Shown piece by piece: positions 1-64,000 of a DNA stretch of 64,000 nt. Location: assembly GCA_022702545.1 (NCBI GenBank), contig JAHRBC010000003.1, positions 2,604,001 to 2,668,000 on the forward strand. The letters run 5' to 3'. Numbering within the stretch: the first letter of the stretch is position 1; every line of letters starts with the position of its first letter. The stretch comes from Phycomyces nitens. Lineage: Eukaryota > Mucoromycota > Mucoromycetes > Mucorales > Phycomycetaceae. The translations under genes were made by a program, and so were the position numbers. The notes under the pieces were generated by a model. That model ran no database searches, was not told the origin of the DNA, and saw only the letters and a program-made list of their open reading frames with translations.

Positions 1-797
1 ATGAAATGAGGAAGGCAGGAGTTGGCACGCAATATTAATTTTTAATAAATCTTAATTTTATTATTGAATGTCGTATGTTTTGACTCTGCTTTTAGACATG
101 GTTTAGTAAAAGTAGGAAAAACACAACGAGAGAGTTAAAAGATTAAATTCATTTCTTTGCCTTTCTACTCAAGGCTTGCATACAGGTGCCCATGCATAGA
201 TATTGACGCAATTGAATCATGATACTCCTTGAACCTTTTTCCCTTGCAGTCTGCATGTGTTTCAATCGAAATTGAATACCAAAGGGATTAAAACTTGGCT
301 TTAACATTACAGACATCTCAAGGTTTTAAAGACGATAATTGGGATATTTTGCAATCATGACTATTTATCCACAGCATTGTTTTTTTTAAATAATAATAAT
401 AATAATAATAATAATAGATTATTTTATAGCCATCACATCACACAATGATAACAAACGAGTGAGCGAGAATGAAAAAAAAAAGCAAAGTATATACTTTACA
501 CCCATAAAAACCAAGTTTCGCTACCCATTACTTTAATACAAAAATTAGAGAAATCCACAATCAGTTTAAGAAACAAGTTTGATTGTATTTGTGTTGGTTC
601 AGACTGATAACCATCATACTTGTTTTCTGTAGATTTGACGAGTATTTCTGTGTGTATGTGTGTAGGTATTTGTGTGTTTGCGCTTTTGTGTGTGTGTGTG
701 TATGTGTGTGTATGTGGTCGTTTTGTTCTTGTTGTTACTGGTCTATAGGTCTATAGTTTATCTTGTATTGGTGTAAATAATATTCAGGTCGGATTCC
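1..797. other. Gene-free left edge with simple repeats
   Basis: No convincing coding exon is visible. The stretch carries an (AAT)n run near 393-416 and a TG-rich run at about 650-716. It lies downstream of TIM10 and probably holds that gene's 3' UTR. Confidence 0.5.
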
Positions 798-1184
798 TTA
801 GTTGCCATCTTCCGAAAGATTGTCTGGAGAGAATGAGCTGGAGATTGGAGGAGTAGGACCATTCTCTTCCATCTTCTGGGCAATCATTTTCTGGAATCCA
901 ACATATTTTCCTACGCATCGGTCAATGCATTTCGATTCTCCTTTGTTCAGGTCAGGTTCATGATAGTTTGTGGGAACGCATTTAACCTGGCAGGTCTCGA
1001 GAATTCTATAATTTAGGTTAACCAGAGAGACACACACACACAGTCAATACCACAAGGACATAACCGTGCAGATATCGGTTTATTACCGGTTGTAGAGGCC
1101 CATAAAGGCATCGACCTGTTTCTCTGCTGCAATCAGGTTTTCAGGGTTGACATAGGTTTGAGAGAAACTGCTCCAGGACGACAT
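798..1184 (-). CDS. TIM10: Mitochondrial intermembrane-space chaperone Tim10
   Basis: Small TIM chaperone that, with Tim9, carries hydrophobic carrier proteins across the mitochondrial intermembrane space to the TIM22 complex. Two exons (1184-1087 and 1005-798) joined by a GT-AG intron give 101 residues, the usual size. The twin CX3C motif is intact: Cys38/Cys42 (CQVKC) and Cys59/Cys63 (CIDRC), which form the disulfides of the helical hairpin. The segment LNKGESKCIDRCVGKY between and after the cysteine pairs resembles Tim10 more than Tim9, and this choice is family knowledge plus judgement. The start at 1184 opens the only exon that splices in frame to the cysteine exon. No presequence is expected or seen. 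The C-terminus is Pro/Ser-rich. Confidence 0.9.
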
Positions 1185-1821
1185 TATTGTTTTTTTGGAT
1201 TTTGTGTTGACAAAAAAAAAAAAAAGGTCAAAAGAGAGGAGAGAGAGAGAATGGGTTCGTAGGGTCTGGGCGTGACTGACAAAGTTGGTTAAATTTTCAG
1301 CACTGATTTTATTTTGTATTTATTTTTTTTAATTTTTTAATTATTATTATTATTTCTCTTAATTTTGTGGTCTCGATAAAGGACACTCTTTGGAAAGAAG
1401 GGTTGGTGATAAATGCGTGTTTGACCAGAAAAACGCTCCCCGGGGGGTTTAATGGATGATACTGATAAATGTCTGTATATACATCTACAAGTTAAGGCAA
1501 ACAAGATTGAGATTGTTCTTTGTTGATTTGAAATTAGAAAGACTGGATATTATAATAGACAAGGAGTTTTTCATGATATGCTTGCATGATGAGTGTAGGT
1601 GTAGGTGTAGATGTATAGTGTATAGTGTATAGTGTATAGGTGTGCTTGTGAGTGAATAAATACAAGTGTATGTGTAGGTGTAAGTTGCAGGTGTAGGTGT
1701 AGATGGTCGTGTTTTTGTCTTGATCCATAAATACTTTTTTTTTGGTGTTCATGCCGTAAAGAAGAACAAGAAGAGGAAAGCAGAGGGCAATCTTGAATGA
1801 CAAGAAGTACTCTTTCTTTTC
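1185..1821. other. Intergenic, TIM10 promoter side
   Basis: No exon recognised. It contains a poly-A tract next to the TIM10 start and a GTGTAGGT/GTATAGT-type simple repeat at about 1590-1700. The 3' end of the cyclin gene lies at its right edge. Confidence 0.45.
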
Positions 1822-2658
1822 TTATGCAATATAGGGTACCCAGCCCATATCTAATAGCTCATCAAAATGGCGTACTGTCTCTTCATCATCATCCACACAC
1901 GCAGTTGCCCTTGCGATCTCTTCTTCGTCCGATATCGCATCGCTCAACTCTTCCGAAATATCATATTGTTCACCCACATTATCCTCTTCCTCTTCATCCT
2001 CCTCTTCGTCCCCAACATTGCCCACATTACTCCTCCGTCGCTTCCTTGTCTCTTCGGGCCGGTCATCCTCGGACCGAACACGCTCATAGCATGGATGTTG
2101 CTGGACTAGGTTAGCATAATATTGTTGAAGAACCAACCCTGAGCTGGCGAGATGCCAATCAATTAGAGCCAGAAACTCGAGTTCGAGCGCATTGAGTTCC
2201 TGGGTCGACAGGCCACCTACTTTGGCATAGTGAGAATTTGTACAATAGGAGTCGCAGAGTGCCTTGGATGATACTGTGATTGCAGTTATCAGAAAACGAT
2301 GGACTGTGAGGGATGATATTGTGAAATGCGGATGGGATTCGCATATACGGTCAATGTAGATGAGAAGAATCAACAGACAGGACTTTTCAACAGAGGTGTA
2401 CTTGACGATACGACGCAGATAGTCAGAGAGAGAGATATTTGGTGGTGTACGGGAATGAAAGCGCGTGAGGTTGCTGGGAGTGAGCGGTATAAGGTCATTA
2501 TGGGATATAAGACGTCCAAGCATGTCAGCTATCATGAACAGTTTAATAATAATTTCGAGAAATATGCTAGTACCTATCATATGTGTCAAGTAGTTGATGT
2601 CAACAGCGTAAAAGTACTCGGGTACTTTGAAGATGGCTGTGTCTGTGCGTTGGGCCAT
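1822..2658 (-). CDS. PHO80-family cyclin
   Basis: Cyclin of the Pho80/Pcl type, expected to bind a Pho85-like cyclin-dependent kinase and steer it to phosphate or nutrient signalling substrates. Family signatures are clear: LISHNDLIPLTP, LTRFHSRTPPNIS, then YLRRIVKYTSVEKSCLL and the helix ending in LEFLALIDWHL. The frame is open for 278 codons, but a 45-base in-frame GT-AG segment (2573-2529) interrupts the conserved first helix. Removing it gives HMIADMLGRLISHND, which fits the family better and a 263-residue protein. After the cyclin fold comes an acidic tail (Glu/Asp-rich, about 60 residues) preceded by a KRRR cluster that could be a nuclear signal. Which Pho85 cyclin it corresponds to cannot be told. 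Confidence 0.85.
   Translation of the reverse strand: MAQRTDTAIFKVPEYFYAVDINYLTHMIGTSIFLEIIIKLFMIADMLGRLISHNDLIPLTPSNLTRFHSRTPPNISLSDYLRRIVKYTSVEKSCLLILLIYIDRICESHPHFTISSLTVHRFLITAITVSSKALCDSYCTNSHYAKVGGLSTQELNALELEFLALIDWHLASSGLVLQQYYANLVQQHPCYERVRSEDDRPEETRKRRRSNVGNVGDEEEDEEEEDNVGEQYDISEELSDAISDEEEIARATACVDDDEETVRHFDELLDMGWVPYIA
2529..2573 (-). other. Probable 45-base in-frame intron in cyclin gene
   Basis: On the minus strand it starts GTACTAG and ends GATAG. It is divisible by three and contains no stop, so retention would add 15 residues without breaking the frame. The removal restores the conserved Pho80-family helix. Confidence 0.6.
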
Positions 2659-3146
2659 TGCATGTAATATATCAAGACTGCAGGACTGAGCAGAGCAGGA
2701 AATTTTTATTTTCTGGAAAGGGCTGGTTAAAAGGTGACCAATAATAGATCAAAGTCATCAAAGTCAGCCAGCCAAAGACACACAGGAAAACAACAGGGCC
2801 TATATATATACATAAATATATATAGGCGTGTGTATATTGGAACATTTTGTGTCTTCGTTATCCATCTACACTGTGGTCTTTAGGGTTCACAAGCCACTCC
2901 ATTTACGTCATACAAGATCCAGTGTTCAATTTAAACACCCATTCTCTTCCATTGATTAAGTTATGGTTATTCCAAGAGGAATTTATTATCTAAAAGATTG
3001 TGAAATGGTTTTGCTACGTGTGGAAGTGAAGTGAAAATATGAACTGTGTTTATGTCTTCAGATAAGAAAAAAAAAGGGGGAAAAATGTTATTAGGGCATC
3101 GTCTTCTTGGCGCCGTTGGTATCAAAAAAAAAAGAATGAAATGAAT
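2659..3146. other. Intergenic between beta-tubulin 3' end and cyclin 5' end
   Basis: No exon seen. There is a (TA)n-like tract near 2802-2823 and several poly-A runs. It holds the 5' region of the cyclin gene and the 3' UTR of the tubulin gene. Confidence 0.45.
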
Positions 3147-4680
3147 TTAATCGTCCATGGGTTCTTCCTCATCATTATCCATGTATTCTTCTTCGTATTC
3201 TTCATCGGCAGTGGCCTCCTGGTACTGCTGGTATTCGGAAACAAGATCGTTCATGTTGGACTCGGCCTCGGTGAACTCCATCTCGTCCATGCCCTCAGAA
3301 GTGTACCAATGCAAGAAAGCCTTGCGTCTGAACATGACAGTGAATTGCTCATTGACGCGCTTGAAGAGGTCCTGGATAGCAGTGCTGTTACCAATAAAAG
3401 TACCCGACATCTTCATGCCAACGGGGGGAATGTCACACAGGGAAGATTTGACGCTGTTGGGAATCCATTCAACAAAGTAAGAAGAGTTCTTTTGCTGGAC
3501 AGCCAACATCTGGTTCTCGACTTCCTTGGTGGACAGACGGCCACGGAAGATGGTGGCAACGGTCAAGTAGCGACCATGGCGAGGGTCAGAGGCAGCCATC
3601 ATGTTGCGAGCATCGAACATCTGGGCAGTCAACTCAGGGACGCTGAGGTTGCGGTACTGCTGGGAACCAAAGGCGGTCAAGGGTGCAACACCGACCATGA
3701 AGAAATGGAGACGGGGGAAGGGAACCATGTTGACACACAGCTTACGAAGGTCAGAGTTCAATTGACCGGGGAAACGCAGACTGGTGGAGACACCAGACAT
3801 GACACCAGAAACAAGCTGGTTGAGCTCAGGGTAGCCGGGGTTGGTCAACTTGAGGGTACGGAAGCAGATATCGTACAAGGCTTCGTTATCGATACAGAAG
3901 GTGGCATCGCAGTTCTCGACCAACTGGTGGACAGACAAGACAGCGTTGTAGGGCTCGACAACGGTATCAGATACCTTGGGGGAGGGGACTACAGAATATG
4001 TGCTGAGGATTCTGTCGGGGTACTCCTCGCGAATCTTGGACAACAACAAGGAGCCAAGACCGGAACCGGTACCACCACCCAACGAATGGCAGAGCTGGAA
4101 ACCTTGGAGACAGTCGGTGTTCTCGGCTTCCTTGCGAACGACATCCATAATGGATTCGACCAACTCGGCACCCTCGGTGTAGTAACCGCGGGCCCACGAG
4201 TTACCAGCACCCGACTGGGCGTTGATAAAGTTATCGGGACGGAAGATCTTGCCATATTCGCTGGAGCGGATCACATCCATGGTGGCAGGCTCAAGATCAA
4301 CCAAGACAGCTCTGGAGGGTAATTGTCAGGATTCACAGTTGATCATATATATATATATATAAAAGAGGGTCTTGAGATCGTCTTACCTGGGAACATATTT
4401 GCCCTGGCTACCCTCGTTGTAGAACACATTGATGCGTTCCAATTGGACATCATTGTCACCACAGTAGTTACCGTTGGTGTCAATACCGTGTTCTTGAGAG
4501 ATGGTCTCCCAGAATTTTTGACCAATCTATAAAATAATGAGTAAAAATGCACGTGGAACGTGTCCAATTGATCGTACTTGGTTACCGCACTGGCCTAAAA
4601 GGTAGATGAGATGAGATGAGATTGAATGTGAAGATGGAGTTGGGTGACTTACCAGCCTGGAGGTGAATGATTTCTCTCAT
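3147..4680 (-). CDS. Beta-tubulin
   Basis: Beta subunit of the microtubule heterodimer. Four exons (4680-4653, 4594-4578, 4526-4387, 4311-3147) give 449 residues. The N-terminus reads [17 protein letters not shown], with the MREI autoregulation tetrapeptide present. The nucleotide-binding loop GGGTGSG is intact, and the C-terminus is the acidic tail typical of tubulins. Exon 2 is only 17 bases and encodes the QCGNQ core, so correct splicing is essential. Intron positions crowded at the 5' end are typical of fungal beta-tubulin genes. It is the only tubulin in the window; paralogues elsewhere in the genome cannot be excluded. Confidence 0.97.
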
Positions 4681-7555
4681 TGTGTTATGAAGGAAAGAAG
4701 AGGAGGAGAGAAAAGAAAGTAGAAGTAGAGAAGAGTGAATGGCCAGAATATCTTGGGATTGACAAAATAAAGGTGTTTAGAGTAAACGTCACGTGATAAA
4801 GCGCAAGACAAGCTGGTCGTACACCACGTGTGGGGAGTGTAAAGTCAAAGATATTCCCATTATAAATAGGTTAATCAAGGACAAGATGTACAGTACCTCC
4901 AACAAGCAATGTCACAGCCAGTCAAAATTGATGGTGTCGGCCAATCAGAAACGATTTTCATCTTCATAAATGGAAATCGTATTTTTAGAAACCAAGTTTG
5001 CTTGTGTTTGAAAACGATGTCGTGTCACAAAGGTTTCTTGTATACAAATGCCCATTTTATTTTTATTTTTCTGGGATGATTGTTTCTTTCGTTCTTTAAC
5101 AATTTAACATGATTACAATATTTTTTATTCGAAGAAGGGCTACGGGAATCTAATTGGTCACTATGGCAAGAGTAACGGTAACTGTAAAGAGAATGGTAAC
5201 ATGGTTACCGCTTTTTTTTCGATTTCAAGTTACTTTATCTCCGCAGATTGTAGTTGAAAGGTAATGTCAATGACAATTCATAAAAGTCGAATGCAATCTC
5301 TTTCTTTCTTAAGGTAATGAAGTAGTCTCCGTATTCTAAAAAAGATCTTTTAACCTTTCAGACCACGTTGTCTATTGAGACGAGTATTTTATTTTGGTAT
5401 GAAAAATAAGCATTCTTGAGCATAGTAAATTTTTTGGCGTGTGGGAAGAAAATGGAAGCATAACTACACTTTTTTTAAAAGAACCAATATTCTTTTCTGC
5501 TGTTCTCAACTGTTTTATTTTATTTGGTGTCGATATCATTACTACAAAGAAGTATAGAAAAAAAAAGTTGTAAAAAATTATAAGATGGGTATATACTCTT
5601 GGTGGTGACACGTCAATTATTCTTGGATCAATAGTATGGTGAAATAAAGTAGAATTGATTTCCGTCTGATGGGTATTGGTAAAGTCCTTGATGCTGAACA
5701 ACATTTACATTAATAACTCCAAAATGTTAGCTATAGTATGTGGCCTATTGTACAAAGTGCTGGTTACTGTTTTATTTCTATTACAGAAAAGGCATCGTTT
5801 GACATTTGTTCTTTCATGACTTTTTTCTAAAGTAAAAAAGTCAATTGAAAGTCTATAGAATTCTATAGGATATCGCCTCTAATATTTCATGTATTCTTGT
5901 CTTTTATACAAATGATCTTGATCAATTCTCTATCGCAATATATATTTTCCAAAAATATGAGACCTGTAGTCTTTTAAACCTTGTTTTTCTCTCCTCTAGG
6001 CTTCATATTTTAGAATTTAACTTTCTTTTTATGTTTCAATTCAAGAAAATCAACAAGTTTTCGCTATTATAGATCAAAGAAATGGCTATATTCTGAAAAC
6101 ACACCCTCTTCATATAGTGTAAGAGCTATTTGGATGTATAAATGTGTGCAGTTATATGACTATATTTGCACAGTTATTCCTGATAAACGATAACCAAGCC
6201 ACTGCCATGTAATAAATATTTTCTCAATTATTGTTGTCCGTCGCTTGTAGAGAGAGACATTCATCATTTGTGGTAATGATGAATTTATCGTCATTTGCAT
6301 ACAATTACGACGAGAAGAAGAGTGAAATTTGCACAGATATTTCAGTCTCAATATTCCCGGTGCTTTGTCTGCTATTGTTCCATTTATTATCCTTTTTGCA
6401 ATGACCTTGAAACCTTCAAGACAATACATATACTATCAATATTCTACTCTGTTGCCTACAAACATCTGCAGGTCAAATCCTGGAAATGGCAACCTAGAGA
6501 CTGTTAAAGCACGTTGTTTTACATACCCGTGTTGCAAGTACTATACCCCTTTAGAGGACAAATTAAAACTACACGTGGAATAATTGGGTGTTGCTCGATA
6601 CATCAATCTCTTGCTAGTATTATCTGTTTAATTGATTCTGCATTTTTTATTAAATATATTATCCTCTGTTGTTGACAGGTGCATTTCATCCGTGCGCGTA
6701 CTACAAAAATACGTAGAATACAAATCTATGCCCATTGAACATCTTTTTTTTTCTCCTTTTCTGTTGCCAATTTTGCATCGAATCGATTTAATATCCTCGT
6801 AATTGCCTAGAATAATTGGTTTTTGACTTGTCCATGTCAAAAGGCATCCTCTAAATGCTTTGTGAAAATAAAATCAGCAACCTGGGTATGCGACAAAAGT
6901 TGATCAGTCTTGTCACAAACGATTTAGATGCTGGTCAAATTGGTGAATCCGAATTGGCTTGTTCAATTGTTAATTGTATATTAAATGGGTAAGAATATGG
7001 TCAAATGCATAAACACCATCTCTAAAGACAATCCCAGATGTGGGAAAACGGCTTGGTTATAAGGGGACTGTTCAATAGTAATGTCAATCATTCTTTTGTA
7101 CATGCTTTTGGGAACTGAAAAGTGAAGGATCATCAAATACATCAACAGCCATGGATTATTATTTTTTACTGCTTGAAAGTGTTTGTAAGACTGGAGATCG
7201 TCCTCAACAATTTTCATAATTTATCTTGACACTTGAATTGCCATTAGTCGATTATTTTAATAAAGCAATGCAATGACATATTCCTCTCATTCCCTCTGAT
7301 AAATTAAGAGTATCTCTTTAGATGAATATGTGGATTGCACAATAAAAGATATTCCAATACCATGATCCCTTTTCAGGTCATAGATCAAATATTCATATCC
7401 CTGATACTCAATATACTTCTTTACGTTCTCATGCATGTGAATAGATGCATTATCCACATGTACTTACATAGAGACCTTTTTATATGTAGATACTAGTTTA
7501 TTTCATTGACAGTCATTTTTAAATAACCGTGGTAATACCATGTTATTGAACAAAT
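4681..7555. other. Long gene-poor stretch upstream of beta-tubulin
   Basis: AT-rich sequence without a gene I can support. The tubulin promoter lies at its left edge. A diverged inverted copy of the sequence at 4895-5075 occurs at about 7685-7830. At about 6853-6991 a plus-strand reading frame (about 46 codons, ending at a GTAAG donor-like site) looks protein-like, but no partner exons were found. Confidence 0.4.
4895..5075 (+). repeat. Left copy of diverged inverted repeat
   Basis: Shares ordered blocks with the reverse complement of about 7685-7830, among them CCAACAAGCAATGTC, CAGTCAAAATTG, CATAAATG and ATACAAATGCCCATTTT. Spacing is largely conserved with small gaps. The copies point toward each other across about 2.6 kb. 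Confidence 0.7.
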
Positions 7556-7671
7556 TTATGCTTTGGCCTTTCTCATTCTAGCAGGCAGATCAATGCTATA
7601 TTCCATGGGGTTCAGGGCCACCATTCTCACCGATTCCAGTTCCATGCCCATCTTCAAATACAGATATTGAA
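7556..7671 (-). CDS. Possible orphan 3' exon of an unrecognised gene
   Basis: A minus-strand frame starts after an acceptor-like TTTAACCCTAG and runs about 38 codons to a TAA at 7558-7556. Its residues (KMGMELESVRMV, LNPMEYSIDLPARM, then a basic RKAKA end) look like real protein rather than random translation. I do not recognise the family. An upstream ATG at about 7866 (MSDFDS) could be its first exon, but I could not join them by splicing in frame. It may be the last exon of a short gene or a decayed remnant. It lies just inside the right copy of the inverted repeat, so the element may carry part of the gene. Confidence 0.3.
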
Positions 7672-7684
7672 CTAGGGTTAAAGA

Positions 7685-7830
7685 ATGAAATAAAAAATGG
7701 GCATTTGTATGTTAAACAACCATTGCGAAACGACTTTCATTTATGAAAACCCAACATTGTTTTTGATCGGCCAATGTCCCCAATTTTGACTGACTGGGAC
7801 ATTGCTTGTTGGAAGCACTGTCAAGGAGGT
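7685..7830 (-). repeat. Right copy of diverged inverted repeat
   Basis: Reverse-complement partner of 4895-5075, matching blocks in the same order. Both copies are open in one frame over the first 40-50 bases, so they may derive from coding sequence. Confidence 0.7.
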
Positions 7831-8089
7831 TGGAGGGAAATGATCAACTGTCAAAATCCGACATGATGTTGTACACGTACTCCTTCTAAACCAATATTGC
7901 CACGAGGGAGACGTCTTCTTACTCCGTCTATCGCGTGTTGACCATCTTGATTAGGTACCGGCCAGAAACCCCCCCAAAAAAAAGTATGCCTTGTGCACAA
8001 GTATAATTATCAATGTTCAATGCATTTCTCTCTTTCTCTCTCTTTTTTTTTTATTGTGTGGGAATGTATTGTGTTTGTTTTATTTGATC

Positions 8090-10307
8090 TTAATAGGGAC
8101 GGTATTGACTATGGTTTCTTGAGCTTTGGGACGCGTGAAGTGCTCCTCCACCGCCACTAGGGCTGGCTGCGGAACCAACGTCGTTGCCATAGGCACGAGG
8201 GGCTCCATAGGATGAACGGTCTCTCGAGTCTCTCGAAAACCGTCTTTCTTCTCTTGGTCTGCTGTCGTCTTCTTCAGCGCGTCCATATTCCTCGCCCTCA
8301 TCCTCTCTGTAGCCAGCCTGATATCCGCCAGGACCTTCAGCATAGGCACCAGGAGCTCCTCCGGCTCCTCCGGCTCCATTGGCCCGTCCATAATAGCCTG
8401 CTCCAGCGGGTGCGCCCATGTAGCCGGGTGCACGGCCGTAATAAGCAGCTGCCATGTTATAGTTTCCATAGCCACCATACATGTTTCCGTACATGTTGTT
8501 AAATCCACCATAACCACCTCTTCCAGCACCACCTCCAACTGGGCTGCCATAAGCAGCTGCACCCGCATACCGGCTGTTGGGCATGTAACCTCCGCGTCCT
8601 GCCCCGCCAAAGCCAGGTGCGAAGCCACCAGATGCGGGAGCGTTTCGCATCTGCTTCGACTTTGGCATTGCCTTCTTTACTTCAATCTAAAAAAAAAAAA
8701 GCAATAGTTCAGATTAGATCCACATGTATAATAAGTGCATTTATTTACCGGTTTTCCTTTGATGGACAACATGGGATGACGAAGAGCTTCATCAACTCCA
8801 TTGCTGCTCTCAAATGTAATGAAGCCAAAACCACGCGGTCTGCCAGTGTCACGGTCTGTCATGAGAGTGGCATCAGTAACCTTGCCAAAGCGAGTAAAGA
8901 ACTCCCGGAATTCCTCTTCATCAACTTCAGCAGAGATTCCTCCCACAAAGATCTTTTCAGTCTTTTCTTGTTCTTCGCGTGGGATTGCGCGCTTGGGGTC
9001 AATCTATACAGAAAGACGAGGAAAAACAAATTGGGGCATATGATAAGTTTGCTCCAACTTAAAATATATATACACACACGCGCACACACACACACTTGGA
9101 AACTACAACTTACTCGTTTGCCATCCAAATAATGGTCCTGGCTTACAATGGTATCGACTACATTGGTATCCAGCATAGTGAGGAAACCAAAGCCACGGGA
9201 GCGTCCAGTGGCAGGATCACGCATGACAACGCAGTCAGCGACTTCTCCAAACTGCGCAAAGTATTGGCGCAAAGAGTCTATATACATATATATACACACA
9301 AGATTGTACATGTGCTTGAATCAATATACCGCCTAAACCTCTTGTAGCTTGTTTTTGTGTGTGTGATTTGCTTTTGTGCTCTCAAGCCTTGCTTCTTTAA
9401 CCCTAATTTTTCCCCTTGTCTTTTCTCACAGAAACCATTCCATTTTCGACGCTTACCATCGGTAGTTTCCCAATTGAGACCTCCGACAAACATCTTTCTG
9501 TATTTGCAAGAGCGATACGTAAACAATATGAAGAAAAAGAGGAATATAGCGAGGATTAATTACTGTGCTATCAACCAAAAAATACCACTAAACCTGGGAT
9601 TCGCTAAAGAGAGAGATTGGAGGATCTAAGCTATAGCCTTGGATCTTGTAGAGTATTTGATTGAAGAAAAAAAATATTCTTTCTTTCTTTCTTTCTTTCT
9701 CTTTTTGTCTGTCTGATTGTCTGTCTGTCTGATTGTATGTATGTATGTATGACTCTGTGTGTGTGTGTGCGTATCTTCCTACTTCTTGCTACACTCTTCT
9801 TCTGGACCTTGACAGGGTGGGACAATCTCTTTGCGTACAGCTTATTCTCTCTCCTTCTCTCTTTATCTTGCTCGATTTCCCGCATCTCCTTTTGTCTTTC
9901 ATTTTCTCCTTTGTTTGCTGTTGTCCAGCAAATAAGAAAAACAACAATTGAAAACTTACCCTTCATCTTGATTGGCTGCACTAGCCACGGAAGGTGCTCT
10001 CGGCTGAGAAGCGTCGCCTTCCTCATAAGGAGCAGCTGGTTGGCGCATCTGGCGTTGCATCATTTGCTGAACTTGGTAAGGACTGTTGTTCATCTGCTGG
10101 AAGTTGCGGTAGTTGTTGTAGGGGAACCCGTTTTGCTGGAATCCATTCCAGTTTTGGCCCATGTTTTGTGGTGGCTGCTGCTGAGGATGCTGTGGTTGGG
10201 TCTGCTGTGTTGGTGGTTGCGGTTGTTGTTGCGGTTGCTGAGGCTGCTGCTGAGGTTGTTGCGGCTGTTGTTGCGGCTGCTGAGGTTGCTGCTGCTGAGG
10301 TTGCTGC

Positions 10308-10342
<35 letters not shown>

Positions 10343-10633
10343 TTGAGGCTGCTGTTGAGGTTGCTGGTAACCTTGATCCTCTTCCTGAACATCCAACGCG
10401 TCTTGATACTCGTGTTTTGGCCTTTCGGTTTGTGTTTCTGGATTGGCAACAGTGGTCTGGGAAGCAGCAGGATCTGCTACTTGGGAAGGATCATATTCAC
10501 CTTCATTAGGCTTTGAGGAAGTGGCATGAGCAGGCTCCTTGTAATCATCAGTGTAGATATCCGCGTTTGCGTAAGAGTCTTCCTTGGCACCATTGTAGAC
10601 ATTGTAAAGCTCATCATCAAAATCGTCAGACAT
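8090..10633 (-). CDS. HRP1/Nab4-like RNA-binding protein with two RRMs
   Basis: hnRNP-type protein, closest to yeast Hrp1 (cleavage factor IB), which binds UA-rich enhancer elements for mRNA 3'-end formation and shuttles between nucleus and cytoplasm. Five exons (10633-9960, 9497-9457, 9277-9114, 9003-8749, 8686-8090) give 576 residues. Order: acidic start MSDDFDDELY; Gln-rich region with an almost pure Q run (about residues 90-150); RRM1 with RNP2 KMFVGGL and RNP1 RGFGFL; linker IDPKRAIPREEQ, a strong Hrp1 hallmark; RRM2 with KIFVGGI and RGFGFI; Gly/Tyr/Ala-rich tail with RGG-like repeats, a probable arginine-methylation and phase-separation region. The N-terminal CAG tract also creates long meaningless antisense frames. 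Confidence 0.93.
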
Positions 10634-11634
10634 GATTTATAGATTATAAGAGGAAATGGACTTGCAAAAAAAAATCAAAAAAAAGAAACAAAAAATCAAA
10701 GAGTCAAGCAAGTCAACGTAAAGAAGGTGTCCTCTTTTTCTTTTTTTCTTTTTTTTTTACTTTGGCTTCTAAATAAAAAAAAAATTCGCGGGTGGGTAGA
10801 TAAAGGCTATTGGCACCCCTGATGTCCGCTTATGTTGCGTCATGATATGTGACGTGTAGAAGAACTTTTTTTTATATATATTTTAAAGCGGATACCAAAA
10901 TGCGTGGTTTGGCCAATTGCAAATATCATGCGTTGACAAGTTCAAGAGTGGCAAGGCTGACCAGAGAATTATGGCGAGCACAATTGTGGGTGTGTATTGG
11001 GATTTAAGCCAATGAGAAAAAAAAACCATTGTAAGGGCAGAATTCCAGTTTGGCCGAATTGGAAATCTCATTGAATTCACCATTGTAAATTCCCGCAATG
11101 ATATTTGGCTCAAACTTATGATTACAGAGCGCTAAAAAGCTTAACCTGTTGGTGAGAATATTTATAGCGTACTAATTGATGACGTGAACTCAAGGGATAT
11201 CGTATTCCCCGTATTGCTTGGCAGACTTAAAGAGAGGTTTCATACCTTGCTATCCAACAAATTGCCCCCTTTTTATGTACATATTCCAAAAAAATAATAT
11301 ATAGACATTTATGTTGTCAAGTCCGATTAAAATCAAGAATAAATACAAATTGAAAGGACCCGTTCGTTTTCTCTTTAATATCATGTAGTGATTAGAGCCA
11401 TGAACCCTACAACTGACGGGTGTTCATAAAGAGTATCCCACATGGCCGATGCCACAAGAATAAACAACTCAAACCAAGATGGATCTTTAGATAGGTGATG
11501 TCATTTATGTGTGAGCATTTTATTTTATTTATTTTGTATAATAAAATACATACAATTTAATTTAATTTCTATTCCAATTTTTTCCTTTTTTTTTTTTTTT
11601 AATTGGCTTGCTTGGACCAACATCAAGATTACTA
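10634..11634. other. Intergenic, divergent promoters
   Basis: Separates HRP1-like (minus) and the UPF0014 gene (plus), so it holds both 5' regions. Long poly-T/poly-A tracts occur at 10730-10780 and 11580-11600. No exon recognised. Confidence 0.45.
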
Positions 11635-13021
11635 ATGCCAACGTCTCTCTTGCTTGAGTTGACGGGATTAGTTGCCAATGGCACCTTGGCCGATTCTCCT
11701 GAAAAGGTGATCCCAACCCTCACCTGGGTCAATGTCGCCTTTGCGTCTTCTTTTATACTTGTAAACGGTACGACTGAAACATAGTCCAACGTACACTTGC
11801 TCATTAAGATTCTTTTAAACATTAGGTATAATCTCGGTCTTTCTTGGCCTTCGTCTGGAAAAATCCCTAATCATTGCTGCTGTCCGATGCCTTATCCAAC
11901 TCACGATCATGGTACGCAAATACTCTTACGTATTCAGGCCAACAAGTCTTACGGAATCCGAATCTTTAGGGCTACATACTCGAGGACGTCTTCAAGGCTC
12001 GCCACCCAGCGCTGGTTATGCTGATGACCTGTAAGTTTTGGGCGGTCCAGAATGCTTTTATTTACCGTCTCTTTCTTTTTTTCATTTCTTTTTTTTTTGC
12101 TAGTCGTCCTCATCTTCCTTGGTGCCTATGAAACGGTGTACAACAAGTCCAAACTAACTTACAAAGGCATGGTAAAGCAAGAAATGAACGATCAGTAATG
12201 CGCTGATTCAACTTTATCTGATTTTGATGTTGCGGATCTATGATTCTAATCATATTATATTTAATGTGTGGCAGTTTATGTCAGTGTTAGTGTCAACTGG
12301 CTTTTCGACTCTGTTTATTGGCATCATTGGTGCCAGATGGGCCATGCGCCAAGACCCCTTTTGGATACCCGAGACATTTATTCCTACAATGGGCATGCTG
12401 CTGGGAAACATGATGAGTGGCATGGCAGTTGCCCTCAGCAGCTGTCTCTCAAGTCTCACAACCAACAAAGAGCAAATGGAGACCTATCTGGCCTGTGGTG
12501 CCAATAGATGGGAAGCCGGACGCTCTATTGCCATTGAGGCCGTCAGACTGGCAATGTTGCCAACAATCAACCAAATGTCTGTGATTGGCCTTATTTCCAT
12601 TCCAGGCATGATGACTGGTCAGATTCTTGGTGGTGCATCTGTAATGAATGCTGTCCGTTACCAACAGATCATCATGTTCCTCATATCTGCAAGCACTGCA
12701 TTGGGTGTCCTTAGCGCTGTTGTCGTAAGTTGCTCTCAAAAGGAGAACTGTCTAAAGCCAACCAATTGACTAATCAATTGATTATGTATAAAAAAAAAGG
12801 CTTGCATTCGTGTCATGATTGACAATCACCACCGATTGAGACCTGAGCGTATTCAGGAAGGTCGGGCCAGTTTGTTCCAGGACATAAAGGGCGTGATTGT
12901 AGCTTCCTGGAATATGTTTACCAGGATATTGTGCTGCAGGAAGAGACAGCAGGAATATAAAAAGGTAGAAGAGAATGATGATGAGGATGACCAGGCCCAG
13001 CGCAGACCTCTCCTGCGCTAA
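11635..13021 (+). CDS. UPF0014 (FetB/STAR2-like) membrane permease
   Basis: Multi-pass membrane protein of the UPF0014 family, the permease half of the bacterial FetAB exporter and plant STAR1/STAR2 (ALS3) transporters. Six exons (11635-11767, 11826-11911, 11970-12030, 12104-12171, 12275-12724, 12800-13021) give 339 residues. Diagnostic stretches: LTWVNVAFASSFIL, SLIIAAVRCLIQLT, TLFIGIIGARWAM, and the block PTMGMLLGNMMSGMAVALS, ACGANRWEAGRS, LISIPGMMTGQILGG. The C-terminal exon adds a cytosolic tail with a CCRKR cluster and an acidic run. No ATPase gene lies nearby, so the nucleotide-binding partner must be elsewhere or absent. Substrate is unknown; metal or nucleotide-sugar transport is suggested only by relatives. 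An extra upstream exon cannot be excluded. Confidence 0.85.
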
Positions 13022-13773
13022 TCATACATAGCCAGACTTGTGGGTTTTGTCAACAAATAAAGTCTTCTTTTTTCAGGAAGAAGAGAGAAATTGAGTCTTG
13101 AGACGAAATCCTTGTTGACAGACTTTAATGTTGTTGCGTACTAATATTAAAAAAAAACTATTGCCAGTGTGTTCAAACTGTATTAAACTCTTTATACCAA
13201 GAGTCATACAATATTGATTGATTTAGTCTAGCCTGTACTGAGTTTTAAACATATTCTTTATTGACTTTGGCTGTCAATATTTCTATTTTATTTTATTTTA
13301 TTTTAGAATCACTTTATGAACCGTCTTGTACCTTGCTTGGCACTAAAATTCATTAAATTAAATAAATTGCCTAAACCCAGCAATCCATCAAACCAAAGTG
13401 CATTTCATTTCATATTTGATTAATGCTTAATTTTGTGACTTGCTTTCGTGAGGTTATAAACCTCTTGATATAGTAAGCTGGCCTTTTGAGAGTCCGATTT
13501 ACTAGATATAGGTCTATAATTACCATATCAAGTAATATACTTTCTAAATTACAAACTGTAAAAAATATTGTTTCCTTTCTTGTAATTATTGGCCCAGCCA
13601 GACACACACACACACACAAAAAGAGAAAAAGAGAGAGAGATAGAGCCACCTTGAATTTTTATATCCACACTCAATAAAAATTGAAACAAAACAAGCGACA
13701 ATATTTTTTGGATCTCAATGATTTTGTTTATACACTACCCTTTCTTTTGTTCCTAAAGAAAGCGGGCAAGAAT
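13022..13773. other. Intergenic
   Basis: AT-rich, with ATTTT repeats at about 13287-13305 and an ACACAC/GAGAGA run at 13602-13642. It holds the 3' UTR of the permease gene and the promoter of the fusion gene. No exon seen. Confidence 0.45.
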
Positions 13774-15650
13774 ATGGAAGCCCAGCGTATCAAGCACTTT
13801 AAAGACACCGTCCTTGCCTCTAGCGATGGTGTGCGGGCAAAGAAGTGGCTATTGGCCTATCATCGAGACGTAGTTCAGTCAAAGGAAAATGTCCATCGAT
13901 CGTTTAAGCGAAGAGAAATCCTGGTCAATGGCCAGCCAATCGAAGAAACCAGGATTCTCAGGGAAGGGGATATAGTAGAGGTCAACTATAATCAGACTAT
14001 TGAAGACAATACTCGAATGGAGAATGTTGAGCTGGATATTCGATACCAAGACAAACATCTGGCTGTTGTTTGGAAAGCACCTGGTCAAGTATGTAAAAAA
14101 AAAGATGAAGGGGAAAAAAAAAGCATTTGCTCACCAGTCTTCTTCTTCTTCTCTTTTTTTAACAGAACTTTGGAGACTATGAAAAGGCTATTCTCTATGC
14201 GCTTGGCCTTGACCATGATTCAATGCAATGTGTGTATATGCTTCAAAAGGCAGGATCCGGTTTGGTAAGCGAGTGTGTTTTATAGTCATTATTCACAACT
14301 CCTTTCCTTATAGTTGATTATAGCCAAAACTCAGGATATTCAAAAGGCTCTCTTGGATATCTATGAGTCTGGAAACATGACGATGGGAATGAGTGTAATG
14401 TGCCATGGGGAGGTACCAAAAGACTTTTTGTCTAGTGTTCCAGATCTTGGAAATGTGTCGGTCCTGAACAATGTAGATTTGATGATGGAGAATGAGGATG
14501 AGGAAGATCTAGGTATAATTGCAAGAACAAGAGCAAGACCCTTTGATCTCGAATCGATCATCAAATCAATCACTGTACAGATCGTCACTCGATCGAATCA
14601 AGCAGATCACTTGTCCACACTCCATCTAGATCTCCCAACACCTCTGCAGAATTCAGAGATCCGACGATTGTTTTACTTGACTGGCTACCCTATTATTGGC
14701 AAGTCAATCTACACACGGTACCTCAAGTCAAGCAGTAAAAAGGGTCTCTGCATGTCCTTGACTCATCTCGGCTTTATACACCCTGTTACTCAACAGCCAC
14801 TCGAATTCAAGGTTGCTGAACCCCTAAAGTTTGCTCATTTGCGAGAACGCGAGACAAAGTTCTGGCAACGTCGACGAGATGCTGAAGAGGAACAGCTCAA
14901 ATATGCCGGTGTAGATGACGTCGACAGAGGAGATTCCAATAAGCCATTGGCCTATGTGCTTGGAGAAAAGGTAGCTTTGGCTGACCAGCTACAAAAAAAA
15001 TTCTAATCTATGCCAAACAATTGCAGAGATTCTTTGGACTCTGCTTCAAGATTGACGAGTCATGTCTGGTGCCTCGACCGAGTTCAGAGATATTGGTAGA
15101 GGCTGTGCTGGAACAGCTTGCACAGAGACAGCCAGCAAGAGTACTGGATGTTGGTACAGGCTGCGGCAATCTGCTATTATCCATCCTCCACAACTCTGCC
15201 CAAAGCACAGGAATGGGAGTTGATATTAGTGAGGCTGCGCTGGAAGTGGCTAGACAGAATGCAGGGTTACTTGGGTTGGAAGATCGGGTTGGATGGATAT
15301 GTAAAGATATGGCATTGATGAAGGATCCTGTGGAACTATACGATGTCCTGGTGTGCAACCCGCCTTATCTTTATCGAAAGAATACCAAGAAGGAGGCTCA
15401 ACAGATGGCTCGCCTGAGTCATGAGCCAGCCGAGGCGTTGTTTGCAGGAGAAGAAGGGTTTGAATTCTATCGGATTCTGCATTCCATTGCCCATCGATTG
15501 GTGGTTGGACGGAATGGAAGAGTTGTTTTGGAATGTGGAAAGGGAATGATGGACAGGGTCAAGGAACTCTGGTCTGACTGGAGAGTGGTGGAAGTGCGTA
15601 AGGATCGTCAGGGTTGGGACCGCTGCCTGGTACTTGGGAATGACGATTAA
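13774..15650 (+). CDS. Fusion: S4 + degenerate RluA-type pseudouridine synthase + PrmC/HemK methyltransferase
   Basis: Four exons (13774-14088, 14166-14264, 14314-14970, 15027-15650) in one continuous frame give 564 residues. Residues about 15-75 resemble an S4 RNA-binding domain (EILVNGQPI, LREGDIVEVNY). Residues about 85-150 follow the RluA core (KHLAVVWKAPGQ, then SGLLIIAKTQ), but the catalytic block HRLDxxTSGLL reads YMLQKAGSGLL, so the essential Asp is Gln132. The C-terminal part is a PrmC/HemK-type class I methyltransferase: PLAYVLGEK, LVPRPSSE, SAM loop DVGTGCG (398-404), catalytic NPPY (468-471), and EPAEALFAGEEGFEFYR. PrmC enzymes methylate the GGQ glutamine of release factors; the usual helical N-terminal domain is replaced here. 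The methyltransferase is probably active and the synthase part probably binds RNA only. Target unknown. Confidence 0.88.
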
Positions 15651-15714
15651 GTGTTATTATTTATGCGACTGCGGAATCTTGCCATTTGTATTCTCTTTCT
15701 TTTTTGATATTACA

Positions 15715-16187
15715 ATGAACTATCCAAACTTTAGTGTGATCTCTGGACGAATGAGGAAGCCTAGCCTGAAAAGAAAAGATGCTTTCCAGGTAGATGAGGT
15801 ACAAGATGCGTTGCCTACACCACCAAGATGGAAAAAAATGCTTGTTCTGGTGGCTGTGCTTGGTCTGCTTTGGTGGGATATACACAGCTGTATTGGAATG
15901 CAGCGACTCTCGGGCGCACTCCTGCCACCCAATCAACAGGGAGAGCGAGTTGCGTATGTGTGGATCCCGGTAATGCAGACACTAGAATATTATTATTATT
16001 ATTATTATTATTATTGCCATCATACTTATTAAGCTGTGAGTAGAAGATCGATAGGATGTGTTGCCTGGACAGTGCGACATGGACTGTCCTGCAAGTGGTT
16101 CCATGGGTTGTGCTCCTGTGTGTGGTGTTTGTCTTGGCATGTAAAATGGAATGGTTGCACGGGAAAATAAATGGCAAGAAGGAGTGA
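15715..16187 (+). CDS. Small two-pass membrane protein, unknown function
   Basis: Exon 1 (15715-15969) splices at CCG|GTAATG to an exon starting at 16044 or 16047, both in frame, ending at TGA 16185-16187; about 131 residues. It has a basic, soluble start, a hydrophobic segment (MLVLVAVLGLLWW), a short loop, then a second strongly hydrophobic segment (VVPWVVLLCVVFVLAC) and a basic C-terminus ending NGKKE. The lysines near the end could act as a retrieval signal, which is speculation. The intron holds a (TAT)n microsatellite at about 15988-16015 that would read as poly-Tyr if unspliced. I do not recognise the family. The gene starts only 64 bases after the fusion gene stops, on the same strand. 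Confidence 0.6.
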
Positions 16188-16472
16188 GGGTAGCAAAGGG
16201 TTAGATGAACTGTTATATGTGTGATTTGTGTGCGGAAGTATGGCTAGTAACAGCAACGGGCCACGTGCGGGATGATGTGCGATGAGGGCCAAATTCTGAG
16301 TGAGAACCGAGTGCAACGTGGTGGAAGGTGGGACCAATCTGTTGGGTATTACGGAGATGGCATGGATAGAATGGAATGCTTTGTCGGTACTCGCCTGTGT
16401 GACACTCGCCAAAGACAGAAAATAAGCGCCCATTTTTTTTTCTGAATTCTTGCTTCTTCTTTTCCCTTTCTC

Positions 16473-17498
16473 ATGGACTCACAACAGCGCCCCGCCCGGA
16501 AGCCTCGCCCGCTCTTTAATATTTTTCGCAAGAACAAGGCCATTGATGTGCCTCCTATAACAACTCTTGGGTCAGGAACAACTGCTGTCCTCATGGCTTC
16601 CATAGTCACCTCCGAGGACCCTTACGCCCCTCACCCTTCCATACGCTCACCGCGCTCTCCCGACCCACGCAGCCGCTACCCGGCAATAACAAACCAACCC
16701 GATCTTCGCCAAGAACGCTCTCCCAACGATAAACCAAGCGGCAGGCCCCGCTCAAAGTCAGTCGGTAGAGAGGCCCAACGGGCTCCCCCTCGTCCATGCC
16801 ATCGAAGCCTAACCGCCCGTGAACAGACTCTGAACAAACTATGTCAAAATGAACAGCCCACACCCGCCAGTCTGGCCAATATCCCCCTCTCACCCTCCCC
16901 TTCGCCGTCTCCCTCTCGATCTGCCAAAAGACCACCCGTTCCTCCAATTCCCTTTCAACACCAACCTCAAATGCCAATCAGCCCACTTAGTCCTACACAG
17001 CCCATTCACTCTATTCGCAAGGCATCGTCTGCCCGGGATCTGCGAAAGATCACTCGGCACCAGCAAGAGGCTCAGCAGCCTGCCCTACACACAATGCCCG
17101 CTCTTCCTCCCATCATAAATGCCAACATTAATCGCTCCAAATCTCTCAATGCGCCCAAAAAGTCTTCTAGGCGTCCCAAGGTCGATGATGATGATGACAT
17201 GCCACTGGCCTCAACCCTCCTTCGACAGGCAAAGGCCAATCGATCGCTCCTAAACGATGAAGAAGAAGAAGATGACAAGGATCTGGTTCCTATCGCCACC
17301 CTTTCCGACTGTAGCCCTCACAAAAGTCCTCCGGTAGGACTCAAATCGGCTGCTGCAAAATACAAGGAAAAAGTACAGGAGAGGCTTCAATTAGACGATG
17401 ATGACATGCCCATTCAGGTCGCACGGATGCGCTCAAGGAACCCAATGGGACCTGGTATGAGTGACCATCACCAATGGATGCCCCAGCCAGTCAAGTAA
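16473..17498 (+). CDS. Disordered Pro/Ser/Arg-rich protein, unknown function
   Basis: Single-exon frame of 341 residues starting MDSQQRPARKPRPLF. No folded domain is visible. The sequence is rich in Pro, Ser, Arg and Gln, with SPSPSPSPS repeats, several RSKS/SKSL-type phosphosite-like motifs and two copies of a short acidic motif, DDDDDMPLA (about 245) and DDDDMPIQVA (about 318), followed by Arg/Lys. The repeated D-run-MP motif is the most specific feature and might be a docking element (inference). Codon use and length support a real gene. No homologue recognised. Confidence 0.65.
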   Translation: MDSQQRPARKPRPLFNIFRKNKAIDVPPITTLGSGTTAVLMASIVTSEDPYAPHPSIRSPRSPDPRSRYPAITNQPDLRQERSPNDKPSGRPRSKSVGREAQRAPPRPCHRSLTAREQTLNKLCQNEQPTPASLANIPLSPSPSPSPSRSAKRPPVPPIPFQHQPQMPISPLSPTQPIHSIRKASSARDLRKITRHQQEAQQPALHTMPALPPIINANINRSKSLNAPKKSSRRPKVDDDDDMPLASTLLRQAKANRSLLNDEEEEDDKDLVPIATLSDCSPHKSPPVGLKSAAAKYKEKVQERLQLDDDDMPIQVARMRSRNPMGPGMSDHHQWMPQPVK

Positions 17499-20400
17499 TC
17501 TATATATATTTCTATACACGCCTTGTGGCATTGAATGTCCGTGGCTTTCCCGTCCAGACTGTGTATTGACTTTAACAATAAACCATGGCTAGTCCTTTTT
17601 AACTATATAAATTATTTGCTGAGTCAAAAGATGTTAATGTCATATAGTATTATTCATTTGATTTCTTCATTAGAATTAAATGAATGATTAATTAGCCCTT
17701 TAACACTACGTTTTACCGGGTAAATGAACCGGAAAAGAAAATAAGCCTTTTATGATTAGGATTTGAACTCTACTTCAAGGCAACATTTCTGGTACATAAT
17801 TGAGAATGGTAAATATTGTCACTATGCCAAAAGCAATTGTCACTATATAAAAAGTGATATCTTGCAAAAAAAACATTTAGTCTATATTTGTAAACATATT
17901 TAAATGACGATTTAAATTTACATTCTCCGACAAGTTATAAAGTCATTATGATTTTACATATGAATTCAATTCTGAACTCTTATAAAGACTTTGATATGAA
18001 ATATTGATTCATATCTACAAGCAATGTTAAGCAAAGAGCTGTAAAAACAATGAAATTTAAATTCTTTTGAGAGTCTTTAATCAAGTTCATGTAAAATCAT
18101 ATTGATTTTATAATTCATCGGAGACAATATATTTAAATATGCGTTTAAATATGATTACAAATATAGATGTCTTGTTTTTATATCACCTTCTTTATTAGGC
18201 AATTGCTTTTGGCAGAGTGAATTTTATTTTATTTTAGTAGCGGAAATTTAACTTTTTGAGAAGTAACAATATTTACCGTTTCTCGCTTTATCCTTTATAC
18301 TTTTGATATATATATATATTTATATTTTGGGATGACCAATAAAACGTGACATTACTGATACACAAGGATCAAGGAACAACTTGTTTTTAGAAAGTATTCT
18401 TAATCGCTGTTTTGAGTCGATCGGCCGGAGACGATCGAATTTTTACAAGACAATTATCATTATTATTATTATTTATGAACAATCAATGTATGGCTAAAAT
18501 ATTTCTATAATCTTGCTCATGTTCACGTGTATATAGATGTGGCTCCATCTTCATTGATATCTCGACACTTCTTTACACGTTTCCATCTAAACATGGTTAA
18601 AGACATTAAGCGGTCTTGCGCGGTCTTTTTTTTATTATTATATTTATTATTATTACTGAGCTGGAGCCGACGGACCCCATGTGTCTCTGGATTTATAAAT
18701 ATAGATGGACATTTAGGGTTGTAAAAGAAGTGTAGGTTTATTCATATTACTTGGCGGTTTTGTTTGGCTTACAAGAATCATAAACGACTTGCTGAGCAAT
18801 TGAGTATCCTCAGCCATTTCTTATGTATGTATATATATTTATATTTATATATACACATTATATTTGCTTTGTCAGTCTAAACCGTCTATATATAATGATA
18901 GGCCAAGTTTGAGGTCAAGTACGATTGAAAAGGAGTATTGAATACACTTATTTTTTTAAAGGATCGGGTCGGCTTCAATCGCGTACGGTGATCCTGGTAT
19001 CACTTGTGATACTTTTTTTTTGGAGGCTTGCTTTGATTTATTTTTTGCAATAAAACGCCCGGTCTATTTCTCATTGTTTTGCCAAGGAAAGAGCGCAAAA
19101 TATTGTCTTGTATTATTATTTTCTTTAAAAAAAAGGGGGGAAAGACCTCTTTTTTCTTTAAAGAAAAAAAAATAGCACAATCATAAAATATGTATATATA
19201 TATATATAAACTCTGCGGGTCTGGGACCTCCTATCGCAATGACCAAGTCAGGAATTAAGGTTCCTTTGTCCGCAAAGACGCTCAAATAAAGTACTGAATG
19301 TGTCTGTCAAGTAACCCATTTGCACTCTGTTATTACTCTACATATTCAGATAACCGAGTGTTCAGTATTGGTTTGTAAGGATAGCTAGATATTGGCAAGG
19401 AATCCTATAATGACAATAGGAATATGTGATAACCATAGAATGTTTATACAATTACACCTAAACTCATATTTGTGTATCTAATGAGCTCAGCATTTGGCGA
19501 TTTATAAAGACGATCTAACGCATCATGTCTATATCCAAACATTCATTATCCTTGCAATGTGAATGTAGCTATACAGGAATTCATGTCTTGATTTAATATT
19601 TCTTTCTTTCTTTCAAGAAAGAAAAAAATGGATACTTTTGCAGCGTCTGGCCAACTCTTCATGTCCGTTGTTTTCTGTTTGGGGACCATGTCAAACAGCC
19701 CCGGATGGTACCGGGTTTTCTTTGCGAAGCCAAACAGTGGAAACCTCTTTAATTACCATTATTATATTTCTTTTTTAAAAGAAAGTTGTTTTGGAACTCG
19801 TAAAATATAGTGTCAGATATCGCATGGTTGTAAGCATGCTGTGCAACAGCCAAAAATACAAAAAAAAGAGTTTGTACAATGTTGTGGAATCTCGATTAGT
19901 TTGGTGCTTGTCCGATAAAGTAAGCACTGGCTTTTTTTACTTTGGTTAGAGTCATGCGTACATTCAGCAATTACAAGTGCTTTGACTTTTTGAGCGTAAA
20001 CCAACTTTTTTCTTTAAAGAAAATGCCGTCGAGTACAAGAATGCCTACTACTCTGATTAGGGAAAAGTTGTACATGGCAAGCATGGATCCAAAACTCTTG
20101 TTCTGACCCTCAAGATACCCCAGAATCTCTTTAAACACCCGCCTATTTTCTCTATTATTGCCTAATCAAATCATTTTTCAAGAAATAAAAAGGAAGCGAT
20201 TGGAATGCCAGCAATATTTCATTATTCTCTGCTACACGCCATATCTTTCAATCTCCATTACACTTGTCCTACTCTTTCGCTTGATACAAGAAATATATAA
20301 AGTAAAATAAATAGATAGATAAATAAATTTTTGGATCTTTATTCTTGGGGTTTTAAAATAGGTGCAAGCCGACTGAACAGGCTGATTAGCTTGATCTTTT

Positions 20401-20916
20401 TACTTTAAGATTTCCAATTAGCCAGTGAAATTTGGCCCATTTATCCAAAAAACAAAAAAAAAAGAAAGAAAGATACATTCTATACATTTTTATTCATAGG
20501 CTACTTTATTGGAATTGGCCCCCCTCTAATTCATTTAAACACAATAGTGATGTAATTTACCAAGCCAAGATGATCCAAGATGCTCCAAGCCGTATTGCAA
20601 CAAGAATTCCCTTTATTAACATTGCCAAGATTCACTCTTCTTCATTATTATTACCAAGGAAAAATAATAATAATACAAGCAGTTTGTCCAGTTTTCAAGC
20701 TTGGTACTTGCAAACAGAACAAAAAAAAAGATGGACTGCAATACCAAATAGCAAAAGCTCCTTGACATTGCACCAAAACCCAAAAGGATATTATGTCAAT
20801 ATCCATATATTTCAAAGCAGTCTCATTTTTGACAGTTAAGAGCTTCTAGACCAGACAAATAAAATAAAATAAAATAAAAAAACACTTTATTTTTGATACA
20901 AATCTATCAATTCATC
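17499..20916. other. Long intergenic region, AT-rich, with MITE-like element
   Basis: No gene that I can support in 3.4 kb. It contains the 470-base inverted-repeat element listed separately, and several copies of the palindrome TTCTTTAAAGAAA or close variants (about 19156, 20012; imperfect near 19610 and 19770). Short open frames here lack codon-like structure or splice support. The HAP5 promoter lies at the right end. Confidence 0.45.
17808..18277. mobile_element. MITE-like inverted-repeat element
   Basis: The ends are GGTAAATATTGT and ACAATATTTACC, and the homology continues inward with gaps: TGCCAAAAGCAATTG at 17825 pairs with its complement near 18199, CTATATTTGTAA pairs with TTACAAATATAG near 18155, and ATGATTTTACAT pairs with ATGTAAAATCAT further in. 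Almost the whole element folds on itself. It has no coding capacity. Flanks TGAGAAT and GTTTCTC extend the pairing slightly; no clean target duplication was found. Confidence 0.75.
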
Positions 20917-22018
20917 ATGGCCGAATCTTATTCTACGATGCAGACTAATTATGGAATGCCCCAGATTCCAACAAACCAGACTGGGGCTGTCTATACGCCC
21001 CCAGAGACCTCTAGTGAAAGTGCATTCGAAAAAGAATTCTGGCTAAAGACACTCTCGTCAGTCCAACAAGACACATTTGACTTCAAGGTTCATCAGTTAC
21101 CATTGGCCCGCATCAAAAAGGTCATGAAGTCGGATGAGGACGTAAAGGTAGAATAAACAAAAAAAAAGAAGATCTTGTTTCGATCCTGTCTAATTGTGAT
21201 GTGTCTCAAGATGATTAGTGCCGAGGTAAGATGACTTTTATGTATCTGACAGTTGTAGACACAAAGAATCCTCACTCTTTTATAGGCACCCATCTTGTTT
21301 TCCAAGGGCTGTGATGTGTTTATTGCCGAACTCACTCAACGTGCCTGGTAAGCCAATCGATCAAATGAAAGCCAACTAATATGGCAATCTATAGGAAGCA
21401 CGCAGTAGAGAACAAACGAAGAACCCTGCAGCGTTCAGATATTGCGGCTGCCATCTCAAAGTCAGACATGTTTGATTTCTTGATAGACATTGTACCTCGT
21501 GAAGAACATATTCGCCAGACAAAGAATGAAAAGGTATAAAGAGGATGTGTTTGATCTATTAAACTAAGGATGAATACTAGACTTCTCTTGAATACCGTCC
21601 TGTAACCCAGCCAAACTATCCTGCCTTTAACTATTGCATCCCCCAAGGACAATATGGACTGGTACGCAAGTACAAGTGCCGAAAAAGTATATTAATTGGA
21701 GTGTTTGGATAGAATGACCAGGTATCAATGGACAATATTCAGCAGGCTCAATTGGCACTTCAACAACAGCAACAGCAACAGCAACAGCAACAACAACAGC
21801 AACAACAGCAACAACAGCAACAACAGCAACAGCAGCAACAGCAGCAACAGCAGCAACAACAACATCATGCCAATCCTCACCCACAGCAATCCATGTATAT
21901 GCAACATCCATTGCTAAACCATTCAATCTATCGCCAACAAGGACAACCTGAACAGCCTGAACACCAACCCTATGCCATTCCTCATAATTCTCACAATGGA
22001 GCATCCCAGCCATCTTAA
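20917..22018 (+). CDS. HAP5: CCAAT-binding factor subunit HAP5 / NF-YC
   Basis: Histone-fold subunit of the heterotrimeric CCAAT-binding transcription factor; pairs with the HAP3/NF-YB subunit and recruits HAP2/NF-YA. Six exons (20917-21147, 21211-21225, 21286-21347, 21395-21533, 21581-21661, 21713-22018) give 277 residues. The core reads [17 protein letters not shown], then [24 protein letters not shown] and [28 protein letters not shown], a near-perfect NF-YC fold starting near residue 61. Exon 2 is a 15-base micro-exon encoding the invariant MISAE. The C-terminus carries a run of about 35 glutamines encoded by CAA/CAG, typical of NF-YC activation domains. It regulates respiratory, iron or general genes in other fungi (family knowledge). 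Confidence 0.96.
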
Positions 22019-22436
22019 CGTACCAAAAGCCACAGCAATATTATTTCTGGTCTTATTAAACAAAAGAAAATGGCACAAGAACAAAACTTTAGATTATAAA
22101 ACTCCCTTTTCTGTTTCCATTTATTCTTCTATTATTATACTCTAGAAGAAAGAAAGAAAAAAATATTTAAGCAATTATCCAACAGTCATTAGAAAATAAA
22201 CCGTATAGAATCTGCTTTAACAGATAATTGAGCACAATACTTATTGATCTATACTAAATATTCAATGCAGTATTATTAGCATAGATTTCCTTGTATTTTT
22301 AATAATACAAGTGTTTCTGTACCAATTTGTAGGTGCGCATCTAATTTTGGGAATCGTAAATCTTAACTGTACATCAATTTTCACTGGGCGGGTTGACATT
22401 GCTTTACGAAAAAAAAAAAAGAGTGTCATTACTATA
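22019..22436. other. Intergenic between HAP5 and TRAPPC12
   Basis: AT-rich spacer with poly-A runs; HAP5 3' UTR and TRAPPC12 promoter. Nothing else seen. Confidence 0.45.
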
Positions 22437-24249
22437 ATGGATCCTCTTTCTTCAGACGCTAGGGCTGACATGGAGTCTATTCACTCTCTTGATCTTCTCC
22501 GTACGACCTCTCCTGGAACCAGTGTACCGCTGATAAACGAACCCTTGCGCTTCACAAACTCTGAACCAATCTCGCCATCACTCGGCCAGGATGATCCTCA
22601 TCGACGACCATCGTCCAACCCAACACCTCCTCAATTACCAGCACGTTCACGTTCTCTTGGAACAGAAACAACTACTCGCAAACGACTCTTGTCTTCAACC
22701 GACACTAGCAACACAAGTGCACTCTTGGGTCATTCTCTGACTAGCAATGCACTATTTTATGATATTCCTGTTGTAGGCATATACATATACATATATATAT
22801 ATTTCTTATTTTTTTTTATTGACTGTTTTATTTTGATATCTAGAGTGATGCATTTTCTGAACTTCTCGAACGACATATTCCTCCAGAAGAACGACCCCAG
22901 AGAGATAATGCGAGCGGCGTCGATGTAGAAAAGCCAAAGGGACCCGATGTTCTTGTAGGACTAGTGGTAAGTAGGCTCAATGGGAAAAAACAAGAGTGTG
23001 TGTGTATATTCTGGTCATTGATATTCCAGATACGTTCAATAGATGAACAATATGTGGAGATCTGTTGCCCGTTACGCTCGCCAAAGACTTGTTCAAACAG
23101 ACCCTCTAGACCTTGATGCCATCCTGCATGCAAGTATATATATATATATTACGGCTAAACCACAGGATAGCTGACTAAACGAGCTGCAATACAGTTGTGG
23201 TACATTCGCCTCTTGGCCCTTACAAAACTAGGCCTTCATCAACTTGCATCGGCTGAATTCGAGAAACTAGGAGACCTGAACAGACCTGAATTTACAGCCG
23301 AATTCCATGCCCAACTGTATCCTGGTCGTACTGGCACACTGGTTCCCTTTGAACTCTGGGTTCTGTGGGCTTGTTTGCCAGCATGGCTCAAGAATCCTCT
23401 AATGTCACTTGAGCGCATTACTATGCTAGCCGTCTACTGCAAAAAGATGCAATTCAAGGATCCAGAAAAGGCCAGTGTGTGGAAAAAGAGAGAGATGCAG
23501 GTCTACCTAGTGCTATCCACTCAGTTGATGGAAATGAACGACTTTTCAACCGCGGCCTCCACCATGGAAATGGTCCTTGAGAACTTTGGTACATTTGATG
23601 GAAAGCAAAATATTGATGTTCTGTCTGGACTAGGCAGACTCTATCTTCAGGTAAATAATATTTCGGATCCTTGGCATGGATTTTGACTGGATGTGATATA
23701 TAGCTTGGAGATTATGGTTCTGCAGAAAAGCTTTATAGGCGCATTGAGGACCAGGAAGGTCATGATAAGGATCCGTCTATCAAGGAGGCCATCCTGACCA
23801 ACAAGTGAGTCATTTTGGGAGAGGGGGAGGGGGTGGTCATTTCTCACTGTTTGACACTGGTTCTATAGAGCATTCTTGTTCATGGCAAATGGTGAATGGA
23901 GTCAGGCCAAGCGTTTACTGCAGCAGGTGTATGATGCCAATGCAGACAACTTGCTGGTGTGTAATACACTCTAATGTCCACAATTGCTTACTCGTCCTCA
24001 TAGGTTGTTAATAACCTGGCCGTATGTGAAGTGTATCTTGGCCAGCTAAGCAATGCAATTGATCTTTTGGAGAAGCTCACAAAGGACAACCCAACATCTG
24101 CAGGGACCTGCGAGACTGTTCTGATGAACCTGTGTACGCTATATGAGCTACGATTCGATTCAGCTGTGGACATGAAGATTGGTGTACTCAAACAAGTAGC
24201 ACGCTGGGTGGGCGACTCCTTCCATGCCGAATGTATTAAACTCCAATGA
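22437..24249 (+). CDS. TRAPPC12: TRAPP complex subunit 12 (TRAPPC12/TTC15)
   Basis: TPR-repeat subunit of the TRAPP tethering complex (metazoan TRAPPIII), acting in ER-Golgi transport and autophagy. Seven exons (22437-22772, 22844-22966, 23043-23129, 23195-23650, 23704-23804, 23869-23956, 24004-24249) give 478 residues. A disordered N-terminus is followed by helical repeats. Family markers: LWYIRLLALTKLGL, LYPGRTGTLVPFEL, LSGLGRLYLQLGDYGSAEKL, NNLAVCEVYLGQL, ETVLMNLCTLYEL and the terminal GDSFHAECIKLQ, which match vertebrate TRAPPC12 closely. The intron after CTGCAT (23130-23194) starts GCAAGT, a GC-AG intron; no GT donor keeps the frame. The stop codon is 8 bases from that of the convergent METTL16 gene. 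Confidence 0.92.
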
Positions 24250-24257
24250 TCAGATTA

Positions 24258-26233
24258 TTAAGTCTTTCTATTTTTGCCTTCAAATGTACTTCCACGCTCA
24301 ATACCACATGCCTCCTCAATTCTCTTCTTGAGGTGGTTCCAGAAGCTCTCAAATACATTTCTGTCTTCCCCAACCATCCAGCTCATCTTTACCAATGTGT
24401 CTGGCTGTGTACTAATCAATTCGCAGCGAAAGACAAACAATTCGCCCAGAGGTACATAGCTCTTCTTTCGTCTGGCAGCTCTTGACCATGTATTGGCCTC
24501 TGAAGAGCCTTCAATGACAATCTGATCAGAATCTTCCTGACTGAATTTGATGTCAAGGTCTTTTAGGATATCAATCGCCTTTGAATGGACAAATTGAAGA
24601 TTCTTGGGCAGCTGGATAGTGAACTGGGACTTTGGTCGGTAGAAATCCAGACTTCTTGTGTCTACCTTTAAAGAGTTTCAATTGAGGATCATCAATTGAG
24701 TTTGTCTCTTCTTCTTCTTTTTCTTTACCACTCGTTGTGTATCGAATGACCACCCAATGGCCCATCTCTTGGTTCTTCCTTGGTTGAATTCGGTCACTAC
24801 ATAATTGGTGATCTAAATGTATAACAAACCCATGTTTAAATAATAATAAATAAATAAAAAGAATAATCAGTTAAACTATTACTCACATTTGACTCTTTCA
24901 AAGTGTTTACAATTGGCTTGATAGTCTTTTTTTGCCCAATCATGCTAGTGTACCACCTATAGATTATATATAATCATTAATTTTTTATTATATTAAATTC
25001 CACGGCCTAGTGCCGATATATAATATAACATGAATCTTTTTCTTTTTTCTTTTTCGCCAATTCACTTACTTTATTCGATCCTTGTGCAAGATGCTTTCTT
25101 TAATCATGCGCTCAATAAACCCATACTCGCCACCTTCTGTGATCATTTCTGCCTTTGTGCCTGTGCAAGCCTTGGAAGAATTGAGTGAAATGTTTATGAT
25201 TGGCATGTTACTTACTGCCGAGGGCTCCAGGAACTTTGCCTGTGAATTCTCCCTGATTTCATCTTGTGAACTATAGAATGGAGGATTGCACATGCAGAAT
25301 GCAAATCTAAATAAATAAAATAACCCATTAGGACCGTTATTAATGAACTCTGTCCGGTTACTTTTTATCCAACGGAATCTTGTCCCACAAGAACAGTCTG
25401 TTGGGATCCGTGTTGTGTATCAGTGTGATACGGTCTTGGAGCTGATTGCGCTCAATGTTTTTGCGCGCATATTCTATCGATCTCTGGTCGATATCTATAT
25501 ATATATATTAAAAAGAGAGAAAGAGAGTCAACAAGTTATTTGATGGGAATTTGATAATCTACCTGTTCCGATAAAGGACCATGTAGGATCACCAACACAG
25601 CCTAAAAGTGGGTAGATGCAAGATGCCCCAACCCCACTTTATATGGTTGGGATTTAGGCTTCAGAAATCGATATGTGGGGACTTACATGTCCATACCCAG
25701 GACATGGTCTGATCTGTCTGGCATGGTTTCCTTGAGCAAATCTTGGAGCCATAGGATATAATTGAGTCTGCACAACCGAGATATCAATCAAAATTAATTT
25801 TGAACCTTTATTAGTCTGCGTACCTATTGGGCACTGTGGGACAGAGACTGTCCAAGGGAAAATCAACCTCTAGACCAAAATCATGCTCAAGCAAGGCAAT
25901 TGACAAGGCTCTTTACACAAATATATTAGATAAGCTCGGATTTATTTATTGATCCAATGCTTACCGAACTGCTCTTGGGTCCTTGAAATCAATAAACGGT
26001 CTTGACTCGAGTCCATGGACGCTATATACATATATACATATATATATGAAAAAATAAATCAATCGATTGAACACCAAACAAGTCCAATTTACAATGGTCG
26101 TAGTTCAAGGCAGTCTCTTGCGAGCTGTATGAAATCTGGAGGGTTGTTCTTGTAGCGATTGCGCGGATGCATGCCATGGACAGATCCACTTGGCTCATCC
26201 AACTTTGCAATGTCCGCAGTTCGTTTTGTCATG
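24258..26233 (-). CDS. METTL16: METTL16-type RNA N6-adenosine methyltransferase
   Basis: SAM-dependent enzyme that methylates U6 snRNA (ACAGA box) and hairpins of certain mRNAs. About eleven exons, start ATG at 26233 (MTKRTADIAKLDEP), roughly 440 residues. Motifs: MHPRNRYKNNPPDF at the start of the domain, DFKDPRAV, LNYILWLQDLL, SAM loop GMDIGVGASCIYPLLG, catalytic NPPF (about residues 199-202, in CMCNPPFYSS), TEGGEYGFIERMI, RWYTSMIG and TEFNQGRTKRWAIGWSF, all in the METTL16 order. The last exon encodes a domain that could match the vertebrate-conserved RNA-binding region by position (inference). Two introns (at about 25180-25230 and 24671-24733) are short, the first in frame. The start is 113 bases from that of RIT1, so the promoters are shared or overlapping. 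Confidence 0.92.
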
Positions 26234-26346
26234 AGAAAAGAAAGCAAATAAACAAAAACAAAAAAAAATATGATGATGCTGAGATTGGATTGAAATTATA
26301 CTCTTTTTTTTAATTAGATCTTGTGGGTTAATGAAGCATTGCAAGG
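26234..26346. promoter_or_regulatory. Bidirectional promoter METTL16 / RIT1
   Basis: Only 113 bases separate the two divergent start codons. It contains A-rich and T-rich tracts (AAACAAAAACAAAAAAAAAT; CTCTTTTTTTTAATTAG) but no clear TATA element. Both 5' UTRs must be very short or overlap. Confidence 0.6.
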
Positions 26347-26432
26347 ATGGATTCTAGATTATTTGAACATGAGCTCCATTCAGATAATCAACTGCGCAAA
26401 GACAACAAGAACATGTGCGTGTGATTCACATT

Positions 26433-26471
<39 letters not shown>

Positions 26472-28300
26472 TGACAAGACACAAAATAGATTCAATCGTC
26501 TAAAGTCAATTGAAGAAGATGCTTCATTTGTCAATGAGATTCTGGAAATGTTTCCCACATTGGCTGTCGTTGGTTAGAACAATATTGGAGCCCAATGAAT
26601 CATTAACTAACTCGGCAAATATAAAGCCAACGAACGCTGTGGTTCGTGGTATATCGACCGTTCCAAGGTACAAATACCATACATGTTTTTTTATTATTAT
26701 TATTATTTGGGATCAAAAGTGTGATTAACACGAGGTGTACTTAGCAAAAGGCATCTTCAGCTTATTTCAAATCAACCGACGGACACACTGGTCAATGGGA
26801 TTTCAACCTGAGGAGAAACAACCTTGGTCTGGTAAAGACAATTGCTACTCACAAAGGGTAAGACAGCACGGACGGCAGTAATGATCAATACTTTGACGAT
26901 CAAAAGATGTGTGATTATAGACTCTACTCGTCGTGGAAAACGGATCCCAGATGCCCTGTCCAAGACGGTCCCGATCTGGTGTGCTGTGATCAATAGAGCA
27001 GTGGCCATGTACCGTCTGCGCACAGGTCTTTTAACTCTGGACAATTGGGACACTGGATTCTACTCTTTGCCGTCAATCGTCTCTAGATCAGAAGATGCTC
27101 AGATTACATCCAAACTTGACATGTTTGCAGAACGACTATTGGTATATGGTGCATTGGTCGCTCTTTACCCTGTCTGACCCTTCTTTTCTTTTTCTTTTTG
27201 TTTTGACCTTAGAGCTCAGGAATAGACATGCAACCCCTTGAAGGTCTTCTTCAAAAGCCACTGAGACCACTCTGGTTCACTCCCCAATCACGGTTTGTAA
27301 ACGCACCTGATTATGGAGATGCAACATTCTGGCCTGTGATCTGCTTGAGTGCCTCACAAGCAGTCGAGTCAGGATGCCAGCCAAGACCGGGCTATCTCTA
27401 CGTCCAAGGTTCTGGGGACGATCAAGAAGCGTGGTGCTTGGTAAGAAAGTCTGCAGACAACCAATATAACTAACAATAATTCAACCCAGGGACTCACACA
27501 CAGCTTGTTCTGGAAGCACCGAGAGGATCTGTTGAATGTCAATAGTGCAGCAGAGTGTGAAGACAAGGTGCGTGCATTGGTAAAGGCTTCAAAGGGATGT
27601 GTTGAAGAAGAAGAAGACCAAAAGTATGATTTTATTGGAAATACTGGGATTGCGGTTGGCAGTCGGACGAGTGGAAAGCCTCCGTTGTGCTGGAAAGAGT
27701 TTGATGTGGTGATAAACTGCACGACAATGGAGTACGAGGACAATAAGCTCAAAGAACACAAGAACAACTACATCCAACTGCCAATTCCCGAAGGAAAAAA
27801 AGGACAACAGGCTTTGTTTGATCATATTGGGATTGCGCTTGCATTTGCTCGACAGCCTTTGCTGGAGAAGCGCAGAGTGTTGGTGCATTGTGCAAAAGGT
27901 AATTCTTTGGTGGTCCCAATAGTCTTTAACCGTTTGAATTCAGGACAAGATCGTTCAGTGGGGATTGCATTGGCCTTGCTTGTAGAATACTTTGACCACA
28001 ATGGTAACAACAACAATAAAAGAAAGGATATTTGGCAATATATGCTGACAGATCAATCTAGGTGTCTTTCAGCCCAGAACCGGTCGTGGTAAGACATTCG
28101 AGTTATTTGATAGTACTAATCTTTTATGCTAGTCGACAAGCAATGTATACAGCAGCACTTGCTCTCCATCATCTCTAGCCGGCCAAAGGTTTGTAATTGC
28201 TTGCTGATTCACAGCCTAATATACCTTGTAGGCCTCTCCTTCAAGAGCAACCTTGAAAAAGGTCAATACCTATTTCATGAGCTCTTCTACACATGACTAG
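26347..28300 (+). CDS. RIT1: Initiator tRNA 2'-O-ribosyl phosphate transferase (Rit1)
   Basis: Adds a ribosyl-phosphate to A64 of initiator tRNA-Met, which keeps it out of elongation; typical of fungi and plants. Eleven exons (26347-26414, 26490-26572, 26627-26667, 26751-26857, 26907-27141, 27213-27440, 27490-27898, 27944-28003, 28062-28088, 28133-28188, 28232-28300) give 460 residues. Signatures: CGSWYID, YFKSTDGHTGQWDFNLRR, IIDSTRRGKRIPDALSKTVP, WCAVINRA, and the C-terminal phosphatase-like domain with VLVHCAKGQDRSVG (P-loop Cys present) and the end PSRATLKKVNTYFMSS. Intron 1 holds a (TA)n tract of about 34 bases. Exon 9 is only 27 bases. Confidence 0.95.
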
Positions 28301-29049
28301 ACTCAGCCTGGCGCATAGCTTTGATATATATATATAAAACAGTTGTGGTTGTTGGGCACAATAGATTGCACCACATCATATAAATAAAGAGGCGAATCTC
28401 GAGATTGCCCTACACAAAGAACCCTTTCTTGACCCCTTGCAAATATGCTATTATAAATTTTTGGTTTAAATGACAAGCGGTACATATGTAGCCATTTAGA
28501 TTCATGCCAAATGCTGTTGGTTGTCAGGGTCCTATTGGCCCAATATTATTTACATGTTTTGACATTTTCTTTATGCCAAGATTACTAGGCAACCAGGCCA
28601 AAACGTGCGCTGGGCAGTGAATTAAGCAAATTACCCGGCAAATATACACGTGTAAGGATGCTAGCGAATCCAAGGTGCCTGGGGATGCCGAAGTAGCCCC
28701 AGCAACCTTATCAAATGACTCGTTCGTGATGTTACAAGACTAGAGTGTCATGTAAGGATGTGACCAGGATAGGATGAAGTAATAACTTAATAAATGCATG
28801 TCACATGGTAGGACAATTACAAGGTAGATAAAGCCCAAACTTCTTCTGCAATCCTGTTGCTCTTGGTCCCGTTGGCTAAGCACGGCCAAAAAACAACAAC
28901 ACCAACAACATACAAATCCCTTTAAACCCACTCTATATACTCTATTGGTCTTTATCCCAATTGACGCCCTCCTTCAAGACAACCCAAACGAACCTTATCT
29001 TCAAAAGATCAAGACACCCTTTTCTTCCTCATCTTTCTTTTTCATTCAT
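28301..29049. other. Intergenic
   Basis: No exon recognised. It includes the 3' side of RIT1 and the promoter of the small gene at 29050. The frame of that gene is open upstream to 28945 but without an ATG. Confidence 0.45.
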
Positions 29050-29472
29050 ATGCTAGACTGGCTCTCTACTTGGTTATCTCCTCAAGATCAGCAGCAGCAG
29101 CAAGAAACCTATCGCCATGGCCTTGATCAATATGAAGAAGACGGTGACTGGATTCAAGTATCCCCAGTGCCCAAAGAACCACAGCAGCTACAGCCTATCC
29201 CGAAAGAGGCCATCGTAGATGAAGTCCCAAAGGTCCCTCCGCCGATCAAGAATAATAATAATAATAATAATAATAATACTAAACAAGAAGAAGAAGAAAA
29301 CACCCTGAACAACGATTCTTCGGCCAAGCATCTCTCAAGACAGGAACGGCGCCATCAGGCCCGTATGGCACTCAAGGAAAAGAAAGTTCAAACCCGGCCT
29401 ACACCCTGCCGACCCAATGCCCCAGTAGTCAATCACTGTCTACCCACTAGGACCATGTCCATCGAGTGCTAG
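29050..29472 (+). CDS. Small disordered protein with LIR-like motif, unknown function
   Basis: Single-exon frame of 140 residues from the first in-frame ATG (MLDWLSTWLSP). An amphipathic N-terminus is followed by a Q run, then YEEDGDWIQVSP, where W-x-x-V preceded by acidic residues fits an Atg8-family interaction (LIR) motif. Next come a proline-rich segment, an (AAT)n-encoded Asn run, and a basic helix LSRQERRHQARMALKEKK, ending in a Cys/Pro-rich tail. The layout (N-terminal hydrophobic helix, LIR, basic C-terminal helix) recalls animal TP53INP-type autophagy adaptors, but the resemblance is architectural and weak. Function unknown. Confidence 0.55.
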   Translation: MLDWLSTWLSPQDQQQQQETYRHGLDQYEEDGDWIQVSPVPKEPQQLQPIPKEAIVDEVPKVPPPIKNNNNNNNNNTKQEEEENTLNNDSSAKHLSRQERRHQARMALKEKKVQTRPTPCRPNAPVVNHCLPTRTMSIEC

Positions 29473-29659
29473 AGCACCTTTATAAACGATGAATAATAAA
29501 TATAACTTAAATGAATGTGGTGGTAAATTATACATATGATTAAATATATATGTATATTAAAATATATTTAGTGGAATGGAGAAAATATACAAGGGCTTTA
29601 AAGGTGACTTGTGAATAAAAACAATATTTTTCATCGTCATCAGCATCAGCATCTTCATC

Positions 29660-30659
29660 ATGAGACTACCAACATTACCAGTATTTCCAAAACATGCCTC
29701 TCCAATCGCCTCTGTTGTTCAACAATGGCTCCAAAAGCCAACTGGAAAAAGTCGAGTGACACCAGCTCAGTTGGACAGGCTCGTTAAGCAAAAACCAGAA
29801 TCTCTTGAAGCAAGATTAGCAACCAGTCCATATGGTAAGGTTAATGATGTAATCCCGGTCAGACTCTTGACAAATGTTTCTCTTTAGCCAAAATACTGGC
29901 CTCACCCCCAAGACACTGCCAAATGCTCCGTCGCACCTTTCCTTCCAGTATGTGTCAGAGTCATAGAGAGTGATATTTACAGACTATAGAGCTCTTGATT
30001 AGATTTGGTGTGGGCTATCACCCAAAGACCGACAGAATCTGGGCGTTTCCTACCCTAGAAAAACCCCATGAGCTGTCTGGGAAAGGATATTATGTAAAAC
30101 TGCGTAAAGATGTCCTGGAACTGTTTGGGACTAAAGGTAGAATAGCCGTTCTAAACAGGTACTACCGAGACTAATTGCTATACGTAAGAGAATAGGACAC
30201 TATGCTGCTTTCAAAATGGGAGCGACGTATCGAACTGATATGTCCCAGACAATTGAAAAGGCGATATACCAGCAAGCCCTGGACCTCTTTCGACAAAGAG
30301 CTCTTTGGGTGCCCCTGAAACTAGTTGGACATCGCCAATGGCAAGTAGTACAAGAGGACGATGCACAAAAGGGGTTCCAATGCATAGTCATCATAAAAGG
30401 ACTCTCTGAGCCTTCAAGGCAGTGCTGTGAGTTGAATCACAAGATTGGACTGGGGCCATCGGCTTCATCGGAAACCCCCCGCATCCTCCAGAATGTGCCC
30501 TGCTATGACTCACAGCAGTTCTGGTCAGAAGCAGAAAGAGACGAGATTTGTAAGGAGCTCAATATCACAGGAGACACGGCTGTCATTGGGATCCCAAAAC
30601 ACATAAAAACCGTAGAATTAGCAGTGGCCCTATGGCGTATTGGACTATATAAAAGCTAG
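29660..30659 (+). CDS. Conserved-looking protein of unknown function
   Basis: Four exons (29660-29834, 29888-29947, 29990-30136, 30196-30659) with good GT-AG borders and consistent phases give 281 residues. It starts MRLPTLPVFPKHAS. The segment RLATSPYAKILASPPRHCQMLRR followed by SKLLIRFGVGYHPKTDRIWAFP looks like a conserved block. The N-terminus is basic with few acids, compatible with mitochondrial import. The C-terminal half (ALDLFRQRALWVPLKLV, TAVIGIPKHIKTVELAVALWRIGLY) appears globular. I do not recognise a named family and propose no activity. Its stop lies 52 bases from that of the convergent DENND11 gene. Confidence 0.7.
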
Positions 30660-30711
30660 ACCATCATGTTTATATTTATAGATGAATATTATATTATTAA
30701 ATTATCAATCG

Positions 30712-33206
30712 TTAAATTCTGATTGATCCTCCTGTGCGTGGTCCACAGCAGGTCTTGAGACCCTTGCAGCAGACACCGAGCTCAAGGCAGCCTGCCACTC
30801 GTATTTGCTTTTTAAAATACAATTGAGCCAGCTCACTCACAAAGCCTCCGTCAGTCTGAGGATCCAGGCCAAGCCGCAACATGTCTTGAGGGTATAGAAC
30901 CGTATCCTCTACTCCATCTTCATTTGCTAGCAGCATTTCATTAAGCATAATCAGCAATTGGGAGGACAAGATGTGGAAGAACCTATATATATATTTCCAG
31001 CGTCAGTATTTGTCATAGAATCAATCATCAACTACTTACTCAATCAGCCCCCCGGCTACCCTCTCTTCCTCTCTGTCCTGTTGGCCAATTGCCTGGCTTC
31101 CTAACCCATCGAGGTTGTGGGTGACAGGTGTGTCTAGTGACATGCGGGCAGCAACCACATTAAAGAAATCGGAGTTAATGGCCTGGGCATCTTGTTCGTC
31201 TTCCATGAGATCACCATCTCCCAACAGCAAAGCCTGTTGTTCAGCAGAATCCATTGCACCTTCACGGAAGTTTTTGCCTTTACGGTTCCTTCTCACATAG
31301 TCCTTGCGTGACCCTGCTCCCCCAAATACTCTTTGCCATGAGCTCCCAGCCTGAGTACAATTATCATCCGGCTGTGTGCTACCCTTGGGTCCATCACTTG
31401 AGGCGTTCATGGACTTGAACCACCAAAGACACCCTTTCCATACTAGTGTTTCCAGCCGATTAGTAACCGTCTGCTCCTGGCTGGCGAGGAGGGCTGTAAG
31501 GGCAGTTTGGGATGCCGGATTTGCACAACTCGTTTTTGGACCTTGTGCTGTCTGAAAGGCATGCCACAGGATGCAAAAACGAGTTGTGTCTGCAGGATTA
31601 GAATGGGCAGGAATAGAGTTTCCTATAACACGTATCTCGGGGTGGCTGTTGAGATCAGCCAAAGCAAAACTGGATGACTGGCCTTGAGAGTTTAGGGCCA
31701 TCTCATCTGATCTGTGGGTGTGTGAAGCACTTGTAAAGGAAGGAGCCGGAAGTGTTACCAATACATCGTATAGATCTAATTTGCTCTTAAAGATGGTATC
31801 CGATGTGCCTAAAAACAATCCATAGCACTTCATCAGGCTCAAACCCCCAAAAAAAAATTTTTTTAAATGTACTTACAAATCACGTAGTTGCCCTGGCTAT
31901 TTTCTAGATCTGCTATATCATTTACACCCGAGGCAAACCTAGGGATAGGTGCCTGGAGACCATCGCTGACAATGTTATCTGGCAGATGGGACAGACTCCC
32001 GAGCAAGCATGTATTGTAGACTAGATTGGGTAAGAAACCAGTAAAATATCATAACAATCATTACCCAGTTGACAGGCATGGTTCATTGGAGGATCTGTCA
32101 TGAAGATAATTCTTTTTCGTAGCAGGGCAGCCTTCCATAGGATAAATATGCTTGGTCCAAACTGCTGTACAAAGGCTGGGAATCCAAGTGCTGGATGCAA
32201 CGCATCATGCCCATGAAAAATGCAAGACAAAGGCTGTGCTGCCACATTCTGGGCATAGTTTTCTAGAATGCTGTCAAGTGAATCTGAATGCCTATTGTCG
32301 TTCCTAAACTCATTGGTGATCGGCAGCTTCTTTACAGACCAAGAAGCGTCTTGCAGCGGATCTCTTGGCGGCGTTTCTGAATTATCCTGGTCGGTATTTG
32401 ACTGATGAAAGTTACAAAACTCTTTCAAAGATTTATGCAATCCCTCTTCATCCCCAGAACCATCCATGCAGCGCCTGTATTATGATGGCTTAAATACAAT
32501 GTATGTGCCTGCCAAGCCATTACTTACCCCACTTGTTCCTCTAGGTACTGGCCGTGTCGCCATACCTTTCCACATTTATCCCCGTCTGGTTTCACGATTA
32601 TCCCCACTGCCTTCATACATGCTCCTCTGTCACTCTCAATAGGCACCTTTTTGAATGCACTCAGGCCAAAATACGGTGGCCGAGAAAATAGACTTTATAT
32701 GGTTGTGAGTTTGATGAAATATCTATCCTAGTCACCCTCACCGAAACAAAAGAAGCCTACATCAGATCAGAGTCAACACGATGAAGTCCACTGCAAATCG
32801 CCTGATATTCAACGTTGCTTAAATCGAATGCTAAATGAAGGGTAATGTGTGTATATAGCCGTTTTAATGCCATCAATTCCATCAATTCCATATCCAACAA
32901 AAATTCCTATTAAACTTACTTTCTGGATACTGCCACTCAATAATGTTGCCATGATAGGCGTCAAACTTTACAATAAAGACGGCCAGGACATTTCCACAAG
33001 GCTCTCCACCAAACTGCTGATTGTAATTCACGCTGGATGGTTCACCAGTTGGTAATTCCAATTGACTTTTTTTTTTTCCAAAGAAGATTAAGGATGACTA
33101 TTAAATGTGCATCTATATATTACCCTTTGTCTGATTGCTCATTGTCGATTGGTGCGTCTGGACTATCCAAGACATTCAAAACTGTGGAATCACCATTGGA
33201 GCTCAT
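30712..33206 (-). CDS. DENND11: DENN-domain protein 11 (LCHN family)
   Basis: Member of the LCHN/DENND11 family (DUF4484), an atypical DENN protein thought to act in Rab regulation and membrane traffic. Start ATG at 33206 (MSSNGDST), roughly 680 residues in eight exons. Diagnostic stretches, in order: VLAVFIVKFDAYHGNIIEW, FDLSNVEYQAICSGLHRVDSDL, SRPPYFGLSAFKKVPIESDRGACMKAVGI, QFGPSIFILWKAALLRKRIIF, LDLYDVLVTLP, and the C-terminal LRLGLDPQTDGGFVSELAQLY, which parallels the human MGLDPQGDRSF segment. It is longer than the human protein because of a disordered insert of about 200 residues (31100-31740). No partner gene is nearby. Confidence 0.88.
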
Positions 33207-35640
33207 TGAACGTATATTATCTTGTGGCTAGATCTATATGTCTGTGTGGACAAAATAAAATAAAAGTCTATTGTCGTGAGGGCTGGTACGTATATGGCGC
33301 AGAGAGGGAAATAGAAAATAAAATGCCAATAAAATCAGATTCAAGCATATGAGGCGGAAACAAGGGCTGTGACGGCACTGGTAGGCAGGCCCCATTCCAT
33401 TACCTTTTTTTCTTCTTCAACAGATAATGATGTACAAATAAATCTATTATTTTCGCTATCCAGTAATAGGACAAACAAAAAGACTATATTGTGATATAAT
33501 AATGACCAAAGGCTGGTTCTTTAGTTTTATTAATATAAGCATTATATATATATATATATATTGAGTATTCAAATTGAATCTTTATTTGTTACAACGGCCA
33601 TTTGACTACAATTCAATAAAGCCCGATTAATAATCCACTTTCAACCACACAACATATTAAATAGATCAATGCTTTTTCAATTACTTTATTTTCATAAAGG
33701 ATCAAGAGCCCAAAGACACTGAGCAAACTATATATATATATATTAACCTTGTAACAATGGATTTATGGTGGACTTGATCCTAAAGAGTACATTTTAATGA
33801 CTACAATTAGTTGTTATCTAGTGTGCCGTCTATTGAAGCAGCTGTCAATACTTGTACCATATCACATATAAACCTTACTATACGTTATTTGAGTAGTCGT
33901 CGGTAGAATCACAATTACTAATATTTTTATATTGTCCTGTTGCAAAATGACTCGATATTCGTCTCCTGAATTGCTTTGCTACTAAGCTTATCTGTCAATA
34001 GATCATTGACAACTCTGCAAATATTCTGTAACTCTAGCTCATTGTATTCATTTGATATAATGGTACGAGCTATATAATATCTATTTTTAGGCAGCATAGA
34101 GAGAATACCCCCAGACAGAGGAGTTTATTGGGAAACTTACGGCTTTCACTACAAAGAAACCTAATAAGAAAAATATTAAAGATCAAAGAGGCAACAGTCT
34201 TGCCGGCAGAATTCCTCGTCAGTTGAAATATTTCCAAATTTAAGGATAATTCAAAAGGATTAAAGTACGAGTCCTGGCTATAATACAGTACTAGCTAATA
34301 ATACTCTCACTCTTTGGAGCAATAAAGATGGCAAAGAGCTTGTTTTATTATAAAAAATATGTCCAACTGAACTACTATGGATAAATAATATCATTCCATT
34401 CCACATTGTTGAGAAATCGTTGCCAGTGGGCAAAAGATTAGGGATGGCTAGTTTCGGTATATTGGATACTTGGATTGTAAATCTGGTGTATTATTTTACA
34501 AGAGACACAGAGCGGTTATGCAAGTAATAAAAGATATACAAAAAAAAATAGAAGTTTGTGAGTTTCTTCAATGTTTGAATATCCTTGGTGCGATAACTTC
34601 AAATTTGTACAATTACATTGCATATATAAATAATGCAGCCATCACCAAAAGAAGAAGAAAAACGTACATACTTGGGCTCAATTGTTACTTTAACTTTAGA
34701 GAAAATATCATAAAGTATGAATATCGTCTTGCGCAGTCAAACCCCGTAAAAATCTTGGTAGATCTTTCCTTTTTCTATAATTCGATGTCCTAAAAACAAA
34801 GTGTTTGAGTGGTAGTTGTAGCAAAATATAAACAAGTAAATATAATCTTTGCGAAACCTCATGCCATTCTTAGATTTCCTGGAAAACACAGTGTAATAAA
34901 GGTTTATCAAGAATTACTCGTAAAACTATGTCTTTTTTTTTGGTGAGTACTAATATGAAGATGTTAAAAGTGTAATCAAAGTGGGTTTGTTTGTATGGAA
35001 TTTAATTTAATTTAATTTACCTGATAAATCTTTGTGAATATCCTGTGTCTGCAGACATTTCCGGGATATTAGAGAGTGATTTATGTTTGGTGTATAATAC
35101 ATTGCCAAAAAAAAAGAAGAAGCCTTTTTGTTACAAGGATCGTCTTAAATTGGGATTCCTACACCTCACTATACGAATGGAAATATGACAAATGGCGAGT
35201 TGTTTGTGTATATAATATTGTCAGAAAAATATATGTAAAAGAGTTTTCAAAAGAAAAGAAAAAGGCAAATGATGATAGTAAATGGAGCACTCCACTTCAA
35301 GACACCCGTATTTCCAGCTATTTATAATTTAAAATGATAAAAATAAAAGTTACAAATTAAGTATGCCTTTAAGAATACTTGGACAGTCTTCTCTACTTTA
35401 GATCTGATTTTGTTCGCACCAGAGAGAGAGAGATATGTAACAATTGAGTCCAAGTAGCTCTTAATGTAGTTCTTTATATTGCAAAAAGTAGCATCTCACA
35501 GAGATACATCTATGGTTCCACAACAACACTACAACATTCTAGTAGATGGAATTCTTCCAGGAGGATGATTGAACAGATTTCTTTTAACGTGGAAGAACAC
35601 GATCAATCAACAATGACCGATAATGGTAGTAGAGCAAGAG
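33207..35640. other. Gene-free region, left flank of retroelement
   Basis: AT-rich, with (TA)n tracts at about 33543-33561 and 33729-33742. Short open frames (for example 34470-34793) look random. The left end of the DIRS element must lie somewhere before 35690, but I could not find its terminal repeat. Confidence 0.4.
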
Positions 35641-35688
35641 TACAGAATACAGTAGACGACGTCCCCGATACCGTGGAGAATCAAACTA

Positions 35689-36960
35689 TTGCCATTACCA
35701 CCAGAAGACCAGAAAGAGGTGGATTTAGCAGTGGATAAATTCAGGAAGTCGGATGTGATCGAGATACTTCCTACACAGAACAAGGACTACTTGTCCCAGT
35801 TATTTATCGTCAGAGAAACCAACAAATGCCACCCAATTCTGGACTGCAAACGGATAAATCAATTTATTCAGTGTTATCACTTCAAGATGGAAGGAGTGCC
35901 TGCCATGAGAGATATCATCGATCCAGGAGATTTAATGACAAAGATAGACTTGAAAGATGCGTACATGGCTGTACCAATTCACAAGGACTCCCGACGTTTT
36001 CTCGCATTCAAACACAAGGGTACAGTGTACCAATACAAGTCGCTCCCATTTGGGATGAGTGTGGCCCCAAGAGTATTTTCAAAGCTCATGAGATATCTAA
36101 TGGAACCTCTTTGGAAGAAGGGTATCCGACTGGTCTACTACTTGGACGATATATGCATTCTAGCAAAAACCAAGTTGGAGGTGGAACAACAGTCATCTCA
36201 GGTGATAAGGTACGTAACTTCTCTGGGCTATCTGATCGACTGGCAGAAGAGTGTATTAACAACTTTATACAAACAGGAATTTCTAGGCTTTCTATTCAAT
36301 ACCAAGAGCATGGAAATAAAATTGCCGAGCAAAAAGATGTCAAATTTGAACACCCGAATCGAACAAGTTTTCACGCAAGTGAGATCATGCCGATGGATTG
36401 CCAGCTTGATAGAGAAAATAACGGCCATTCTTCCAGAAATAGGAGAAGTACAACTGAACGTTGAGTACTTACAGGGAAACCTCTCAAGATGGGAAGCGCA
36501 TTATCCATTATCGCAAGAAGCCAAAAAGGAACTGATATGGTGGATGGAAAACGGAGATATCGTAAACGGGCTTCCAGTAAGAAAGCCAATACCACCACCA
36601 GCAATCTCAATACACGTCGACGCATCCGACTCGGTTTGGTGAGTCTCCTCCCAAAATATCCAAACAGCCGGCTATTGGACAGCAGAAGAAAGAGAAGATT
36701 CAATCAATTCCAGAGAATTGAAGACCATATTAATTGCTCTACAGCTCCACGCATGAAGGTTCAAAAACTCCAGCATAACCATATACACGGACAGCACCAC
36801 AGCACTAAAGTATACCCAAAAGTCTGGAGGGACAGCATTCCAATTGTTACAATACCTAACATTGGAGATACACAATATTTGCGACTTGCACAATCTGACA
36901 GTACAATATCGACATGTAGCCGGGGTAATTAATGTGATAGCCGATCAATTGAGTCGACAA
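35689..36960 (+). pseudogene. DIRS reverse transcriptase / RNase H, broken
   Basis: First frame (35689-36642) encodes an RT: SQLFIVRETNKCHPILDCKRINQF, HFKMEGVPAMRD, IDLKDAYMAVPIH, LPFGMSVAPRVFSK and catalytic YLDDI. These spacings and words match DIRS RTs. It ends in the RNase H start IHVDASDSVWG at a stop. Recognisable RNase H pieces continue in other frames: the SRELKT block, IYTDSTTALKY, and a HVAGVINVIADQLSR region up to about 36960. At least two frame changes or stops interrupt the domain, so it cannot make a full polyprotein. Confidence 0.85.
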
Positions 36961-37373
36961 AAGACACCAATTTACTAGTGGAGTCTGCCAAAGACATGGT
37001 TCAAGAAGATCCAAAAGACCCTGAAGTGCAGATTGGAAATAGAGGCTTTTGCTGTAAGACACGACCGAAAGCTACCAAGATTCTGGATTTTGCTTCCGGA
37101 TCCAGAAGCCGAGGCCCAAGACGCCTTTCATCAACAATAACCAAACGTAGGACTCTACCTCTATCTTTCGTGGAAACCGATTCCCAAAGTATTACGACGG
37201 TTAAAGGAACAAAAGGTGGACAAAGCAGTCTTGGTAGCACCGAATTGGCCAACACAATTCTGGTGGCCGATGCTTCTGAGTATGAGTATTTCCCAACCAT
37301 TACACATACCAATAAACATAACATGGTCTCTCAACGCATGGATATTATCCGCAAGAAATAGGAGGCAGAAGGG

Positions 37374-38310
37374 TTGGAGGATGAGATTACAAACTTCCTC
37401 ACCAAGGCAACAAGAGATAGTACACAACGAATATACGATCATGGATGGAGAAGATGGGCAGAATGGCGTGAGCGTCAAGAACCACGAGTAGATCGAGAAT
37501 ATTATCAGCCCGTACAAGTTGTACATTATCTAGTATCTCTAAAACACCAATCACCACAGACATTAAAATTAGCAAGATCAGCTATTGTCTCATTATACAA
37601 AGTCGCTCATCTCTCAGAAATACCACTTGCCAAGCACCTACTTATACAGGAGTTTTTCAGAGCAAAAAAAAAACAATCAAAATTTACACTGCCCAACATA
37701 AGCAACAAGATATAGGAAGTCCAACTGGAATTAAGTATGCTAGAATAATATGGTTCAAGTAAAATTATGACATTAACAAAGCTTCAGCACAAAGCCATGA
37801 TGTTGATATATCTGGCAACTATGTAGAGACCAAGGTCATATATTGGTCAGCTATAATTTCATGATGTTACCTTATACTACAACGAGAAGAAACATATAGT
37901 AGGAGCTATTTTGATAGCCAGAGAACCAAAGGAAGCCCAAGCAAAAGTATAAAAAATAGGAATAATCAGAGCTGAGCAAGTATGTCCTGTCAGAATATTG
38001 GAACAGTTTATCAAGAAAACTAGTGTATTGTGAACACTATTGAAGGTTGACCATACCTTATTCCTTGGGCATATAGAGTCAGATAATCCTATCCCAGTGA
38101 GGCCAGCCACAGTAGCAAACTGGGTTACAAGTATTATGAGGGATGCCGGAATGGGCACCAAGAAGTATACAGTACATTCAACAAGGTTGGCTGCAAGTAC
38201 TCATACAATTCTTCAAGGAATACCAGTCTAAGAAGTCAGATGGTATGTAAATTAGAGCTCATCCAGTAACACTTTTAAACAATACTATTTTAAGCCAAAT
38301 GACCAACATT
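37374..38310 (+). pseudogene. DIRS tyrosine recombinase, broken
   Basis: The first part (37374-37715) encodes a core-binding-like domain: FLTKATRDSTQRIYDHGWRRW and HYLVSLKHQSPQTLKLARSAI. After a gap with stops, 38040-38310 encodes the catalytic end: HTLFLGHIESD, TVHSTRLAASTHTILQGIPV (the H-x-x-R box), then a stop and SNTFKQYYFKP with the nucleophilic tyrosine. Stops and shifts between the parts show it is not functional. Confidence 0.8.
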
Positions 38311-38420
38311 CGAAGGGAGGACACATAGCCGAAACTATATTTTTGCCAAGTACTGAGAACAGTACCACATCTGTAGCCATAACAGAATCAACACCAATTG
38401 TGTTAGGTACGACATATAAT

Positions 38421-38698
38421 GGGAAAGTTGACAAAGTGAAGACGAAATATGTGGTGGCTACCAACCACTAATACTCTAAGTTTCTCCCTTTTACACATTT
38501 TTTTCTTTATTAATTATCATTCTCACAATTTCCCTCCCCAGTTACCACATCAATAGCAAAAACATAACTAGCTTTGCACGGAAAGATATGAGGGACAATG
38601 AAATAGGGAAATTTATTATACATATATATATTCAAAAAATAAAGCGCAACTCGGAGAGCCTATACCACATCTTTCGTCTTCACTTTGTCAACTTTCCC
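38421..38698. repeat. Inverted pair of 35-base repeats at DIRS right end
   Basis: Arms 38421-38455 and 38664-38698, one mismatch, starting GGGAAAGTTGACAAAG. The loop is 208 bases. It fits the terminal/internal complementary repeats of DIRS elements. Confidence 0.75.
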
Positions 38699-38699
38699 A

Positions 38700-39132
38700 T
38701 TTTACAATGTATAGGTATATGTATGTTGTTGATAAGTACGCAGCTAATTCTGAAATTAACAATATGTCACCATATAAAGTCGGGACAATCGTTGGGAATT
38801 ACGAGGAAAGGGATTTTTTTTCCTAGTATTTTAAAGATCATTCAGGGATACAACCAAGTATATTGGCTTCATGAGTTTTATGAAAAAAGTAAGGCACAGA
38901 TACATATTCAGCAATATACTCCTCACGGTTTATTACTTAGTCAAATCCATTTTCACCTGCCAATTTAATCTGCTCAAAGCTGTAGTTATTTCAGCCAATT
39001 AAAGTGCATGTAGGGTTTTTTATATAAAAAATCCGCACTGAAATTGACGTCACTCATTATTATTTATTCTTATACGCCTTTCTGAAGGTTTCTTCCAATT
39101 ATTCTTATCCTTATTATCATCATTACTATTCT
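38700..39132. other. Spacer between retroelement and minisatellite
   Basis: AT-rich sequence with no exon recognised. Confidence 0.45.
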
Positions 39133-40682
39133 TACAAGTTTCTCTTGTTCTTTTTATTTCTCATTTGGCAAAGGAGGACAGGTGAAATCGTGCCAGGCTA
39201 CGCTGGAAGGCTTCATTCTATTTGTCAATTCAAGTTTTCTTTTCTTTCTCATTTGGCAAAGGAGGACAGGTGAAATCGTGCCAGGCTACGCTGGAAGGCT
39301 TCATTCTATTTGTCAATTCAAGTTTTCTTTTCTTTCTCATTTGGCAAAGGAGGACAGGTGAAATCGTGTCAGGCTACGCTGGAAGGCTTCATTCTATTTG
39401 TCATTTCAAGTTTTCTTTTTTCTTTTTCATTTGGCAAAGGAGGACAGGTGAAATCGTGCCAGGCTACGCTGGAAGGCTTCATTCTATTTGTCATTCTCAA
39501 GTTTTCTTTTTCTTTTTCATTTGGCAAAGGAGGACAGGTGAAATCGTGCCAGGCTACGCTGGAAGGCTTCATTCTATTTGTCATTTCAAGTTTTCTTTTT
39601 TCTTTTTCATTTGGCAAAGGAGGACAGGTGAAATCGTGCCAGGCTACGCTGGAAGGCTTCATTCTATTTGTCATTTCAAGTTTTCTTTTTTCTTTTTCAT
39701 TTGGCAAAGGAGGACAGGTGAAATCGTGCCAGGCTACGCTGGAAGGCTTCATTCTATTTGTCAATTCAAGTTTTCTTTTCTTTCTCATTTGGCAAAGGAG
39801 GACAGGTGAAATCGTGTCAGGCTACGCTGGAAGGCTTCATTCTATTTGTCATTTCAAGTTTTCTTTTTTCTTTTTCATTTGGCAAAGGAGGACAGGTGAA
39901 ATCGTGCCAGGCTACGCTGGAAGGCTTCATTCTATTTGTCATTTCAAGTTTTCTTTTTTCTTTTTCATTTGGCAAAGGAGGACAGGTGAAATCGTGCCAG
40001 GCTACGCTGGAAGGCTTCATTCTATTTGTCATTTCAAGTTTTCTTTTTTCTTTTTCATTTGGCAAAGGAGGACAGGTGAAATCGTGCCAGGCTACGCTGG
40101 AAGGCTTCATTCTATTTGTCAATTCAGGTTTTCTTTTCTTTCTCATTTGGCAAAGGAGGACAGGTGAAATCGTGCCAGGCTACGCTGGAAGGCTTCATTC
40201 TATTTGTCATTTCAAGTTTTCTTTTTTCTTTTTCATTTGGCAAAGGAGGACAGGTGAAATCGTGTCAGGCTACGCTGGAAGGCTTCATTCTATTTTTCAA
40301 TTCAAGTTTTCTTTTCTTTCTCATTTGGCAAAGGAGGACAGGTGAAATCGTGCCAGGCTACGCTGGAAGGCTTCATTCTATTTGTCAATTCAAGTTTTCT
40401 TTTTTCTTTTTCATTTGGCAAAGGAGGACAGGTGAAATCGTGCCAGGCTACGCTGGAAGGCTTCATTCTATTTGTCAATTCAAGTTTTCTTTTCTTTCTC
40501 ATTTGGCAAAGGAGGATAGGTGAAATCGTGTCAGGCTACGCTGGAAGGCTTCATTCTATTTGTCAATTCAAGTTTTCTTTTTTCTTTTTCATTTGGCAAA
40601 GGAGGACAGGTGAAATCGTGCCAGGCTACGCTGGAAGGCTTCATTCTATTTGTCATTTCAAGTTTTCTTTTTTCTTTTTTTT
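39133..40682. repeat. Minisatellite, 17 copies of an 88-90-base unit
   Basis: Seventeen tandem copies of a unit containing CATTTGGCAAAGGAGGACAG, GTGAAATCGTG(C/T)CAGGCTACG and a pyrimidine-rich tail. Two tail types alternate: a shorter one with TTTTCTTTTCTTTCTC and a longer one with TTTTCTTTTTTCTTTTTC. The variant GTGTCAGG occurs in copies 3, 8, 13 and 16; the first three are exactly 448 bases apart (39366, 39814, 40262), so the array has a five-unit higher-order period. Long open frames run through it in several frames because the unit lacks stops; I do not regard them as genes. Confidence 0.95.
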
Positions 40683-42189
40683 TAATTTTCACATTCAAAT
40701 ACTTTTTCTTTCATGAAGTCCCTTCGGAAAACCACAGTTTAATGGTATATTTAATATGCAATACGATATATCGTTCTAACTATTTGTTACATTTGTATAT
40801 TATCGTGGAAGCTACTTATTTGTACTATGTTCATCATCCTTAGCAGAAGCTTGATGAGCAAGAGACATTTCTATCTCGTGGGGCATGGTATCATCGTCAT
40901 CATTGTCTTATTTCCCAGTACGCCGAGTATGATAAGAAAGAAGACCTTAACTCGTACAGCATTTGAAATGGCCAATAATTCTAGTAAGTTTAATTTTCTT
41001 TGGAATGATCATATTCTCTAAACAAGTAGAGCTGACAATGTTATTAAAGTTTTGATGTAGTTTCGATGATCCTCTGGAATGTAGCATCGCTCCAAGTGTT
41101 CACTCGTCGAATAATAAGCCTCACTTCCTTGACGGGATACGGAAAATATTAATATCACCAAGCTTATAAACTATTCCATGATATAGCAAGAGAGAAATAA
41201 ACAACTATATATTGATTGAATTTACGTGTCTTACCAAAACAACTTTAATAAATTGGCTAGGATAATGGGAAATAGTACCTCTTTATAATTTGTTTTCACT
41301 GTTTTCTGACTGATTGTTCAATAAAAAATGAGTTCTATTTAGAAATACATAATATCCATGCTTTGTTACTTTTTGCTTTTATCTTTTCTCCATTTACTTT
41401 AATGTGTAGAATGAAACAGGTCTTTGATAGCACATTTCGTCCTTTTTAGGACTGTTTTTCCACCTGTATAGACCCTTTCAATTCGTAAATCAAACACTTG
41501 GAATAAACCAGGACATCCATTTTATGTTTGTATCTGGACTCGGATCATGCCTTTAATAAAAAGCATTCCATTGTATTCTTAGAATTTGTGATATTTTTAG
41601 TAATAAACAGCTTTACCTCCAATAATATCTATCGAACCAAACTACATCGATCTAATATTACCTAGCCAATGAAATGGTTCTTGGTTCTCTAGTATTACTC
41701 GTACTGCTCACAATCTTTGGCTTTATTTAATATGTGATAATATTCCCCATCATTATTTACTGAATCATTGGATACCATAAACTCGTTACTCATAAAATGT
41801 TTTCTGGTTGGCCTTTCAAACAGATATCCTGGAAGTATAGTTGCTCTAAAACGTTAATGATCCTTGTCCTTTCGTTAATCTCAAATATCAAGTACAACCC
41901 ATTTCTGACTTTGTACATCAAATAACATTCATACAGGAATAATATCTGAAACTTACATTGTAATAAGTAATACGATTTACTATATATTATCATAATACAG
42001 AAAAAAGACATTGGTTAAAAGAATGATAAAGCACAGCTTAAAAGCCTGCTATTTTTTAATATGCATAAAGGTTTGGTTCATTAAGAACTATGAGTGAGTA
42101 TTTATATTGTATTACTTTAAATAAGCGTTAAACAATGGTAGTTGTGGTAAATACAATAATATAAGGGGAGACATGAAGTATCATCATGA
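40683..42189. other. Gene-free AT-rich region
   Basis: No supported exon. Short open frames occur on both strands without codon-like structure. Confidence 0.45.
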
Positions 42190-44078
42190 TCAAGAATCAG
42201 AGCCGGAAGAGTTGGATAAGGTGGCGCTGTTGCTCACAGTTTTCTTATTGCCACGTACAAATGAGGAAGGCATTTCAAAGCTTCTTTTTCTCTTAATTCG
42301 AAAGGTGCATCTGGTCGAGGTGATTAGGGTGCTGAGTGTTTCTTCCATGATTGATTTCATCTGCCAGCCCAATTCCAAGCAAGGGATTATGTCAGAGAGG
42401 AAGGTCGTATACGAGGAAGGATAATGGTACGTCTCTGACCTTGTTACCCGACAAATATAACCTTCTGGGGAATCAAGAAGTAACATCTTGACATCCCGTG
42501 CTAACATTTTTATGATAATGTTGAATCTAATCATGCTATTATTCACGTTTATAATGTTTTACTTACCACTGGTTATCAGGCAGGGCACACGAATACTGCG
42601 GATGAGATCGGGGCTGTCTTTAGTGAGCTGGAGCAAGAAATCCTTCATGGCTTTTGGAGACTTGATGCAAGCATCCTTATATTCCTTGTTTCCATTCTCA
42701 TCGCTCTTCTTAGCAGCCTCAAGGAAACCAAGTTCCTTGTCTTCAAAGGAATACAAGTGATCAAGTTTCTTCGAGTGCTTCTTTTTGGCCAATGGGGTAG
42801 TAGAACCCAGTCTTCTGCTCTTATTCATTTCAATTGAACAAGCATTACTGAATATCTCCCTAAAAATTGAATAAAAATGAATGAATGAATCAAATGGATT
42901 CTCGCAAAACTGTTTAAAGAAGAGTTGAAAACTTACTCGTTGACACTTAGTTTTGAATAGTCGTGAACAGTCAGCATCATCTTCCAGATACGGGTGACGA
43001 AATCTCGTTCACTGCAATCGCTTAGTTTATTAAAGAATCCAGATCGTATCAGGTCCAGACCATTTATTAAGATTGTTTGAGCCCAGTAGCACGATGGACT
43101 GGTATCTGGATCATAATAGTTGGATAATAGGTCTCGATGCATCTTTTTGATGTCCTAAAACTATGATTAGCTTTCGAAAAGTCAAAGATGAGCTTAAATT
43201 TACTACTTACATCGTTTTGCAAAAGACCTTCAAGATATTCTTTAAACTCCGGTGGAGGAGCAATCATATTCTTATATCTGTGGTCGCGGATCTCGTCCAA
43301 CTCGGCTTGGGTAAAGTAATCATTCCAAGTTTTGTCCTCGAGATCAAGTATGAGTGAGTGGCACGGGCTATGAAAATATATTATTTTAATACATATGCGT
43401 TTGTGACTACAATAGTTATACTTACTGCTCTACAACACATTTCTTGGCCAACTCTTCCATTCTTTTTTCAACGATTGTGCCTGTGCTGAGTGTCCACATG
43501 TTTGATTGGTTGAGGTTTTCATATAAGTTATTTATATACTGCTTGTCATCAGGGGTAAGTACATATGACACTGTTGAGTTTGCTGAAGAGCTTATTCGAG
43601 AGCGTGTACTGGATGGAGGTATGCCGGAGACTGGTATATTTGTTTTATTGGAAGCATTGTTGGTTTTATTGAGTAAATCAGACTCAATGCTGGTCCAGCT
43701 CGGACGTCTCTTCAACTACAAAAAATGAAATAAAAAAAGTCATCAAGTCAAGTTTACAAACCAAATAAAGTGTAAATTGATATACCAAGACGAAATCATT
43801 TTCTGCGGCAACGGTATTGATTCGATTGGACCAAAGGTCCTTGTATCTTTCAAGTGTTTTGGTCGTGTCAAACTCCTCAATGATGATCGCTTTGAGCTCT
43901 TTTATTACTTTGGTGACAGAGAAGGCTGCAGTTCCACCAACTCGGGATTGCACTTGTTGTAACGCGTTTAAAATAACTACATATGTAAGAAAGATAAGCA
44001 AATAAGTTTTAAACAATAGGCAAAGATCAGTAGAAAAAAAAGATGGAAGAGCTTACTTTCTTGGTTTTGTATGGGCAT
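42190..44078 (-). CDS. Unrecognised fungal family, candidate nuclease-like core (copy 1)
   Basis: Start ATG at 44078 (MPIQNQE, spliced to ILNALQQV). About six exons joined at good GT-AG sites give roughly 505 residues. Order: helical N-terminus (VIKELKAIIIEEFDTTKTLERYKDLW); Ser-rich linker; TWNDYFTQAELDEIRDHRYKNM; FSNACSIEMNKSRR; then KKLDHLYSFEDKELGFLEAAKK, giving D-x13-E-x2-K; KSPKAMKDFLLQL; MLLLDSPEGYICRV; and a basic tail with KRKRS. The middle resembles the layout of restriction-fold (PD-(D/E)XK-like) proteins, but this is inference from spacing only. It seems intact. The second copy lies 2.5 kb away beyond the palindrome, on the opposite strand. Confidence 0.7.
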
Positions 44079-44361
44079 ACTTGATAGTGAAAAGTTGACT
44101 TTTTTTTTGATTTCGTTGAAAATGTGATTTATTCCTCAGTTGTTATGGTGAGAAAATGGTACCAATATAAAGGCATATAAGCCACGAGGAGTTTGTATTG
44201 CTGAATATATATCTGCGCCTTGCTTTTTTCATAAAACTCATGAAGCCAATATACTTGGATCTATCCCTGAATGATTTTTAAAATCGTTAATCTTAGGGGA
44301 CACCTATAAAATACAGGATGTTACACAGCATATTTTATTTTATTTTTTAATAGACATCTTT

Positions 44362-45932
44362 ATGGTGCTCTCCACCACCTCTCTGTCAGTCGGCGAAAAA
44401 GGAAGGTATATACCAGTCGATGAATTTAGTAATTAAATTGTTTATTATGGTATCTAAAATACTAAATACGGTAGGCTTTTTCCAAAACTAGAATCCTAAT
44501 GCTTTAAGAATTCACAATATAAAAGTTAGATTCACTCAACGGATATTAAAAATGACCTAATACCCAATAAAAAGACCTCTATATCCTAAATAATATTACT
44601 AAACTAACATGTTACATTATTCACTTTTACAGCAATTATTTTTACTGTGAATGTATTCATAATTACTTTCTTCTTCCATCTTATTATTCATTTATTCAGC
44701 AATACTTTAAAGGCGCTCTTCACTACTCTGGACCTATTTTTTAAAAAGGCAGGTGTCAACCTCTTCATAAATTTAGTAATAAAATTGATTATTATAGCAG
44801 CTATAAGACCAAATTTAATATACATTATTTCTAAACAAAAATTAAAATGACCAGGACCCAAAAAAATGTAACAACCTTATAAGGTCAATAGTCATACAAA
44901 AAACACATTTCATCCAATAAAATACATCGTATAACTAAAATAAAATTGCTATGCAGCCATGTTCCACCACGAATATATTTAGTTTTTATTTGGATAATTG
45001 TATTATAACATTATGATTATCAAGTGGACATTTTAGTAAATATCAGAATAAGTAATGCACTACGACTAAGAAAACGGTAGATATCTGTCGTTTTTCGCCA
45101 CTATAAAAACAGTAAATGTTCCCGAACTCGCCTTATACAGGGTCATATTTACCGTTTTTACTCACCAAAAAAAAGGTAGATAAGTTATCAAAACTGTAGA
45201 TATCTACCGTTTTCTTAGTCGTAGTGCATTACTTATTCTGATATTTACTAAAATGTCCACTTGATAATCATAATGTTATAATACAATTATCCAAATAAAA
45301 ACTAAATATATTCGTGGTGGAACATGGCTGCATAGCAATTTTATTTTAGTTATACCATGTATTTTATTGGATGAAATGTGTTTTTTGTATGACTATTGAC
45401 CTTATAAGGTTGTTACATTTTTTTGGGTCCTGATCATTTTAATTTTTGTTTAGAAATAATGTATATTAAATTTGGTCTTATAGCTGCTATAATAATCAAT
45501 TTTATTACTAAATTTATGAAGAGGTTGACACCTGCCTTTTTAAAAAATAGGTCCAGAGTAGTGAAGAGCGCCTTTAAAGTATTGCTGAATAAATGAATAA
45601 TAAGATGGAAGAAGAAAGTAATTATGAATACATTCACAGTAAAAATAATTGCTGTAAAAGTGAATAATGTAACATGTTAGTTTAGTAATATTATTTAGGA
45701 TATAGAGGTCTTTTTATTGGGTATTAGGTCATTTTTAATATCCGTTGAGTGAATCTAACTTTTATATTGTGAATTCTTAAAGCATTAGGATTCTAGTTTT
45801 GGAAAAAGCCTACCGTATTTAGTATTTTAGATACCATAATAAACAATTTAATTACTAAATTCATCGACTGGTATATATCTTCCTTTTTCGCCGACTGACA
45901 GAGAGGTGGTGGAAGGTGGTGGAAAGCACCAT
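44362..45932. repeat. 1.57-kb near-perfect palindrome (foldback element)
   Basis: Left arm 44362-45086 (725 bases) and right arm 45198-45932 (735 bases) are inverted copies differing at only a few positions, mainly an 11-base GGTGGTGGAA-type duplication near the outer right end. The 111-base spacer is itself partly self-complementary (AAAACAGTAAAT against ATTTACCGTTTT). Each arm carries the same 67-codon low-complexity frame, which I do not call a gene. Outer ends are ATGGTGC and GCACCAT; no clear target duplication. Confidence 0.95.
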
Positions 45933-46582
45933 TAATAACTTTGGGCCTTTCCTATAAAGACCCGTCTGAGAATACTTGGGAACTTGTCAAATCTTTGGAA
46001 TGCCATTGACGCAATCAGTGACTTCCATCGTTATTGTCCAACCAAGCCTTTCTCTCTTCCTTCTCAACCACACCGTACACGTAATACTCGCACCTAGGAG
46101 GGAAGGTAATGCCATAACTCATTTGATATTCCCCACTAATCATATAAATACCTCTTCCAATTCAAATAATAAACGATACTCAATTATCTTTGTTTCTACC
46201 ATACTCTTCCTGTCCTCTTTGACTTTGGTTTTCTTGTCTCTTGTTCTGCCCTGTCCTGCCTTGTCCTGTGAAAAGCACCTAGCACATTTCTTTGTCTGTC
46301 TTTCCTTTGTCCCGTCTTGTTCAACTCTTACAAGGTAACTGCTTTCTCCATATATATATGTAAATTTGTGCCATGTATTAACCATTTTTGAAAACTAAAA
46401 AAGAAGCAGGAGACATTATTAAGGAAGAAAGTAAACCTCTTGAGAGGTTTCAAGAATAAAAACAAGAGATGATCAAAGAAATGTGATTAATTTAAGTGGT
46501 AATAAGTAAACTTCGAAGCTTTGCCAAAGAGTCAATACTTAAATCTATATTATCTAGCATCACTAATAACCATATTTATGAC
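45933..46582. other. Spacer right of palindrome
   Basis: No exon that I can support. A Leu/Ser-rich plus-strand frame at 45976-46338 starts with no clear codon bias. Confidence 0.4.
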
Positions 46583-47708
46583 ATGTCTGATATAAGTTCA
46601 AACTCGCACATCAGCTTGTCGAATCAAGTCAAGAGCGAGATTGAGGGGCTTTATCAGACCGAATCTGTTGTAAAGGCCACTGTTGCCAAAAAAAAAATTA
46701 CTGGTATCATGGAGAGTTCTCACTCTGTAAAGAACAATCTTGATGGAATAGAAGAAGTCAGAGTCAACAACAGCACTGAGCGTGCACAGAAAGGAGTATT
46801 CTGATTTATGTATGTCTTTTTAACTGATAAATTCAAGCAAATTACTTACAGCTTTTTGCATTTTTATTTGTACTGAAGTTTTAACCAGCATTTGTACAAG
46901 CGTTCCTTGTTCTCTCATGCCAATATCAGTGATTATTCTGAAGATTTTAAGCTCAAGTTCTGGGCCCATATTTTGGAGGAAGTATTTGGCTACAGCAATA
47001 TACATTTGAATTGGTAAGTCCTCTCGAAAAATCTATTAGAATGAAGCAGAGGCGAGTTTCATACATAATGAAGTGAAAGTAGAGTAGAACTTTGGTTAAA
47101 AGTACTAACTATACGCCTTAGGGGTGATACTGTCCCTGGCTCTCTGAGCAAAACAAATGTCATATCAAAGATGGACCTTCGTATTTCTGCATCCTCCTCA
47201 TCTTTTGATTTTTGCATGACTGAATTTGCGAAGGAATGTACTTCAAGAAAGTACTATTTGGACAAGCTGAAGCTCGTGTTGATGTCCAAGTTGCACTTAA
47301 ATTCTTTGATACAGAGCCTTCAAGTTGAACCAACAAGTCTGAATATCCCCTTCATGCAAATCATGGGATTTGAATGTCATTTACTGCATCTTGTTTTGGT
47401 GAAGCCCAAGCAATATGCCTTGAGAAAAATTGCTACTATTTCGTACCCGATTACCAAGGAGTTAATTAATGAAGGAGGTATCGAGAAGTTGATTGATACC
47501 ATTGCATACGTAAAGGTATAATATGTAACAGTTGTTGCTCATAGCGCGCTCTAGCTTAATTGTTTGTATATTCTTATAGGAGTCTGCCTTGGAAATGAAG
47601 GCCAAGATCAACAGCAATATGACAAGCAGACACACAAACAAGATAAGCAATCTCTTGGGTGAAAGCTCGAAAGTTAAGACTGACGCTTGGACAACAGCCG
47701 TTCGATGA
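46583..47708 (+). CDS. Unrecognised fungal family, candidate nuclease-like core (copy 2, possibly broken)
   Basis: Probable exons: 46583 to about 46800 (MSDISSNSHISLSNQ...), 46879-47013 (HANISDYSEDFKLKFWAHILEEVFGYSNIHLNW), 47122-47515 and 47580-47708. The last three join in frame at GT-AG sites: NW|GDTVPGSLSK and AYVK|ESALEMKAK. The core is KMDLRISASSSSFDFCMTEFAKE, giving D-x15-E-x2-K, comparable to the D-x13-E-x2-K of the gene at 42190-44078. The first exon cannot be joined cleanly to the second, so the N-terminus is unresolved or the gene is damaged. Roughly 300 residues. Family and function are not recognised; kinship of the two genes is inferred from layout. Confidence 0.5.
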
Positions 47709-48978
47709 CCAGACCTTTCTGTCTTGGAAGTTGATTCCAACTGGGTCGCTGATAATAATATATTATCTTACCAATAGTAGACTGAAGTTAAACATAACAC
47801 AATGAGAAACCATGTGTATTAGTTTGAACTTTTCCCTCGTTCCCAAATATCCATCAAAAATCCTGTCATTGATAATGTTGAGCCTCCTTCCTCGTGTACT
47901 GTAAGCCTAGTGGTAAAATCACTGCCTTTTTTAAATACGTCAGTCATCTCAAACATTTATTTACCAAAAGACCACTTACGTCAAAAATTACTTGGGCAAT
48001 CTTGTGGAAGCTCAACACCATGTAACGCCCCTTTATTACCAGTACTATTTTAGGATATATGCATCTTTTTATCAAAATTATAGAAAAGCTACTTATCTTG
48101 TCAGTGAGATCTTCTACCCGTGTTTTTGTTTTTTTTATCTTTTCAAGACATTTTTTTTCAAGGATAATCTATACTCTGCATCTAATGTTTTTGATTATTT
48201 ATTGCTAGTAATCTTGCTTTATCATTGGAATTATTGGAAAGTTCCTTCAGCCATTACCTCGTATTCCAATAGCATGTACGGGCTTAGCTCTGTTGCGCAG
48301 AGGCTTTCTTTTTTATAACTCTTTTTACCATTACAATTCCAAATAAACTGCCACTACCAGTACCACATATATTAGCGTGCACTAAACTAATCAGAAACTT
48401 TCCCGTTGCAATATACCAAACAACATATCAATCACTGGAAAATTTGTTGATAAGTCTACAAACGTTCATAAACTTTTTGTTTTAAAATTACAGCTTATGC
48501 ACATAATATATTTACAGCAAGAATACCCCAAGACTGAATATCTTTATACAATATCTTGCGTTAGACCAATTTAATTTATTGTAGTCTTTGCGAGCCATTA
48601 GGGACCAGATGAAATTACTGGGTAGCTGTCAAGTCAGTGTTTGCAAGTATAAAGACAAATATGCATTAAGAAAAAAAAAGTGTGTGTCTTTAAACATTAT
48701 CCAAAAACAAGCGTCATGTTTGAATATTGGTAAAGTTCCAGCAGGACCATTTATTCTCACAGGCAGTCTAAAAGCAAACTCTCCAAAGAACTGTGAAACT
48801 AAAAATGCTCTTCCCCACAGCTCAGAGTTTCTATAAATCTGTTTCTGTGTAACAGAGTATTAAAATAGAGTATAATGTGGTACAAGAAATGATAATTTAT
48901 AAATACTTAAAAAACAAACAAGCTCGATAATATTGCTTTATCTTTTTTTCTCTTTAAATCCGTCTTGACTTGTTTGGC
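47709..48978. other. Gene-free AT-rich region
   Basis: No supported exon. A plus-strand frame at 47992-48318 is Phe/Tyr/Leu-rich and has no conserved-looking segment. Confidence 0.4.
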
Positions 48979-49895
48979 ATGCGCCCCATCAAACTCTATG
49001 ATGTTTCTCTAAAGGGGCTCTCGGGAATTTCCTGGTCGCCTAATACGTGCAAGATTCGATATGCACTCACCTTAAAGGTAGGTTAAAATTGAATATTAGG
49101 TTTATATTTATAGTAATTATGACACGTACGTACGATTTCTACAGAACATTCCCTACGAAACAGTGTGGATTCGTCTCAGCCAGATATATTCCGAGGTGCC
49201 TAAAGTTATGTAAGTAAGCTTATATATATATATATTAAATAATATTACATAATTCGTTATTCACTATTAAGGAATATAGGATGTCGACGGATCATCCTAC
49301 AGTACCTATTATCCGTGATGAAAATAATGATAGATCTGTCCAAGATTCGTGGAAGATTGTAAAGTATCTCGAGAACAACTATCCAGACTCACCAAAACTG
49401 TTAGCTGGAAATGAAGCCTTGAATTACCTCTTTTATCAATACTGTGAGGACGAGTTGTATGACCCTCTTTTCCGTCTCAGTTGCCTAGAGATATGGAAGA
49501 ATGCCGGTAGCAGAGGTGTTCAAAATGCCTTTAGAAGTATTAGAGAGGAGAAATACAAAATGACGCTAGAGGATGTTCACGAAGACTGGCCAAAGCATGT
49601 AAAGCAAGCAACCAAAGCTTTAGAGCCCATTCGTAAAACCCTTTCAGAGTATCGCTATTTGTCCGGAGACAAAGGTAAATGACACTTTATTGAAACAAAA
49701 CGTTAAATTTGAGATGTGTATATGTTAGTCGGCTGGTCTGATATTGTTGTTGCTTCATATCTCCACACTGCGGATGTTCTTCGAAATGATATATTCACGT
49801 CCCATATATTAAATGGTGTGGATAACAACGAGAGATTTTGCAGCTGGTACAAGGGAATGAACACGTACTTGAAACCCGATACACCCAAGCTTTAA
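48979..49895 (+). CDS. Glutathione S-transferase-like protein, etherase type
   Basis: Four exons (48979-49077, 49145-49209, 49280-49674, 49729-49895) give 241 residues. The N-terminal thioredoxin-like half has SWSPNTCKIRYALTLKNIPYETVWI, then PTVPIIRD and QDSWKIVKYLENNYPDSP, matching the layout of fungal GSTs related to bacterial beta-etherase (SPNTxK, a PVI-type cis-proline motif, DS, IxxYL). The C-terminal half is all-helical with GWSDIVVASYLHTADVL. The likely catalytic residue is the Ser in the SPN motif, by analogy. It would conjugate glutathione to electrophiles; the substrate is unknown. It ends 136 bases from the convergent ISC1 gene. Confidence 0.85.
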
Positions 49896-50031
49896 TAATG
49901 AAAAATAAATATTGGGTCTACATAACTTGTTTATTCGAATGATGGTTTTTGTATAACAATGTTAGTAGACTAGAAACAAATGTCTTGTCCATTACAATTC
50001 TCCCTTTGCAAACTGTGTCGCGTATTAAAGG

Positions 50032-51544
50032 TTAATTATCTTTATAACCAAGCAAAAATGTTTCCAAATCATTAATGAATTGTTCATGCGCTCGTTGTTC
50101 TGTATTCCCAAATACAAAACCAGCAATAAGCAATATAGGTGCAACTGCAACAGAGAACAATAGCCCACCACCGCAAAATATAGGCACTAAGATCGGTACC
50201 AAAGGCTTTTGTCCAAAACCAACAGAAAGTCCAATCAAAAGACCATACATAACTAGTCCTATGACTACCACGCTAATGAATCCTGCAAGCAAAGTCCGAG
50301 ATATTTTTTTGGACTTTTCTTGTTCTTTTGTGAGCAAGGCAATGATTCCATTAACAGTGTTTGGACTCAATTTTGTCGTGCAAGGATGAATGGGTTGATA
50401 TGGTACTGAAATGTCGGGAATAATACGGAACGTTGAATGGACACCAAAGTGGTCAGAATAGCTCATGTTTGTTCTAGGGACCTGTTCTGTCACCGAGACA
50501 CACGAATCGATACAGGCTAACCGGGACCCGGACAGGTAAAAGATATAATCAAGGCGTTTTCCCATTGTTCCCTCTGCATAAGGCTTGTTGAAGTTCCTTG
50601 ACCAAGTATTGAAAGGTGAACTACAGGTGACGCCATTGCTTTGTATTATAATGGCACTGTCTATACTTCTTATATTCGAGATATCAATTGGTGTCGAGGA
50701 TTGTGAGCTGTGGACATCTTTCCAGGAGTCTGTCATGAATCCATGTTGTGTGATGATTTGATATACATAGGTAGTTGGTGTACTATTGAGATCTCCTGCC
50801 TAAGAAATAATACAAAGCAGCCGTATATTAAGCAATTCTTGTTCAATAATAGCCCATGTACGTACCAAAATCACTTGTCTTCCTTGAGAAACTGAAGCTC
50901 TTAATAATCTAGCCAACTCCCATGCCTCTGATACAAGATGGCTCTGATATTTTAAGGATTGTCTATATTCTGCATGCAACTATCATATATTCTGTCAGAT
51001 ATTGTGTAAATATGTTTTATTTATATATATACTTACATGTGTATTGAATACTTCAATAATACCTATTTCTGGATGCTCAACACAGACTGATCCGCATCCT
51101 TTCCCAACATAATAATCTCCGTGCAAGATCATCAAAGGACGCCCGGCGAGTTTGTAGCAGTGATAAGAAGATTCAATGATTGGATATCTTGAAAGGATTG
51201 CGAGACCACTGCCAAGTACCCCACTAGTATATAATTCTGTACCGTGAGCCCAATAACCCCTTTGATATCCAATTCCTTACCCATAAAAGTACTTTGCAAA
51301 AGGTAGTTTAACATGTGCCTTTGTTCGAATTACATTAAAGTCTTCTTGGACCCAGACTTCCTGTAGAGCAACGATGCTGTGATCAGAGTTGGCTATGATG
51401 TCAGCTATAGCATCTAGTCTGGCCTGGCGTTTTGAGGCAATGAGGTAAAGTCCCCTGTGATTAAACTTGTTAGATGAGGAATCTTGGAATTATATTGGTG
51501 AATTACCAACAATTCAAAGACAATACCGAAATGTCCCCTTTCAT
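50032..51544 (-). CDS. ISC1: Neutral sphingomyelinase / inositol phosphosphingolipid phospholipase C (Isc1-type)
   Basis: Mg-dependent phosphodiesterase of the endonuclease/exonuclease/phosphatase fold that releases ceramide from inositol phosphosphingolipids or sphingomyelin. Start ATG at 51544 (MKGDISVLSLNCWG); exon 1 is 51544-51507 and several short introns follow. Motifs: LNCWGLY, VALQEVW (metal-binding Glu), GSGLAILSRYPI, FNTHLHAEY, VILAGDLNSTPT, GKRLDYIFY and the catalytic YSDHFGVHSTF. The C-terminus has two strong membrane segments (LLAGFISVVVIGLVMYGLLIG and a Gly/Val/Ala-rich one), as in Isc1/SMPD2, which anchor the enzyme in ER or mitochondrial membrane. All catalytic residues look intact. 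Confidence 0.92.
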
Positions 51545-52142
51545 TGAAAAGTTGATGTGTATAGAATCGTTACATTGGATTCTCTTCCTAATTAGATAAC
51601 CATTGTTTTGATAGTCAGATTTTAGATATTAGAAAGTGTAAAAATAACCTCTTGCTTCTAGTTTAGTATATTTAATCGCTTAGACAGTCAGGTTGATTAT
51701 AATCCAACGAATTCCATGCTTGCCAAAACTAATCGATAGCCATTGTTAAAAGGGTTTGAAAGAATGGATATGAATATACATTGAGTTGAGTATATCTATC
51801 ATCAAGCAAGGCACGAAATCGAGTAGTACATTTGCCAATTGAGTTCAACTGTTTTAAGCAAGTTTCAATTAAACTAATAATTATGGGGGCTTTTTACTCA
51901 AGGCTATCTTTTATCTATTATACTCCAACAGATTTATGAATAAACAGAGGGTCTTGTAATTGATATTTGTACCATAAAAAAAAAGATTATAAAAGCTCCT
52001 TTACGAGAAAAAAAGAGGTAAATAATGTGTATTCAAAAGGCTAAAAAACCACAAAATTCTTAAATGTGCCTGAAATTCTCAATTGAAACATTTATGATTA
52101 ATGACATGAACTGAATAATCAAAACACAGTCACAAAAACATA
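51545..52142. other. Intergenic between ISC1 5' end and U2 duplicated segment
   Basis: AT-rich sequence including the ISC1 promoter. No exon recognised. Confidence 0.45.
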
Positions 52143-52210
52143 AAATAAACAAAAGAATAACATACAAAAGAATAATAAAATTATTATTTATTTTCATTTA
52201 TTTATTGATT

Positions 52211-52409
52211 GGGAGCCCCCCTCGGCGTCACATTGCAACAGTGTAAAGCAAAGGACACCTGTGGATTCTAGAGATGGCAAGCCAGAGCTCTAGATTCCGG
52301 GCGCAGAAAAATTAGATTAACAACAAATGGTACTATGTACCAAGTTATAGTTGTTAAACTATAAAGAACAGATACTACACTTGATCTTAGCCAAAAGGCC
52401 TGAGAGGAT
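52211..52409 (-). ncRNA. U2 spliceosomal snRNA, copy 1
   Basis: The RNA starts near 52409 with AUCCUCUCAGGCCUUUUGGC and continues UAAGAUCAAGUGUAGUAUCUGUUCUU: the helix with U6, stem I, and the branch-point recognition region GUAGUA. A short stem-loop with GGUACAUAGUACC (stem IIb) and an Sm-like AAUUUUU follow. Then come a long stem-loop (GGAAUCUAGAG paired with CUCUAGAAUCC) and a terminal loop with GUUGCAA resembling the U2B'' site. The 3' end is estimated near 52211. A TATAAAAA element lies 31-38 bases upstream and an ATTGG/CCAAT motif about 100 bases upstream. Same strand as PMS1, 320 bases beyond its stop. Confidence 0.95.
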
Positions 52410-52439
52410 GCGGATTTCTGAGTCCCCAAGATCGCTGCC

Positions 52440-52447
52440 TTTTTATA
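52440..52447 (-). promoter_or_regulatory. TATA element of U2 copy 1
   Basis: TATAAAAA on the minus strand, 31-38 bases before the inferred RNA start. The same element stands at the same distance in copy 2. Confidence 0.6.
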
Positions 52448-52728
52448 CTTTTTCAAAAACGAAAAATAGGAGAATGAAATAAATCTTATTAATGTCGTAC
52501 TGTCGTTTCATTGGTTGTTATGAAATGCGGAGTGATTTGCTTTTTTAGCAGTCAAGTATAGAAGTCACATTGTGTTACACCTGCTGAGCAAGTCCGTTTA
52601 TGCCACTTTTATTCGATTGTCAAGGGACACAATACTTTGAAGGTCAAGATCATTAAACAAAAATATAGATAGGCAAAATGCAAAAGATAACTCATAAATA
52701 TATAATAATGATGCTCATTCTAATAAAT

Positions 52729-55700
52729 CTAATATTTTGATAGCAGGCTTCCTTTAAAAGAAAGTGGTCTTCTTGGCTTTTTTGTTTTAACTTCTGAAAG
52801 TGTCAAAAGATGTCGCATTGTAGGGCGGCCGTGAGGGCAATTCTACAATCAATTAAGATAAGTATATGCACATTGATCAAGGAAAGCGTTTCTGCAGTGT
52901 ATTACCCAAGGTTGACTGATGGTACCCATGTTTTGGACAATCTAAAGTTCAATAAAATGTAAATGTCATTAATCTTTGCAAATTAATATTCTGCTACCTT
53001 TATCATTTTCTTTTTCTGAAGACTATCTCCAATCATGACAGAACTTCTACAAGCCCTTGATGCAAATATCTTTCTTGTTCGACTACATCTAACCATCTCT
53101 CCAGGTCGATCATTGAGGAGATGAACAAGCTCACTGAAATCTAGTGGGGTAGTTAATATTCTGTAATCTCCACAGGCAATACATTATCTACCTTGTTGAT
53201 CAAACAAGACACTCTTATTCATTGGATGTGCAATTATTCGGATTCGATCCGTAGGCAAATTATCAGGATGAACTTTGAGTTCAAACCCATTAGCCTTTAA
53301 TATGTCGATATTTTCCATCACTACAAGCTCATCTGCTGCACTTAGAGAAGGTGTTTGTGGACTTTATAAATATAAATCCATGTATCAGTATACATACTAC
53401 AAGCACATCAAGGGTACTCACCTGATCAATCTTTGACATTTGATAGCCGTTGTCTTTTGAAGAGTCTCAAAGTTGTATTTCTCATCTGCAGCATGCTGAT
53501 CGACAATAAAAAGATCATTTCTTAGAGAGACAATTATGAATCCAAGATTGAATTGTCCCAAGATCTTCATGTCTGCAAAATCAGATTTCTCAATCGTACG
53601 GCTCAGTGCATATGCTGCCTTTTGGTTGTCTGATGTGTTTTCAATGCCTGCTCCTTCCGGAACTTCAATAGGTTCTGCTGTACAAGTATCAGGAATCTCA
53701 TCTGAGCCAAGACGCGACAAGACAGCTCGATAGTTTTCCAGCGAATGGGAAATACAAAGATTATCATTACTGGTATTCCATGAACGTGGTGGCAACTGTA
53801 TTATTTCAGGAACCCCAGGCTGTATACTTTTGTTATGATCACTGGTGGTCTCTATATCTTCTGTATGTTCAACAATAATGCCCTCAATTTCAATCGAGTC
53901 AATGGGATTTAATGTCGATGGTCGAGCTTGTATTGCTTCGTCCGTTGAATCCAAAAGATCTCTGGTATACAGCTCGGTTCGTTGAAAAGGCAGCACCGGT
54001 TGAATATACCCATCATCTTTAGTATCAACTCTTTTTAGAGCCTGATATGATGAACTGTCAATTCTTCTCTTGGTACCATACGAGCTGGTTGTACTATCCG
54101 AGCGCGATACAAAAGTTTGGGGGGTGTTCCTAAAACTGGTGGGTTGTGATGTAGTTCTAGTATACATAGGACCAGTAATTAAAGATGGCCTTATGTTTGA
54201 CATTGTTTCACTATCCCCCTCTTCCTCATCATCTTCTTCCATCTCATCTTTTTCTTTTTGGGGCAAAATGTCTTGTGTCATATCTGATGAAAGACTTGTT
54301 GCTTGGGAAATAAGATTTTGTTGGATATTCGATGATGTTACGCTGACAGATTCTGAAAACGAACCGAGATCTGATACTGTCGACATATCATCGGTTTCCT
54401 CACGGAAAGGATTGGAAACAGGAATCACATTAACAACGTAGGTTGATCTACTTGGTTCCATGTGTAAACTCAGGGATTCCTAGATACAATTAAGAATTAC
54501 TTGTTTAATTATATATGATGATCTATCAACTTACAGAGATACACTGAGCAATTAGCTTGTCCTCATGGAGAAAAATTGTTCGCTTGTCTGGACTGACATT
54601 AACATCATATCTGTCTAATCTCATAAACATGGTTATTCATATGCTTGTTTATCTCATATATTTGCTCATGGATACTAACCAGGTGGAAGTTTCAAATCAG
54701 CGATAATAAAGGGGTACTGGGTTGGCACATCGCGCTGATAGACTTCATTAAACACCTTTGAGATCTAAAAATCTAGTTAGCCTTACTGTGCTTATTGTTA
54801 TAATAATATAAAGCTGTAATATTAAACCACGGCTTACCTTTGGTAGAGAACAGGGCCTTCCGTTCACAAAAAAGTATTGTCTGTCTTTGGTACTCCTGCC
54901 AGACCCAAGCTGCGGTTTCGAGACCAGACCTTCGATGCAAGGCCTAGTTAAAATGTTTTATATTAAGTTGGATTCCAATGGCTATTGATCTTGTAGTAAG
55001 CCTCACCTTGTATCATCTCCATCTGTATCAGAAATTCCATAGACAGACGATAAGTCTATGGAAAATGGGATTGTTTGCGAAGAAACCTTTATCCCAAAAA
55101 TATCGGTAATGTTTTCTCGAACGGTTGCATTTCCTCGTGTAAGTATTACTGGTGCATTTGATCTTTTATAAGATTAACACAATGATCCTCGAGACAAGTT
55201 AAATATAACTATCTAAGCCCTACTGACCCTTTTGGATTGTGGTTTGATGCCATAATTCTCACTTTTTTTGATATAATTGCATATGCCTGTATGAGATCCA
55301 GTGCCTTTTTATACTCTTGTTTGATGTTTCGTTGAAGTTCACGATGTCGAACAGGCAAGGAATGGAATAGATCTGATATATGAATAGTTGTTCCCACCTA
55401 TATAAATATGCTTTTTAGATACAAATCATAATAAAATAAAACAATCAATTGAACCTACCGAGCGCACTGCTGTGGTTTGCTTTACTAGTTTTCCATTAGA
55501 GTCATATTCAAGTCTAACGCCTTTGGGAGCCTGCTCTTTTGTGGCGGTTGTGACAGAGAGCTTTGCGAGAGAACACAGGGAGCTCAAAGCCTCTCCTCTA
55601 AATCCAAATGTCATTACTGTTTCAAGATCCTCAAACTTTGACAGTTTTGAGGTATAATATTTCAATGCTAATGTGTCATTCATTGAGTTGAAGAGTTAAA

Positions 55701-56007
55701 AGTTAAAATTATTAATAACAATAATTATTATTATTGGTACCTAATGATTCATAGTTGGAAGGATGGATTCCAAGACCATTGTCCACAACATCAAACCCTT
55801 CAAGTCCGTTTTGCTTGAATCTCAATTCTGAAATGTACAATTAGACAAATGACAGATCTCTAATGTGTAATTACCAATGTTTGTTGCTTCGGCATCAATA
55901 CTATTTTCCAGTAATTCTTTGGCTGCCATTGACAAATCGACTACTACTTGACCAGAACATATCTTGTGTATGCTCTGTTTATCAATTGCAGTCAATTGCC
56001 TAGCCAT
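52729..56007 (-). CDS. PMS1: DNA mismatch repair endonuclease PMS1 (MutL-alpha subunit)
   Basis: MutL homologue that pairs with MLH1 and nicks the strand to be repaired. About thirteen exons, start ATG at 56007, roughly 850 residues. N-terminal GHKL ATPase: [47 protein letters not shown], and [11 protein letters not shown] followed by [13 protein letters not shown]. The central linker is Ser/Thr/acid-rich and disordered. C-terminal domain: GQFNLGFI, the endonuclease metal site [25 protein letters not shown], and [10 protein letters not shown], all of which are needed for Pms1-type nicking and present here. The final exons are very short. The 3' end lies 320 bases from U2 copy 1, on the same strand. 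Confidence 0.95.
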
Positions 56008-56162
56008 TATTAACGGTAATTGAATAGAAGATCAGCAATGATTATGATAAAGTTGCCCAAATGGTATATTCAACCTCTTTAAATTAAATTGCCGCCTTAT
56101 CCAAAAGGAATATGAATATGAATATGAATATTGTATTATTATTATTATTTTTTACAAGATGT

Positions 56163-57270
56163 TTATTGTGTTTTCTTTGCTGTTTTTGTATCTACGGTCC
56201 AGAGACCAAGGAGATAGTTGAGTCGAATCAACAAGAGGTCTTTGGCCATCTGAACCGAATCTACCATTAAATTGACCTTACTGCCATCAATTTCATGCCA
56301 ATTGACCTGCACTTCGCTAATTGGGATATTTTGTTGCTGTGCAATCATCAGACATTCAATATCGAATATCCATCGCTCAACATGCATGTTTGGGAATATT
56401 ATCTGTGCTGCCTCACGGGTAAACAATTTAAATCCACACTGAGTGTCGTCTATACCACGAATACCCAGTACATATACCAATGTATGAAAACCACGCATCA
56501 AGAAGTTGCGAATAAAAGATCGCTTTTAAAAAAAATAATACTAAATGAGAAAAAAAATCATATATATAATTTTTTTTTGGATAATTCTTCATACATACCT
56601 TTACAACAGCTTCGGTCGTCACCAAATGAGATCTTGATCCAACAGCCACTCCCCTCTTGTTATTGGTCTCATTGTCCAAAGCAACCTGGAGTTTTTCCAG
56701 ATCAGAAAACCTGGTGGCACCATCTGCGTCCACCATCAAGCAACGTTCACCTCTAGCACACAATACACCCTGAGTTACGGCACCACCCTTTCCTCTGTTC
56801 TTTTCCAGCACGAGTATGCGGATATTTTCCGGGTTAGACTCCTTTGCGAACTTTAGAGCGACTTGCACTGTATTGTCACGACTACCGTCGTCTACAATGA
56901 TAATTTCGTATGTATTCTCAGAATTCTCGCGTTTTTTACTCTCCAGATACTCTGTGGTCTCTTTCAGCATGGTAGGCAGTCGCTTGCTTTCATCGAATGC
57001 AGGTACGATGCAGGATAATTTCACGCTTGGTTCGTCAAATAGGCTAGGCAAGAGCTTTTTCTCGGTGGATATTGCATCTTTATAATATTTTTCGCTCTCG
57101 GTTCTCTTGCGTGGTTTAGGCGAAGAGAGAATCAACAATCCGAGAAGCTACTGAGGAAATTAATCAAGGCATGGATAAAGGGGGTGATTGTGGTCCACCA
57201 AAAAGTATTGACTTACTGTGGCAGCCAGTGCAGTCAATGAAGCCGTGGTCCAGTACAAATATAAAGACAT
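56163..57270 (-). CDS. ALG5: Dolichyl-phosphate beta-glucosyltransferase (Alg5)
   Basis: ER membrane GT2 enzyme that makes dolichyl-phosphate-glucose from UDP-glucose for N-glycan precursor assembly. Three exons (57270-57217, 57147-56599, 56522-56163) give 320 residues. An N-terminal membrane anchor ([18 protein letters not shown] plus LLGLLIL) is followed by the GT2 core: [56 protein letters not shown] (DXD), and then [13 protein letters not shown] and [11 protein letters not shown], typical of Alg5. The C-terminus is [18 protein letters not shown]. The start is 463 bases from that of POP1, divergent. Confidence 0.95.
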
Positions 57271-57733
57271 TGAAAAGGGGGGTAAAAAAAGGAATGTAGT
57301 GACTAATGAGGAGTTAGGGAATGAATACAAGGCAATAAGACTTGGCTGATGGCCATGCACTTGGCCAATAGCAACCTCACACACCTTGACTCGCTTCGCA
57401 GCTATATAAACGGAGTCTAAAAAGGCAATCTTGATTTAGGTTTAAAAAAAACAGCACTTGCAGAAAGTAAAGTAAAGAAGACCAAGGCGCAATCAACTAG
57501 AGCAAGTCTGGTCTACGAGCCAACAATTAGATACATGGACGCCTTGTTTACTTTATACCAGCCATAAAAAAAACCGAAAATGATAAATATCGGGAATTTC
57601 ATAGCTTCTATAGTCATTAAGCTGGACTCAATGGTTACTTTTTTATGGGACAGCTAAAGTGACTGCATTTTAATGGATGATGATTCTAAAGAGGTCAGGT
57701 CTTCAAAGCAATAGGCTTTAGAGCATCACTTTA
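57271..57733. promoter_or_regulatory. Divergent promoter region ALG5 / POP1
   Basis: 463 bases between opposite start codons, with several poly-A/T tracts. No defined element stands out. Confidence 0.45.
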
Positions 57734-60700
57734 ATGTCGACTTTTGATAGTAAAAAGCGATCGGCTCAAGACCCATTAAACTCTACCCCCAAAAAGAAGA
57801 AATGTAGGCAAGAAAAATAATTATGTCCTTGGTCTTGAACGCTTAAACTGTCAAACCAGCCAAGGATAAAGATAACAATGCCGCCATTAGCCCATTTGGT
57901 CTTGAGAACACTGTAAATGTCCTCTGTATGTTTTTATTTAAAGCCATGTTGGATTAAACTGCGTGCTAATGTATAATTAACAGCCAAAAAAACGTTTCGA
58001 GTAACTGGATCTGTTGATCCAGTACCATTCATAATTTCACGTTTACCAGAAATAAATGCCATGCAATCCTTGATCAAAGAGACAAGGTAAGGTTCTGTCT
58101 TGTATGGATTCCGATAAAGAATAATATTAAGTCGATTGTCACCAGCTTCTCTATAAAGACAGAAGGGCTACCTGCACAGCTACGAGCCCAACGTCGTCGG
58201 GCTGCTAGTCACATACTTACAGGATCCTGTGCAAAGAGTAGAGAAAAGATTGCTACAAAGGTAGATAGAGGATCAGATTTAATGAAGTGAAAAAAAAAAC
58301 CATTTTTAACTTGAATATACATGCATTATTCTTACCCATAGCGAGGGCGTCCATTTATCAAGGGAAAAAAGCAACTGCGTACAAATGTCCAGCTAGCCCC
58401 AATGGTTTATGCAAAAGAATACCTTTGCAAACAATGTAATTATCATCCGCAACCCAGAGATATTCATGACTTATTTTAATGATATAGCTAACAAGAGATG
58501 GCTGGAAACACACATGTGGCATGTCAAACGAATGAAGATGGTTAATATCTGGGGTTATCGACTGGTAAGTTATTAATGGTAAAATTCCTGTATATATTTA
58601 TGAATAAAATATATCAACTTTGCACCTAGGCATCAAGTCCTGAGATGAAGTCTTCTAGAATATTATACAGAGCCTTTACGCATTCTGCTGTTATCCATGA
58701 TGCGTCTTATGAAGGCTGTATCGAACTATCTGGTACGACCGAGCATATTGTTCGCGTACTAAATACAGTAACTGACCCTTTACTTCCATCTGTGGGCAGT
58801 GCAAGGTAATATTTTATATATATATATTTATATGGTTCTGACAATGCTAACAAGTATATTATTCGCAGATATAATAAAGGCCAACGCATGGGAAAAACAT
58901 ATTTATACAAGTACATGCAATACCCTGCCAATCTAGTTTGCCCTATCGACTATTTATGGAAACCTAGTAAAGAGGAAGGAAAAGAAAGAACGATCTGGAT
59001 ATGGATTCATCCCTCTGCGTACAAAGAAGCTCTGTCTATTTTGAGAGATACAATTAAGCAGGAAATCCAGGAATCTACAGAAAGTAAGTAGTAGTGGACC
59101 ATGACCTTGTGTAGTAACCTGCCTTTTTGTAAATTAGCTATTCAAATCTGCGAACAGAAAGAAAAGCTTGTTCGATTCGATCTTGCAGGCCCACACTCTA
59201 CAGCATTATTGCAATCCGTATTTAGACCAATTGAGGAAGCACCGATTCAAATCGAGAGAGAAAATAGTACTGAGCAAATCGAATTGTGGAATGACATTGG
59301 ATCCTTGAAATCTGCTTGTTCTTTATCTCCTGACGTTGTCATTGGTCTCACAGTACAAGACCCTCGTCTAAAGTATGCACAATATATTTTCAATATTTAC
59401 TGTCTGCTGATTCATTTTCAATCTAGGTTTCCACAGCGAAAACGTCCTCAAGCACATAGCGTGCCTTTAGAAGTAGAATCACGACTATCTGCTCTCATTA
59501 GGCAATGGCCTACAGATGTTGCACATTCCAAGATATGGGAAGCAGAGGCCCGGACAGCATCACTGGACAGCAAAACCTCTGAATATTCATTAAACAAACG
59601 TCGAGAACAGGTACCTTTCTTGTACCTTTGCTTTATTATTAGTGTATACTTACTTGCCTTTAAGAATCTTATACCAGGATCAAAATTAGACTTTACTGAA
59701 AAAGATAGCAAAATACCTGTCTTGCTTGTATATCGTGGGTGCTCTGTTGTAAATGATTCCACGGTCCAGACATCAACATCGGTATCGAATGAGATTGAGA
59801 GTTGGTCGATTATACTTCCTGGTGGATGGGGAATGCCATTCTGGAATTCACTTTTGTTCACTGGAGCAAAACCAATTGGATTAGACAATGTTCGTTCACT
59901 AAACCTTGAAATCGGCCAATGCACTTTTCCCTATGATTATCCCAGCACCCGTGCATTTGCAGCCCAAAGTACCCAAACCGAAGAAACTCTCCTCCAAAAA
60001 TGGTCCAGTAAACCACCATCAAAGCGCAACAACTACAAAAGAAATGGCATCAGTTACCCATTTGCAGCTCACTTTGATACACTCTTTATGAAATCAGACA
60101 GTACCGAGGATACATCATATAGCTTACTTCAAGGAGCCAAGATGATATCCTCTCTATTGGCAAATACGACTGAAGAAGAGAGACGCACTGCTCTAGAAAA
60201 GATAGTTGTCGAATCTCTCTATAAACGTACCCTTACTCTTCAGCATCCTATTGATCTTGGATCTTTCCTGGTAAAAGTTCGAGTGAAATATATCGAGAAA
60301 AAAGTCCCATTCCCCAACGCGCTTGTCTATGCTATCGAAGATCCCGACAATTATATGCACCATACATCCTACATAAGACACCGTACACCAGCACACCAAA
60401 GTAAAAAGGATATAAAATTGACATTAAAAGATGAAATCATGGCAGAAACCCTTTTGGATGAGGTTAGTTTTTTAACTAATTACCGTGTTTAAAACTAACG
60501 AGTCTATTTGTTTTTTGAATTGTATATAGAATCATTCCATTCTACCTAGTTCACACCAGATTGGATATATTACCAACGGCGCATTTTCTTTTATGCATGG
60601 ATGTGGCGTTGGCTTGGGTGCTTGTACAGCAAGTGGAATCCAAAGAGTAATTGAGCTTGACAAAAGGTGAGAAATTGAACCTAAACGTAAACTATACAAT

Positions 60701-60815
60701 TTGCTCATTGCTTTTTTTTTTAATTAGTCAAAAACGTGGTATAAAGATGCTTGTATTGATAACCAATGTAGATGCTATTGACTATAGACCGGCCCAGCTT
60801 CAACTCCTCTATTAA
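57734..60815 (+). CDS. POP1: RNase P / RNase MRP protein subunit Pop1
   Basis: Largest protein of RNase P and RNase MRP, needed for tRNA 5' processing and rRNA maturation. Start ATG at 57734 (MSTFDSKKRSAQDP, then KKKK). Early exons read FIISRLPEINAMQSLIKET and LPAQLRAQRRRAASH, the Pop1 N-terminal signature. Then KRWLETHMWHVKRMKMVNIWGYRL (the most conserved Pop1 box), YNKGQRMGKTYLYK, IWIWIHPSAYKEAL, VRFDLAGPHSTALL, a POPLD-like domain (ILPGGWGMPFWNSLLFTGAK) and the end ITNVDAIDYRPAQLQ. About twelve exons, roughly 850 residues. The junction around 58340-58475 (intron likely 58380-58458) is the least certain part. Convergent with U2 copy 2. Confidence 0.9.
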
Positions 60816-60962
60816 AAGTAAAGCTATCTGTAATTCATCAAGTAGACAGTAATAAATGTGTACAAAGAAATTGAGTAAGTTATGAATAGTGGACGAGTTT
60901 AATCGTACAAGTAAATGTCACAAATTAACAGTCGTACGTGACTTTTGTTAATTTTTAAAAAA

Positions 60963-61396
60963 AAATAAACAAAAGAATAACATACAAAAGAATAACAATA
61001 ATAATAAAATTATTGTTTATTTTCATTTATTTATTGATTGGGAGCCCCCCTCGGCGTCACATTGCAACAGTGTAAAGCAAAGGACACCTGTGGATTCTAG
61101 AGATGGCAAGCCAGAGCTCTAGATTCCGGGCGCAGAAAAATTAGATTAACAACAAATGGTACTATGTACCAAGTTATAGTTGTTAAACTATAAAGAACAG
61201 ATACTACACTTGATCTTAGCCAAAAGGCCTGAGAGGATGCGGATTTCTGAGTCCCCAAGATCGCTGCCTTTTTATACTTTTTCAAAAACGAAAAATAGGA
61301 GAATGAAATAAATCTTATTAATGTCGTACTGCTGTTTCATTGGTTGTTATGAAATGCGAGTGATCTACTTTTTTAGCAGTCAAATATAAAGGTCAC
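60963..61396. repeat. Duplicated segment carrying U2, copy 2
   Basis: Second copy of the segment at 52143-52569, with a short insertion ([12 protein letters not shown]) near 60995 and a few substitutions upstream of the RNA, for example CTGCTG for CTGTCG near 61330. Confidence 0.95.
61040..61238 (-). ncRNA. U2 spliceosomal snRNA, copy 2
   Basis: Same 199-base RNA as at 52211-52409; I saw no difference within the transcript. The TATAAAAA element sits at the same distance upstream (61269-61276). Both copies have intact branch-point recognition and Sm sites, so both are probably functional. Confidence 0.95.
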
Positions 61397-62643
61397 AAAA
61401 TATGAGGAACAAACAGAGGAATATTATTGGCCAAAACGTGAATGGCCTTTTGAATGCAGTACGGAAAGCAAAGGGTAGGTCTCTTGTTGCAAGGAGAACA
61501 AAAAAAAATCAAATATGAACAAAGAAACTCGCCACTATAATAAGCCTTAATTCTTTATATATTAAAATATTTTTAAAATATGGATACTTGGTCCTTTAAG
61601 CCCTTTTTTTCCCTGTTTTCACTAACGTTTTACATGTTACCAACTTGTTCATTATGCACTATCACAAGACTTACATGTCTGTAACATTTAAAAAAAATGC
61701 TATCAAACGAATGTTTTATAAAAAGCATGGCATTTAAAGGCCAAAGATTAAAACCAATAGGTTATCTTGAAGATGTTTGGACATTTATATAGCACCACTA
61801 TAAAGAATAATTCATCCCTTAAACCAGGCTTCCACAAAACACTAAAAGTATGTCGAAATACACATTCCCAAAACTTAAATGTGCTCAACTGTACTCGATG
61901 AGACTACACCCTGGTCGAGTTAATAAAGACATGGGCCAATTTTTTTTAAAATATAGGATACTAAATATCCTTTGGGGTTTGAATACAATTCCCAAGTTAT
62001 GATGCTTTTTTTTTTGGTAGACCTCTTTGTGATATATATTTTTTCCCTTTGAAATTAAGAAAGGTGCAAAGTCTTTTTTTTTGTTAACAAGAGCAAAATA
62101 TCAATAGTTGGTACATCTAATTACAAAACAATTAAACACCATGATAATATAGTACGTATTTGGTACCATGTCTATATATCTCCATCGTTGGCAGATAATA
62201 AACAAACCTATATTACACACATTATGTTCAGCACTATTGAATGCAAAATGATGTCGTGCCAAGGCTGACCAGTGTCTAGTAATTCACATTTATGAAAAAT
62301 ATTTAATATTTATTCAGAATAACAGCAAAGATTCTTTACAGCAACAAATTCAAAATATTATACTTTTTATCGATATAAAACCAACCTATTTACTTATTTA
62401 TTTATGTATTTCTTCTCATAATTCAAGATCCTTGAATAGAGGTCTCTATCTGAGGAATTTCCTCTGACTAAATATACAGCTTTGATCTTTGATATTGTAA
62501 CACTTATGAACACATTAATTCAAGCACCCACTCATACACATAATACAATAAGAACATTGTCTACACGGCAAATCTCAAAGATTATTGATTGCAAATCAAA
62601 TAAAAAAAGCAAAAGGGAACAAAGAAATATGGGAGGTCTTGGT
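61397..62643. other. Gene-free region
   Basis: AT-rich, several poly-T/A tracts, no supported exon. The left side is the distal upstream region of U2 copy 2; the right side is the 3' UTR of the KH-domain gene. Confidence 0.45.
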
Positions 62644-64000
62644 CTACTCTGCAGGATGGTCTGGGTGGGCTGTGTGTGCTTCTGTATTTTCACTGTGCGT
62701 TGTACCAGGTGGCAATTCAGACTCTTGCTGACCTTCTGGCTGTGCTTGGTTGGGATCATAGGCCCCGTACTGACCTCCATAGTACTGCTGGTACCACTGG
62801 TTGTATGCTTCTTGGGTCCATTGCTGTTGTGGTTGTTCCTCTGTTGTTTCTCCTGATGTAGGCTGAGCTGATGGATCACTCTCGGAAGTCTCTGCTGGAG
62901 TAGTTCCATCTGTGGCAGTATTTGTTTCTCCTGGAGCATCATTCGAACCAGCAGGGTACTGGTCATAGCTGCCGTAAGCGTAAGGGTAGGCCTGGTATCC
63001 TTCATAGCCTACAATCATACAAAAGTTAATATACTCTTCTATATACCCAATTTTCTCTTTCTTTATTTTTTACCTGCAGCAGAAGTAGTACCGGGGGCAG
63101 AGGTGCCTTCTTGCCCTGGAGCAGATGTTTGCTGGCCATAAGATCCTTGTCCGTATCCATATTGTCCATAGTATTGTTGATACTGTGAATAATCATAGTT
63201 GCCACTGGTCTCCCCGCTTTGTTGATATTGGGAGTTGTAGTTGCTATTGTAACGATCATTGCTGTAGCCTCCACTATATCTATTTTTTCAACAGCTCATT
63301 AATACTCATCCTTTATATCTCTTATTTTATTTCTCATAATTCCCGTCAATACTTACCCTCCTCTCCGAGAATTCTCTCCTCCATAGCGTCCGCCGCCACC
63401 AGATCCACCAGGTCCACCATAATTGCCACGATTAGCCTAGTTATAAAAAAATGTCAGCACCTTGTTACATATCACTGTATTTCTCTCACTCACTCTCACT
63501 CTCTGTTCAGAACTTACACTTCCTTCAGCAACCTTCTCCATTACAAGCTGTTTAGCCAGTGCAATAGCATCAGGGCTGCCTACGATGGATATAAACATCA
63601 ATATCAAAACAAAATCCATAAAGCACAATTTGATTATTTACCAAATATATTGATGGTGCGTTCGTTGGCATCAATGTCTCCCGAAGAGTCTACCTTGATT
63701 CGTGCGCCAGATTGGTCTTGTAAGCTTCGTACGGTCTCACCACCTGGTATTAAAAGACCTTTAGAAACCTTTCTCTCGGTAATTACAACTAATTGCACCC
63801 ATCTTACCTCTGCCAATGATGAATCCAACAGCGTTCTTGGGGACCTGAACAGATTCACGATCATCGGTAAATCTGTTACGGAAACCTCCACCGCCCCCTC
63901 CACCACCACCTCCGCCTCCTCCTCCTCCTCCTCCTCCACTACCTCCTCCACCATAACCACGGTCTTGACTAGATGGAGGACCATAGCGGTCAAAAGAAGC
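62644..64000 (-). CDS. KH-domain RNA-binding protein, FUBP/KSRP-like (partial)
   Basis: The gene runs off the right edge, so its start is missing. Exons seen in order from the edge: a Gly-rich linker with a long Gly run (about 63895-63950), then a KH domain VPKNAVGFIIGRG|GETVRSLQDQSGARIKV (GxxG loop is GRGG, split by an intron at 63803), NERTINIFG|SPDAIALAKQLVMEKV, an RGG-type Gly/Arg segment, and Tyr/Gln/Gly-rich tails (SQYQQYYGQYGYGQG; YNQWYQQYYGGQYG). The end is Glu/Thr/His-rich (HTAHPDHPAE). A KH followed by YxQWYxQYY repeats is the layout of FUSE-binding proteins. More KH domains are likely beyond the window. Role inferred: nuclear mRNA binding. Confidence 0.85.

What the first reader, a model, noticed from the sequence alone, without database searches (positions are those of the whole stretch)
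13774..15650. Catalytically dead pseudouridine-synthase region fused to a PrmC/HemK methyltransferase
One spliced frame joins an S4 domain, an RluA-like region whose catalytic Asp is Gln (YMLQKAGSGLL in place of HRLDxxTSGLL), and an apparently intact PrmC/HemK methyltransferase with NPPY. I know of no described enzyme of this architecture. A pseudo-enzyme RNA-binding module could guide release-factor (or another) methylation to the ribosome. Seen: motifs and continuous frame across three introns with correct phases. Inference: loss of synthase activity and guidance role.
Basis: partly seen in the sequence, partly recalled or inferred. Interest (0 to 1): 0.75.

Follow-up and report, generated by a model that had tools for sequence, protein, structure and literature searches.

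The report
Dead-RluD domain fused to PrmC methyltransferase
Several early-diverging fungi carry a protein that joins an RNA-modifying domain which has lost its catalytic motifs to an apparently intact protein methyltransferase, a possible third type of release-factor-style methylation enzyme in eukaryotes.

The parts
13774..14088 (+). Exon 1, residues 1-105: first strand, S4 domain and start of the RluA-like domain
14089..14165 (+). Intron 1, phase 0, GT..AG
14166..14264 (+). Exon 2, residues 106-138, with the altered motif I (YMLQKAGSGL)
14244..14246 (+). Codon CAA for Gln132 in place of the catalytic Asp
14265..14313 (+). Intron 2, phase 0
14314..14970 (+). Exon 3, residues 139-357: rest of the RluA-like domain, linker helix and start of the PrmC domain; the fusion join lies inside this exon
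13822..13998 (+). S4 domain, about residues 17-75
   Evidence: profile alignment to RluD-type proteins; model
14023..14823 (+). RluA-fold pseudo-synthase domain, about residues 84-308 (introns 1 and 2 lie inside)
14824..14904 (+). Long linker helix, residues 309-335
14971..15026 (+). Intron 3, phase 0
15027..15650 (+). Exon 4, residues 358-564 and stop: PrmC/HemK methyltransferase (domain begins about residue 349, in exon 3)
15357..15368 (+). NPPY motif, residues 468-471

Best explanation
An additional, third PrmC-class methyltransferase of early-diverging fungi. An RluD-type module (S4 plus RluA fold) that has lost the synthase signature stands where PrmC_N would be and serves as a docking domain. 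Most likely it holds the enzyme on large-subunit rRNA (RluD acts at helix 69, beside the place where release factors sit; recalled) so that the intact PrmC domain methylates a glutamine of a ribosome-associated protein, a GGQ-type factor or a ribosomal or assembly protein. Shown: one protein, fold of both halves, conservation, loss of the synthase motifs, retention of the methyltransferase motifs, separate Mtq1 gene and a likely Mtq2. Inferred: synthase inactivity, RNA docking, glutamine as target, cytosolic site, identity of the substrate.
Against: No RNA-binding or methylation data. The RluA-like half is not strongly basic: net charge -4 and +5 for its two parts in P0002, -10 and +1 in Podila P0042, -8 and +4 in Coemansia P0047 (S4: +4, +5, +3). 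In Coemansia the S4 part keeps only 20% identity against 37% for the MTase. TIGR00005 (RluA) matches 4 of the 7 fusion proteins scanned (P0002, P0005, P0042, P0012) and not P0047, P0046 or P0069 at E 0.001; whole RluD (2ist) superposes only at rmsd 12.1, so the S4-to-synthase arrangement differs or is flexible. P0069 keeps Asp and P0045 keeps the motif-II Tyr. All 7 fusion proteins score under the PrmC equivalog cut-off (139.9-185.7 of 199.1). Mtq1 and a likely Mtq2 already cover the known GGQ factors.
Confidence: 0.45

Rival explanations
1. The pseudo-RluD half is a protein-binding scaffold that took over the job of PrmC_N; the enzyme methylates an ordinary GGQ factor (mitochondrial RF, MRPL58- or MTRFR-like factor, or eRF1) alongside Mtq1 or Mtq2, without RNA docking.
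For: PF17827 (PrmC_N) is in the precomputed domains of 0 of 46 rows P0002-P0047, and in 59 of the other 66 rows (P0048-P0114 without P0069). PrmC is the best-scoring family. One HEMK1 serves four GGQ factors in human cells (PMC8904536, passages). The RluA-like half is not strongly basic.
Against: S4 and RluA folds bind RNA in known relatives (recalled); the S4 part is slightly basic in 8 of the 9 members shown and neutral in the ninth (P0024, a shortened model). N-termini begin at the RluD-like first strand with no visible presequence (inspection only).
Confidence: 0.28
2. It is an RNA or DNA methyltransferase (N6-adenine type) that uses S4 and the RluA fold to hold nucleic acid.
Confidence: 0.12
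3. The altered RluA pocket has a new activity or binds a new ligand, making the protein bifunctional.
For: Around the old motif positions there are fixed or nearly fixed residues (K133, S232, R255, K281, G282 in 28 of 28 rows, N233 in 26 of 28), not random decay.
Against: No known chemistry is predicted; fixed residues may only hold the fold or RNA. The equivalents of K133 and R255 are also (nearly) invariant in RluD-type proteins. No coordinates were at hand to show that these residues meet in one pocket.
Confidence: 0.1
4. Gene-model artefact: two neighbouring genes joined.
For: Both halves are known as separate proteins elsewhere; no transcript data here.
Against: The join is inside one exon; all 28 rows of A1, from many genera, span it.
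Confidence: 0.02

Closest known systems
PrmC/HemK (bacterial) and Mtq1/HEMK1 (mitochondrial)
   Same: Catalytic domain fold, NPPY, hairpin and EP..AL block; best family scores
   Different: No detectable PrmC_N; S4 + pseudo-RluD in its place; apart in the tree from PrmC-type rows and from the Mtq1 of the same genome
RluD (23S rRNA pseudouridine synthase)
   Same: S4 plus RluA-fold domain in the same order
   Different: Catalytic Asp is Gln or Glu in 31 of 34 readable rows, GRTHQIR absent, motif-II Tyr mostly Met (33 of 45); fused to a methyltransferase
RPUSD3 (vertebrate)
   Same: RluA-type protein without the catalytic Asp (Gly there)
   Different: No methyltransferase part is mentioned in the passages that I saw
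Mtq2/HEMK2-Trm112
   Different: Weak family score here (29.6 bits, cut-off 87)
PrmB (uL3 methyltransferase)
   Same: Same superfamily, ribosomal substrate
   Different: Lower score than PrmC (109.1 against 185.7); outside the fusion group in the tree

Membership tests
PrmC/HemK methyltransferase | HemK-family profile above cut-off | tested here: met
   P0002 TIGR00536 143.4 bits, cut-off 115.5; above it in 6 of 7 fusion proteins scanned, P0069 103.0
PrmC/HemK methyltransferase | PrmC equivalog profile above cut-off | tested here: not met
   TIGR03534 185.7 bits, cut-off 199.1; 0 of 7 fusion proteins reach it, nor does the genome's own Mtq1, 194.7
PrmC/HemK methyltransferase | NPPY and AdoMet motif I | tested here: met
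   45 of 45 rows of A2
PrmC/HemK methyltransferase | PrmC_N domain (PF17827) | tested here: not met
   Not matched in the window protein at E up to 1; not among the 25 commonest of 44 families over 28 members, so in at most 3 of 28; absent from the precomputed domains of 46 of 46 rows P0002-P0047
PrmC/HemK methyltransferase | Methylates Gln of a GGQ motif | not testable with these tools
   no assay
RluA/RluD pseudouridine synthase | S4 + RluA fold | tested here: met
RluA/RluD pseudouridine synthase | Catalytic Asp in HRLD | tested here: not met
   Gln132 in the window; Asp in 1 of 34 readable rows; Asp two residues upstream in 7 of 34
RluA/RluD pseudouridine synthase | Motif-II Tyr and GRTHQIR | tested here: not met
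   Met164 in the window; Tyr in 1 of 45 rows (P0045); GR[TS]HQ[IL]R in 0 of 45
RluA/RluD pseudouridine synthase | RluA subfamily profile above cut-off | tested here: not met
   TIGR00005 43.7 bits, cut-off 192.7
RluA/RluD pseudouridine synthase | Makes pseudouridine | not testable with these tools
   no assay
PrmB | L3 methyltransferase profile above cut-off | tested here: not met
   109.1 bits, cut-off 229.7
Mtq2/HEMK2 | HemK2/MTQ2 profile above cut-off | tested here: not met
   29.6 bits, cut-off 87

The most novel reading that the evidence does not exclude
A third eukaryotic system of N5-glutamine methylation, besides Mtq1 and Mtq2, in which a repurposed pseudo-RluD module reads large-subunit rRNA (possibly the helix 69 region) and the PrmC domain marks a so far unknown ribosome-bound protein, physically uniting two functions that in E. 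coli are linked genetically through RF2.
Probability: 0.3. Interest if true: 0.8.

Novelty: new variant of a known kind. Interest (0 to 1): 0.6.

Why it matters
Eukaryotes are described as having two PrmC homologues, one mitochondrial and one cytosolic (PMC8904536, passages). A conserved third one with a built-in rRNA-enzyme module that has lost its catalytic motifs would extend glutamine methylation to a new substrate or give a new way of aiming it at the ribosome. It would also be a clear case of an RNA-modifying enzyme turned into a guide domain. It makes a simple test possible: which glutamine methyl mark vanishes when the gene is removed.

Tried and rejected
Misalignment of the Asp: rejected by profile alignment and by the tally over relatives; the Asp two residues upstream in 7 of 34 rows was considered and rejected because the following Lys and SGL keep the register. 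Two-gene artefact: rejected by the exon-3 join. PrmB-type identity: lower score and outside the fusion group. That this gene is simply the Mtq1 gene: rejected, since a separate 300-aa Mtq1 exists; its PrmC_N is matched only in part and under the cut-off (22.2 bits of 23.4).

(best 120 of 175 shown) was filled by RluD-type proteins and missed known members such as P0005, with P0069, found itself and PrmC-type proteins at E up to 1e-10, not even the fungal members. Each search scored only 7995-7996 candidates, so absence from Dikarya, chytrids, Glomeromycotina or other eukaryotes is not shown. No transcript data and no eukaryotic genome collection were available. Model coordinates were not at hand for distances or surface charge. 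Localisation was judged by eye from N-termini only.

Rows dropped: alignment A2 holds 45 of the 47 fusion-type rows (P0004 and P0040 left out). In one search, 11 of 45 rows have a gap at the Asp column (partial proteins); P0028 (Leu) starts oddly and is probably a wrong start. In the tree I used 15 of the 28 A1 members plus P0069, and of 60 other proteins that I offered only the 30 that fitted my cutting pattern; most of these are unnamed and only presumed bacterial. P0069 (1.76) and Mtq1 (1.62) are long branches, so their places are unsure. Foldseek against BFVD and the second structure job were not used. Papers: searches were background searches; only passages of four papers were seen.

Full report
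Observation. The window lies in a 49-Mb genome of 11 contigs, and the gene's protein matches a public Phycomyces nitens protein (Mucorales). Exon 3 alone crosses from the RluA-like part into the PrmC part, so the fusion does not rest on a splice prediction.

Is the synthase dead? In the 45-row alignment A2, 34 rows are readable at this column: Gln 26, Glu 5, Met 1, Leu 1, Asp 1. The Asp row is P0069, an unnamed metagenome protein that starts just before the motif; it has Gly at the motif-II Tyr column and Pro at the column of the HQIR Arg. Seven Mucorales-type rows have an Asp two residues upstream of the column (INDIQKAASGL); the window's protein has none within 8 residues. The motif-II Tyr is kept in 1 of 45 rows (P0045) and GRTHQIR in none, while the Lys after the Asp column is kept in 33 of 34 and the Arg of HQIR in 44 of 45. 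The changes are shared and patterned, and the domain is still constrained: median identity to P0002 is 51% for S4, 38.5% and 43% for the two RluA-like parts and 51% for the methyltransferase; in Coemansia the figures are 20, 26, 24 and 37%. As an internal control, two other RluA-type genes of the same genome keep the Asp (NRLDRLTSG, HQLDYATSG). Loss of activity is inferred from sequence, not measured.

Family and genome context. In a tree of 49 methyltransferase domains the 16 fusion rows lie on one side of a branch with 100/100 support, apart from 30 PrmC-type rows, E. coli PrmC and PrmB and the genome's own Mtq1. That Mtq1 is a separate 300-aa gene, and C10:514500 carries an exon with NPPY that is the best match to the Mtq2 model, below its cut-off as a single exon (47.5 of 87 bits). 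The fusion is thus an additional PrmC-class gene, the third that I can see in this genome.

How it may work. The RluD-type module most likely gives affinity for large-subunit rRNA or a pre-60S particle and places the PrmC domain near a substrate glutamine. The link is plausible because in E. coli K-12 the defects from loss of rluD and from loss of prmC are both relieved by the same RF2 variant (PMC5373646, passages). N-termini begin at the RluD-like first strand with no visible presequence, which favours the cytosol, but no predictor was run. The weak net charge of the RluA-like half speaks somewhat against RNA docking. Rivals are a protein-binding scaffold replacing PrmC_N, and a nucleic-acid methyltransferase. 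An RluA-type protein that lost Asp and shows no noticeable activity is known: RPUSD3 (PMC12716993, passages).

Novelty. Searches of the held open-licence papers for HemK or PrmC together with pseudouridine synthase, RluD, S4 domain or Mucorales/Mucoromycota (in one search only 10 of 48 papers were shown) listed nothing whose title or abstract start describes this architecture; I did not read those papers through, and most subscription papers are not held. I rate it a new variant of a known kind: both halves belong to known families, while their combination, the missing PrmC_N and the lost synthase signature set it apart.

Noticed in passing
15631-15731: The public P. nitens protein P0002 ends CLVNELSKL (NELSKL is encoded at 15714, so presumably through an extra 3' intron); the open frame to the stop at 15650 gives CLVLGNDD, like P. 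blakesleeanus (CLVLSNE) and Spinellus (CLVLEKED), so the database C-terminus is probably wrong.
   Followed up: yes
residue 280 (exon 3): Lys in P. nitens, P. blakesleeanus P0003 and Spinellus where the other 27 of 28 rows of A1 have Asp in a conserved DKGL motif; shared by three species, so hardly a sequencing error.
   Followed up: partly
L008 1098-2106 (G000:C1): The canonical Mtq1 gene of this genome has a GC-AG intron (1397-1502 of L008).
   Followed up: partly
P0114: An unnamed 507-aa protein joins S4 + RluA (Asp intact) to a guanylate kinase domain: another fusion of an RluD-type enzyme.
   Followed up: no
P0075, P0095, P0107: Unnamed proteins in which a release factor runs into PrmC-like sequence in one frame; adjacent genes read together or a true fusion.
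   Followed up: no
12188-12769: Upstream ORF looks like part of a UPF0014/FetB-type permease (name recalled).
   Followed up: no
9956-10636 (-): ORF with a long Gln-rich stretch.
   Followed up: no
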